Assembly (NCBI RefSeq): GCF_000003815.2
Contig: NC_049982.1
Span: 16,499,264-16,563,263 of the forward strand
Length of the DNA: 64,000 nucleotides
Direction: 5' to 3'
From: Branchiostoma floridae
Taxonomy: Eukaryota > Chordata > Leptocardii > Amphioxiformes > Branchiostomatidae
Shown piece after piece: positions 1 to 64,000 of the stretch. The notes beneath the pieces are model-generated. The model ran no database searches. It was not told the DNA's origin and saw nothing but the letters and a program-made list of their open reading frames with translations. The position numbers were made by a program, and so were the translations under genes. Each line of letters begins with the position of its first letter. Position 1 is the first letter of the stretch.

Positions 1-1689
1 GCTCCAACAATAAAAACCGGCATAACTATTCGGTTATGCGTCCAGGGCATCATGACACTTTGTTTTCACGAATTTTGCACCCCGAGGTAAAACGTGTTTC
101 CACCGATAGAACCACCGTGAATTCACCTCATACGTCCGAAAAGTAACTATCTATAGAGAGTTACTCGTGACAATTTAATTTTGGTACAAACATATGATTA
201 CGCACAGCAGCCGAAATCTTTGTTCTGCACAATGCCATATTTGACTGAGATGTTCGTCAACAATATCGATATCTCGGCATGAAAGGTTCCCTTTGACGCA
301 AATACCGATAATGAAGTCACACCCGTTTTTATGGCTCAAGTACCGCCATCGGAAAAGTATTTCTCCAACCCCAACTGCATTAGAAATTAACTACAATGAA
401 ATGGTAAGAAAAGAGCGCGTCGATTCATGGGCTGTCCTTGGTACTGAGACGTTTGTAGCTGCGCTACTCAAACACGCCGTGTGTAGGCAGGATATTATAT
501 TTACTTCTATGAAGAAACTGTAGGCTAAAGTGTTCAAAAATTTGGTCATAAATTCAATTAAGTACAATTTGATAGCGCCCTAACCTGATCAGCTATACGC
601 GGAAATTCTTCTTAGAGAAAATTAATCTCCAAGCAACCTTCCCATGATGTCGTGTGTTTGTCCAAATCACTGCCTTAGGTGTTTCTTGTGTACTTCCCGT
701 GTTTCTTATGTACTATTCCTTTGGCTCCACCGACGTGGATTATCCTTTCATTGTACAAAGGTAAGGAAGTCAGATATGTGGCACTTCTGAGTAATTGCTA
801 TTTGCAAGGTGATTGTAACTGCAACGATCTTTAAAGGATGTGGCAACCTCATCATATGAGCATGAAATAAGATACTTTTTTTTGTCTTGGAAGAAAGAAT
901 ACGTGCTGAGTCTACAAAGGAACAGGGCGTTACCCGTCTAAGGAGCACTGGTACGATGCACACTTTCACTCCAGCAAACCTTACAAACAGTTTTCTAGTG
1001 TTTCTGTTTTACATACCCGTTTTTTTTTTTACCGACACAGACCTTGTTTTTTCAAGTGTTCAATTTATAATGCATGTAACTTTTGCTATTGTGTTCCGTT
1101 AGTAATCAAACCAGTCCGCAAGAAATGATTGCCTTACAAGTGGTGTGTAGTTAGGCTGTACTAGACGAGGTCAATAATGGCGATGCTAAGTGAACACAAG
1201 AGCTAAGGCATAAATGACAACGCATAAGCATGAACTTATTTACATTGTTCGGCCTAAAATGTCGACAGAGTTGTCTTTGCAGTTTGAAGTCTGCTACTCA
1301 GCCTTTGGAATTCCTTGTTGTTCGATTCTCCTTTCACTCAGCTACCTGGTATCAGATTCATTACGCTAAGAAGGTCACAAAAATCATCGGTTGCACATGA
1401 GCCAGACATGGCCTCCGACAACTGGCCAACCATGGTGTGACCAGTTATCGGCCCAACCATGTCCCGAACATGTTCTACCCACGTCGCAACAGTTTCCTAA
1501 CCAGTTTATAACTTAGCTCCTGATGCTCTCTAACCTAATCATCCAGACCTCTGACTGTGGAATCCCTTCTGACTGATTCCTAACTGATTGCCAAAATCTC
1601 TCACGAATTTGAAAATGGACAAAACCAGCGATTTTCAACCATCATCGAGAGACTAAGTCGGGATCACAGCTAGCGTTAAACTTTAAGGC
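1..1689. other. Intergenic, nothing identified
   Basis: I see no coding exon, RNA gene or clear repeat here. Open frames are short and match no family I recognise. Confidence 0.5.
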
Positions 1690-2010
1690 TTATTCTGCGT
1701 CGACACAAATTCTGGTAGTATCATACACATCATCTTTTAGTAGTTTTGTAGTATCATCTTTCCATTTCAACCACGACACATATATAGAATTTTTGGCGAT
1801 TGTCAGCAAAGTAATACAGTCTTTTTTACATCCCAACAAAACATTGTCTTCAATAACACCTATTCTATCCCAGAAGTTTCTTAATCTAATACATTCAAAA
1901 AAACATGTGCTCATGGTGTAACAAAATAAGCTATTCAAATCACGCGCATCAGACAAAGGCTCATTTACCGCCATTCTTATTAAGGCATCGTTTGGAGCAA
2001 ATTGTGACGT
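1690..2010 (-). pseudogene. Possible non-LTR retrotransposon C-terminal fragment
   Basis: The minus-strand frame ends at a stop at 1690. It contains a stretch reading CFFECIRLRNFWDRIGV, followed by LLGCKKDCITLLTIAKNSIYVSWLK. The pattern (aromatic-x-E-C, then a hydrophobic-FW pair, then LL-x-IAK-x-x-IY) resembles the tail of non-LTR retrotransposon polyproteins, after the reverse transcriptase. No reverse transcriptase core is present, so this would be a 5'-truncated dead copy. It lies head to head with the plus-strand fragment that starts near 2016. The open frame continues to 2142, but that part is antisense to the better-supported plus-strand fragment. The call rests on pattern memory and could be a chance ORF. 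Confidence 0.4.
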
Positions 2011-2015
2011 AAATT

Positions 2016-2510
2016 GTGGAATGTTACCTGTACCACACAGATTTTCAGCTAAGGTCCACTCTGTGTAAAATGAGGATAAGTGCTCATTCACTAGAAATAG
2101 AAAGGGGTAGGTACAAAAAACTTCCTGTTGACGAGAGAACATGTAATTATTGTTCAGGGAAAGCAGTGGAAGATGAACTACATTTTATTTGTCAATGTTC
2201 ATTTTACAATTCTGAAAGAAGAAAATTTTACCTTGAAATCAACAAAACTTTCCCAAGATTCTCACACCTTACCGACCAACAAAAAACAATCTTTTTGCTT
2301 AAGTCGTCTATAAAATGTTGGACAATTCATCTCAAGTACAGAAAAGAAGTCAAACCCATCGAATAGCTTAAGTAGAAATAGATTTAGAATAGAAATTATT
2401 TCCCGCTCATCTATAAATATCATGTTCCTTCTTTGTTAAGTATACAATTATGTATACCACGCTGTTTGAAATTAGCCTTCGGGCATGAGCTTGCAATAAA
2501 GATTATTATC
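2016..2510 (+). mobile_element. LINE (non-LTR retrotransposon) 3' end, truncated
   Basis: An open frame of about 116 codons ends at 2366. It reads LRSTLCKMRISAHSLEIERG, then CNYC, then VEDELHFICQC. This is the hallmark end of many invertebrate LINE polyproteins: a basic 'RISAHSLEIE-RGRY' segment, then a zinc-knuckle-like C-x2-C...H-x4-C motif. The reverse transcriptase and endonuclease parts are missing, so the copy is 5'-truncated and inactive. After the stop, the 3' untranslated part runs to an AATAAA at 2495-2500 and AT-rich sequence near 2510, which I take as the element end. Family recognition is confident at the level of non-LTR element; the clade (CR1/L2-like or other) is not determined. 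Confidence 0.7.
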
Positions 2511-5500
2511 ATATTTATTAAGTGCTTCGGGCATAAACAAAGACTGGATCGAAGAAAATACAGCGAACAAAGTATTTTTTCTTGTTAGGTCCAGATGTAT
2601 TTCTGTATGCTAACAGAGGGGACGCCAATGGCATTTTGTTGGCGGTAGATGTCAAGGAGGGAGACCCTGAGGCTCTTTGGGCAGGTGTCTGTTTTCCAGA
2701 AGGCGCCCTAGCTGTGTATTTCTAATGAGGATCTAACGACATTTGCCTGAGTTTTAGCGATCTCCTTGCAGGCGTAGTGCAATGCTATCAAACCGGCCAT
2801 AAAGAAGAAGAAATTTTTCACGGAAAATGAAAAGAATGATGAGAATTAGAAACAAGTCACAAACGTTGCAGTCAAGGTATAGTTTCCTTATTTTCCTCTA
2901 ACGTATGGTTTCCTTATTTTCCTCTAACCCATAGTTTCTTATTCTTCCATCATTTCTCTAACATCTGTATGCTGATACGCTCAGATAGACTGTGTGATGG
3001 GTGGACGTATGGTTTTCTATTTGCCCCATTATTTCCCCCATTCCTTACCTGCATGCGACTAGCTTAATAGAGGTAAAGTCACCTAGACATTTAGACTATA
3101 CTAGAAGTCTAATGACTTATAAAACTTTTCTGCTTTTCTCTATCTGGCCTCTCGTCTCACTGTCACATTATCTTAAGGAAATAAAGAAATGCTGAAAATC
3201 GAAGCAAACTGCAACCCTTTGGGGCAGGCGTAACGGACGAAGCTGTCCAGCATCATCACTCAACACCAACTCTCACCGGCGTGATGGTGTGGATTACACC
3301 ATATTTCACTTACATGTACACTTTCGTTACCTTGAAAGGGCGTTCTTGACTTGTTTACATGACGTGATTTACCCATCCTTCTTCTCTTTTGAAAGCTAAC
3401 GAAGATTTTTTTTAAACTTACGAAAGAGCTTCGATGTAATCCTATAAAACTTCGTCACATCGGAGTTTTAAAAGCATGTGTTTGGGACAGTGGTGTGACG
3501 CCATGGAGTCGCCATGTCTGGATGTATGCCGCGCCGTCTGAAAGCTTGGATATGAAAGGTGCGTATGTGTCAGGTATCGACCGTTTTCAAGGCGATGGTG
3601 TAGGTTGTAAGTGTGAAATGGCCGCCCGGCTGCAGCCGGTGTGGAGGTACACATGGCGTCATATTCCATGTTGTATTGACCTAGTGGTTAACAACGCTTT
3701 GTTCTAAAATCTCAAAGTATGAAAACTCAAATTTCGTACCAAATATCGGTTATCTGACCGGCAATAAGTTGGAGTTGAAACTTGAAAGAACTTGATAAGA
3801 ACTTGGAAGTATTGTTTTGAATCTTCATTGCGTGGCTACGGTAATATTGTAAAGTACATCTCCCGGCCACATTCTGAACTAATACTAAACTAGACAAAAT
3901 CGTGATGGCTTAGGTGGGTCTGGGGTGGAAAAATCATCGTATATCGTTTGCGGTGACCTATTCCTAGCACATGAACACACATATGGTCACAAGGTTACGT
4001 GCATTGTTCCGTCGTTTGTACTGCGGATGAAACTATTCAGGCTTGGGATATCCTGGGCTTACTTTTATATCTCAAAGTAAAAAAATATGGTGAAAATTGC
4101 ATCCAGTATTCATGGTAACCTTTAACTATACGTTTAGCAGGACAATCATGCAGAATTTAGCAACAATACCAGCAACAGTCTATTTTCCCAAAAATTAGCC
4201 AGAATATTACCTTCTCAGTGCTTTGGTCCAGACTACTGTAACCTTCTGACGTATTCATGATTTTGCAATTTGTGTACGTGTCTAAGGCAATCTTTAAGCA
4301 CGTATCAACAGCATTTTCAGAATTTTAGCAGGACATTTTTAGTGCTCGTGACAGGTAGCAATACATATGACGCGATATTAATGTGCATTGTAAATATTTA
4401 AATCCCTCACCTAAAATGTTTTGCTATGTCGCTTAAGACAAAAATGTTTATGAACGATCCTTTCACGCTATATATAGTGAATAAGCCTTGCACGTTATGG
4501 CGGCCATGAAGACTTCATGTTGTTGATACTGCCACGACTATCTATGGCTCTTACAAGCATCTGAAGTCCATAAATCCAGCTTTTAAATGGCAAAAGTAGC
4601 CCCATAGTGGTGTAGGCCCAAAGGCCCGTTCACTGAGATATTTCAAAATTTAACCTTGCAGAGACGTATCAGAAATTTAACGGAACTGTGTAGACAAGAT
4701 AACAGTACCCCTGAAAGATAAAATGATAGAATCTTATCTTTCTGGCGTTAAGGGTGGCAAATAAGATAATCAGAAGTTCTAAATATTGATATGTATCTCT
4801 GCACATAAAAACATTGCCGATTCAGTGTGCATGATATAAGAGTTGGGGATAGATCTGGATGTCATGACGATCGTCATGATTAGAAGAGACTGAGAAGCAA
4901 GGCCATATATAACGTCATACTCGACAACAATAGTCCAAGGATGTTGAATAGTCCTAGTGTCTCTAAGTCTGGACTAAGTGTGGTCCATATTTGTGGGACA
5001 GGAGCGGGGTTCATGGAGACATCTTCATAACCTTTCCTTTTACCATACCATGCACTTTTATCATAGAAATAAGATCGCGGGTTCTAACTTGTTTTCTATT
5101 GTTTATTAACAGAAAAACAGAAGGTGACTACAGTAAATAAAGAAAATAAATGATACTGATACTACAGTGCGCAGGTGGTTAGAAGCTCGAAAGCTTATAA
5201 ATTATGTAGGAAATTAACAATGAACTAGTAACAATGAACTAGTAATAATGAACTAGTAACAATTAATCAAAATAAGTAGCATATGATACATAATAAAAAG
5301 GAAGAAAACCAAGTCAGAAATGCAATAAAGATAAATGAAAGGGAAAAACATATCAATTGAACATCATTGATGCAATAGTTGTATAACATAGTAAAAGATT
5401 ATTGAATTAGTGCAAAAGTCGCTATAATGAAATAAAAAATATACTATTTAGCATATTAGTTACAGTGAGTAAGGCCTGAGCACTAGTCTGCTGTTTTAAC

Positions 5501-6255
5501 CATATACCACACCAATGATTGTCACATTACATCTCAAAATCACCTGCTCAGAATATTTCTTAGGATTTTCTTCATGTCTTGACATGAAGCCCTTGGAAAT
5601 CCGAAAACAAACCTTCCCGTTTTACCAGCCATTTCATGCCAGTCATTTGGAGTAAACTGTGAGGGGAAAACTCTATTATTACCGTGACCCAGAAATTTGA
5701 AAATTGGAATATACGGCGTCCGAATTGCACTGCACTCATTCTACGTCGCCATGAATGTCGCATAGAGCGGGTACTGTGTGCACACACGTCTCTCCTACGG
5801 TAGTCGTCTTCATCGTTACACGGTAAATATAGTGCTTTATGCAGTAGGGATGCTGGGTGCGTGGTTGTTTATTGGTATTCATAAAAACAACCACCCAAAC
5901 TACCACAAAACCCCAAAAGAATCTCGGACGTCATTGTCAGATGTTGCATAGATTATGAAAATCGTGCGATTGGCTGCCTTTTGAAATAACAAAGATGAAG
6001 AAAACACTTGAGCACCAGCGCAGCCGCTGATTGGTGGACGGCAGGCCTAAGGTTACTGGTACGCCCACATTGGTCTTTGGTGCCGGTCGGCGGAATGCTC
6101 TCTTTCAGAGAGACCGGCGAAGGCGCGAGCACACGCTGAACATTGCTCTCTGGCCAACTCAGGGCGATGTTCCTTCTTCTTCTAGGACTGTGACGAACAC
6201 CTTTTTTTTCGAGACAGCTTTCGGCCTGCCATCACTCCCGTGGCGCGCACAGAAG
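2511..6255. other. Intergenic region upstream of the GPCR gene
   Basis: No gene is supported. The stretch 5080-5460 is strongly AT-rich. A small tandem repeat at 5219-5263 has three copies of a 15-bp unit containing GAACTAGTAA. The promoter and any 5' untranslated exon of the downstream receptor should lie near the 3' end of this interval; I see no convincing TATA box. Confidence 0.5.
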
Positions 6256-9200
6256 ATGGACGAGTTCATCAACGAGACGGACTGGAACGAGACGGATGCT
6301 TCCAACGAAACGGAGAGAATCTTGGTCCCTCCACAGGTGAGAAATGCGACTTCACTCAGCGTTAGCGAGGGATGTTTCAATGGTGTGCTTTTTACTAATG
6401 GTACAGATGTATATAATGAGCAAATCTGGGTTGACTTTATCTTTGCCAACAGCCTGTGCCACATCAGACGACTGCAAGACAGAGAAAAACTGTATGGCTG
6501 GAAAAGATTTTACATGGCGACATGCTCGCGCCGTGCTCTAGTTTTGTACACAACAGCAATATGTTATTCGGCCGTCGCTCAATTTGCTCAAAAATACCCA
6601 TTAAAACTAAAAAACTGTTAGATTGGTGCAGAAATTTATGGCTAGAATGCAACAAAGCAACCAGAAGACCCCTATAAACTGGTATTTAAACTCTCTAGAC
6701 AAAGATGAATTGTCATCCTCCATGCAAATATTGCAGTTTAAAGACATCACCAATCCCTTAGAGTGATCAATGTCTGCGGCAACAGTTGTACCAAAAGGTA
6801 AAAAAAAAGCCACGAAGAACGTATACAAAATCTATAAAGACTATTGATTTCACTGTCAGCATGACAGCACACAGTAAAAAACAGATCATTTTTGACTACC
6901 TCAAATATTGTATATACAAGTCCATATCCAAGGAGTACTTCCTGGATTCAACCAAAGGAAGCATCTTCTGCCGAATGGAAATTAAAGATGTTTCCCCATC
7001 AGATCCGAACCAAACTTTTGACCTGGGTTAGATCATCATGTACAGTCCCGATTTGAAGCTAGTCAGTCCTCGAGGTGATCTACAAAACGTGTGGTTTTGG
7101 CTATGGCCTTCAAGATCTGCGTTGTACCTCCTTCCGCCTGTTAAAACGTATTGATGTTGATTTCGTCGGGTCATTCCTATATATGACATAGATCACATTG
7201 TGGCATTACGGAATTGTTTTGGTTTCTCATCACAATGCATTCGGTCATAGATACCACCCATAAGACTAAGTTGGCGTGGCCTAATACATTGCGTTGCCTA
7301 GTGGTCTTTTTAGATGCATTCTTTGTGGGTGGTGGATAAATGTAACCTGGAGGTATTATACCGGTAGATGTTACGATGAGCGGGTGGAGCTTTATTTGCC
7401 ATTTGTAGAAAGACCAATGTGATAGCAGGTTATACCGTATCATATACCTGTAGTCTGTACCGTTCCCCCCTCAGTACCCCGGCGTGCTGCTGGTCCAGAG
7501 TCTCAGCCCCCTGCTCATCCCCATGTTTGGCGCCATCGTGCTCGTGGGGGTTGTCGGGAACGTGCTACTCACCTACGTCATCCTCCGCAACAAGAGCATG
7601 CGCAGTGTGACGAACGTCTTCATCTGTAACCTGGCTGTGTCAGACATCGCCACCTGCGTCATGTGCATCCCCTTCACCCTGGCCTACTCACTGGATCACA
7701 GCTGGTACTTTGGAGAGGTCAGTACTGAATCTTACACAAAGTGTGCAATCTAAAGTAATATTGCAATCAATGATTCTAAAGGATTACTCTTCTGAAAAGT
7801 TTCACAAAACAAATCAAGTTCTATATTCTACCCTATGTAACAGTTACATTACATTTCTACAGTTACTCTAAAGGCACTCACAGCAACGACTGTACATTCA
7901 AGAATAGTAAATGGCATTTTTTTAAGCAAATGCGTTCTATGCCATACCTGCTCAAACACGTTAAGATCCGTCATTCATCTTCACCCTTGTGCGCACGTTA
8001 TGACGCCATCAGTACCGGGATGCCATTCAGATATCGCCAATTTGATTTTCCTGGTTCTACTTTAACGTATTGATATCGACAGACAAGTATGTACATTAGG
8101 GCCGCAAGATGAGCAAGCCTTAATTGGATTAAAGGTGTTAACGCTATAACCGTTTATAGCTTGAAATGAATATAGAGTTTATCGAAGATCTCGACAGTAG
8201 GTGAGGCGAGCAACTTGTAGACGTACCATATAGAACTACTAGCCTTAATCGGTCCTGTTCGTGGTCTATTTGTTGTTTAAAAAACTATACGAAAAGAATT
8301 TCGATCACGGATTGTCACAAGGATATTGTTATTCTGCCTTACCGATTTAAGACAGAGACTGCTCAGAGATTATGTTGCAATTTTCAACCAAAACCTATGG
8401 TGACAACACTTAATGTAAAGGCCTTATGAACAGAAAGGACCCAAGGCAGTAAGCCAACAGATGAAAATATCAGGATTCCTCCGTATACGTATTTTGCCTT
8501 TGGAGTTTCCAAGCAAAGAGATGTAGTTTTATGAGAAAGCAAAAACTGACCTCCTCGGTACATAAGATCTGTCAACACGTCAACTCCTCTTTCCACTCGA
8601 AAATGCCTCCGAGGTGTTTCGGTACCGGGATATCCGCAACAACTGGCGAAAGCGCACAACGGTGGGGTCGCTATCGTGTTACGTAGAAATGTGAGCGCAC
8701 AGGAAGAGCCATGGTCGCCATCACCCTGGCGACTGTTTTAAACTGGTTCAAAACAGTCACGTCTGCGAGCGCTTATGGGAGGCATGACCCTGCTGCCGAC
8801 GAAGAAATGGCAGAGTTCCCCCTGTCAGGGTCATGCCTCCTTGTAATTTAGAGCTCGCAGACTCGTCGTCCGATCGATTTTCGCCTAGTGTGAGGGGCGT
8901 ATAAGGATGACGATCCAACGATGAGCGTAGAGCGTAGAGCGCATAATGGGCACAGAGAGCACGAAAGGAGCACACAGCGATCTAGCTCTGCGATTCAGGT
9001 TGCAGTGAGAGCGCAGCGAGAGCGCCGACTAGAAGAGAGAGACCTTAACATCAGGAAGGTATCCTCGTTGACGAGTCTTTATCAAGTTTTCTGCACCAAT
9101 GGTGGTGCTGAATCATTTTAGTCTGTGGTTTTGTCTTTCGTTTACCAAATGTTGTATGGAACAATTCACATTTTCTACAGGACTCAAAGTCCGTCTTTAC

Positions 9201-12200
9201 ATCCTTTTAGTAAAAAGATCACTAACGCGAGCTGTAGTTTCCTGTAGCCCATTGTTGGCATTCCCTGCTGGTAGTGTGCTCAACCAAATAATTTGTGCAT
9301 TACCAACCATCTCCTGCGTCTAATGTGGCTGATGGGAGGGTATGTTTGGAAACGTTATTAAAAACGGTTCGTACAATTCATCACTATGAAGAAGGCGGGG
9401 ACATCCAGAATCCGCCTCTAATCCACCAAAATTAAAGAAATAACCATTCAAGAAACCAGTGGGGGATTCGTATCCTGCTCTGCATTACGGAAGATTGAAA
9501 ACGCTCTCAGGTGAGTACCACCAAGAGATCTAATTGCTTTTCCCCTCCTTCAACTGGCGATACAGCTCTGCATAGAGATTGATCTTCCTGTCCGGGATCA
9601 CTCAAGTTCCATCCTCTATCTCTCGACTAAAGCAGAACCAATCCCCAGTCTACCTGTGTAACGCATGTGCGGCTCAGTAGGTGTTCTCCTGGTGGTGATC
9701 CTACTGACATCGCATCCATCAAGCGATTATCCCCAATGCCCGTCAGCTTCGCTCCCATCATCCTTGGTATTTACACCACGTTCTGTGAGTGCGTATGTTC
9801 GGGGTCCGATATGAGTCGACATCACAGCTTTGTGGGTCTTAATCGACTGTTACATCAAGAAGCAGGCTTCACCGTCCGATAGGATCTGAAGAGAACCTGC
9901 TATAACATTTTGGGGGATCACCACAGCACAGTATATCAAACTGATAGCTCTTTCCAAATAGGAGAGTTTCTTGAAAAGTACTTTTGGACAGGTTATGATG
10001 GACCAAAGTTATCAGGACCGTCAATGTTAAAGTTAAAGTAGACGTCTACCTCAGAAGTAATAAAAAAACTCAAACGAGTAGTCAATCTGCGGGATGTATC
10101 ACCTTTGTTCGTTTCTCTCATGCATGCGTCGCTACTTCTTCATTTTACCGATTATAAGTAGGACCTACCTGTCGCACGATTGTCAGAAGATTTCCAACTG
10201 AGGCTGTTCTTGGGATAGCCGTGCATGATGCATGGTGCGAAGATGTCTTGTTACTGATGAGGCTGTCTTACGATCCTTCTCGGTGTTAATTTCTATCACA
10301 TGATGTGACTCACATCCTGCCTGAAAATAGTACGACATCAAAATCGCACGACGACCGCACCGTGGCACCAATCTGGCATTTTCACAACAGATCATGACTG
10401 ACATTAGGGGACGACTGAAACTGGAGACTTGGGAGACTGTTTTTGTTTTCCTTTCCATTATGAATATCTTGTATAGAGGCTAAATTTGTTCCCTGTAGTT
10501 GAGCCAAACACTACATCCTGTCCATGAAGCAGCCCCATTAAGACTGTTGAGTTAAAAACTCCCATTACGTCCATTACAAAGCAGACATCACCCGAAGGGC
10601 AGTCTCATATTTCTTATGTGCCCTTTCACTGAACTTTATATCAAAGGGGCAGTGCTGGATAAGTGGAGGAAATAGCGTCCATTCACACTGAACCTTAATG
10701 ATAAATGTAAGATCTCTGCCTCCTACGCACCAACTTTAAATCTTGTGTCACAATTCAAGTGAATGCCGGCCGAATCTTTAGGTCAGTTGGAGCTCGGTTG
10801 GAAATTGCCCGAGCGTCGACCGTCCTTTTTGCTGAAAATCTGCCCCGTCACAAATTGGACTGGGGTCTGTGTTTTATTCCGAATAGTTTCCATACTGTCT
10901 TTTTCTTGGGGCAAAGCCGAAATCATACGGAGGTTTATTCCCAACAGATGAGGTGCTAAAAATCGTTAGAAGTCCTAGTCAGGCTTCGTCAGGCTGTTGA
11001 CAGTACTTTAGCCGAAAATGCCCATTTAGAGCTCGCCGTCATGTCAGCCGAGCTTAGTTCTTGATTTGTGACGGGGATTAAAACGTAGCTGGCCTCTCGT
11101 ACCGCGGGCCGTGGTGTTGGGCTTACTACTTTCCACGTGAAAGTTGCCGTTGGGGTCACCATATTGATTGGCCTCTACAGAAACAGTCGAGCAAAGGCGA
11201 TTGTGCTGGAAGCCATGTGTAACACCAATATTGTGCATTGTCCTAGCCCAGAGTGCCCGTGGAGATTATAGGATTTGTTTCGGTAGAACTTTGGCAGACA
11301 GAACGCAACTATCCTGTACCTGCTCTGACTGCATATCGCCTATCTATGCAATTCATTAGGCCAATAAAAGGCATTCATTAGGCCAATAAAAGGAAAAGTT
11401 CAGATGAATCAGGAATACTAATTACAGAACTAGAGTTCGGCGACCTCATACCTCCATGAAAATTTAGAGCTTTCGTAAATTTCATGCAATTGACTAAGAC
11501 ATTAACATAATTTATGCATTGTGTTGTTCATCATTGACAAACGTACACATGTCACAATTATAAAATTCCCATTATTAATCATAAAGCGGTTTTGCAATTT
11601 TTACATAAATTATGCAAATAAGTTCCTCATTACCATATTTGGTATCTGCTTATATTCCACCTATCATAATTAACATGTGTTACATTTATTGAAGTCCAGT
11701 TATTGCAAACAATGGAATTATACAATTTCCTCAGTAATTATGCAAATTAAGTCCTCACTTGCATAACATGTATATCATTATGAACATCTTTGCCTAAGGT
11801 ACCCGCATGCTTAATATGATGCCAATCCGTCAATCGTTTCTGCAGTTATCCTCTTCGGAATGTCTTGACAAAAACGCCCCTGCAGTTCCCAAATTAAATG
11901 TTAGGGGGCTGAAACTTGCCCAACTTTGTCATGACACTAAAAGCTATCTCCCACCTAAATTTCAAGACCATATCACGCCCAAGACAAGAGATACATAGAA
12001 AAAACTGCTATGATTGAATGTTGTCATCAATTATGCAAATTTGCTCCTATTTTGCATAATTAGTATTTCATTTTGTACAATGTTGTCTGAGGTGCCTACA
12101 TACCAAAAATCATGAAAATCCGTTGTTCCCTTCTTGAGTTATCCTCTTCAGAAGTTTTTGACAGAAATGACCCTGCTATCCCTAAACTAGACGCTAGGGG

Positions 12201-15200
12201 GCCCAAACTTATGTCACTTCTTCCTGAGCACAAGAGCTATCTAATACTTAAAAATCGTGACCATAGCATGTTCAGAACACCAAAATAGCAAAACCGGAAG
12301 TTGCGCTGCAGTACCAAGGGGAGCCACTAGGGGGCCCAAAATCTAATCATTTCCAGCTTTCATCACACCCTACCAACACACCAAGTATGAAACCAATCCA
12401 TCCAACCGTTCTTGAGTTATCTTGTTTACACACACACACACACACAGACAGACACACAAACACAGGGTAACCTCCATTCCATTACATTTCATGGAGGTAA
12501 TTATGTTTTATTATGTTTCCAAGTTGATAGGATAGCTACTGTTCCTTAACTTGCACAAGGCAAATTTCAATGCACGGTCACTCCATAATCTAGAACGTAA
12601 CTCTAAAAGTAAAATGGTGCATGAATACATGGATCTGATACCTCCCTACGGACAGGATATCCATGTTACAGTAAAGTGATCCACCGAGGTGTAGGAGTAG
12701 GTTCAATCTGTATCCTCATCCGTCAAACATGCGGAAGAGGCGACGGGGATTGATTTTGTGGATGTTCTATTTCCAGCTCTCCACCTCCGCGCGGGGTAGC
12801 GCGAGCTAGCTAGTGTCGACAGCATTCCTGAAGTGACATTTGGTAATAAATCACATACGGGTTCTCAACACTTCCCAAAGGCACCGTGCCAGCTTTGGAC
12901 ACTTCTGCAGTACATCATGCCAATGGCATTGACATTGGTGGGCGTCTCTTTGGAACAGCCACTAGCACTGTGTCAGACATTGCTTCCTGTGACTTTTACG
13001 TTTCATCATTCTATCAGTAGAAAGCGTTTTCTTCGGGTGTGCATATTGTATGTATTGTGAATGATTCTTTTAAAGTCTGAATTTGATCAGAAAATAACTA
13101 CACATGTACATGTATTGGATGTTGCTTCTTTTCAAACGCTGTTTCCGATCACAGAGACTGTTAAGTATCCGCGGAATATCACCTCCATACATGGGCTTTA
13201 AGAAAATTTTAACTAAATGCAAAGCTAAAACCGATTTGTGTTTTATGTCACTTTGACTGCGCACGCATATATGCAAATTCTAAAAGCTTCCATGCACGCC
13301 CACACACGCATTGCTTGTAGAAGCAGGCTTCTGAAAACTCATCAAAAGTTCCATGAGTAGATCCTATCGCGCTTTTTACGTGTTAAAAGGATTATCGTCT
13401 GGCTATGTTATAGGACAAAACACCATCCATGGATGCGTACTATCTGGAAGCGTGACATTTCACATGGCGATGGTTCATCCGTCCGTCATGCCACACTAAT
13501 GACCCGGCAGGACGGAGACAACCAGGCACACAGGTGCTCTAGAGCTCACAGGCAAGACACTTGCTTTTCTGCCGGATGGAGATAAGACATAATGACCATG
13601 GGCTTGCCTTTGGTAGGATTTTGTGGGAGTTTATGTGTTTAAGGCCTTAGGGCGTGCATATGGGCTGTAGATGCGGTAGTACCGGCCATCTGTCAAGTGG
13701 ATATCCTTTTCCCGAAAGGCGTCATGTATATATGGCGTTAGACGTGCGCTACTTTCCCTTGTAGACTCTCTCATGTCTCCAAACACATTACATATTAAGC
13801 GGGGTGTTGACTGGAAAGTATGGCCATGAAAAACTAGGTACATGTGCCGTTTAACCATGATCTCTACCTGACTGACTACGCTACCAATAATGTGGAGAAA
13901 AATTTGCCAGGTGAGTTTTCCTACCAGAGGAGTTGGTCGGCCGAGCGGAAACGTGAACCTAAGCGTGGACTGACTTCCCCGGCGAATTTCCCGGTTTTTT
14001 TTCGGAATTCTACGATCCACGTACCTCCTTAGGAAGGCCAGGTCAAGGCTAGTTAACAAGGCCTTAAATAGTGAGGTACAATACATAGTACATAACCTTC
14101 TTCGGCTTATCATACTTGTTGGTGCCAGAAGATCGGTGAACAGCCTTGTTACTAAGTATTTTATCTCCTCGGTATTTTTTGGCGGCCCATGTATTTGTAT
14201 CTTTTTTTTTTTATTTATCGTTTGTTTTCTGTTTCACTCCAACAAAGACACTCTAACTTTGGCACAGCAGCAATTTCATGTACAACTATACCGAGAACGA
14301 AAAGTGCCATGTAATCTAATGAGCATAAGCGGTATTCCCAGGCAACATCTCCAAGATTACTCAAAGTCATGCTTCAGGCTTCGGAGTAGCAGACTGGTAA
14401 TGAAGTCACTACATCTTGCATCCGTAATCTATACCGATGGGATTTTGAGTAATTACTGCAATTTGTAACAAAATTACAAAAGGGCCAACCAACGTAGGCC
14501 TTTGACTTCGAATTGCATGAGAGGCTACTGATGTAGGAGGTATGCCATATGCATGGGCTGGAAAATTGCCCCATAACTGTAGACTTCTTTTCACTTTCAG
14601 TGCACTTCGCAGGCGTTCATGCATCTTGTGCGTAGTTTCTGCGGCATTTTTATGGCTCTCTGCTTGCCGATGCGCGCTTTTTTTCTATTCATATTGCCAC
14701 ACGTAGCGCGATTAAGTCGCAGTACCTACATTTGAGTCTCACTTATAAGTATCATTGCCATGGTTACTCTGTATAAAATGGTGCGATTCACTTGAACCAT
14801 TTGGTAATTACGACTCTTAAATGATGTCGCAACGTCTCAAGCAACCAGATAAATGTTTGATGCGTGTTCCTGGTGAAAGATAAACTGACTGATGTATTTA
14901 ATGTTATGGCATTCATCATTATAAAACCCACATAGATCACCCTGCACTCTGTGCTTTTACTTTCGCAGCGCATGGCGCATTTTGACTGACCTGATAAAAC
15001 AATGAAGCATCAATGTATATGTGTTTAGTTGTGGTTATCTGATAGGGTATTACTGTCATTCAATCGCGTGGTATTTTACTAATACATATGTAAGAAAGGG
15101 ATGAGGGATAAGTATGATTCTACTGATGGTTGAAAAGGGTTGTTGGGGCCGTTTGATGCATCGGCAGTATCAGCGGAGGAATCCGTATGTGAAGAGAAGC

Positions 15201-17844
15201 AGTTATTGTAACCGTGTTCTTTACTTCTGTTTTCAAACATTAGCCATGAACGTCAATCAAAACCGTTGATATCCATTGCACGGAGGTTGTACAAAGCGCA
15301 GGAGCTTACAGTGAAGAGATAGACAGATGAAAGTGTCCATGGCGAGCGTGATTCAAAGAGTAGTTGAGGTCTTTAACTCTGCCTGATGTATTGCGATTTT
15401 CTGTGGTATCCTACGATAAAATGCTAAAATTTTTTCTGCTGTTATCGTCTCTTGATGATATGCTGAAATGGAATGTATCATCATGACCCTACGTTCCTAG
15501 TTGCATTCATCATGTCTGCTGTATGGAACTATTACCACTGGTTATCATTTATAGATACGCTGAAGTCTTACTGAAAACAAAAAGATGACGGTGCGTTTTT
15601 CGAATGGTAAACAAGGGGTAAACAAGTTGACCACATCATGCTGCTACAATCTCAGAACTAAGCAAACGCTGAACAACTTTTGACCTTTCCTTTCTTGTCT
15701 TTGTGCACAGATTTCATGACAGTAATCTTTAGAATACTTTTGGTGTCTTTCCGTAGGTGATGTGCTACCTGGTCTTTTCCCTCCAACCCACGTCTGTCTA
15801 CCTGTCAATCATGACCCTGACTGCCATTGCTATCGACCGCTACTACGTCATCATGTACCCCTTCAAGCCCCGGATGTCCATGCGGACCTGTGCCACCATT
15901 ATCGGACTGATCTGGGTACTTTCGTCATTACATACCTTCATATCTTTATCTCCTTGCATACGTTGACTCGTTATGATTACTTTCAATATTTCATTTCCGA
16001 AGAGATGAAAGCAATGACAAACAAAAATAGCTGTAGAGAATTTACTTTTACTTAATAGTCACCACGTACGTGCATCATGATCCGAAGGTCATTTCAAGGT
16101 GTTACATTGAATTAGATAGAGTAAGAAAGGAATAGCCATAGGAGATGGTGACTGCCTTTTTCACCGCTCCGGACTTGATTCTTTAGATACTTATTGTTGA
16201 CTCCATCATACAGTAAATCCCACGCGGCTAAATATAAACAACAACAACACAAACCGTTTTCTTCTACTCTCTTCAGCTGGTAGCGGTTGGACTCTCGCTG
16301 CCTGTGGGCATCAACACCCACTATCTGGACTTCACTGAGATCGGCCTGGACTTCTACGTGTGTAAGGAGATATGGGACGAGAGGAAGCAGCAGATGATCT
16401 ACACCAACACAATGTGGGTGGTGCAGTACTGGCTGCCCCTGCTCATGATCTCCGCTGCATATGCCAAGATTGGACACGTGAGAGCTTTGCCTTGTCTTTA
16501 GAAGTAGGCGTGGGTTGATGATGGAAATAGTATGTTAAATGTTGTAAAGTATTGAAATTCATGAAGTAACGCTATACCTACCCGTTTAACTTTGTCAATC
16601 ACGTGTTTCCAGCTAATCAAATTCAGCCAAAAAAGTATAACGTTACCAGTCCTTTTAGTGTAATATTGTAATTAGAACCCGAAGTAAAAAAACATTCACC
16701 TGATGCTACAGAAACTGCGCAACCGCGTGATGCCCGGATCTATGACCGAGCGTCAGCAGGAGGAGCAGAACCGGCGCAAGCGCAGAACGAACCGCCTAAT
16801 GATGAGCGTGGTGGTGGCCTTCGCCATCTGCTGGTTCCCCATCAACATCTTCAACGTCATCAATGACGTCAACATCGACCTCATCCACGAGAAGTACTAC
16901 AACTTGATCCAGGTAATGTATAAATGCTCGCCACATTAGCCATGGTGTTGCAAAAGGTTAATGATAAAACCACTAGTTATCAGCTGTTGAGTCAGACCAC
17001 AACAGACCGTTCTGAATCTGAACTAGTATGTAGGCCGCAGGCTGCCATGAAATGAATGTTGCTGTTGATGAAGTCAGGACAACGAGGATTGAGTACTTGG
17101 AGTACTTATTGTTTGAAATTGACATGGTTGAACTACATTTGTTGACTTCAATTCCCTGCTAAATATGCATATCTGTTGTCATACGTAGACAGAGTCAGCA
17201 GAAAATCACAGAAATCTATAATTTATTGATGAAACAGGAATTCACAAAGCGTCTCAATCTCCTGTTTCAGCTGCTCTGCCTGTGGTTCGCCATGCTGTCG
17301 TCCTGCGTCAACCCGTTCCTGTACGCCTGGAAACACGACTCCTTCCGCAAGCACCTGCGCAAGACCTTCCTCAAGACCTACAGATATCTGTAAGTATCCT
17401 GTATTCCTGTCTTAGACCTCCATCTTCCTGCTGCCCCATACGAGCGTGAATACTCGTCATAAAGAAAGTTCACTTTGAGTATTATCGGCTATGGCACGCA
17501 GCTATGTTTGGACAGTCTAACTAACACAAAAACATGAGTACCAATAACGTTACCTGTCAGTCCTGAGAAATTTGGGTCATTGAATGACGTATCAGGTCAA
17601 AGGGTGTTGCCGTATCTGTTCCCTCACTGAGACCTCACCGTAATGTTTTCATAGATTAACATCATCATATACACACGCGCATAGTTTGGACGAAGTATTT
17701 ATGATAAGTTTAAGCATGCGCACCTATGGTTTTCAGTTTATGACCACGGGATTCCTTTTCCCCAGGCGAAACCAGGATCAGAACCAGGTGCATCCCCTGG
17801 AGCCGTGCGGTGCGGACACTGTCGCCTCACAAGGTCCCAGCTGA
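6256..17844 (+). CDS. Prolactin-releasing-peptide-receptor-like class A GPCR, seven exons
   Basis: Exons: 6256-6336, 7475-7717, 15757-15915, 16277-16477, 16712-16912, 17271-17389 and 17766-17844. Phases join cleanly into 360 residues. The ATG at 6256 is the first in-frame ATG of an open frame. The N-terminus has three N-E-T glycosylation sequons within residues 7-20. Landmarks: G55-N56 in TM1, LAVSD 80-84 in TM2, W104, C111 paired with C190, DRY 135-137, CWFP 268-271 and NPFLY 309-313. The stretch [20 protein letters not shown], an ECL2 of the form C-K-E-x-W, and the basic loop KLRNRVMPG match PRLHR (GPR10), the vertebrate member of the PrRP/sNPF receptor group. It should be a plasma-membrane neuropeptide receptor; ligand and G-protein coupling are inferred. 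Introns are GT-AG; the intron 3 donor (GTACTT) is weak. Intron 2 is 8 kb and the others are 234-1,138 bp. Neighbours suggest no functional link. An NPY-type receptor is the main alternative. Confidence 0.9.
8761..8862. repeat. Nested inverted repeat / foldback hairpin
   Basis: Outer arms GTCTGCGAGC (8761-8770) and GCTCGCAGAC (8853-8862) pair perfectly. Inner arms GGAGGCATGACCCTG (8778-8792) and CAGGGTCATGCCTCC (8826-8840) pair over 15 bp. The right outer arm continues into CTCGTCGTCCGATCGATTTT, and a close variant occurs at 29040-29070 (CTCGTCGTCTGATCAATTTT). This is therefore part of a dispersed foldback or MITE family and not a unique regulatory RNA. Confidence 0.7.
10848..11076. repeat. 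Possible MITE with inverted ends
   Basis: CCCCGTCACAAATTG near 10849 is matched in inverse orientation by GATTTGTGACGGGG near 11062-11075. Both lie in GC-richer sequence with GAGCTCG motifs. The palindromic ends suggest a short non-autonomous element inside intron 2. Its outer limits are uncertain. Confidence 0.35.
11428..12505. repeat. Interspersed non-autonomous repeat, copy 1 (fullest)
   Basis: The left end reads AACTAGAGTTCGGCGACCTC followed by ATACCTCCATGAAA. The right end reads TTTCATGGAGGTAATTATG, so about 14 bp at each terminus are inverted copies. Inside are two to three diverged repeats, each with a TTATCCTCTTC motif, then CTAGGGGGCCC or a variant, then an ATCATGAAAATCCGT-like phrase. 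An (AC)n run sits at 12428-12446. No long coding frame exists. Related copies occur at 35097/36193, 50233 and about 61050. The terminal inverted repeats fit a DNA-transposon-derived MITE. Confidence 0.65.
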
Positions 17845-18041
17845 CTAGATGTGACAAACGTCAACACCTCCATCACATATCTGTAAGAGCCCGGATGTTC
17901 CAGTCACATATTTAAGGCCTATCCAAATACCCTGATGGCAAATAGTGCCCATAAAGGCGTTGACTTATCGACGTCTCTCATGACAAGCCGGCTTTTTTCA
18001 AAAAGTCTCGCAAAGTCTCAAGGTGATAAACAGGCTAGTCA

Positions 18042-18047
18042 AATAAA
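18042..18047 (+). promoter_or_regulatory. Polyadenylation signal of the GPCR gene
   Basis: AATAAA lies about 200 bp after the receptor stop codon at 17842-17844 and gives a short 3' untranslated region. It is the first canonical signal after the stop. Confidence 0.6.
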
Positions 18048-21000
18048 ACGTACAAAATATTACCAGTTTAACGTTACGTGATGCACACACTATATAGACA
18101 ACAAAAAGGGTATAATTGATAGTGAAGAAAAACGTAATTTGACAGTTCTTACACATTAAAACTTAATCTTTGGACAAACGCTATGGCATGAATCAAAATC
18201 AGTACCAGGTTTCTCAGAGTTGTGACTGATAATCGCAAATATGGTTGCGATGGCGGGATCACCATTTCCTGAAATTTTAGAAAGGACAGGCCGTCAGCCA
18301 TACAACCATGATAGATTTTGACCCCTGTATCACACATTGAAATTTAATCTCACTGTGTCAAAGCGTCAGACCTGTCTGTTACCGGAACGTCATGCCAGTT
18401 ACGCCTGCTGCATGGTAGTTGGTATTTTTCGAAATGACAAAGAGAGGGAAGGTTTCATGTTTTCTTATTTTCATCTTTTATTATGTGTGTCCACTCTGGT
18501 AAAAAATACGACACATACTTGGTAGTTACGATTGTCAGACAGAAAAGTTCATTTGTGACTATAGCTAACTATCACCATTCCATATTCACTGAAAACATTT
18601 GTATTTTACCTTCGCCAAGAAAGTTATGTTTTCGGCACTCACTTTCACTGTCTGTCTGTCTGTCTGTCTGTCTGCCTTTGAGCAAGATAACAACTAGATG
18701 GATTTTATTGATATTTGGTCTTCGTGGGACCTCAAACAGATTAGATTTTGGCCCCCTATTGACTTTCCATGGTACTGCAGTGAAACTTTTGGTTTTTATG
18801 TCTCGTGTTCTGGACACAATCTATAGTAACGACAGTCCTTGCTGTCGGAATAAGATTGGCCCTCTAGCCGCGTGTCGGGAACTGCATGTTGCGTTTTAGT
18901 TGTAGAATTTGGAAGGGATAAGTCAAGAAGGGATAAATAAATTTTCCTGACTTTGGTCCTGTAGGCAACTTTGATAAAGAGCAAAATTATTAGAAAAAAT
19001 ATTTGTATAGACCGCATATCATCTGTAATTATGCAAATACATGTATACGTGGCTCTTTTGTACTTGATTTTAAAAAAACGTAGAGGTATGCTTATTCTAC
19101 AAATTAGGACCTTATTCAAATAAGTAATGTTTCAACTTTGCTAAATGACAGGAACTCCGTGCTCAGTGTAAGTCGGTTCGAGAAGAACATCAATTCATGA
19201 CCTGATTTGCATAAATGTTGAAATATTGTACAAGTATAATGTAAATGATGGCATACACGAGTAGTAGTAAATGATGACCTATAGTGAGAGATGTGTCGCG
19301 CAACAACCCAGTAATATAAGATTGTCTAGCTCTATAGTTGCTGCCCTCTTTCAGCGATAGAGCAATGACGTCAGTATTTTGTTTGGTGTCAACAATATCA
19401 TCTGTTTCTGAAAGAAATGCTGACGTATGTTATGAATATCTAAGTTTATCTAAGTTTATCATATAAATACATTGCGTTCGGGAAAACAATGTTAGTGTAC
19501 GTGATATACATAACAGGACGGAAATATACTACCTGCACTGTAACATAGCGCGCCGTCGAGGGTAACCGCAACTTTAAGTGCAGTCGGATACCTATTGAGA
19601 CTACACAATGGTTTTGTGTCGTACTTCATATCACTGTTGGTGTTCAAGGTAAATTCATGAAGAGCGCACTGTAGGGTGCACGTTGATGTTTATGTACATA
19701 TTATGGGCTACAATATAGTGAAGGAATGCAGTAAAACGGCCGTTTGTGTTGGTTGTAAGTAAAACTTGTATTGATGTTATTGAATTAATACGGCCCTATC
19801 TTTTTAGATGTTACACGTTTAGGTTCAAAGTACAAGTATCGTGTGAGAGTCATGCCTATCTGATGTTTAAGTGCTGTGTTCATGCGGTACGTATCGGTTT
19901 TATTCAGCTATCACTCACTCACTCATCTTGTACCTTACGCTTTGTTCATGTTAAAGTTAGTCATTGGAACGGAAACATTTTAGCATCACATCATCCTAAC
20001 CAGGATACATGTACATTACCACGTCACAGATCCTACATCTGCCGTGCTGATATCAGTATTCCAGATATATTAAGAGGCTGTAGTGTTCCTTAGTGTAGTC
20101 ATATCGCTCCTGTTCGTGGACGGGATTGTTATTTTTCTTGACATGCCTACGACGTGCATTCATATTGTGTGTACTATCTATATGAAATTTACTAATTAGG
20201 TATTTTCTATCGCAAGGGACCGATAAGAATGCAGCCGAAGAGTGTCTAAAATGATATAGATGTCACCTGCTTAATACAAGTTACAAAATAAAAATGGCGG
20301 TAAAAGCACAGAAGAAATACATTCTGAAATACATTCTTCACATCCACTCTCGATTCATACTAGTCGGTCCCTAAATGGTATGACGTTGTTAGAAGTCAGA
20401 TAGATGTGTAATGTTTATATAACTTGACAAATGACAATAGACTTGCTCTGCGCCCTCTGGTTACATAATAACCACTACATTACAAAGATATTACCGTGAT
20501 GCCTCATAAGATGTAATCGTCCAAGGCGCCTGTGTGGAGAGTTGACATTTATCAGATCTTAAATAATACCCAAGATTCACACGCCAATATATAAAGAGAC
20601 TAAGGGAAAGACAGCTCTTTATTTGGTTAGGAGGCATTACCTAAAATGCAGTAAGTGCCGGCGGCAAAGATTTGATAGAATGATATGGTGTTGAATAAAG
20701 TGTCTATGTTGTGAAAATTGCGTATCGACACATAGTGTGTACTTTATTGTGTAATTACAAGAAGGACATATAATGGACTCATCGGCCCTGTTCAACGTTC
20801 TCACCAAGGCTAACTTCACATTCCCAAACCAGGGCCCGGCCGGACTGTTTGTGAAAACGGAAAGTAGAAGTGTATATATACGCAAGAATTTACACAAATA
20901 ATGCCCACTACTATTCTCTTTACTTCTTGTGTAGTTTGGTGTCTTTTGTATCATACTTTTCGTTTCCGACAGCAGCCCGACCGGGCCCCGGTTTCGAAAT

Positions 21001-21210
21001 GCGACCTAGACCTAAGATAAACTAAGCCTGCCCTAAACTTCCAATAAGATCCGAGCAGTATAATCCAGTATAGGCCTTGACTAAATCCTAAAATCGATAT
21101 TTGGTACTACTCCAAGACAGACAGAAACAAAGTTGTGCAGACTAGATGTAGCGTTTACAGATTAATTAAGCAATATCGATTTTTAAATTGCCATCTCTTT
21201 CATTTCCAGT
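18048..21210. other. Intergenic, no gene supported
   Basis: A short (TGTC)n run occurs at about 18647-18673. A 138-codon plus-strand frame (18483-18899) and a 115-codon one (19746-20093) show no family motif and no splice context, so I do not call them. Nothing else is recognised. Confidence 0.5.
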
Positions 21211-21310
21211 NNNNNNNNNNNNNNNNNNNNNNNNNNNNNNNNNNNNNNNNNNNNNNNNNNNNNNNNNNNNNNNNNNNNNNNNNNNNNNNNNNNNNNNNNN
21301 NNNNNNNNNN
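21211..21310. other. Assembly gap, 100 N
   Basis: Exactly 100 N, the usual placeholder for a gap of unknown size. Reading frames that cross it are not real evidence of coding. Confidence 0.98.
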
Positions 21311-22734
21311 GTGTAATGAACTTGAGGTAACGCGGGGGAAAGCGTTGCTATTGATTGTAACCCGGGACAAGCAATTCGGGGGTCCACTTAGGTACCGGTT
21401 GTTATCAGAGGAATGTTAATGGCAAAGCATTACCATGAGGTTCCATGGCAAACAAGTAAGCTAACAGGCAGGAAGTGAAACAAAAAATTAACAATCAAGT
21501 GTTAGAGATAAGGGAAAAACTAATAACGTAACTATTCTAAGTTCTTACATCTACGGTGATTGTCTCCTACCTACTTAAATTCAATGACTTAAATCACAAT
21601 TACAAATAGATGTAAAACTAAATAAATTCAGTCTCAGATTTGTGTCGAGGTTGTTACACATCATCATCTGTATCTGATGTCAGGGTCCTTCAGATGTTTT
21701 TTACACAATTACCTACTCCAAAAGAAGTGCCTCTAGCCCATTAACAAATACCCCTCGCCCCCTTGGTCCCGGGAGACGATCTTTAATTGGCGTTCTGAGA
21801 ACACGTCAAAGGAATTACATCCCGTTTGAAGTCAACACTGGAGTGAAGTTGGCGCCAGGGAACGGCGAAGATTACGTTAGTACTGCCTGCGTTATTAGTT
21901 TACAAGCAGCAGGTCTGATCGGGAGAGCGTACTGATCATATATCACCGGCTAGAATCACAAGGGTTTTCATCATTTTACTCCCAATAGAGGCAAATCTAT
22001 CTAATGACCAGAATATCAATGAATGATGCTTAGTTGAGATACTGAAGCCAACTGGTGTCATGTTCTCAGGGTTAACGTCTAACGACGCAAATGATTGACT
22101 GTAGGCTGATGTAGCCTATACTTTGTCATTGTGGCTTTGGCTTCCGCACATTCAATATTCGCGTACTAGAGATCAGCAAGAAAAGACGTTTCAAGCAAAA
22201 GCAGAAATTCAGAAGCAATTGAAAACATCACAATGTAAAAGTATCAGCTGCCAAATGCAGTTGGAAAGAAACAAATTAAACACGGACAAACAAAAGCCCC
22301 ATGCTTCCATGTACTCATTCGCCAATACCTTCCCATCGTTCATTTCTAGTTTGCCTTCCAGTAGAAGTTTTATTTTTACTTACGGCTGACTTATGGCAGA
22401 CTCTTGACTCACCGTTTACTGACCATAAACTAATATGTACTACTGATCTAACTACCTGTCCTTACTACCGGTCAACGACGCAGGATCGAGTTCATCTAGA
22501 AACGGGCGTGTCGGACAAAACTCCGCTCAGTCTACACTTCACACGCCGAGGCATACATGACACTGAACTTGTCTACTCAAGGCCAGTGAGGAGATCCCCT
22601 TTGCCTGAACTTTGCCGAGAAACTTCTCCGGTCGCCAGACTTCCGTTATTGGCTGTCGCAAACACGGAGATATACCACTGGGCGAGCCACACATCCCAAT
22701 AATCAGCTAGACAATGTCAAGCCCAGAACCAAAC

Positions 22735-23260
22735 ACTACAAAAAAGTACATTGACTAAAGACGTGGGGAAACACTCTGCATCACGAGAGAGCAGTACGAA
22801 TCCTGTAAAAGCAGAATGTAACTAGAGTTCGGCGTACATCTCAATCTAAAGAAGCAATTTTGCATGGTCTGGGGGAAGTACCTTCATGCTGATCACTTGG
22901 CAATAAGGACAGAAAACGGTGTCATTACACAATCGGATGTAATAAAAACAGACGTTTTTGAAGAAAACATGAATGATGTGCATATGGGGGTGACAGTTTC
23001 TAATGGCAATGCAATAAATCTCCTTTCACAAAAAACTAGCTGTCCAGAGCTCCCCCTGAAGTGACAAGAATATCTATTTACAATCAAGTTTGTTTGTTTG
23101 TTTGTTGAGACAGGCATGTGAATAAAAACTCCCAAATGACAACTTTGTACAGCTTAAGATTCAAACGTAACCATGTATTGGAACACCTGAACTCTACAAT
23201 TGCCCTTTCAAAATGTCAATACAGATTGGCTTCAAAGGAGAAATTCCAAGTAGCCATGCA
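22735..23260. repeat. Diverged tandem segmental duplication, copy A
   Basis: This is collinear with 24560-25190. Shared blocks include GTGGGGAAACACT, GCAGAATGT, AAAACTAGCTGTCCAGAGCT, GCATGTGAATAAAAACTCCC and GATTCAAACGTAACCATGTA. Copy A carries a fragment beginning AACTAGAGTTCGGCG at about 22819 that is absent from copy B. This looks like insertion of an end of the dispersed repeat family. A short frame ends in TSCPELPLK plus stop in copy A and TSCPELLLK plus stop in copy B, followed by AATAAA. The flanking non-coding sequence is equally conserved and most coding differences are non-synonymous, so I do not call a gene. Confidence 0.75.
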
Positions 23261-23679
23261 TACCCGTGATTCTATTTCTATACCAAAGTAACAACGTAAC
23301 GCTGCAAACCTGCCCTATGTCTTAAAGAGGTAACGCGCCCGCATACAGGAAGACTACCTTCTGGGTTATGTATGGACTCAATTTGTCGCCAGCAGGTCAT
23401 CTTCAACTCTACGTCAACAATAAAGAATAGCGATGTTTTGCATGATCAACCTATTCGACTTCTTGACCCAGGAAGCTCATGTCATCAGTGCCGTTAGAGC
23501 CGTTTCTTTGATGCTACCATAGACAATCACCAGTTGGTCCACTCACTTTGCGGTAGTCTTTTTTGCTTCAGTATTGTTCGTAAGGTGCTAAAGTAAATGT
23601 ATCTGACCAGAGCATCTAAATTGTCGACATTTTTGTCAGATGTCACCTGGTGGAGAACAAACGACTTTAGGGTCAAGAG

Positions 23680-23860
23680 GAGATGGAACTCCCGAGGGCT
23701 GACCATGGGACTCGGAGATGGAACTCCCGAGGGCTGGTCATGGGAGAGATGGGTCTTTGGTGGGTTTGTGAGAGATAGGTCTCCCGTGGGTCTGTGTGAT
23801 GCGCCTGTTAGAGATAGTATTCCCGTGAGGCTGTGAGAGATGGGTTATATCTCGCAGTGA
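23680..23860. repeat. Short degenerate tandem repeat
   Basis: Two near-perfect copies of a 35-bp unit containing AGATGGAACTCCCGAGGGCT (starting 23681 and 23716) are followed by decayed units with the AGAGATGGGT / AGAGATAGGT phrase at about 35-45 bp spacing. Confidence 0.6.
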
Positions 23861-24559
23861 CGGGTTGAACAGCAGGATCTGATTACTACCGAGGTAAAAA
23901 GAAATTGTCTGAGGAGGACGAAACAACATTTTTATTAATGAACGATTATCTTGAAATTGAGCCTGGCAAAGGAGAGCACATGGGGAACTGTATCATCCTT
24001 AATACGTGGTAGTGGTAATCAGTCGATCAAACAATAACCTCAGTCTGTTTCTACCATCAGTTTTGCAGATCAAATCTAAATGACTTGGAGAGGGAACACG
24101 GCCGTTTAAGTGCCCATGTAGACATCGACGCACATCACTTCTTGAAGCTTTTATTGGACCTGACATATAAGTGAAAGTGTGTGGACATCAACATGACAAA
24201 GAGGTTGTCAGCAGATGTGTTATATCTCCCAACAGCACCTCTTGGGAAAACCAGCTGTGTGTGGTTCAAGGCTTGGGTTAAAAGGGGTCTATTCTTGCTT
24301 ACTATCGGTGAGGCTAGCACCCATTATTTGTCTATTACTACGTGTATCCATTCTGCTTGTTGAGATGGTACATGTACATTTGCTGCAATGGTTTCTAATG
24401 TGCATGTCACTCACGCAGCATCTATTTTGACGACCCAATGTCTACGTACAGGAAAACAAAATGCTAGAATCTGTGTTCGGGGAGGGCCCTAACTTCATTA
24501 GCCTATGGTATATATTTAGACATGTTGAAACCTCCTACAGGACTACTGAAAGCACATGC

Positions 24560-25190
24560 ACACATCCTTCAAAATGTTCATTGGCTGAAGTCGTGGGGAA
24601 ACACTATATCAGAAAAGAGCGGAAGGTATACTGTAGAAGCAGAATGTGATAAGGTTAGACTGACAAGCTTAAGAGTATCATTAAGAAAATGAGTATAATT
24701 GAAACAAAGAAGTTTTCAAGGAAAATATGAATGATGGGTATATGGGGGTGAAAGTTTCTGACAGTGATGCAATAAATCTTCTTTTCCAGAAAACTAGCTG
24801 TCCAGAGCTCCTCCTGAAGTGACAGGAATATCTAGTTACAATCAAGTGAGGCAGGCATGTGAATAAAAACTCCCAAATGGCAATTTTGCACAGTTTAAGA
24901 TTCAAACGTAACCATGTATTGGGACATCTGAACCTTTAACTCCACAATTGCCTTTTTAAATGTCAATAGGTACAATGTATACCACCACTGACATCTCCAG
25001 CGGTGTAATGAATAAATACAACACAGCTGCAATGACTCTTTAACTACTGTTTCCAGTCTTTCCATTCTAGACTCACAGTGCGTGAAATGCCATCTATGAA
25101 TGCCGAATCAGCATTCTAATCCAATCTTGCCCTCAAAAGAATACAAATTGTCCTTGTAGCTGTAATTGGCTTCAGAAGAGGAATTCAATT
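24560..25190. repeat. Diverged tandem segmental duplication, copy B
   Basis: This is the second copy of the 22735-23260 segment, in the same orientation with about 1.8 kb between starts. Similarity fades after the AAATGTCAATA block and resumes at about 25160 with a GGCTTCAGAAGAGGAATTC-like phrase (GGCTTCAAAGGAGAAATTC in copy A). Copy B therefore has extra sequence of roughly 200 bp. Its short frame is closed upstream by a TGA, which argues against a functional exon. Confidence 0.75.
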
Positions 25191-26608
25191 TTGTAAGGTG
25201 ATTTAGTAAGAAGCAAATTCTATTTGCCATCTCCTCGGGCGCTAAAGGTCGTGCGCTGTTTTGTAAATGAAAGGGTTCAGAGAGGTTTGAGACACTGGAT
25301 TGAATGACTTTAATAGGCTGAATCTGAACGAAGCTATCAAAGTTCACTGGCTCCAAACACGGTCTCCGGAGATCATGGTACCGGAATCATATAAAGGTCT
25401 CTCGCGGACAAAGGCGCTCAAGACTAGTGAAGGTTTGGGCAGTACATGAATGGCAGAAAACATTATTGCCCGCGGACATGTTCTTCCTCCTGTTCTCGGA
25501 ATGTTGGATGTCATTTTTGTATTTCCGGAGATGTTTTTCTTCTCTTCTCGGCATGTCGGATAACCTGTGGCACGTGAAATTGACTGCCGCCAGGCCTACC
25601 ATTGGGCCAATCATACTTTCTGTAAAGTCGTGATATTGTGGCCACATGTATACACTCAGTCTGCCAAATTATTATCAAGACTACCCACTGGAAAGGAGGA
25701 ACAAAAGACTTTAAAACAAAAACTTGAAGAATATGGTGACCTTCAACAGTGCATGTACAACAACAATGGGCAGAATAATGAGAACAGCTTTCCATGGACT
25801 TATCGTCTGGGCGGGGGAAAGGTTCACTTATCAGGCATTGCCCAGGCGTCGAGACAGTTACCAAATTGCACATGAAACTACCTTACTGCACCTACATGCC
25901 AATATGAGGGACCATATGAGTCATTCACCGGCGTAAAGAATATTGATCTGAACAGCATTCACAGTCTGAACTAAAAGTTAGAGGTTGAAAATGACCCTTT
26001 ATAAGGAAAATCACTTTAAGTAGAATTCAAAACTCCACTAGTAAAAGTCAAAGGTGCTCAGACTTTTGACACTTGACTTTATTGAATAAAAGATACAGAG
26101 ATCTAGAGGTGAACTTTGATGGTAATTGTTGGAGGCGGGAATCAGCTAGAAGTCATAGGGTTATATATGTTCGCCGTCAACTTAACAGCTGAAGTATCGA
26201 TACTATGGTGAGCGTGTGGTAAAAATCGCTATAAGTTTATATTCAGCTTGCTTATTCTTTAGTAGCGTATAACAGTCATTTGTCAGTGAATATTGTTCTG
26301 TACTTCAGCTGTGCGGACTAGCAGGCGCTAACCTAAAGCATGTTCTCTCTTCATGTAATACAGCTCTCAAACAGGGAAGATTTACGTGGAGGCACAATAA
26401 CGCACTCAGAGTGCTTGCCGCAGCAGTGGAAGAGAAGAGAGGCAAATCTGAGAGCGAAGAGTCAGCCCAGGCCAAGTCTATACCCTTTGTCAAGGAAGGC
26501 CAGAAGCCAGTTCGGAAAACAAAGGGGAAACAGGAAGGCGGTATTCTGCGCAAGGGCGTGTGGAATATGGCAGTGGACTTGGAAAACCGCCCTATGTTTC
26601 CCGAAGAA

Positions 26609-26912
26609 NNNNNNNNNNNNNNNNNNNNNNNNNNNNNNNNNNNNNNNNNNNNNNNNNNNNNNNNNNNNNNNNNNNNNNNNNNNNNNNNNNNNNNNNNNNN
26701 NNNNNNNNNNNNNNNNNNNNNNNNNNNNNNNNNNNNNNNNNNNNNNNNNNNNNNNNNNNNNNNNNNNNNNNNNNNNNNNNNNNNNNNNNNNNNNNNNNNN
26801 NNNNNNNNNNNNNNNNNNNNNNNNNNNNNNNNNNNNNNNNNNNNNNNNNNNNNNNNNNNNNNNNNNNNNNNNNNNNNNNNNNNNNNNNNNNNNNNNNNNN
26901 NNNNNNNNNNNN
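26609..26912. other. Assembly gap, 304 N
   Basis: Run of N. Three plus-strand frames and one minus-strand frame appear long here only because N runs contain no stop codons. Confidence 0.98.
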
Positions 26913-27055
26913 TGGCTTTGGATCAAGAGGAAAGAGAACACGTGGGGGAAGACATCAGAGAAGTGATGGAAATCCAGTGTAGTATCTTAGTGACTGAAGG
27001 AAGTAAGACATGTAGGAAGAGTCAATCTAGACTGAAGAAAGTCATGTAGGAAGAG

Positions 27056-27260
27056 TCAGTCCAGGAGTGAGGAGTTAGCCAAAGTCCAGTCCAGAGTCTG
27101 GCAGACGTTTAGAAGGAAACGGATAGAAGAAAGAAACAACAAAGGAACGAAGCAAGTGTAGCAGTGAAGCAAGGGGGGGACGCCCCCCTTGCTGTTCCAC
27201 CTCCCGGAGGGCGTTCCAGAGTTTCGGGAACGAAACGCCCAGTGATGAGAGGCCTCTGGC
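27056..27260 (-). pseudogene. Possible retroelement remnant
   Basis: On the minus strand one frame reads RGLSSLGVSFPKLWNALREV. This recalls the 'PKLWNSLP' phrase found near the C-terminus of many invertebrate LINE polyproteins. The frame breaks upstream at an in-frame TAG/TAA and stops at about 27072. A GC-rich palindrome GCAAGGGGGG / CCCCCCTTGC lies at 27169-27192. Evidence is one short motif, so this is tentative. Confidence 0.25.
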
Positions 27261-28042
27261 TGACGATCGCTGTTACATGGTGCTGAAAAGCACGGCAAGA
27301 GAGAGAAAGACCTCTTAGCAGGTGAGCGTATTATCGGTTCACTCTGTATTTCCAATGTACTTTATTTTGAAAATCAAACTGATAGGCTCGGATCAAGCTT
27401 TGGTTTGGTTATGATGACTAATATAAATGATGATGTTGATGTACCGATTCAGAATATCATTCCAAATATTCTCAGAAGGGTCATGGGACTGACCGAAAGC
27501 TTGATGGTTGAGTGGGGAATTAACGTGTAATGTTTTTACTATTTCAATTGCCATCAAAGGCCAACCTTCCTACGAATATTCTCAGCCATGATTGCGTCTT
27601 ACGCTTGTCATATCTTTCAGGCCATGCAAGATTTATGGAAGTTGGTCTAATACTTTCCTAGTCTAATCTTGTCTGGTATGTACATATTTTGGCTTAGAGA
27701 TTCCGCATTTTGGCTAGTTCTGTTTGTACACTCCAACTTTTTCTAGTGTTGAAAATCACCGTTGGATATTCCTACAGAATGAATTCCCTTCACACATAAG
27801 GACTTTCAAGCTAATTTATGGGACTGACATTTCAGCTATCAACGGAAGCCTTCACAGTGTTGAAGCTATGGCTGTCTGCACATTCAACCCTGGAAAACCT
27901 CAGTCTTGAATGTCGACATTAACTATTTGCGTATTGTCCAAGTGGGACCTGCTCACATGTAACTTGTAAGTGGCCTATTGAAGTGAGTACATCCTTCCTT
28001 GTAGTGCAATCTTTACATAGAAAAACTCTCAATGAAAAACCT

Positions 28043-28091
28043 GGTGAGACCAAGGAGGTTAAAAATCTTTTTTTAACCTCCTTGGTGAGAC
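28043..28091. repeat. Near-perfect palindrome flanked by direct repeats
   Basis: Arms CCAAGGAGGTTAAAAA (28050-28065) and TTTTTAACCTCCTTGG (28070-28085) are perfect over 16 bp with a 4-nt loop. GGTGAGAC is repeated directly at 28043-28050 and 28084-28091, partly overlapping the arms. This looks like a minimal foldback element or the excision-scarred core of a MITE. Confidence 0.7.
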
Positions 28092-28374
28092 GTAATGAAG
28101 ATAACTGCTTGTTAACTAATGGCCCGGCACGGTTGCAATGAATAAGTCCTTTCTTCGAAAGTTTGAATTCCCGTTCCAAAAGGTGCAGTTTGCAACCTCT
28201 CCAATTGGCAAGCAGTGCCTGAAAGAGGCAATCAATACAGATAAGGAAGGAAGGTAGGATTATAGGCAACCGCCGGTTGGAATCATTTGCATGAAAACGT
28301 GACCGTTTAGGAAAGTCGTGTGAGGATTCAAATGCACAATGATAATATTTTGTGGCCGATTTTGTTGCCTTCCT

Positions 28375-29090
28375 TTATAACACTGTCACATTATAGACGA
28401 TCTTGGGATGTACTTCGCCATCGCTGTTAGGTCGGCCGATTTTATAATCGACACTATTTTTCGCCTGAAAACCGCCCCTGTCACATTGATCGAGTCTCGG
28501 GCGATCGTCTAAAAACACATTTATGATAATGAGCCTCCCATGACAAGGCGCCACTTCTTGCATGCGGACGAGGTTAGACAAAACGTTTCTCACAAAAAGG
28601 CAATAGTTCAATTAATTTTGATCTAGTTGTGGGAATCTTTTTAACCATTTAATGGACCGCATGGGCAGAACAGAAATGACCACAGGAAAGGAATTGTGTG
28701 ATAAACCCAGTCTGCGTACTACCACAGTAGCCACAATGTCAAAATTACTCGCTAGGTCAAAGAAAGTCTACATTTGCAAACAAACGGGAGCCGGGTGACA
28801 CTCGTCCAACCAAGGCGCGTACGTCATCTGATTTGCGACCGATGATAAATAAGTCGGTCTCTACTCACCCTACACCTCAAAGCTCTGCGAGCTCAAAGAT
28901 CACCGGCGACTAGTCGCTGATGTAAAGAACAAGTTTCGTTGCATAGCGAGAATCGATTAATTCTTAAGAATCCAAGACGATCACTGAAATCGCGCGTTGA
29001 TCGAGAAATTAGGTACTGGCGAAAATGTCATTTACAGTTCGCAGACTCGTCGTCTGATCAATTTTCGCCCGATGTGACAGAGACCGAAAG
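28375..29090. repeat. Likely MITE fragments sharing ends with the 8.76-kb hairpin
   Basis: Blocks such as CACATTGATCGAGTCTCGGG (about 28484), GCTCTGCGAGCTC (about 28881), and CGCAGACTCGTCGTCTGATC followed by AATTTTCGCCCGATGTGACA (about 29040-29082) recur in direct or inverted form. They match the arm of the hairpin at 8853-8890. No coding frame is associated. Exact element borders are not clear. Confidence 0.4.
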
Positions 29091-32000
29091 AAACATTATG
29101 GACCAGATGCAGTGTTAGCAGTATCGGCCAGTACTGGCAAAAGCTGGAAATGGCGACAGATAATAATGACAATTGTTATTCATCATGTTGTCGGTGGTTT
29201 CTCACTACAAGCTATAAGTTGAAACGTTTCGGATCATATTCCTATGCAAACGACATCCAGCCGCGAAGTATCGTGCGCTACGCAAACATTTCCATTGCCA
29301 TTACCGCTCTTTAGGGATACTATTTATGCACATGCCCAACGTTAACATTTTGTCAAACACGCTAATAGCTAAAGTACGTCTGGATACATACCGATAGGTT
29401 GAAGTTGTTATGTTGTGGGTTACAAGGTTAGTGGAAATATTGCTCTTTGGGATCCGTAAGGCTTTAATGGATGTTCATGGATGTTATTCTGGTCGAGACA
29501 GTCTGAGATGCTTCCCACTTTTCACCATTTCACATGACCAGGATGACAACCCCCCTGTGGAACAACCTTTCTGTTTATATTGTAGACAGTCCCTCACTTG
29601 ACACAAGAGCAGGCTGTAGGGAGTACGCTGCATGCCCCTCCCCCATTTGTGTGATGTCCCAGAAGGGAATTTGTAGACTATGAGACGAGAACTTTGCCGT
29701 GTCTTCTATTAAGTAAAGGCATGTTGGTGAAAGGTTAGGTCCGAATAATGGATTGTGTTCAACATTTAACGAATATCATGGAAACACTAAAGGGTCGTCA
29801 CAAAGTTCCTCCGAAATTGCTGTGAGATGCAAGACGAACGTTGGACATGTGTTCATTTGCTACCAGTGAAAATGTTGGAGTATTATGCCAATGTACCTGG
29901 ATGTCTCGTCACCTAGGTAGTTCTCAGATGAAGTGATGATGTCACCGTGAATGACACACAAGCGCAGACTATGGTCTCTTCAAGGTCTATAGCTGCCTGT
30001 AAGTTGACATGATGAAAACTGCGATGCTACAACGTAGATTATTCATGTGAGAACGTCCAATCTTTTCAAATTCTGTTTTGTCCTACAGTTGTCATCACTG
30101 TCATATCTGCATTGAATGAGAAACATTCCTTCGACCCCACAGAGGAATGAAATGTAATTACAGTATACATGTGCACATCTGATCAGGGAAGTCAGTGATG
30201 CATGTCTAGCTTAATTACTTTCCCTCCGCGTTGACGCTGAACCTGTATAAAGTCACTCAAAGCATCTCATTGATCAGCGCCTAAAAGCGCCAAGTTGGAC
30301 CAGACATTTGCAAAGTGGCTACTTGGTACAAATCGGAGCATTTTTTGCTTGAAATTGCGATTTTTTAAATAAATTGACTAATTGACGCAAATGGAAGCAA
30401 AATAGAGCAAACCGGTGAACAGCTCTTTATCACTGCATATCACTTTTTGATTAATGTTTGATTATCGTAAAATGTATGGCTTTTACTTCAGTGGCAACAC
30501 TGCGGTTCCAAAAAAGTTAAGAATGACATTCCGGTCACGACCATTTTGTCTGGCTGATCGGGGCCTGATACACATATGCGTCGCACGTCAGTGTGATCTC
30601 TAGCCACAGTCTAGGGGAAATGGAAAATTGGCACAAGTTAGCAAAGTTGGTGCAGCTTCCTGGCGCAGTTTATCGCAGTTAAATAAAACCGCTTAAAACC
30701 GTGTCTTATGAGAAGCTCAACGTTTCCGTGCTGTTACGCCTTAAAGGAAGACCATGGCTATAGACGACTTAGTCTGCAATATTTGGTTTGTAATCATCTT
30801 AGGATGACTTCATTTTGCCTTTTCGACGCGTTTAATCCCTTTCTCCGAGTCAATGAGATGTCACCTACGCCATATCGGCCACTGAGACAGACATTTCCAG
30901 ACGCTTGACTGGGCTCCAGTGAATCCATAGATTATTCTTTGTTCGCCGGATCATTCTCATTGAGTGAGCCAAACTTACACAAAAGTACGTGCGGATTAAC
31001 GAGCTTACCGGTGCTTTATGTGTAATCCTATAGAATTGTTCATCTTAGCAAAGAACGCCAGCAAATCTGGATCGTTGTTGATTCATAAAGATGTGTTCAG
31101 GTGCATTTGAAGTAGGGTACTGCTAAATCACGCATGTTGGGCGTTATATATTATGGCACAGCTGTGCAAAAGCACGTCGACTTCAATTATCAGTATATAT
31201 AGAATGTAACGTTCGTGAGAGTAAAACGTTAAGAATAACTTGAAAGAAGAAACCCTAAAAAAACACTTTAATGAAAGTCCCTCCTTAGAAATGAATTTCT
31301 ACCCACGCATCGTAATGTGGATATGATGCAGTTCAACATATTTTTTTTTAGATCGCGGAAAAAGGCAACTCCATAAAATCTGTGCACGGTGTTGTTTGAA
31401 TCCCTGTATTCACCCATTTGGTCTGTTTCATACATAAGTGATGGGTAGGTAAACGTCGCGCCACGCAGATAACAGAAATAGCAATATCCGGCTAGACAAC
31501 TGCGTCCAAGTTTTTCTGCTTGAGGCTCCCAGTATTACCGTAGTTTATCGTGTGGGAGATCTGCCATGATTCTGAAAGTTAAACTAAAGCAGTCGTCAGG
31601 CAGTCTGTCTTGTTCCATCAACATCTTATTAACGTGGTGGCGTCATTCCTGTACTGGGTGTGTGTGGCGTAAGAATAATCCACTTTGTAGCTGCCATTTT
31701 GATGGTTGAGAAATCTCCGATTCAAATCGTACGGCGATGGGTTTTGAACATGTTCAAAATTCATATCAGTCCCATTTACCTACGATTTATCAGCGATTAC
31801 CTGCAATTGACGTAGGTATGCTTTTATGACCCCATCGAACATACACCACGTCGTTTGTGACCACGGCTTGATGTGTTTAAACTATTGCGCCCGATTCTTC
31901 CCCTGAAATTTACGATGTACGGTGCCATTACCGCGTATGAAATCCCCATTGCGGTAAATGGTGCGATGTATATGACCGGGGCTTTAGATGCTTACTACTG

Positions 32001-33389
32001 TTGCACAGTCCATCTACAACTTTATGTATCTACGTCTTGTGAACTAACTAATAGGTGAGACAACTGATGAGTAACATTAAAAAAGAACTATCAATTGCAA
32101 GATGATTGTATGAGATCGGTGCGTCCTCGAGACCTGGGTGACGGACCATCGCTCTCACTACATGGACAACCCGCAAGCGGGTGTCGTCAAGATAGCCTGA
32201 GTTTGAACAATTTAGTAGGTACTATTACGTCACAACAATATCCATTACACTTGACATTGCCCAAATTTGATCAGTTGTACTCACAATGAAAATGACTTTC
32301 CATGGTACTTGCAGTATGGCTTTCCTTGCGCCATACTGCAATGATGTCTTACAGTTTTTAATAAACTTGTCTTTAAACAAGGAGTGCAAGTTATTGCAGG
32401 TTTGAATATTGTTTCTATCCCCTTCATTCTATATCACAAAGTCATTTTTCATCAAATACCTGCAGATATATCACGGGAACTAAATTCATGCCTATAGCCT
32501 TGAGATACATGCCTTATGGGATACTTTAAGGTATTGCTCAAGGTGACATTACACTAACTTTCCAAATGTCAAGGGTAAATTGCACATTCCTCGTCATTAT
32601 TTTCAGCGAATGCAGTAGACTAAATTGGACACCAGACAACAAATTGGACACAGAACTCTAGTTATAATCGTCTCGGATGTTAGCTTAGTGTCAACATTTA
32701 TATCTCTCACCTATACATTTCTCATAACAATGCCTCATCAACATGTACATGTACCTGGCACTGCGATAGTGTAGATATATCTTTGATAGTTTACATCGAA
32801 TATGAATTCATACAGTTAATACACCGTTTATATATTACACCACAGATATCTATGAATGCATATCTCCACTTATTATGTGCAACTCTTGAAGACTTTTCTA
32901 AGAAGCTAAATCAGTAAAACTTAAATAGAATGCTACTTTAACCGAGCGTGAAACGCTGAATTAAGCTATGAAGCCGACAGAAAAGCACTCTGATTCAATA
33001 ACAAGAAAAGTCGTCCCCCAGATGATTACATGGAACATAAAGGAATATTTCCAGGTAATCCTCCCGTTATCCTCCTAGACACAATCCGCCTGAGGACGGC
33101 AGAGATTGCCTGGCATTCCCGGGAGCGAAGGCCAATTTCCGGAAAGTTGCAAACGATATCGTCTGTAATCACAGATATTGATATTGGCCATTCAGATAGT
33201 GCGTTATGTATACTCGTGGTTAATGTTATCTCATGACAAGGCTGAGTGCAGACTCTCACTGTAATCTGGTATATCGAAGCTGACGCGAATCTTTGGGTAA
33301 GTTACAGTTGTCCGACCAAGAAGGATTATGGGAGGGGGTGACGAGATGATTCATGTGCGTAGGCACAGTTTTCCGGCTCGACAAAAGGC
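29091..33389. other. Intergenic, no gene supported
   Basis: I see no exon-like conserved protein segment, RNA gene or clear repeat, apart from weak inverted similarity around 31.7-32.0 kb (CCATTGCGGTAAATGGTGCG and neighbours). All open frames are short. Confidence 0.45.
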
Positions 33390-33537
33390 NNNNNNNNNNN
33401 NNNNNNNNNNNNNNNNNNNNNNNNNNNNNNNNNNNNNNNNNNNNNNNNNNNNNNNNNNNNNNNNNNNNNNNNNNNNNNNNNNNNNNNNNNNNNNNNNNNN
33501 NNNNNNNNNNNNNNNNNNNNNNNNNNNNNNNNNNNNN
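33390..33537. other. Assembly gap, 148 N
   Basis: Run of N; frames crossing it are artefacts. Confidence 0.98.
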
Positions 33538-33984
33538 CATTAAAGAATCATGGCACCGAAACTTTCGGCCTGAAGTTTCTACACAGCTCTATCTACTAGT
33601 ATATACTATCTCCTCCACACGATTCCTCCGGCCCTGTCCATCGTCTAACGTTTGATCTATTTATGGAAGTCAGAGCAGCATATGAAGGCTGCTATTAGGG
33701 AATATAACAAAGTCCATACATCAACTTGAAAGCGTCCCCATACTGCCAACAAACGTGCCATTTTCTACAGGAGGGGCGCATTAGATGATACATATTTACA
33801 CCATGCTGTAGTAGTGGCGAATTAGGCAGCTTTTCATATCCTGCTGAAGAGAGGTGGTTTTCACAGCCCTCTCTGCTGGAGTAGTCGTCCGATGCTGGCA
33901 ATAATTTACATCTATCGAGCTATCTATAAAATCGAACATGGACTGTCAACGAGCCAAATTTTTAAGAATGCAATTATGTACCTC

Positions 33985-34386
<402 letters not shown>

Positions 34387-35047
34387 TCCCTTAGGCCAAT
34401 GATAGATAATAGCCATAAAGACATGATTTACTGTCAGACACAGGGAGTGTACAGCATAGCTACATGTAAAGCAACGAAGTACATTTATCACATTTCAAAC
34501 AACATATCATTCGTCACTCGTGTTTACAGTAAAGCTCGTCAGCAAGATATCGTTAGCTTCACGTACATTTAGAAAAATTCCTGGATTCCAAGAAGCTGTC
34601 TTTGTGGCCTACCTGAGTATTAGGTTTGCTACTTTAGACGATGTTGTGGAGGAGTTATCACGACTTGGCAAACTTCCCGTTAACGAAAGAAATCAATGCC
34701 AAGGTGAACCCCATGTCCTTTTCAAGCTGATTATAATGGAGCCGAGGTGCCGGGGCGTCACACACCCCGGGAGCGGCGATAATAACATTTTCATCCATCA
34801 AAACTGCTAACAAGGTCACCCTTTGAATTCGGCCTTTGATGGAATAAATGGAAACTTCGAGGAGATCCAAGCCTCTTGTGGGGCGACGACCGACCAGATG
34901 AATTTAATGGGTCACTCAGACATTTTAAACATACACTACGTAGTTCAAGTGAAATGACTTTGGTCTAGACTGATTCACACTTCAATGATATATTCAGTTT
35001 TCTGTAACTTTACATGTGCATGGCGAAAACACCGGTCTGCTGAAACT
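34387..35047. other. Intergenic, nothing identified
   Basis: A 96-codon open frame at 34520-34810 shows no recognisable motif and no splice context. I do not call it a gene. Confidence 0.45.
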
Positions 35048-35082
35048 ACAGCTGCAGGCTTCGATGTATACAAAATTCTCTT
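35048..35082. repeat. Left 35-bp direct repeat
   Basis: The block beginning ACAGCTGCAGGCTTCGATGT is identical over 35 bp to 36396-36430. After it both sides continue T/G-AAC. The two copies bound a 1.3-kb region that contains repeat-family fragments and an assembly gap. Confidence 0.9.
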
Positions 35083-35096
35083 TAACTTAACAAATA

Positions 35097-35145
35097 ACTA
35101 GAGTTCGGGGACCTCATACCTCCATGAAATATTTATTGCTTTTTT
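35097..35145. repeat. Interspersed repeat, left-end fragment
   Basis: AACTAGAGTTCGGGGACCTC followed by ATACCTCCATGAAA matches the left terminus of the element at 11428. After about 45 bp the similarity stops, so this is a truncated or internally replaced copy. Its right part may be the fragment at 36193-36390. Confidence 0.7.
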
Positions 35146-35750
35146 GTGGATGGTATGTATGTTTATAGTTGGTTGTATTTGAGAATAAAAGTTATATATG
35201 TTATGGGAAAGAAGTGGTGTAATCATTTAAATATCGCAAACGGGAACAAAATATAGGTGCGAATACCACAGACAGTAACCACTCATTTTCCAAGACAGGC
35301 ATTATGTTCTACATACTGGGTAAAATCGCAACTGTATGCTTTGTCATAATACTAGTATGACATATGACAAATTCAATAATGAAATACAATACAGGATACA
35401 AACACATCATCAACACAACCAAAAGGACATGAAATATCCGTCAACCAATACCTACATGTAGGATACGGGGACAAGTTGATGCCCGATATATAATAATGCA
35501 AGTACTTACCAACACAACATCAGCATAAGCCACGCGGAGCACAAAATCTAACAGCGCAAACGAAGTATAACACACCAGGTCCCCAAAGGCACAAGTGGCT
35601 ATACAATACAAAGTTATTTATCATATTCAAATTGTCCAGCATCGGGAAACAGTTGCCCAGCATCGGGAAACAGTTGCTTTAAGGAGTTAAATGCTACATT
35701 ACCCTAACCAGTTGCTATACGCAACACCTGTTCAGATAAGGGATTACCTG

Positions 35751-35963
35751 NNNNNNNNNNNNNNNNNNNNNNNNNNNNNNNNNNNNNNNNNNNNNNNNNN
35801 NNNNNNNNNNNNNNNNNNNNNNNNNNNNNNNNNNNNNNNNNNNNNNNNNNNNNNNNNNNNNNNNNNNNNNNNNNNNNNNNNNNNNNNNNNNNNNNNNNNN
35901 NNNNNNNNNNNNNNNNNNNNNNNNNNNNNNNNNNNNNNNNNNNNNNNNNNNNNNNNNNNNNNN
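35751..35963. other. Assembly gap, 213 N
   Basis: Run of N within the region bounded by the 35-bp direct repeats. Confidence 0.98.
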
Positions 35964-36192
35964 CGGGTACGGGTCTAATGTGCCAACTGTTACAAATATT
36001 TCAAACAGTCCTAAGCAGACATAAATAAAACTACTGGGGGTTCGCCAAACAGCTGTCATAGAAATCCCCTCACTATCTGCTTGCAGCTAAGCCCATTCTT
36101 AACAAACACATAAAGCACGATGCTTGTTCCAATATATCTCAAATATAGGGGTGATTTCTGATATCATTACATCAATTATAACGACGGATACG

Positions 36193-36390
36193 GCTCCCAA
36201 AATCTCATCGATTCGAGCTTTCATCACACCCCACCAACACAACAAGTATGAAACCAATCCATCCAGCCGTTCTTGAGTAACTTGTACACAGACAGAGACA
36301 CATAACACACCCCACCAACACAACAAGTATGAAACCCAATCCACCCAGCCCGTTTTTGAGTAATCTTGTACACAGACAGAGACACCTAAC
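36193..36390. repeat. Interspersed repeat, internal fragment with 81-bp tandem duplication
   Basis: The block CCAAAATCTCATC followed by GAGCTTTCATCACACC matches 12340-12430 of the fullest copy. The part from CACACCCCACCAACACAACA to the CAGACAGAGACAC end is present twice in tandem (starts 36225 and 36306). Confidence 0.75.
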
Positions 36391-36395
36391 AGAAA

Positions 36396-36430
36396 ACAGC
36401 TGCAGGCTTCGATGTATACAAAATTCTCTT
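36396..36430. repeat. Right 35-bp direct repeat
   Basis: Identical to 35048-35082; see that entry. Confidence 0.9.
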
Positions 36431-39400
36431 GAACATAATGCTCTGAACAAAACTTAGGAGGGCTGATGTTAGCATACAATACATGCATGACATGTTACGG
36501 CAAAAAGCAGTTACTCAACCTCATTAGGGACAAACTGTCGTTAATGGAGTGAAAGAAAAAATACTTGACTCTGCAAGAGAGATTGCCATTAGCGGTGTAA
36601 TAGGCAATCAAAATCCTCTAATCGACAATTCAACCTTCGCTAGTGTGAAAGTAATGTCGGGATTCCACTCAACGGCCGGAAACACCTTTCCGTCGTGTAT
36701 TTTCTAAACAACTTGAAGAATGAGTCCTGCAGCTGTAGTGAGCTGTGGCCTTTGCAAGCGATGTTGAGTGATTGTGTGCAGTTTTCTCCCCGTCGAACTG
36801 TTTCCCTGCAGTCACAGACAGTGCTCATGGTAATGGCCGGGAAGACATCGCGGATACAGACCACACTTAAGTTCCGTCCCAATTAAGCATCTAAACGTGG
36901 ATAGGAAATTTGAGGGGATGTTCCAGAGATGGTATTGTCTAGACAGGAAGACGGAGGAGAGGTTGGGGAATGGGGTGCAAGGTGAGTATCTATAACAAGC
37001 TTTATTGACACGACAGCAGAAAGTACAGTGACGTTTTAACTGTTAGGGAGTTTAAAGAAACAAAGTGGGACGTTGACGTGCGGAAAACGTTGCCTTACTA
37101 CAATAGCACGTGCACGTCAGCCCAAACGCTGGGGTTAATCCTTGGGTTAATGAACTGTACGCCAAACGCTTGGTCATGAATTTAAACGAGTGACTCAAAA
37201 CCTGTTGATTATTCAGCTGATAACGTGAAGCCTTCCTGAGGGAATGGTCTGTGACGTTGGCACTAATTAAAGGTTAATTTCCCAACCCGCGGTGGTGTAT
37301 ATGATGTCATAACTCCTGCTCCTGGTCCCCCTCATACACCGAGAAACAGGTGGGTCATCAACCTTATTATCATATAGCCCATCCAAACTGAGTCATATAT
37401 GAGAGACAAGTACATGTATCTTGTTTTAACAAAAACGTCCTTTACTCAACAATATGTAATACATACGAATATTTTTCCATGTGGACCAATTGGTTCCATA
37501 TCAACTGTTGCATTTGGTACCCATTACGATAGAAGGCGTGAGGAGTGAGAAGGAGTGAGAAATGAGGCCACACAAACCAACGTCTTACACGTGATGATAG
37601 CTGAAACGTCGCAGTGACATCAGTGTTGTGAGCACGCATGTTGATCATCACCTCATCATGTTATTTCTGTTGTTGATCGCCATAGCAAAGAGTCTTCGTG
37701 GAAACCGACCGGTAAAACTTACTAAAAGTGACCGGTGAAAATATGAACTGTAAAGCAAAATCCCCACCTAGCAACTTATACTGGAACTTCAGAGCGATCA
37801 GGTCCATGCGCATTTCTGACGGGATCAAGACGAGCCGAGAATGATGTTGAAGTAAAACTTATCATTGATAGATGAGAGACAGACGATGGATAGTTGGCCT
37901 GGTGATGATTGATGGATATTCATGGCTTTGTCATTTTTGCTAGCAGTCATGATCATCACCGGTCGAATTACAGACACGAACTTCTTTTGGTGGATCTGCA
38001 TCGAAATAATAATCTGACGTCAACGATAACGAAATTTGATTACACAGCACATCCCCATGTGAGCAGGGAAAGTGAAATGTGATTGGATTTTTTTGATCGG
38101 AAGTGGCCATACCTCATACCCCTTGCGTTTACAGTGCCGACTCTTGTTGAGTTCACAGGTGGCCCATTCACTTTTTATAGTGGGACAATAAGAGACCTGT
38201 CAATCACACGCAAGACGCAGTCTCTTAATTACTACCTTTGCTTGGTTTATCAAACACTACTGTCAGGTTAGAAAACACGGCCATAGCGCCGATCTGTCGC
38301 CATAGCAACGTGGACGCCATGTTGGAAGTGATCTGCTAAGGAATCAAAAGCCGTGTATTGTAGCGTTCGATTTGTTTTCAAAACCCCGGGCTCAGTGTCG
38401 GGACCCCGAAACTCGATAAGACGTCTTTTGTGAAGACGTTAGCAGCGAAGGTGTGGTAAACATAACTCTTCATCCTGGAAGAAAGACGGCAACAACCGAA
38501 CGTGTTGGTACATCTTACAGTACATCTGCTTTTGGGAGGTTTACAGAAAAACAGCGGGCGTGCCATAAACAAGCCGGGTGGTACAGTGCAGAAGATATTA
38601 CTTGTACCAGGGCGGCATGGTTCGACTGGTGAACACCGTGTTTGGTGACTATTGTACACGCGTAGCAACACCACCTGACAGGTACGTAAGTTGGTGGAGA
38701 GACGCTGCCAGGTCTAAACTTTATAACATTAATTCTGTTTGACGTATATCACCTTTACCTACAGATGGCAACATCAGCTGGTTTTGGCTTGGAAAGTTTT
38801 CTTTGTGAATAAGATTGCTGTGTGCTGTGCGTTTTACTTAGCATAACATTTGCCTCAAGTAGTGTGTTGGCTTTGTTCCTATTTTTCCTTTTATTTATTT
38901 TTTGAAGAGCGCTGTAAAAACAGGAGTTTTGTTCTGGTAAGCACAGAGCGTCCTGTTTTAGGAAACAAAGTCGCTCCATTTGAAGCTTCCCTATCAGGGG
39001 CAAACCTGACTTTCACACTTCGTCAGACGGAATTACCTTCTTAACATTTCTTTCTTCAAAATGTAATTTAACATTGAAAACACTTTTTTGCAGTCAAAAT
39101 ATAACTGTATAGAACAAAGATGTGTTTAAAAAACGTGTTACTTGTGTGTGTGTTAGTGATAAACGTTTAAGATAAAATAATATGTCATGGAGTGAGACAG
39201 TCTTTTTTACTTAACCCTCTTTCCTTTGTATATTTGTTTGAACCTTTATTTATTCATGAGAAGCTCAAATCGGCCTGCCGATTTCATATATGCATTCAGG
39301 TCATGAGGGAGGTAAGGGTCAGATAACATATAACCGAGATAACGTTACAGATTACATTGAGCCTTAATATATCCGAATATGATCACTAATATCACTATTT

Positions 39401-41593
39401 AATCTTCACGATTCAAAACAAAATACGTCCACCGAACGTTGTTTTTTTAATCGCGAATTCAGGGTAACCATGCGCATGAAAAAAGCCACACACTTTCTGC
39501 TGTTGAAATTGTGCACTGTAGCTGTAAAAACAACCCCTGGCTCGGAACTGTTTGTGGTCGGTTCTCTCCTCTTTCGTCTCCACCCGTGACGGGATCGCTG
39601 CAAGGTGTAGGGCAGCCGTGTCACCGATGTGGAGGGGTCGCTAGTGACGGATCGGACAGGTTTCCTCAGCTCACTGACGGGTGATTACACGAGGCATCAC
39701 AGATGATGGTCCATGTGTTTATCAAAAGATTTGCCTAATTTGTCAGTGTTAAGCAGAATGGGCGCGTTGTCCTTGTTACAGGGGAACTTGATGCATAACA
39801 TAGCAGTTGTTACTTGTCTTGGCATAAAAGGGTGCATTTCTATTCTTTTAGTTAATGTTGTCGGGTCAATACTCCAAAATTGACGGCGTACAACTTTCAA
39901 CAAAAGAATTGCAACCCCAAAACGTGTGATTATGTGCCATTTTTGTATCTGAACCGTATAGACAAAAAAACTTCCTAGAAATCGAAACTTCACATTATTA
40001 TCTGGAGCACTTAAGTTGTATTTTGTTTTCAATAGAACCCCGATGGTGTGTTTGGCAGCCATATAGTTACATAGGTCTGCTTAACCGTCTACGCACAACC
40101 AACTCTGGCTAGATTTTGTATTCAGCACGACACTTGTGGTGACCAACCTCAGGTGAACTACAGGTGACTTATGGCCCTAAAGTGATAAGAAAGTTAACAA
40201 ATACAAAGGTCTGGCTTTTCCTTTACCGATTCAGCTTTTGTCAGGAAGACGGATTAGTTTATAAGGGTCCTAACTGGTCTCAATAAGTATATTTGCGCAC
40301 GGGGACGTGCTTTTTATTCAGAAGTGGCGTTATACCGCCGTATGTTTACCACCAGTAAATAGTGCCGTCGCTTCAACTCCGAACTGTTTACTGATAAGGC
40401 AGACAGAAGTGACACTTAAAGCATAGATGTGTTAGGCTGTCCAGGTTAGCTTCAATGTTGACTGTTATTTCTTTAACATTTAGTACGCTGCAGCTTACTT
40501 TTGTCATTGATATCACGTCTTTACACATGCAAATTTGTCACAACATGCTACTGCATGTCATGTGCTGCTTATATCTGTTTTTTTAATACCTAAAATCTTA
40601 AGAGGAAAATTAAGTAGTTTTTATGAATGTCAGAGGATATGACATCGATGATGTATCAGTCACCAGTTTTAACCACCTGTTTTCAACATAAACGCCAGAA
40701 CGTAAGTAGTTTTGCGTGGGAGTATTTTGCATTCTTGGCCATTCTTCTTCTTAACAAAAAGCTCGGGGACTGATCCTGACTGACACAAAAGCCGAGCGGC
40801 TTCGATACTCACGCTCCCTTACGTTTGCAGTGACCGTGAACCAAGCATACAGATTGTGTCCGCTGGGTCTCCTTTCACGCCTGTCCACACGGACCAGTTC
40901 TTTTCTATAGGCTCGTGTTTTCCCTGGCTGATATACAATGAGGACTAATTATATGTGTGTCTTACACCTGCCCTATAACACCTGGCCACAGTTCTCGGCT
41001 TCCCTCTTACCACGGACAAACCAAATCAACATTCTTAATGAATACTGAAGGTCTGACACACGCGTTGCTCTATAATGTCATCATCGTCAAAGGAGAAATT
41101 GAGATGGATATAAGTCAAGAACAGGGTATTTGTCTTAAGTATTTAAGGCCCACACACCACCACCACCATTGTGTGTTCACACTGTGTTGACTCAAAAGTC
41201 GTGGTAAATATTAACTCAGTGGTTTGTGTGTTGCTCTGGATACGTCACCGAGAAGACGTTTCAGTCTGTGCAGTTTTGTGGTAATTGTATAGGCGGCGTT
41301 TTTGAGTCTGTTCAGTTTTCAAGTTGCCGTTTAACACAAACGATGGATCTATTCCCTTCGCGTGAAAAGCTTATGTCAGAAATCTAAGTCAAAGAAGTTC
41401 AAGATAAATCGAGTTTCTTCTTGGCCAAGAGTTCACCGTTTGGATGTTGTTTTTTGGTACATGATATGGTGTCGGGTTGGGATGAAAATAACATCTAGGT
41501 GTTAGAATATTAGATTCTGGTTACTCCCCGAAGCAACTGTAAGACAGACGTTGTTTGTACGGCAGAAGTTCTAACGACCAGCCGTTTCCACAG
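36431..41593. other. Upstream region of the 41.6-kb gene; missing 5' exons expected here or further upstream
   Basis: The gene at 41594 starts mid-codon, so at least one earlier exon exists. An ATG at 36918 opens 21 codons to a good donor (GTGAGT at 36982). It leaves one base of the next codon, whereas the 41594 acceptor needs two, so it cannot join directly. A 121-codon minus-strand frame at 39697-40062 matches nothing I know. I call no exon here. Confidence 0.45.
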
Positions 41594-42888
41594 GGCTAAG
41601 CGTGAGCTCCAGGAGGCGCGGGAGAAGCTGCCGTACCTTACCCAGGTAACCCTGCGGCAGACGGCAGCAGGAGGGCGGCCCACCATGCCGGTCAAACCTC
41701 CCACTGCTGCCCCAGAGAAGTCGTACAACATCCACCTCCTGCCGCACACTGATGTCACGTATGCTGGGCACGGAAAGTCGTGTGAGTTTTAACTTTATTC
41801 TTCACTTTATAAACACATAACGTTACATGTACTACTTGCACACTTTGGGTTCATTCGTCTCCATTCCAATGTCAAAATGGACCTAACTTAAATGGACCTA
41901 ACTTAAAAGTATGAATTGATAATTTTGCTCAAGACTACAGGCCTTCAGATGTGACAGGTTGTTGTTATCATTAGGATGCTGGGATATTAGTTTTAAAACG
42001 GTAGATGTGACGAGCAAATTTGTCCTGCAGACCCAAACCACAAGCATTTCGACTGGAGTAGGATTTTCCTGAAGCGCAGCTGGAAGGACCAGCCGCGCAC
42101 AGCCCCTTCTCTGTACGAGCAGCCCATAGACATCCCACGCACACGGGCACAGACTGACGGCATTCCTAGGCAGAGACTACCGCCGGACAGCCTCAACGCG
42201 AGGAAACTCAAGAAATTCAGCGATCACAACCTGAGGTCAGTCTTCACACATAGTAAGGCCATACAGATGGAGGTACAGGTAGCGGCAAGGACGTACCCGG
42301 TGTATGTTACGACCTAGTATAGAAGATATTACCCCGATTCATAAATTCACCTCTTAGACCCAGAGTAATATGCTCGATAGCAACTTTATAGCATCATCCA
42401 TAGAGGCATGCATGGAGATCGAGATGCACGTTTGCCAAAACTAGCATACCCCAAAACGATGTGCCCATTTCCCCACATGATGTACCGTTGAACGTCTGAC
42501 TTGACCCGTCTGTTCTACAGATTACAACAGAATGCAGACGGCCTACAGTTACGCCTTCCTGAACTCCGTCCCGCGCCGAGGATCACGGGAAGGGGCACGG
42601 TTTACAAGCCACAGAATCCACTTGTGCATTCAGGTGAGTCACAACACTTAAAGATGGGAGAAGAGAACATTTGTTCTGGATGATTATTGGGAAATATGGA
42701 AGCCCATGTCTTATTATATCACAGTAAATTACACACAATTTCTCCTGCCGATGTCCCCTGCAGAGATCACGCGGTCGTCCGTGACGCTACCTGACGTTGG
42801 GAAGGTGACGGAGACCCGCTGGGTGAACATGGTACCCATCAGCGGCCCGGCCAGGGGACCGTGGTCCTTCTACACCACAGAACGATGA
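41594..42888 (+). CDS. Unrecognised proline-rich basic protein, four 3' exons (5' incomplete)
   Basis: Exons: 41594-41781, 42031-42235, 42521-42633 and 42764-42888, ending in TGA. All junctions have standard donors (GTGAGT, GTCAGT, GTGAGT) and CAG acceptors. The phases match at every join, giving about 209 residues without a break. The protein is rich in P, R, K and Q and has no signal peptide or membrane segment. Distinctive phrases are YNIHLLPHTDVTYAGHGKSY, HFDWSRIFLKRSWKDQP, ITGRGTVYKPQNPL and, at the C-terminus, MVPISGPARGPWSFYTTER. Short Trp/Tyr/Pro-rich soluble proteins of this look are common among ciliary and sperm microtubule-associated proteins; that is only an impression. The first exon begins inside a codon, so one or more 5' exons are missing. 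I do not recognise the family. Confidence 0.8.
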
Positions 42889-44088
42889 CTGACGGGAAGT
42901 TTCTGCAAACTCAGAACAACAGACCACAAGGCAACTATTCACCAAACAGCTGTTGCACGGAAGATCGTAACTTTTCTGACTGCCGGGCGGTTTTGACAGC
43001 TACTCAGAAAACGTTATGATCTGACACCCAACATCTATTTGGAGTTTCCAGGGCAATTATTAAGACTACAGCTACATACGAACTAATTAGGATTTAAGTT
43101 AATCAGACTTTGTTTAATCTGAATTTGTTTAATCTTATGTATTTTTTTTGTGGTACTGTAATATGTCCTTGTCTACCTAAGTCCTAAGAAAAAAGACTAC
43201 AGCTGGTGACAGACGTTAGCTATTGAAAAGCTATATAGTCTGAAATACACATGACAAAACAAAATCACATTCACTGAGTCACAACGGACAGTGAAATGTA
43301 CTTTACACAGCAAGCCATATACAAGTCTTAGCTAGGGTCGTTTGACTTTATATCAAGAACAGAGCAATTTTAGCTACAACGTCGAATTTCTCAGTAGCTA
43401 GGGGTAGAAATTACTCACGCTAGTCCAGAGATGTTTTGGTAAACCAACGTTACATAGTAGCTCGTGGCAAAGAACATGGATGTTAGCCATTAAGCTGCTA
43501 ATAGAAATTCAAAGGTTATGTTATAGCATTTATGATAAGGTAGATATACTTCTTGTTGTAGATTTATTAAATTTCAAACCGATCGGGAAATGATTTAATT
43601 TTCAGTATGTGATAGAAGTCTTGAGATTGAGATCAGTGACGGAAAGTTGCCACATGCTGCTCAATGTTGTTCTGACTGCCATGAAGTACAATTCGATTGA
43701 AAAGTCGTGATTTAACGTAATGTACACTGCTATTAAGGCCAAATAGTGTTAATGATATTGCTGCTAATAGGTGCACAGAAATATAAGGTGAGATTTGTCA
43801 CATTGAACTTTAAAAAAATATTGTAATTCGATAATCTTAATCACACGCTATAGATATGTTCAATGCAATTTCTTTTCATATAAGGTAATAAATCACAACA
43901 TGCTGCTACTACTCAGGGAGTATAAGTAGTTTCGTAGCCTGTATGTGTCAACAAAAATATGTTTTCCGATTTTTTTATAGAAAACTTGCATTCTTGTTGA
44001 TTTTGCTTTTTCCTCTGTTTAGAAGTAGACTGAAATCACAATTTGCTGGGAAAAACTGTACAAGTTATGAACACACAACAATGAAAAG

Positions 44089-44094
44089 AATAAA
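44089..44094 (+). promoter_or_regulatory. Candidate polyadenylation signal of the 41.6-kb gene
   Basis: AATAAA about 1.2 kb after the stop and upstream of the next gene. The implied 3' untranslated region (42889 to about 44110) holds nothing else that I recognise. Confidence 0.4.
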
Positions 44095-44656
44095 GTGACG
44101 GAAAGTTTAATTACTGTTGTAATTTTGATTTTAGATGGATGAAGTAAGGAGGTTATGTAACCTCTTTGGATAGAGGTGGTCTATACTGTTCTATTTGTAC
44201 CCCAGGCCATTATGGTTTAGTTAAGGAGTTGAACCGCTGAAACCTGACATATACAAAGTAATTTTTCACGATGCTTTATCTCTTATCTGCGCCTCTTCGA
44301 GAAAACGTACATGTATGCACCTCCCTATAGCTAGTTTACAATGAATCAATCTTGTACCATGTGCCTGTTTGCGTATAAAAATATCGATGAAAAGCCAATG
44401 GCACAATTGCCTGCATGGCGCTCTTATTTCACGACATGATGATAGGTCGTCTATGAGCTCTAAACCAATCACCTACATCAATTGCATGCTGGGATTTGAA
44501 ATATGACCCAGGTAATGGCGCCATATTCACTAGCGCCAGGGTCGCGTGACCTAACGTCAGGACAAAGGATTGAGTTGTTTTCCTCCATGAGAACGACACC
44601 ACTGCTGCTCCTGCAAAATTCGATGTTTGTTTCGACAGATTGTGAATCACGCAGAC

Positions 44657-46906
44657 ATGGTAACCACAGTCCAGCAGTTAGCGAAGAAGGGTACGTACAA
44701 TATGATATCACAGTTTTAGTAAAGTTAACCGAAGCTGCTGTATGGACGCAGAATCTTTGCAGGAAAAAAATTAATGAAGGTCAAACCTATAGTTTACAAC
44801 TGAGTCCTTGTTCTAAGTTTTCTGACTCAAGATTCAATCGTTAGTTGTAGTTTACTATTTAGAAATTGACATAACGTTACTGCATAGTGTAACTGTTACC
44901 TTGCGCTACGTTACGTTTGGTTCCTTTTACTATCATGGTTAACACTATGACCTTCTGCAGGACTCAAGGGGTCCCGTTACATGCTTCGTCACAAGGACCC
45001 TGGTGGATATTAGCATCTCTTGCATATCTGTCGTAACATAAGCTAAGACATGTTTTTACCAGGAAGGCAGGCACATACACCTATTAAATCAACCCGATGT
45101 ACCTGATAATTTTCTGTCCCATATGCAGACGTGACGTTTGTGTACCACGCCCAGGACGTGGAGCTGGTCAGGTTTCTGGTGTTCTCCGTGGAGAGCCAAA
45201 ACTACAGCACTCTCTTCAGACACCGAGATGTCGTCATCCGACCTGATCAGTCGATCACGGACTGGACGGAAAAGAGCACGCGGAACTCCCGCGTCATCGT
45301 CGTCATCATTTCTCATTCTTTCATACGTTGGGACGGGCTACTCGATTTGGAAATTGCCATGGTAACGGCGGCACAAAGTCGGGACAAGCTGGTGGTTGCA
45401 GTGATCTGTAAGGGGTGTGAACAGCCAGCTCTCCTATCGGCGGCCAGAACTGTTTCGTTCTACGGAGATTTTGACCGACTTAAAGGAGATCTGCTGAAGG
45501 TCATCCAAGGACATGTGAGTAACCTAAGTAACACCGAATGGTATTTCACAGTTTTAGGCTATGCATATTATTGTATTCGTACAAAACTTATTGCCTGCGT
45601 TGGATTAACTTTCATTGAGGTCTATTTCCCCAAGTTGGTGTACTATGACAGAAAGCGACTCAAGTTTGAGTCTTACTCCCCAGTGCAGTCGTTTCGTACA
45701 GCACTAGTACTATACACTATATCACAGTATTTTAGTATAGCTAATATCTGGTATTCAAACGAGTCCCATCAGACTTTATAATAATCCAAGAAGTTAATCA
45801 ACTTATGTTCCTGAAATGAAATCCCTTCTTTCAGATACCAAGTAGCCAGTCGTCGGCGGAGAGGGTGTGCGAATCTCAGCCTATCCCTGGGTTATCGCCT
45901 TCCAGGCCGCGACAGTGGGTGAGTACAACGTTTGCCAAGGGCATATTACTGACATGATATGTACTGTCGTTCTGTCATAGCGTTTTATGTTCATGAATCG
46001 AGAGCAAAACATGTAGGAAGAAAGCTAGGAGGCAAATCACAACCATGAGAACAATGCAAATATAGTGAGGATTGTTATAATTTTACACTACCATTCGGCT
46101 ATTTACGTTCTGAATTATCGTTAAATGCGGCTCAGTCTGCCCATAGATGATTTACTCCAGTCTTTGTACCCCAGGACATAAGCTTGTTAGAGGAAGACGT
46201 GCTGTGTCACATCCAGCTGGGGGTAATAACAGCTCTGCGACCAGCGGACATTGCCGACAAGATGCGGTACATCGTGCGATCCTCCAGAGATCGGAGCTTC
46301 TTCACGTTCTGCGGAACAGCCATCATGAACACGGCCACCTTAACCCTGGCCCTGCTGCTGCTAGCTTTAGTTTCCGATGGTCTAGGATACCCCTTGTTCG
46401 GTGTCCACCCGGTACACATGATTTTTCTGGTGTTCCCATTGTTTAAGGCTTTATACTGCTTCCAGCTGATTGTGACGTATAGATACAAGATTGTGGCCAT
46501 GTACAAGTGCTGTAGGTCTGGTAGGGAAAATCAGGTGCCCGATATCATTGATACACTAGTCCGCACAGCAAATACGTCATACAGATCAGTCCGAAATTGC
46601 GTCATCACTGTCCTAGCCGGAGAGATAGCAATTTGGGCAGTCATTGCCAATGTCTCCCTCGCTCAGGGACATAACATCAAAGGTATCACACAGCTTCTGG
46701 ATATGTATCCCTTCACCGTTCTACCCTTTTCTGTCTTCTTGATTCACACGTGTTATGTGGCCGCACACTTGTTGTTTTATCATGACCCGACCATTCGGAC
46801 CCTGATAAGGGACCAGAGGTTTTACTTCGAAGAGATCATGAAAGATCCAGACTTCCATAAACACCACAAAACATTGGAGTTTTACCTCAGTAGACTGCAT
46901 CTATAG
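44657..46906 (+). CDS. TIR-domain protein with C-terminal four-TM domain (paralog 1)
   Basis: Exons: 44657-44690, 45129-45514, 45835-45918 and 46175-46906 (TAG). Donors are GTACGT, GTGAGT and GTGAGT, acceptors are CAG, and intron phases are 1, 0, 0. The product is 411 residues. TIR domain, residues 12-137: box 1 DVTFVYH; BB-loop region RHRDVVIRP (42-50); SRVIVVIISHSFI (65-77); and E86 in LDLEIAMVTA, the position of the catalytic Glu of TIR NADases such as SARM1 and of the WCxxE in Toll/IL-1R TIRs. Residues 141-168 are a Ser/Pro linker. Predicted TM segments: 213-234, 248-270, 310-331, 349-371. Between TM2 and TM3 lies a basic loop with MYKCC (277-281). The tail has HTCYVAAHLLFYHDPT and DPDFHKHH. 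Four passes put the TIR and C-terminus on the same, presumably cytosolic, side. The ATG at 44657 has a purine at -3 and G at +4, but the 11-residue first exon is the least certain part. A role in innate signalling or NAD cleavage is inferred from the TIR only. Confidence 0.85.
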
Positions 46907-47228
46907 GAACATGCGACATGTAGGGTATACTATGTTTGGGTAACATCACTGCAAGTTTAATTGCGAACATTGTTAATCATATCATTAAGTGTTAGTTACT
47001 ATCAAAAATGATATTGATAAACGTTAGATTTCATCAACACCATGGCATTTGGTTATGAAAACTCATGATCATGGTTTGTTTTGTAACATGAATTTTAGGC
47101 ACATGCCATGTAACGTCAACAAGTTAATTACGAAACTTCATTAGGCATATAGCTCGTAAACGTTGGCCGCACGCGTGTATTGAGACAAAAAATGTATTGT
47201 ACAAAGGTAGCAAAAACTTCAGTTAACA

Positions 47229-47234
47229 AATAAA
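47229..47234 (+). promoter_or_regulatory. Polyadenylation signal of TIR paralog 1
   Basis: AATAAA 323 bp after the TAG at 46904-46906, followed by a GT-rich stretch (GTGTGAGTGAGTCC) as expected for a downstream element. Confidence 0.6.
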
Positions 47235-48846
47235 AGTGTCAGATTGCAGAAATTCCGTGTGAGTGAGTCCGTTATCAATAACGTTGCATTACGCTTATGG
47301 TCCCATGGCAATTAGGCGACGGCCTTCGAACTTTTAACATTTAATATATGCAAGCCTCCAACAAGTAACGTTACCCGCCACCCGTCAAATTACTGTAAAT
47401 GGCACAATCGCGACTTGCAGTTTTTAAGCATTACACCTGGCATCAAAAGGGTGGAATCTGTGATATTCACCACGGCTTCCTGTTGGAAATACCCAACAAA
47501 TACAAATATCTGGCATATTGGGGCTTCCCCCTCGAGGTGACGAAGCCTCGAAGGCACGAGGTAATCTTCCACTGATCACGCCACACTTGGCGCCGATCAC
47601 GCAACTAGATTTCAGGTGAACTGGGCTTGACCAATCAACAAACAGGTGGCACGTGTAACAGGTAGCATAACATTCAAGCAAACCTCATACATTCATGTGC
47701 GAACCGCCAAGCTGAAAAGAGTGTCGTATGGTGAATCACATGTAAGAATCTTGTAACGACCAATTGTCCAAAGTTTAATGGTCGTTGCTAATATTTACGT
47801 GACCTGAGGTTACCTGTGTGCGACTGAGTGCCGGGCCGAAGACGTCACCATTTCCGTGTTTCCGTGGTACACACACGACTCCGGGGCGCAGGGTATGTCC
47901 ACTATCCCTGACCACATACAACGGGAGGCAGACAGAGCAACAGGTGAAGCAACAGGTCAGTGATATCAGCCGCTGAATAGCTTTACATGTCAAAATCTTG
48001 AATGCCATGATATAGCGCGCCAATACAATCGCCAAAACTTCAGGGTAACTTGTTGTGTTACCGATATGTATCTCCGACAAAACGTTGTTAACGTTATTTC
48101 TATTGATTGACATGTGCAACTATCACTGTAAACGCCTAGTGTATGATAAGAAAGTCAGGAATTTTTGTGTAACTGCTGGGTTGCCCGTATTATTTAAAAT
48201 TTAAACCACCACAGCTTGTGTAAAGGCACACCCTGGCAGCTCCCACCACACACCTGTGTTTGTAAATAAAGGCACGTGACTGTCGGGATTTTACCTTCCC
48301 AGAATTCCTGCAACAAAACATTACGTCATGTCCCACTGTAGGACAGGTATTTACAGGTGGCTGTAACGACAACTTCTTTTTTGGTGGGGGGAGTGACTTA
48401 AAGTTTTGATTTTTTAAGGGGGGTGGGAGATTTAAACATGGACAATTTAGCAATGAAAGTTAGGGTGTAATCAATTTCCATAAACTGTGTCGTACTGCTT
48501 TGTTGTGTTCCAAGTGTGTGTGTTACTTGATAACTGCCCCCTTACACCTCTGCTGGAGTATTTACACATTTTTAGCTTTCCAAAAATGTAAAAACGTCAT
48601 GGGCATTCACATAAGCAAAACAGCCAAGAAACATTGATGTCAAATTGTCATCAGTCAACAGTTTCTGCATTATTCAGCCATTACCTTTATCTGCCAAATT
48701 CCAAAGTTTGTGAGTTAGCTATAAAACCAATGCTATTACCAATATCAAGTGAAATGATCAGTTTCAAAATGTCAGGCTATCAAATTTTGCAAAGCACTTA
48801 TAAAGTTGGCATACTTAGCAGCTTCCCTTACTCCTCCTGTGTGCAG
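47235..48846. other. Spacer between the TIR paralogs; missing first exon of paralog 2 expected here
   Basis: The second TIR gene enters its first visible exon in phase 1, so a short 5' exon ending with one extra base should lie upstream, as in paralog 1. I could not pick it with confidence. CpG content is ordinary up to about 48.3 kb and drops after about 48.45 kb. That places the likely promoter at roughly 47.8-48.4 kb. Confidence 0.45.
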
Positions 48847-51835
48847 GTGACCACCTGTATGATGTCACCTTCATCTATCATGACAAGGATCTGGACTTTG
48901 TGGTCCAGGCTGTGAGATACATCGAGCAACAGCAAGGCCTTAGGATCTACTATCGACACCGTGACTCTTCAGGGCCCATACTGAACAACATGGTCTACAG
49001 TATCCAGAATAGTTGTATTACTGTTGCAATCATCTCCCAGAATTTTCTGGAGGATACATTGCGTGACTATGAGCTACAGCTAGCAATCCTCACTGCTGTG
49101 AAACATGGACAGGGGTGTTTGCCGATTCTCCTTGACAACTGCAGAATTCCTGCAACATTGGAAACTATCGAAACGCATAAATACTGCAGGAGCACAGAGT
49201 TTAAGGGGCTCAACAGCCTAGTTAAAGTCCACCTGAGCAATGTAAGTCAGTCTCATTATGTCATCAAGTATATAGTTTGTATTGATCATACAAGGTTCTA
49301 CAAAAATCTAATTAATCTATGAAACAAAGTTTTTATAACATTGTTCTGAATTTCTCAAAGAACACAACTTCAAAATTACCCTTTCATTAATATGTTGGAA
49401 TATAACTGCTATATTTTTTCCTATACATATTTCTTTTGCTCACCAGGTAAGAAGAAGGCTGGAGCTTCAAAGGACTATGTACACTCAAGGAGAAACTGCA
49501 GAACGGACTGTTGCAGATGTGCATAGGCAGTCCTGCTTCCCCCATCCTCTCTCACAGAGGGTTGATACACAGGTAATATTTTAGCACTCCATCAACTAGT
49601 GCTCCATATTCATAGTTGTAATTTATAGGTGTTGTGTCATGACATGAACGTACCACTAATGTCAGCTTAATTTCAGAAGGGTGATGGGTCTACATAATTA
49701 GGACTGGAGGAGGAGACAAGAGTGTTGGTCAGAGGAGGGTCTTCATTGACGACAAACAGTGGATATACTTCACCAGGGGATTGAGATGGGGGTTTGGTCA
49801 ACAGAAAATATATAACCTCAGTTAGCATTGATGCTATTAGCCCAAATCTGAGGTGGTAAGTAGAACATGATACAGCACATTAGGAGCTGTGTTAGCACAA
49901 AAAGTTGGTTTGATTCCACTGTCTTTTTGAAACTTAAACTACGCATAGTAAATTACTTGAATAACTAAAATGTAATATAACTGACAGATGTGTCTTCATT
50001 TGACAGCTTGCTAATGCAGCTTGACCTCCAACTGATTCTTGAATATCTATAATTCTCCAGGCTCTGAAGGGAATGATCATCCATGAAGTGTGGTACCTGT
50101 TGTTCTTGATAGTGTTCCACATAAAGATGGTCACAAGGGGTCTTCCTGAAGGTAAGGGTTGATACAGGCAAAATACAGATAACAGTGCCCAGGGTTTACA
50201 TTAGTTGCAAAATGTAGGTGCATTGTATGTTCAACTAGAGTTTGGCGACCTCATACCTCCATGAATATTAAGAGCTTTTGTAAATTTCATGCAATTAATT
50301 GACATTAACATAATCTATGCATGGTGTTGGTCATCATTGACTTATGTACACATGTCACAATAATAAAATAAAAAAAATCATTAATCATAAAGAGGTTTTG
50401 CAATTTTTACATAAATTATGCAAATAAGTTCCTAATTACCATATAAGTGTTACATTTATTGAAGTCCAGTTATATTGCAAACAATGGAATTATACAATTT
50501 CCTCATTAATTATGCAAATTAATTTCTCATTTGCATAACATGCATATTATTATGAACACCTTTGCCCAAGCTACTTGCATGCCTAAAATGATGTCAATCC
50601 GTCAATCCTTTCTGCCGTTATCCTCTTTGGAATGTCTTGACAAAAAAAAGCCCCTGCAGTTCCAAAATGAAATGTTAGGGGGCTGAAACCTGCCCCACTT
50701 TGTCATGACACTGCAAGCTATCTACCACCCAAATGTCAGGACCATATCACGTCCAGGACAAGAGATACATGGAAGAAACTGAGATGATAGAATATTGTCA
50801 TTAATTATGCAAATGTTTTGACATTTCATGGAGATAATAATAAGAAAGAGGCTGCCCTAGATATAGGTGTTTAATGAAGGTCTGGTATCTGGTGATGGCA
50901 TATGAGCAGATAACCAGAATGAAATCCCAGACATAACCATATTCATGCATGATATATCCCAATCATTGACTCACTTGTTTACTCTAACTCTTAGGTAAAA
51001 TAATGATTTACTCCTACATGACACGACACTGTAACAATCAGTGCGATGACAAAATCTTGTTCACCTTGTAGGGAGATACGGAACTTGTAACGGCCTTGGC
51101 TGGTTGCACAATGGCTCCCGCTGTGTAATGTCTCTCCTGCAGTCAGCATACATGTGTCTGCAGGTAGCATGTAAGACTGCAATGGCACCCCTACACTTGG
51201 TATGGGCCCAGGTCTTCCGCCAACCTGAAGATTCCAGTCTTATGACTTACATAGGGATGCATCTGTACAACAGTACAAATATCTTAGTTCTTATACTTGT
51301 CTTTCACATAGTTTGGCACAATAACTATTCATTACTTAGTTTGAACAGTACATTTCTCATTGTCCCTTTTGTGAAAGGCCACTTCTGTGGTCAGCATACC
51401 TCAGCCTATCGGAAAAAACTCAAACAAATGTATGAGTGTTGCAAGAAAATCAGAAAGAAGAAGACAAGAGCAGAGTTGAGAAGATGTTTATTCTCTGCCA
51501 AGACTAGCTATACCAATGTGCGGAACTGTATCATAGCATCATTAGGATATGAACTGTTGCAATGGGCAGTCCTTGTGTATTGTACTGCCAAAGGAGTCTT
51601 TGATTTTACCACGCTTCCAACATTAAACACTTTTCAGCTGATCGTTTTGTTTCTCCACACATGTTATCTTGTTGCGCATTTATGGCTCTACTACCATGAC
51701 TCTACTATGTATACCCTCATAGAAAAAAACAGATTTCACTATCCAGAATTGATGGAGGACAGTAATTTTCACATTTATCATGTAGAATTGATGAATTTTG
51801 TGTCTTGGTATTATGACAAGGGACAGTTCAAGTAA
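48847..51835 (+). CDS. TIR-domain protein with C-terminal four-TM domain (paralog 2, 5' exon missing)
   Basis: Exons: 48847-49241, 49447-49572 and 51143-51835 (TAA), about 404 residues plus an unseen short first exon. Entry phase is 1 and later phases are 0 and 0, as in paralog 1. The TIR half begins DHLYDVTFIYHDKDLD and has YYRHRDSSGP (BB loop), SCITVAIISQNFL and DYELQLAILTA, with the conserved Glu. A 42-residue linker follows. The membrane half aligns with paralog 1: MYECCKK (MYKCCRS), TSYTNVRNCIIASLGYELLQ (TSYRSVRNCVITVLAGEIAI), HTCYLVAHLWLYYHDST and DSNFHIYH. It also has four hydrophobic segments. The loop after MYECC is very basic (KKIRKKKTR). Exon 3 starts six residues later than its counterpart. 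Intron 3 (1.57 kb) contains a dispersed repeat and an exon-like segment at 50061-50152. CpG is strongly depleted relative to paralog 1. Function is inferred from TIR homology only. Confidence 0.83.
50061..50152 (+). other. Possible alternative (stop-bearing) exon in intron 3 of TIR paralog 2
   Basis: The segment is preceded by an acceptor ending ATTCTCCAG and followed by the near-consensus donor AAG|GTAAGG. Read in the phase of the preceding exon, it gives 29 codons (starting ALKGMIIHEVWYLFVL) and then TGA at 50148-50150. Inclusion would end the protein after TIR plus linker, without the membrane domain, or trigger nonsense-mediated decay. Splice sites like these also occur by chance, so this is speculative. 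Confidence 0.3.
50233..50841. repeat. Interspersed non-autonomous repeat, copy 3
   Basis: Starts AACTAGAGTTTGGCGACCTC followed by ATACCTCCATGAA. It is collinear with 11428-12020 (for example ATGCATGGTGTTGGTCATCA against ATGCATTGTGTTGTTCATCA). It ends ACATTTCATGGAGATAATAA, so terminal inverted repeats are kept. It lacks the second internal repeat seen in copy 1. It sits in the same orientation as the host gene, within intron 3 of TIR paralog 2. Confidence 0.75.
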
Positions 51836-52520
51836 AAGACAAGAGTTTGTTACATGCATCTTTCTTTTGAAATAGTGAAATCTAAGAAAATGCATAAAAG
51901 AAGATATTACCAAGGTTTGGTGACTTTTGATTCTTTAGTGTTATGTCTAAGAAGAAGAAGGTTAGCTATTCCCCCTTTGTAAGGGATGTTTCCTACGCTT
52001 GTCAGAACATAACATGTCATACATGTTGTAAAGGAAAGCTCTGTGCAGAAGGAAAATTCAGCTTATCATATGAAAAAGACATTTCAATCTGATGGACATC
52101 TCACATGAAGTCATCTCGTTTCAACAGATGCTTCAGGACAATTTAGTCAAATGTAAAGACTTCATTCATAAAGAACAATTCTATGCAAATTGCAGACCAC
52201 TATACAATATATGTATATATATACTGCTTGTACATTGTACAATCATGTTAAATGACCGATAACTAGCAAATGTATGCAGTTAAACTGGTTTGTAAGTTTC
52301 CATACAGAGAGTGTGGCAACAAGATGTTTTACAATGACTGTGTCATTTTGTACTATATGATATAGATATAATGAGAAAATGCAAATTCAAGTTTTGAGGA
52401 GTAAGCACTGTCACGGTGGTCTGTTACAGTATGCTACATTTGCATACTACCGGTATACAGAAGTCATCATCATATGGTGCAAAGTCTTGTTCTTTTGGAC
52501 AAACCAGGAGGGAAGAGTTG

Positions 52521-52526
52521 AATAAA
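52521..52526 (+). promoter_or_regulatory. Candidate polyadenylation signal of TIR paralog 2
   Basis: AATAAA about 690 bp after the TAA at 51833-51835, followed within 30 bp by a T/GT-rich stretch (GTTGCTTTTGTCTTT). An A-rich AT stretch lies between. I see no earlier perfect AATAAA after the stop. Confidence 0.5.
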
Positions 52527-53023
52527 ATATGATACTTTGATGCAAATGTTGCTTTTGTCTTTAATTGCTGTCACACGAAAATGTCAGTCAGTCCTTTAGG
52601 ACCATTGTGCAAATGCAATAGGCCAGAAAAAAGATGATGCCCTTGTAGTTTATCTAATGTTTGTTCAAACTATTCTTGCCCCAAATCCTGAACATCTGAG
52701 TTTGAGGACTTGTATTCCATGGATTGTCTTGGCATCCATGGATTGTCTTGGCAGTTGTTTTTTCTGCTCAGGATGGCCATCATATTTGATTCATATCAGC
52801 TTGAGTGCAGAACAACAGTCAAAGCTACATTTATCCATATATGGAGCTTTGACTAATCTTCCATTATGGTATTTCCCCTGATTTTATTCAATTAAATTTC
52901 CAGTTTTAAATCATTTTCATTCATCGCAATAAATCTGGGTGGTCTTGCAACAAACAGTATGTCTGGACTGTTTTCAGCAGCGCTGAAGCACCATCTAGTA
53001 ATGAGCAGTAGTACTTCAGCCAG

Positions 53024-53960
53024 GAACAACAGGTCTGTCCTTGGTGCTGAACACTCCACGTATAAGAACAGGTCAGTTCTTGGTGCTGAACACTATCCAC
53101 ATATAAGAACAGGTCAGTTCTTGGTGCTGAGCACTGTCCACATAAGAACAAGTCTGTCCTTGGTGCTGAACACTATCCACATATAAGAACAGGTCAGTTC
53201 TTGGAGCTGAACACTATCCACATATAAGAACAGGTCAGTTCTTGGTGCTGAGCACTGTCCACATAAGAACAAGTCTGTCCTTGGTGCTGAACACTATCCA
53301 CATACAACAACAGGTCAGTTCTTGGTGCTGAACACTATCCACACATAAGAACAAGTCTGTCCTTGGTGCTGAATGCTGTCCACACAAATGAACAGGTCTG
53401 TCCTTGGTGCTGAACACTCCACGTATAAGAACAGGTCAGTTCTTGGAGCTGAACACTATCCACATATAAGAACAGGTCAGTTCTTGGAGCTGAACACTAT
53501 CCACATATAAGAACAGGTCAGTTCTTGGTGCTGAGCACTGTCCACATAAGAACAAGTCTGTCCTTGGTGCTGAACACTATCCACATACAACAACAGGTCA
53601 GTTCTTGGTGCTGAGCACTGTCCACATATAAGAACAAGTCTGTCCTTGGTGCTGAATGCTGTCCACACAAATGAACAGGTCTGTCCTTGGTGCTGAACAC
53701 TCCACGCATAAGAACAGGTCAGTTCTTGGTGCTGAATACTATCAACATATAAGAACAGGTCAGTCATTTGTGCTGAGCACTGTCCACGTAAGAACAAGTC
53801 TGTCCTTGGTGCTGAACACTATCCACATATAACAACAGGTCAGTTCTTGGTGCTGAACACTATCCACACATAAGAACAAGTCCCTCCTTGGTGCTGAATG
53901 CTGTCCACACATAGGTTTGTCCTTGGTACTGAGCACTATCCACACATAAGAACAGAACCT
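53024..53960. repeat. About 40-bp minisatellite with higher-order repeats
   Basis: About 23 tandem units of the form AACAGGTCAGTTCTTGGTGC followed by TGAACACTATCCACATATAAG. There are variant classes: GTCTGTCCTTGG against GTCAGTTCTTGG, and CACTCCACG against CACTATCCACA. The variant GAATGCTGTCCACACAAATG recurs at 53371 and 53653, 282 bp apart, and a close form recurs at 53896. The same neighbours flank the first two, so blocks of about seven units were duplicated together. Long minus-strand open frames (repeats of the type VDSVQHQELTC) exist only because the unit lacks stops in some frames. Confidence 0.95.
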
Positions 53961-56900
53961 GTTCATTTGAATGTTTGTTCGATGACAACAGGCCCTCCCA
54001 CAAGTGGACGGAGGGTCTTCCAGGTGTTGGAACGCCTTTTCTAATGAGCGCTTGAACCCATTCCTGAATTTGCTCATGTGTAACGTTAGGGACCAATCAG
54101 TACTATTCTTTTAATAGTCATCTTCCTCTTTTATTGACCAAAACATTAAATGTAACTTACAAACATTATTGTATAAGTTAACACTTGCAGGGTATATGTC
54201 ACAAAATAGCAAAATGATAATCAGGACAGCCCTGCAAGTTTTAGGGTTTACATCTGATTACAGAACTGTACCAAATCATCAGCCATGACCTCAAATTTTT
54301 CACAACGTTTTGTTCCTCACACCTTGCACTTCTCTGGATGGCATGATAGCAAGGAGAACATCTCTACCCAGCTTTCAGCACAGTCACCGTAAGTTTAGGG
54401 TCAAGGGTTAGGGTTAGGATTACCTCAACCTGATTTCAACAATGTTTCTCAAGCATATGTAGTATAAATGTGAAGGTCATGGCAGTCTTACCAAAATTTA
54501 AAGTTAAAAGCAACAAAAGTCTAATAGTATACAATATGAAGATTTCTGCAACTTCCCCCTTGTCACCCAATACATGTACATTGTGCAGTGCCATGCATTC
54601 CATAAACTTTTCACTACCAATAGACTGTTTTCAATATGATCTGGGTTGAGCTAATCTCAGCAGGGACAGGGTTTGGCTTAGATGAGACGCAGGGCCAAAA
54701 ATGCTGATGGATTAGCAAATGTTCAAGCATGACTTGTAAAGCTCTGAGCTGAACCCTACATCTGCTTAAAGATTAGTTTTAGCCTGGTGTCAGAACTGCA
54801 TGTAACGTTAGTTTGTTTGATTCTTGAACAACTTAGCTGTTACATCTGAATCTTTCTCAGTAAGGACCTGTCTGATGTACAGACCTTGATTACAACCTTT
54901 CTTCAAAGTTGCCTTCTACATAAAAGCACATCTCAAGTGAATTGAAGCCAAGCAGAGAGACAAAGCAGAAGGGTTATGTTCATCCTCCCAAAGTGGCCAA
55001 TATTGACAGGTGCTTTAACATCAATGGACAGCCCGCTATTTGGGTAACAAGACCTTCTCAAAAAGATTGAGTCAGATTGATTTTCCTTTGTCCCTAGTGA
55101 TGATTCAATTCGAGATTCAAGTATAAGGGAATTATAGAGGATGATGAAACTGCTGGGCCCAAAAGAGAACAAAAGCTTGTGTCATTACATTTGCTTAATC
55201 CTTTGGCACCATCAGGTTGTAAATGGTTTATCCATTTGCTTTGTCGATACTTCAACCATGATGGGAGATGAATGGTACCACCGATTCTGCAGACAATGCA
55301 GAAAAGCACAACCTTCTACAGCTTCAGACTAATTGTTGGGATATAGCAAAGATAGATGTGTCTGCAGGTCTGTGATTTGCCTCATCTTGGTAATTGAGAA
55401 TGGATCCTAAACGATCATTCTGCCCAACCCCACCCCTCAAACTTATACTGACAATACTTTGGAATATCACCAAGGTCTTGATGAATATGATAATGAGCCA
55501 ATGCTTTAGTCTGATAAAGATGAAAATCAATAATACTTGCAAACTTCCCCTTTCAGCCTCTCTGGCTAATACACCACTTTTGAGAATGACAACAATCAGT
55601 TTTCTGTTGTCTCAGACAAATGGATGGCAACCCTCTACTCAATGAATAGCTGTTTTCTCTTTATCGCTCTTGCTGCAGATTTGGCTGATAATTACACATT
55701 GATTTGTCAATTGGGGTCAAGTTTAGATCGATTGTAGTCCCAGGCATAGGCACTGATGAATGGCAGTCACTTGGGACGGGGACCCCAGGCTGACAAGTCT
55801 TCAATACCTCAGTGACCAGTGGATGATTTACCTTATCCTGCTACAGATCATTACCTCATCTCCTGGGGGTGAACTTTATTGTATTCCTGTAGACATTTGT
55901 TAGCATTACATCTGAGGTATGCTGCCAAATGTCTGTGTCAAGTTTCCATGTGACTGGAAAGTAAAGTTATTTTAGTACAACCTGAAATGATAGAATGCAT
56001 TTTTTTTCAGTTTTCTAAACTGTCAAACCAACACACACAAAAAAGTGATGTAGCAGCTACATTGTATAGTCACAGATTTTCAGAAACTGTAGAATGATAG
56101 AACGATTGAAAGAGATAGTTCAGCAACTTACACATGTAGCATTTGGAATTTCCCTTGTCTGAGGAGTGCCAGTCCTTAAAGTTTGGGACAGGTGGAAAGT
56201 ACTATTCCAGGACTGATAGCTGTCATAATTGTGATTTCATTATGAGGTGGGTCTATCAAATTTTAAAGTATAAATTTTGAGTCAACTTCTGCTGTAACAA
56301 TAAAGGTCAACTATGATCCTCACAAGGGAAATAATTTCTGTGGTTCCTTGACCAAGACAAATCCTGGGTTTATCATGTACAATGTACAACAGTTGCTATT
56401 ATGTCATTAGATACAATGTATATGGAGTCACTTCTTTGTGTACAGGATTTTCACACAAAGCTGACAGCTGTCTTGAGAGTCTCAGAAATAGCTCACAGGA
56501 GAAGCAGTTACGTTTTGGTAGAGTGACAACCATATCAGGTGAATGTAAAAGTTTCAGCTTGAGAACTTTCTTGTGAGTGTCTGTACAGCACTGAGTGCAA
56601 TGATATGTTACAATCCAAGCATCTCGTTTTGAGTCAAGTTAAATAACATAGACAATATCTTGTCCATGAAGCACAGGTAAATCACAAGTATCAATAACAT
56701 TTATCTTCGGGCCTAGAGGATTGACCATTGATGGTGTGCTGTGAAGTGTCTTCAATCAACAGTTACTAATGGATCATGTGACTCTGTGGTAATGTAATGT
56801 ATCCTATTACCCATCCAGCCTGGGGGTGTTAACCATCAATGTGTGACATTACAGAGTGTGTTTAAGGTTTGATAAATGATATGTCCTTGTGCTGAGGGGG

Positions 56901-58568
56901 GAAGCTGAAACTTTTTATCAAGTTATCAAGCAAGGTCAGTAATTTCAATGGCTGTTCTTCTCTGTTTCACATTCAAGGCTGCCAAAGAGGCTGTGACAGT
57001 CTGGAAATATTTTCCATTCCAACATCCACTAGGTCATATTTGTTTCTTCACTTGTAAAAGAATGTTCTACTGTTTGCTCCCCATATTACCAAACATTTGC
57101 AACATTTGAAGTTTCAAGAAAGCACCTTGAAATAAAATGTACATTGAAACAATTCATTGCATGGGTAGTTGTTGTCTACAATGTCATTGATGCAATGATA
57201 CTGCCAACTTCCTCTTCCCTTTGAAGCAACCACAATCAACTTGCTGATTATTCTGTCGCTTGTGAGTGAAGGGTCAAGGTCACCAGCCAACTTGCAGTGT
57301 TGATAACTCTTCACACAGTCAAGCTTGGACATTCATCATAAGTCACTACATATCTCATTCTGGAAATGCTTTTGTGCCAAGCATCAATGAAAGTTGTTAC
57401 TATCCAGGCAGACTGATGTATTTTAGGGTTACATTACCCCATTCATGGCCCCTGAAATATGAATGATCAATCCTATGTTTTCTTCTTCTGCAGTTTCAGC
57501 AAGAAGACAGTGTTTCTGCAAAACTGTTAATTTTTTCCTTAATGCATTCACAGTAATGTGCTTTTTATGCTATTTTACCATTGAATACTAGTTTTAAATG
57601 TCAATAATCCATGATAAATCAGCCTTTCCCTTGGCTCCAGAGGTGTTGAAATAGATTGGCCATTCTATTCATAAAGATGAGATAGATTAGAGTTTGATGA
57701 CCTGGGCTTTGATTGCCTTTTCCCCACTGACAGGTGAAAATTGTGTGTAATTCCTTCACATGAAGATTAATGTTCCCTTCTCCAGAATTGATAGGGATTG
57801 ACTGGCATTTATCTATTTGAAGGGGAGGGACTTGCAATTCGGGATATATCAAGGATGTACCAGTAAAAGTTACTAATAACTTGTTTTATACTTGTTATCC
57901 TTTCAGTGACAGAATAGAGGCAGTAAAGAGAAAATAATACTGCAGAGAGGTCAAGCAATTAGGAAGAGAAGCTGTCTGACTTGCCAAGTACTCCAAACCC
58001 TAATCATCAGTCAATCCAGATTGGGGGTTTCTAGGCAAAACTTGTTAGATGAAAAATCATTATAGATGTATTTAGAATTTAAAAAAAAATCATCTTAAAC
58101 CTTATCACTTCAACAAAATCAGAAGAAGAAAAACACAGATTGCAATACATGTTGTTGACATCTATGAAATGCACAATCACATAATAATCCATCACAGGAT
58201 AACATTTACACAAACATAATTTTACATTCTCAACTGTGCTGGGAACAACTTAGGCCCCAGCACACTGACCATGATTGCTTAATCCATTTTGTACCAAAAT
58301 CCATATCAAGTAATCAGTTAATCAATTGATTGCCTGAGGCTTTACCAGCGATGACCCACATATGAACAATAACACTTAATGGTGATCAGGACTAAAAAAA
58401 CATCAATGCTTGGTTTAAAAAAAATCAATTATTTCCCATGATTAAAAGGGTGACCTGCAATCATTATGAAACAATCAATATAAAAGAATAGCTGCTCAAA
58501 AATAAAGTACTTTGTTGATGAAAAATATGATAATTGATGTAAATGAAAGGATGTTGAGGGAGCAGGCA

Positions 58569-58728
58569 CTGTAAATGCATTTAAGTTTGTAGGGATTTAC
58601 TTTCGCGGTAGCGGGGAAATGGAGTGTTTGCGGTGGTTTTAAGTTTGCGGTAGTGCCATAGACTGCAGTCTCATACTATAATGAAAAAATGAATGGCTTT
58701 AAGTTCGCAGACATTTCTGCATTTACAG
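58569..58728. repeat. MITE with 11-bp terminal inverted repeats
   Basis: The left end CTGTAAATGCA (58569-58579) is inverted at TGCATTTACAG (58718-58728). Inside, AAGTTTGTAGGGATTTACTT, CGCGGTAGCGGGG and AAGTTCGCAGACATTTC form a partly self-similar body of 160 bp without coding capacity. This is a typical short non-autonomous DNA transposon. Confidence 0.75.
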
Positions 58729-59859
58729 CATTGGGCAATGACTGGTTTGTCCCTTGAGCAGATGACACCAAAATGCAGCTACCAGCACCAGAGTTATCAG
58801 ATCACTTAGGTGTACACTCACTTATCATCAGCCAGATAATCAGCTCCCCCACCCAACATCACATGGCACTGCAAGGAATATAGAGCCTCAGCATCTGCCT
58901 CCCTCACTCAGAAAATCTCCTTTTAAGGTTATCTTGAGTCCTTGAGGTCATGCCTCAGCTTTGCTGACTGTAGCTCTTACTGCCTGGTGTGTGGTTAATA
59001 ATATCCTGTTTTCCTCCCCACCTGGTGATGGTTCCTTAACAGGACGCACCAGTGGTGCATGGGATTGGGCAAGGTGTTAAGCTGGGCTGAAAGACTCTAC
59101 CTGACCCTGATGGCAAACATGTATGACTAACAGGTTAGGACTAGGGATAACAGGTTCTGGAGTAAAAACCACGCTCCAATATCAACACCTGGTATCTTGC
59201 AAATTAAAGGAATAGACAAATTTACACCTTGTTATCCAACAGGAGATAAAGACTTATGGTGATCTCCTTTACATCTAGGTGCCAAAGTCGCTACGGCTTT
59301 TTAAAGATTGAAAAAGAAAATAGAACAAACAACAGTTACCAAAGAAGGGGAACTAGATGGCAAAAAAAAATTGATGAGCCTTTCCTCATCATTTCTACCT
59401 GCATATACACAAAATTGAAAACACACACACAAACAAACAAACACTACAAGTACAGCTATTGTCAAACTGCTCCATTGCCAATTTTATTACAGTATCTTGT
59501 AACAGTACCATACATATACATGTATAAGTAGGGTTAAAACCCACAGCAATATACAGTTTGCAACAAGAAGTTCAGTTTTACCTGAACAGAGGCAGTATCT
59601 TGGGACAAAAGATTCCTACATCCAGCCTAACCTTGGTACAGGCTTCTGCTTGGAGTAAAGCTTTCGTGTTTTTGCTTTATTCTGAAATTTGTATAATATT
59701 ATGCTGATATTTTGAAATATGTTCCTGTCATGAAGAAGTACACAAATAGAAGGGAGACTCAATCAACAACAACAGCTAGTAATGCTATTTCTGACTGACT
59801 GACTGATGGATGGAATGGATTTTAGCAATGTATAAGGATGACCAATAAATCCCATACCA

Positions 59860-59900
59860 AACTAGAGTTCCTCGAACACACATCTTCGCCAAATAAACAT
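59860..59900. repeat. Left-end fragment of a related interspersed repeat
   Basis: AACTAGAGTTCCTCGAACAC followed by ACATCTTCGCC shares its first ten bases with the element at 11428. Its CATCTTCGCC phrase is roughly inverted at 61793-61808 (TTCGCTGGCGAAGATAATAA), so the two may be the ends of one interrupted element. Confidence 0.4.
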
Positions 59901-60180
59901 TCTTTATCGAAGGTCGTTGTTTTTGAATGATTAATGTATGTAATTGTGGCTATAATGGACCGGATAAGCACCAAATACAGCTTAATACGAGATGTTAATA
60001 TAGCAAAGCTGGATGTAAGGTCTTTAGTTAGGCTAGGTTAGGCTAGGTCTTTAGTTTTATATAAGATTTCACTCTACAAAATGTACATTGCAGTCTTTTC
60101 GTAAAAAAAGAAATAATAAACAAACTTTGAGTGACTGGCCTATATATTAGATAATAGGTCATCTAAGGGTTACCTAAGGG

Positions 60181-60850
60181 TCATACGTAAGGATTGTTAC
60201 GGCCCCGCCTTGGTGAATGTTTGTGTCCATCTCATGAAAATAGTAAGTAAACTTTTGCAATCGCGAGTTAAGTCAGAGGTATTTTACACAGTCTACCTGG
60301 CCTGGCTATCACGTCAGGCTACTCAGATCCCCCCATTCATAGCCCCGCAAAGACAAAATAGCTGATTGACAGGCATAGTAATTGCTAATCTCCAAGTATT
60401 AGTATATTCATAAGCCTTACTTAGATCTTCCTCTACAACCTAGCACAAACCGAGACAAGATACGATACCACCCGCGTTCTATGACCGCACTCGTACAACC
60501 CGGAAGTATATGATATTGTTGTAATCGGTTGCACGGAAACCCCCATGCAGTGTGAAATCGAGGCCAAAATCAGGCAAAAAGAGCCAGTTTGAAGGCCAAC
60601 TTTGACTCTTCAAATCTCGTCCTGAAATAGTATTTGAATCATTAAGCGTACTGTATGCGATCGAACAACTCATGAGGATTACGTTGGCACCTTTGACAGC
60701 CTGATTTGGCCCACCGCGATGTTTTAATCTTTTTTTACGTGACCATGTCTTATGCCTCAAACGGGCGGGCGTGTAACACCCTGCCATGGCATGACGATTA
60801 GTTCTGCTCCACCTTTGATTTGTCTGTGCTAAGACCCGGAGACTGAGGGC
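60181..60850. promoter_or_regulatory. CpG-rich patch, candidate promoter region
   Basis: I count 23 CG in 60421-60840, against 3 in 720 bp around 56.4-57.1 kb. CpG-poor DNA lies on both sides. In invertebrates with mosaic methylation, such islands between depleted blocks commonly mark unmethylated promoters. On the minus strand an ATG at 60787 in good context (GCCATGG) opens 102 codons starting MAGCYTPARLRHK, which could be a first exon, but I do not recognise it. Confidence 0.35.
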
Positions 60851-61049
60851 AGGGAGCTAATTTGGTGTGACTGGCCCTTGTCAGGGAAAGGAGATCAGGC
60901 TTCTGCTTCTGTCTGAAGGGCTTGAATGATAAATGAAGATTAATGGTCCACACATTAGTGCTGGACTAGGGTGACAATGGTGCCAGTGTCATGTTGCACT
61001 GCACACCACTTTTGTAAGGGATGTGGTTCTCTCCATGATAAGAATCCCA

Positions 61050-61815
61050 AAGTAATTATATTAAGTAGATCGCAATTTACATAATTAGCATCTCATTATG
61101 TTGATAATCACCCTAAGTACCTACCTACCAAAAGCAAAGAATATCCATCAATCCCCTCTGCAGTTATCCTTTTTAAAAGTTACAAACTATAAGACCCACT
61201 GCAGTTCCAAACAAGCTGCTAGGGGGCCCAAAATTACACCATTCACTCCTAGTCCCAACAGCTATCCACCACTTAAAAATCATGAACATGGCACTTCTGG
61301 AAAATTTAGGCGCAAGCTTTGATGCTCACTTGCAGTACCAAAACAAGTCGCTAGGAGGCCCATTATCGAACTTGACCTTCCTTTCTGTGTCCCCTACCTA
61401 TCAACAAAATATCATTAGCATCCATGTAGAACATCTCGAGTTATCGTGTTAACAGACAAACGCAATTACATACAAAGCCAGCTACAGCACCATAGGTAAA
61501 AGCTAGCTAAACCATTCTCGCACATGACAATCCTTTACACAACCGCTACACACCTGCCAAATATCGTAGAAATCGCCCAGCTGCATTTTGAGTTATGCTT
61601 CTCGAAACAAACCTCGAAAAAATACAAAGCTCGCTGCTGTACCGTAGGAAAACGCCAGGTAAGCCATTTTCAAACTAGGCATGCCTTTCGACAACCGCTA
61701 CACACCTGCAAAAAATCAAAAAGTTCCATCCACAATTTCTCGACTTATATGCTGTTGACCTACATACAGACCCAAGTAAGCAATCTTATAATCTTCGCTG
61801 GCGAAGATAATAATG
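61050..61815. repeat. Interspersed non-autonomous repeat, diverged copy
   Basis: It contains the family's internal phrases: CTGCAGTTATCCTTTTTAAA, GCTGCTAGGGGGCCCAAAAT, CACTTAAAAATCATGAACAT and TCGCTAGGAGGCCCATTAT. It ends TTCGCTGGCGAAGATAATAA. The left terminus may be the fragment at 59860, separated by the CpG-rich patch. Confidence 0.55.
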
Positions 61816-63409
61816 CAAGAAGATAGTGATACATGACATTTCTGCAAAATTCATGATAAGTTAGCAAGAATCTGTCCCAATCATTAATACCTGACATGGA
61901 TATTTTGATTCAATCATATTTTCAGCTATTATGTGCATCTGAGAACAACATGATGTTTACTGCATTTTTGCAAACTTATGGAAAATTAAGATTACCTTAT
62001 TTTGCAGAAAACATGGGCCAAAAGGTGAAGAGTAATGCAGTTAATATTATGTAACAATACAGTGGTCTACAATGTACACCACTAGAGGTGTGTTAACTGT
62101 AAATTTCTAAACCTTTACCTTATGAGGTCATGAACATTATACTCATTGCTCACCTCCATATATATTGATGCTGAATTGATAAGGACAATAAGCAATAGTA
62201 TACACCTGTTATCATCTTCAAGAAAATTACCCTGACAGCACAATTATGGTCTTTTTGTTTAGCCAAGCTATCAAAGAACAGACCTCATTGTTGAAATACA
62301 GTAGATGTGCATTGTATAGATGAATATTGCTTTATTTTCAATATTATTATAAAGAGCAGCAGCTTCTCAATGATGTGTTTAACGTTATGATACTTCTTCA
62401 CAAAGATAAATTGCATTTCAAGAATCTGCTAGTGACTATAGTAGTAAAGAATTTAACAAATGTGTTTAAATCATGCACAAAGTCTTGCCAATTGCCACAC
62501 CTTTAGACTCTGAGGTAAGTGTACTATGTGTACATTGTACATTTCATGACCATGCCAAAGATGTTTGACGTCAACTCTGTCAGAAGTTGACAGGAAACTA
62601 AATGAATTGCCTATCATATCATTGCACCTCTTATTTTGAAGTCAATCATAATGTCATACGTTACAATACATTTGTAAGTGTTGCAACCTAGGTATTGCAG
62701 TTAAAATCCACAAAAAATGCCAGAATAACGTGTATCGTCAGACACTAAATAGGAAAGTACACACTCTCAGCAAGCTGAAGTAGCACACCAGGTAAATGTA
62801 AACCCTGATACTACCGGAACTAACGGCAACACAATCACAACTAATCAGCTAAAACACAGAATACACAGTTATGAAGTATGTGATATATAATGTTTTACAT
62901 GGAAAGCAGTAATACATTTGTACATGTAAGTTATCAGCAGATAACCCCATGGAGCTAGTAATGTTGTATTATGAAGGGTAATGTTTGTGACATCCCCAAA
63001 GCTACTGGCCAGTACACCTGCTTCCTATAAACCATCCATTTCAGAGGGATGAGCTTCTCCCCTCAACAAATAGTAACATCACTTATAACTTATCAAATAA
63101 AGAAGAATTCAAGCTGAACGTTATGGACCCTTACCACAGATAGATACAAGTTAAGAACAATCTTTATATAAAAAAAGTCAGTTATCTGTTGTCAGTTATC
63201 ATCTTACATTCATGGAACAATATTTAGCAGAATATTTGGAGAACATTTACCAGAGAGTGATGCACAATATATACAACAAGACCATCCCTAGTACTTTCCT
63301 ATTCCTGGCAGTAGAAAAGCAGCATCCAAAATAAATTACACAGTACATGATTAGGTAATGATGCGCAAACATTTTGAATGTTTGAATTTTATCTGCAGCT
63401 CCCATTCTG

Positions 63410-63411
<2 letters not shown>
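61816..63411. other. CpG-poor non-coding DNA
   Basis: No gene, RNA or clear repeat seen. Confidence 0.45.

Positions 63412-63444
<33 letters not shown>
63412..63444. repeat. (TA)n microsatellite
   Basis: About 16 uninterrupted TA units, followed by TGTATC. Confidence 0.97.
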
Positions 63445-63448
<4 letters not shown>

Positions 63449-64000
63449 CAAGGTACCTATCAGTACAGAAAAATGTCCCCAATAGCAATATAAACATCAT
63501 GTTTGCTGACATGGTCAGCATAATACCCAATGGACTTGAGCCTTTTTTATTATCATAATATGTTAACACCTCTTACAGGTAAGCCTTATCCTTTCTCAAA
63601 ATAGTTAAAAGTACATGTAGTGAGATTAAAACAGTCATGCAAGCTGTCAAAAATACTTCCAGCACATTATTTCTGTGCATGTCTCTTACCTTAGGACTAC
63701 TAGTAATGCCAGCTCCTTGCACTAAGTTAAAAAAAGTAATTTCCTGGGTTGAAAGAGCAGGAAATTACAATCATTTCAGGCGAACTGCACGATGAAGACA
63801 ACAAAGGTCTGCTGACATTAGCAAGAGGGCTTTCAACTGCATCTAATGTAATCCATTCAGTGATGGTATCTGGCAAAATAAAGGCCATGAAATGCAGTTG
63901 ACAGCTCTGGTGTGTGCTTGTAGACCTTTGTGCCTACACTGTCTCATTAGCAAGCAAAATATAGCCTCACTGTAATCATCAAAATCTAATATTCATGATC
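63445..64000. other. CpG-poor non-coding DNA at window end
   Basis: Nothing recognised. A gene may continue beyond the window. Confidence 0.4.

What the first reader, a model, noticed from the sequence alone, without database searches (positions are those of the whole stretch)
44657..51835. Tandem gene pair with an unusual architecture: N-terminal TIR domain fused to a C-terminal four-TM domain
Both genes encode TIR, then a 28-42-residue linker, then about 230-243 residues with four hydrophobic segments. Exon order and intron phases (1, 0, 0) agree. The membrane halves share TSY-x2-VRNC, MY-x-CC, HTCY-x2-AHL-x2-Y-(x)-HD-x-T-x2-TLI and D-x2-FH-x2-H, so the fusion predates the duplication. Toll/IL-1 receptors have the opposite order and a single TM. 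TIR-STING proteins have a CDN-binding domain after the TM region, which is absent here. I know no described family with this layout. It would be a membrane-anchored cytosolic TIR without a receptor ectodomain.
Basis: partly seen in the sequence, partly recalled or inferred. Interest (0 to 1): 0.88.

Follow-up and report, generated by a model that had tools for sequence, protein, structure and literature searches.

The report
Membrane-anchored TIR gene pair, probably amphioxus
Two neighbouring genes, probably from the sea animal amphioxus, each join an immune-signalling TIR domain to an unknown membrane domain with about four membrane-crossing segments; the combination looks old and maintained, but what it does has not been tested.

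Summary
Two tandem genes (44657-46906, 47895-51835) each encode a TIR exon, a short linker exon and an exon for a hydrophobic half of 243 or 230 residues. Both TIR exons pass Pfam's cut-off; splice sites are GT-AG with phases 1, 0, 0. The membrane halves are 31% identical (E 1e-37). Third codon positions are at chance while second positions are kept, so both fusions look maintained since an old duplication. The TIRs are sisters in a tree of 54 TIRs from the same genome; their nearest sampled relative is a Death+TIR gene, without strong support. The membrane half has no convincing match in the libraries searched and was found at only these two places in the host genome. Best reading: a membrane-embedded TIR adaptor or decoy in Toll-type signalling, without ectodomain or Death domain; direction and organelle unknown.

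The parts
44657..44690 (+). gene 1 exon 1: start codon and 11 residues, phase-1 donor
   Evidence: open spliced frame, in-frame stop 69 bases upstream
45129..45514 (+). gene 1 exon 2: TIR domain
   Evidence: PF13676 38.2 bits, cut-off 28
45835..45918 (+). gene 1 exon 3: 28-residue linker, phase 0 on both sides
   Evidence: splice sites and frame
46175..46906 (+). gene 1 exon 4: membrane half, 243 aa, four hydrophobic segments (protein residues 216-238, 249-270, 310-331, 349-370, bounds set by eye), stop codon included
47229..47234 (+). AATAAA polyadenylation-like signal after gene 1
47895..47955 (+). gene 2 exon 1, phase-1 donor
   Evidence: in-frame stop 90 bases upstream
48847..49241 (+). 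gene 2 exon 2: TIR domain
   Evidence: PF13676 36.2 bits, cut-off 28; PDB matches to Toll-receptor-related 2, TIRAP, TLRs
49447..49572 (+). gene 2 exon 3: 42-residue linker, phase 0 on both sides
50061..50151 (+). possible extra exon of gene 2 (30 residues, hydrophobic core), phase 0 to 1, in frame with an acceptor at 51072; unproven
   Evidence: open alternative model; no Pfam match; elsewhere in the genome one weak match, E 0.26, opposite frames that read by eye like a carboxypeptidase
51143..51835 (+). gene 2 exon 4: membrane half, 230 aa, three clear hydrophobic segments and one marginal one, stop codon included
   Evidence: 31% identical to gene 1 exon 4, E 1e-37; hydropathy
52521..52526 (+). 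AATAAA polyadenylation-like signal, 686 bases after gene 2's stop codon

Best explanation
The pair encodes membrane-embedded TIR signalling proteins. The TIR faces the cytosol and belongs to the TLR/TIRAP/MyD88 branch of animal TIRs. About four C-terminal helices hold it on a membrane, with both ends and the long, positively charged loop between helices 2 and 3 in the cytosol. It most likely acts on TLR-MyD88-type TIR assembly at that membrane through TIR-TIR contacts: as a sorting or scaffolding adaptor (as TIRAP and TRAM do by lipid anchoring, recalled) or as a decoy that ties up other TIRs, since it has no Death domain to pass the signal on. Shown by sequence: TIR identity, fusion order in two copies, conservation, no ectodomain or Death domain in the models. 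Inferred: topology, membrane address, partners. The sign of the effect is open; the missing Death domain slightly favours inhibition.
For: TIRs pass Pfam. Gene 2's TIR matches Hydra Toll-receptor-related 2 (3e-6), TIRAP (2e-5) and TLR15/TLR2 (7e-5) in the PDB; the two-row profile matches TRR-2 2e-6, TLR15/TLR2 2e-4, MyD88 0.003. In the 54-row tree the pair is one clade (99/93), next to L028 (89/79); each copy alone still joins L028 when the other is removed (93/83, 83/80). L028 has a Death-domain frame about 1.2 kb upstream of its TIR on the same strand (PF00531, 23.5 bits, cut-off 22.6), MyD88's domain order. Charge pattern fits TIR-in: loops 1 and 3 carry 0-1 K+R, loop 2 carries 8 and 15. 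Identity is highest in helix 4 (10 of 22), tail (16 of 41) and loop 2 (14 of 39), lowest in loop 3 (2 of 17) and helix 1 (3 of 23). 6 of 7 cysteines of gene 1's membrane half are kept, MYxCC in loop 2 among them; that it is palmitoylated is a guess. Amphioxus bbtTIRC and bbtTIRA are reported to inhibit MyD88 and TICAM signalling (PMC6043800, passage seen).
Against: No expression, localisation or interaction data. Gene 1's TIR alone matches no PDB chain to E 1. The TIRs are long-branched; treekit warns that the join to L028 may be false, and no join to L028 reaches its 95/80 mark. By BLAST, gene 2's best matches in the set are two TLR-length frames (L034, L027) ahead of L028. L028 itself is not clearly MyD88: its Death frame best matches RIPK1 (1e-5), then ankyrin and FADD, with no MyD88 listed to E 1, and its TIR matches TLR15/TLR2 (2e-17) far better than MyD88 (8e-7). 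Gene 2's TIR is shorter after HRD, where the BB loop lies (alignment; loop placement recalled), so classical contacts may be altered. The membrane half might be the active part.
Confidence: 0.45

Rival explanations
1. The four-helix half is a sensor, channel or enzyme of an internal membrane and the TIR is its output, a functional analogue of STING: a lipid, metal or small molecule changes the helices and clusters the TIRs.
For: The membrane half keeps residues that a passive anchor would not obviously need: helix 4 and the cytosolic tail share HTCYxxAHL..YHDxTxxTLI and DxxFHxxH; 5 of 11 histidines and 6 of 7 cysteines of gene 1's half are kept. Both ends and the helix 2-3 loop in the cytosol is also STING's layout (recalled).
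Confidence: 0.2
2. The TIR is an NAD-consuming effector held at a membrane, as in SARM1 or bacterial TIR effectors.
For: A glutamate is kept in both copies at the alpha-C box (LDLEIAM, RDYELQL; role in NADase TIRs recalled). Weak ThsB match for gene 2 (0.018) and weak retron-TIR match (0.1).
Against: The same glutamate is present in the TLR15/TLR2 chain (alignment). The best matches are TRR-2, TLRs, TIRAP and MyD88; bacterial TIRs come lower (0.028 and weaker; 0.23 and weaker) and no SARM1 chain is listed.
Confidence: 0.1
3. The fusion is a gene-model artefact: the TIR and membrane exons belong to separate transcripts.
For: No RNA data; the linker exons differ in length and show little likeness and are phase 0 on both sides.
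Against: Same order and phases in two copies whose fourfold sites agree at only 4 of 23 and 2 of 13; TIR pairs with TIR and membrane half with membrane half.
Confidence: 0.06
4. Gene 2 really has five hydrophobic segments (extra exon 50061-50151), so its membrane half is oriented differently or the paralogs differ in function.
For: The 5-exon model is open with GT-AG sites, and the match with gene 1 reaches five residues upstream of the 51143 acceptor (tblastn from 51128).
Against: The gene 1 model has no such exon; no Pfam match and only one weak genome match of the exon outside the locus; a frame this short is often open by chance.
Confidence: 0.15

Closest known systems
MyD88 (Death-TIR adaptor)
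   Same: nearest sampled TIR lies in a locus with MyD88's domain order, Death then TIR; profile match to MyD88 0.003
   Different: no Death domain here; a membrane half after the TIR; the nearest locus itself does not best-match MyD88
TIRAP/Mal and TRAM (membrane-sorting TIR adaptors)
   Same: TIR likeness (gene 2: TIRAP 2e-5, TRAM 0.15); held at a membrane if the reading is right
   Different: those use a lipid-binding or myristoylated N-terminus (recalled), not several helices after the TIR
Metazoan TIR-STING (6wt6)
   Same: N-terminal TIR (residues 32-147 of 415) in a fusion protein
   Different: second half is a cyclic-dinucleotide receptor (recalled); no sequence match here
Toll-like and IL-1 receptors; Hydra TRR-2
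   Same: TIR family; TRR-2 is the top PDB match
   Different: receptors with an extracellular part and one helix before the TIR (PMC7075850 passage, for TLR and IL-1R)
Amphioxus bbtTIRA and bbtTIRC
   Same: amphioxus TIR proteins reported as inhibitors of TICAM and MyD88 signalling (PMC6043800 passage)
   Different: their sequences and layouts were not available for comparison

Membership tests
TIR domain superfamily | Pfam TIR/TIR_2 score over the curated cut-off | tested here: met
   38.2 and 36.2 bits for TIR_2 (28), 25.8 and 23.7 for TIR (21.3)
MyD88 | Death domain in the same protein | tested here: not met
   Pfam on exon-2 and exon-4 frames finds none; exon 1 and linker, 11-42 aa, were not scanned and are too short for one
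MyD88 | TIR groups with MyD88 TIRs | tested here: inconclusive
   joins the Death+TIR locus L028 at 89/79 with a long-branch warning; L028's own best PDB matches are not MyD88
TLR / IL-1R | ectodomain, one helix, then C-terminal TIR | tested here: not met
   TIR begins within about 25 residues of the start; the hydrophobic segments follow it; no signal-peptide program was run
STING / TIR-STING | cyclic-dinucleotide-binding domain | tested here: not met
   no Pfam STING match at E 1 and no PDB match to E 10 for either membrane half; 41-46 residues follow helix 4
SARM1-type NADase TIR | NADase activity | not testable with these tools
   sequence alone is ambiguous
TIRAP/TRAM-like sorting adaptor | membrane recruitment of MyD88 or TRIF to TLRs | not testable with these tools
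   function inferred from domain content only
conserved invertebrate TIR families (ecTIR-DC) | membership in one of the published families | not tested
   catalogue paper not held; three papers that use the term show no such layout in the passages seen

The most novel reading that the evidence does not exclude
An unrecognised class of intracellular membrane sensor in chordates: an orphan four-helix module that directly controls a Toll-branch TIR, so that signals arising inside a membrane enter the Toll pathway without any Toll-like receptor, a STING-like route built on a TIR.
Probability: 0.1. Interest if true: 0.85.

Novelty: new variant of a known kind. Interest (0 to 1): 0.55.

Why it matters
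As far as I recall, animal TIR proteins reach membranes through a single helix or a lipid anchor. A multi-helix half fused after a Toll-branch TIR, kept in two copies since an old duplication, would add a layout to the TIR repertoire and point to an unstudied membrane step in Toll signalling of an invertebrate chordate. The orphan membrane half is also a candidate new domain family.

Tried and rejected
Membrane half against Pfam, NCBIfam, PADLOC, PHROGs, PDB, viral contigs and GTDB genomes: no convincing relative. Judged chance: Pfam AHH 0.17, PADLOC PycTM 0.038 and DrmB 0.013, PHROGs 0.25 and 0.32, PDB profile best 0.25. The contig scans matched 34 and 157 stretches, none confirmed at 1e-3. 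A weak genome hit on C10 (0.256, two stops inside) was rejected; it lies among minus-strand frames that read by eye like cytochrome b561, and one such frame also scores weakly with the profile (9.5 bits, E 0.27), which I take for generic membrane composition. The best other profile value, 0.044, falls inside a TIR frame of L013. A window hit at 63513-63728 (E 0.43, 64% A+T) was not followed further. A recalled likeness of the extra exon to polycystins gained no support. The GTP_cyclohydro2 match of gene 2's TIR (17.5 bits, cut-off 23.3) is chance.

Other TIR-then-membrane layouts: 23 of 149 TIR_2 places were scanned 1.2-7.0 kb downstream for frames of 60 aa or more with at least two hydrophobic segments. 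15 such frames turned up at 10 places; 4 reach three segments, none four. By eye they are repeats, low-complexity or unrelated; the same test would give gene 2 only three, so this is a weak negative. 29 further places were seen with 1.5 kb flanks by the profile only; the rest were not fetched.

Full report
What is there. The window lies in a 513.4 Mb genome of 431 contigs with at least 149 places matching TIR_2 at E 0.01 (places, not genes, as some TIRs are split over exons). Two genes lie head to tail on the + strand. Gene 1 has exons 44657-44690, 45129-45514, 45835-45918 and 46175-46906 (411 aa). Gene 2 has exons 47895-47955, 48847-49241, 49447-49572 and 51143-51835 (424 aa). All introns are GT-AG, phases 1, 0, 0 in both. 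Each start follows an in-frame stop, and an AATAAA lies 323 and 686 bases after the stop codons.

TIR half. Both second exons pass the Pfam cut-offs for TIR_2 and TIR. Against the PDB, gene 1's TIR alone finds nothing to E 1. Gene 2's TIR finds Hydra Toll-receptor-related 2 (3e-6), TIRAP (2e-5), TLR15/TLR2 (7e-5), TRAM (0.15) and MyD88 (0.24). The profile of both finds TRR-2 (2e-6), TLR15/TLR2 (2e-4), TLR2 (0.003) and MyD88 (0.003).

A tree of 54 TIRs (the pair plus 52 of the other 147 places; the rest were not fetched) puts the pair together (99/93), with L028 next (89/79). treekit warned of long branches. With gene 1 left out, gene 2 joins L028 (93/83); with gene 2 left out, gene 1 does (83/80); with L028 left out, the pair stays together (99/88). 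None of the joins to L028 reaches treekit's 95/80 mark. By BLAST gene 1's best match is gene 2, then L028; gene 2's best matches are L034 and L027 (frames of 1113 and 1156 aa, TLR length), with L028 next. L028 carries a Death-domain frame (PF00531, 23.5 bits, cut-off 22.6) about 1.2 kb upstream of its TIR on the same strand, MyD88's domain order. But that Death frame best matches RIPK1 (1e-5), then ankyrin and FADD, in the PDB, with no MyD88 listed to E 1, and the L028 TIR is closer to TLR15/TLR2 (2e-17) than to MyD88 (8e-7). So 'Toll/TIRAP/MyD88 branch' is the safe statement; descent from MyD88 itself is not shown.

Membrane half. The two copies are 31% identical (70 of 228 columns, E 1e-37). 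Gene 1 has four clear hydrophobic segments; gene 2 has three and a marginal one (1.27), no better than TIR core windows (1.11-1.43). Shuffles show only modest excess, so the count of four rests on the alignment and the charge pattern as much as on hydropathy. K+R in the loops (bounds set by eye): loop 1, 0 and 0; loop 2, 8 and 15; loop 3, 1 and 1. This fits a cytosolic TIR, loop 2 and tail. Identity concentrates in helix 4 (10 of 22), tail (16 of 41) and loop 2 (14 of 39), on the side where the TIR would lie.

Age and selection. Identity at codon positions 1, 2, 3 is 0.438, 0.625, 0.272 over 224 codons of the membrane half and 0.459, 0.582, 0.262 over 122 of the TIR. At fourfold sites 4 of 23 and 2 of 13 agree. 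Third positions are at chance while second positions are kept, so both halves of both genes appear held by selection on the protein since an old duplication. With sisterhood of both halves this supports fusion before duplication and speaks against a model artefact.

Gene 2's alternative. An exon 50061-50151 with acceptor 51072 also gives an open frame and would add a hydrophobic segment. The match with gene 1 extends five residues upstream of the 51143 acceptor, which leans slightly towards it. Nothing else supports it. RNA would decide.

Distribution. In the same genome the membrane half was found only at these two places: gene 1's half at E 0.001, gene 2's half at E 10 with one further weak hit, rejected, and gene 2's last helix and tail at E 10. 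The tool scores only 2-5 candidates here, so distant copies could be missed. A profile search of 55 fetched loci, four of which hold the pair, found no other copy; the best other value is 0.044. A downstream scan of 23 TIR places gave no frame with four segments (limits under Tried and rejected). No relative was confirmed in viral contigs or GTDB genomes. Other animals could not be searched.

Literature. Ten searches listed no paper that I could recognise as describing a TIR followed by several helices; I saw titles, abstract starts and, for twelve papers, passages: PMC2575513 (20 of 28 TIR domain combinations in amphioxus specific to it), PMC5094078, PMC6043800, PMC9334734, PMC7075850 (one metazoan TIR group of diverse architectures; 46), PMC6836662, PMC8195603, PMC6321704, PMC5549309, PMC5730576, PMC6040629, PMC8204762. 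So 'undescribed' means not met in what I could search; predicted gene models for this locus very likely exist in public annotation.

Mechanism. A Toll-branch TIR without Death domain or ectodomain, fixed to a membrane by several helices, is best read as a local organiser or decoy for TIR assembly. In amphioxus, TIR proteins bbtTIRC and bbtTIRA are reported to restrain MyD88 and TICAM signalling, so such a role has precedent. The kept cysteines and histidines of loop 2, helix 4 and tail leave room for palmitoylation or sensing. None of this has been tested.

Verdict. A real, apparently old and maintained fusion with an orphan membrane half: a new variant of TIR signalling proteins. Interest 0.55.

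Noticed in passing
window 50061-50151 and 51072: A short hydrophobic frame with GT-AG splice sites sits in gene 2's third intron and would add a fifth hydrophobic segment.
   Followed up: partly
L028 (C15:13069016-13069354, minus strand): Death-domain frame about 1.2 kb upstream of a TIR exon; MyD88's domain order, but the Death frame best matches RIPK1 and the TIR best matches TLR15/TLR2.
   Followed up: partly
L050, about 0.8 kb after the TIR: A 1411-residue open frame follows the TIR; it reads like an NB-ARC-type NTPase (by eye, no library run), perhaps the TIR-NB-ARC hybrid that PMC2575513 mentions.
   Followed up: no
window 2013-2366: Frame that reads like the C-terminal part of a LINE-type reverse transcriptase (by eye; Pfam gave only a sub-threshold DUF2039 match).
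   Followed up: no
window 53028-53955: Minisatellite, 41-base unit about 23 copies with longer periods of 121 and 283 bases.
   Followed up: no
window 33988-34365: GACT tetranucleotide array of about 94 copies.
   Followed up: no
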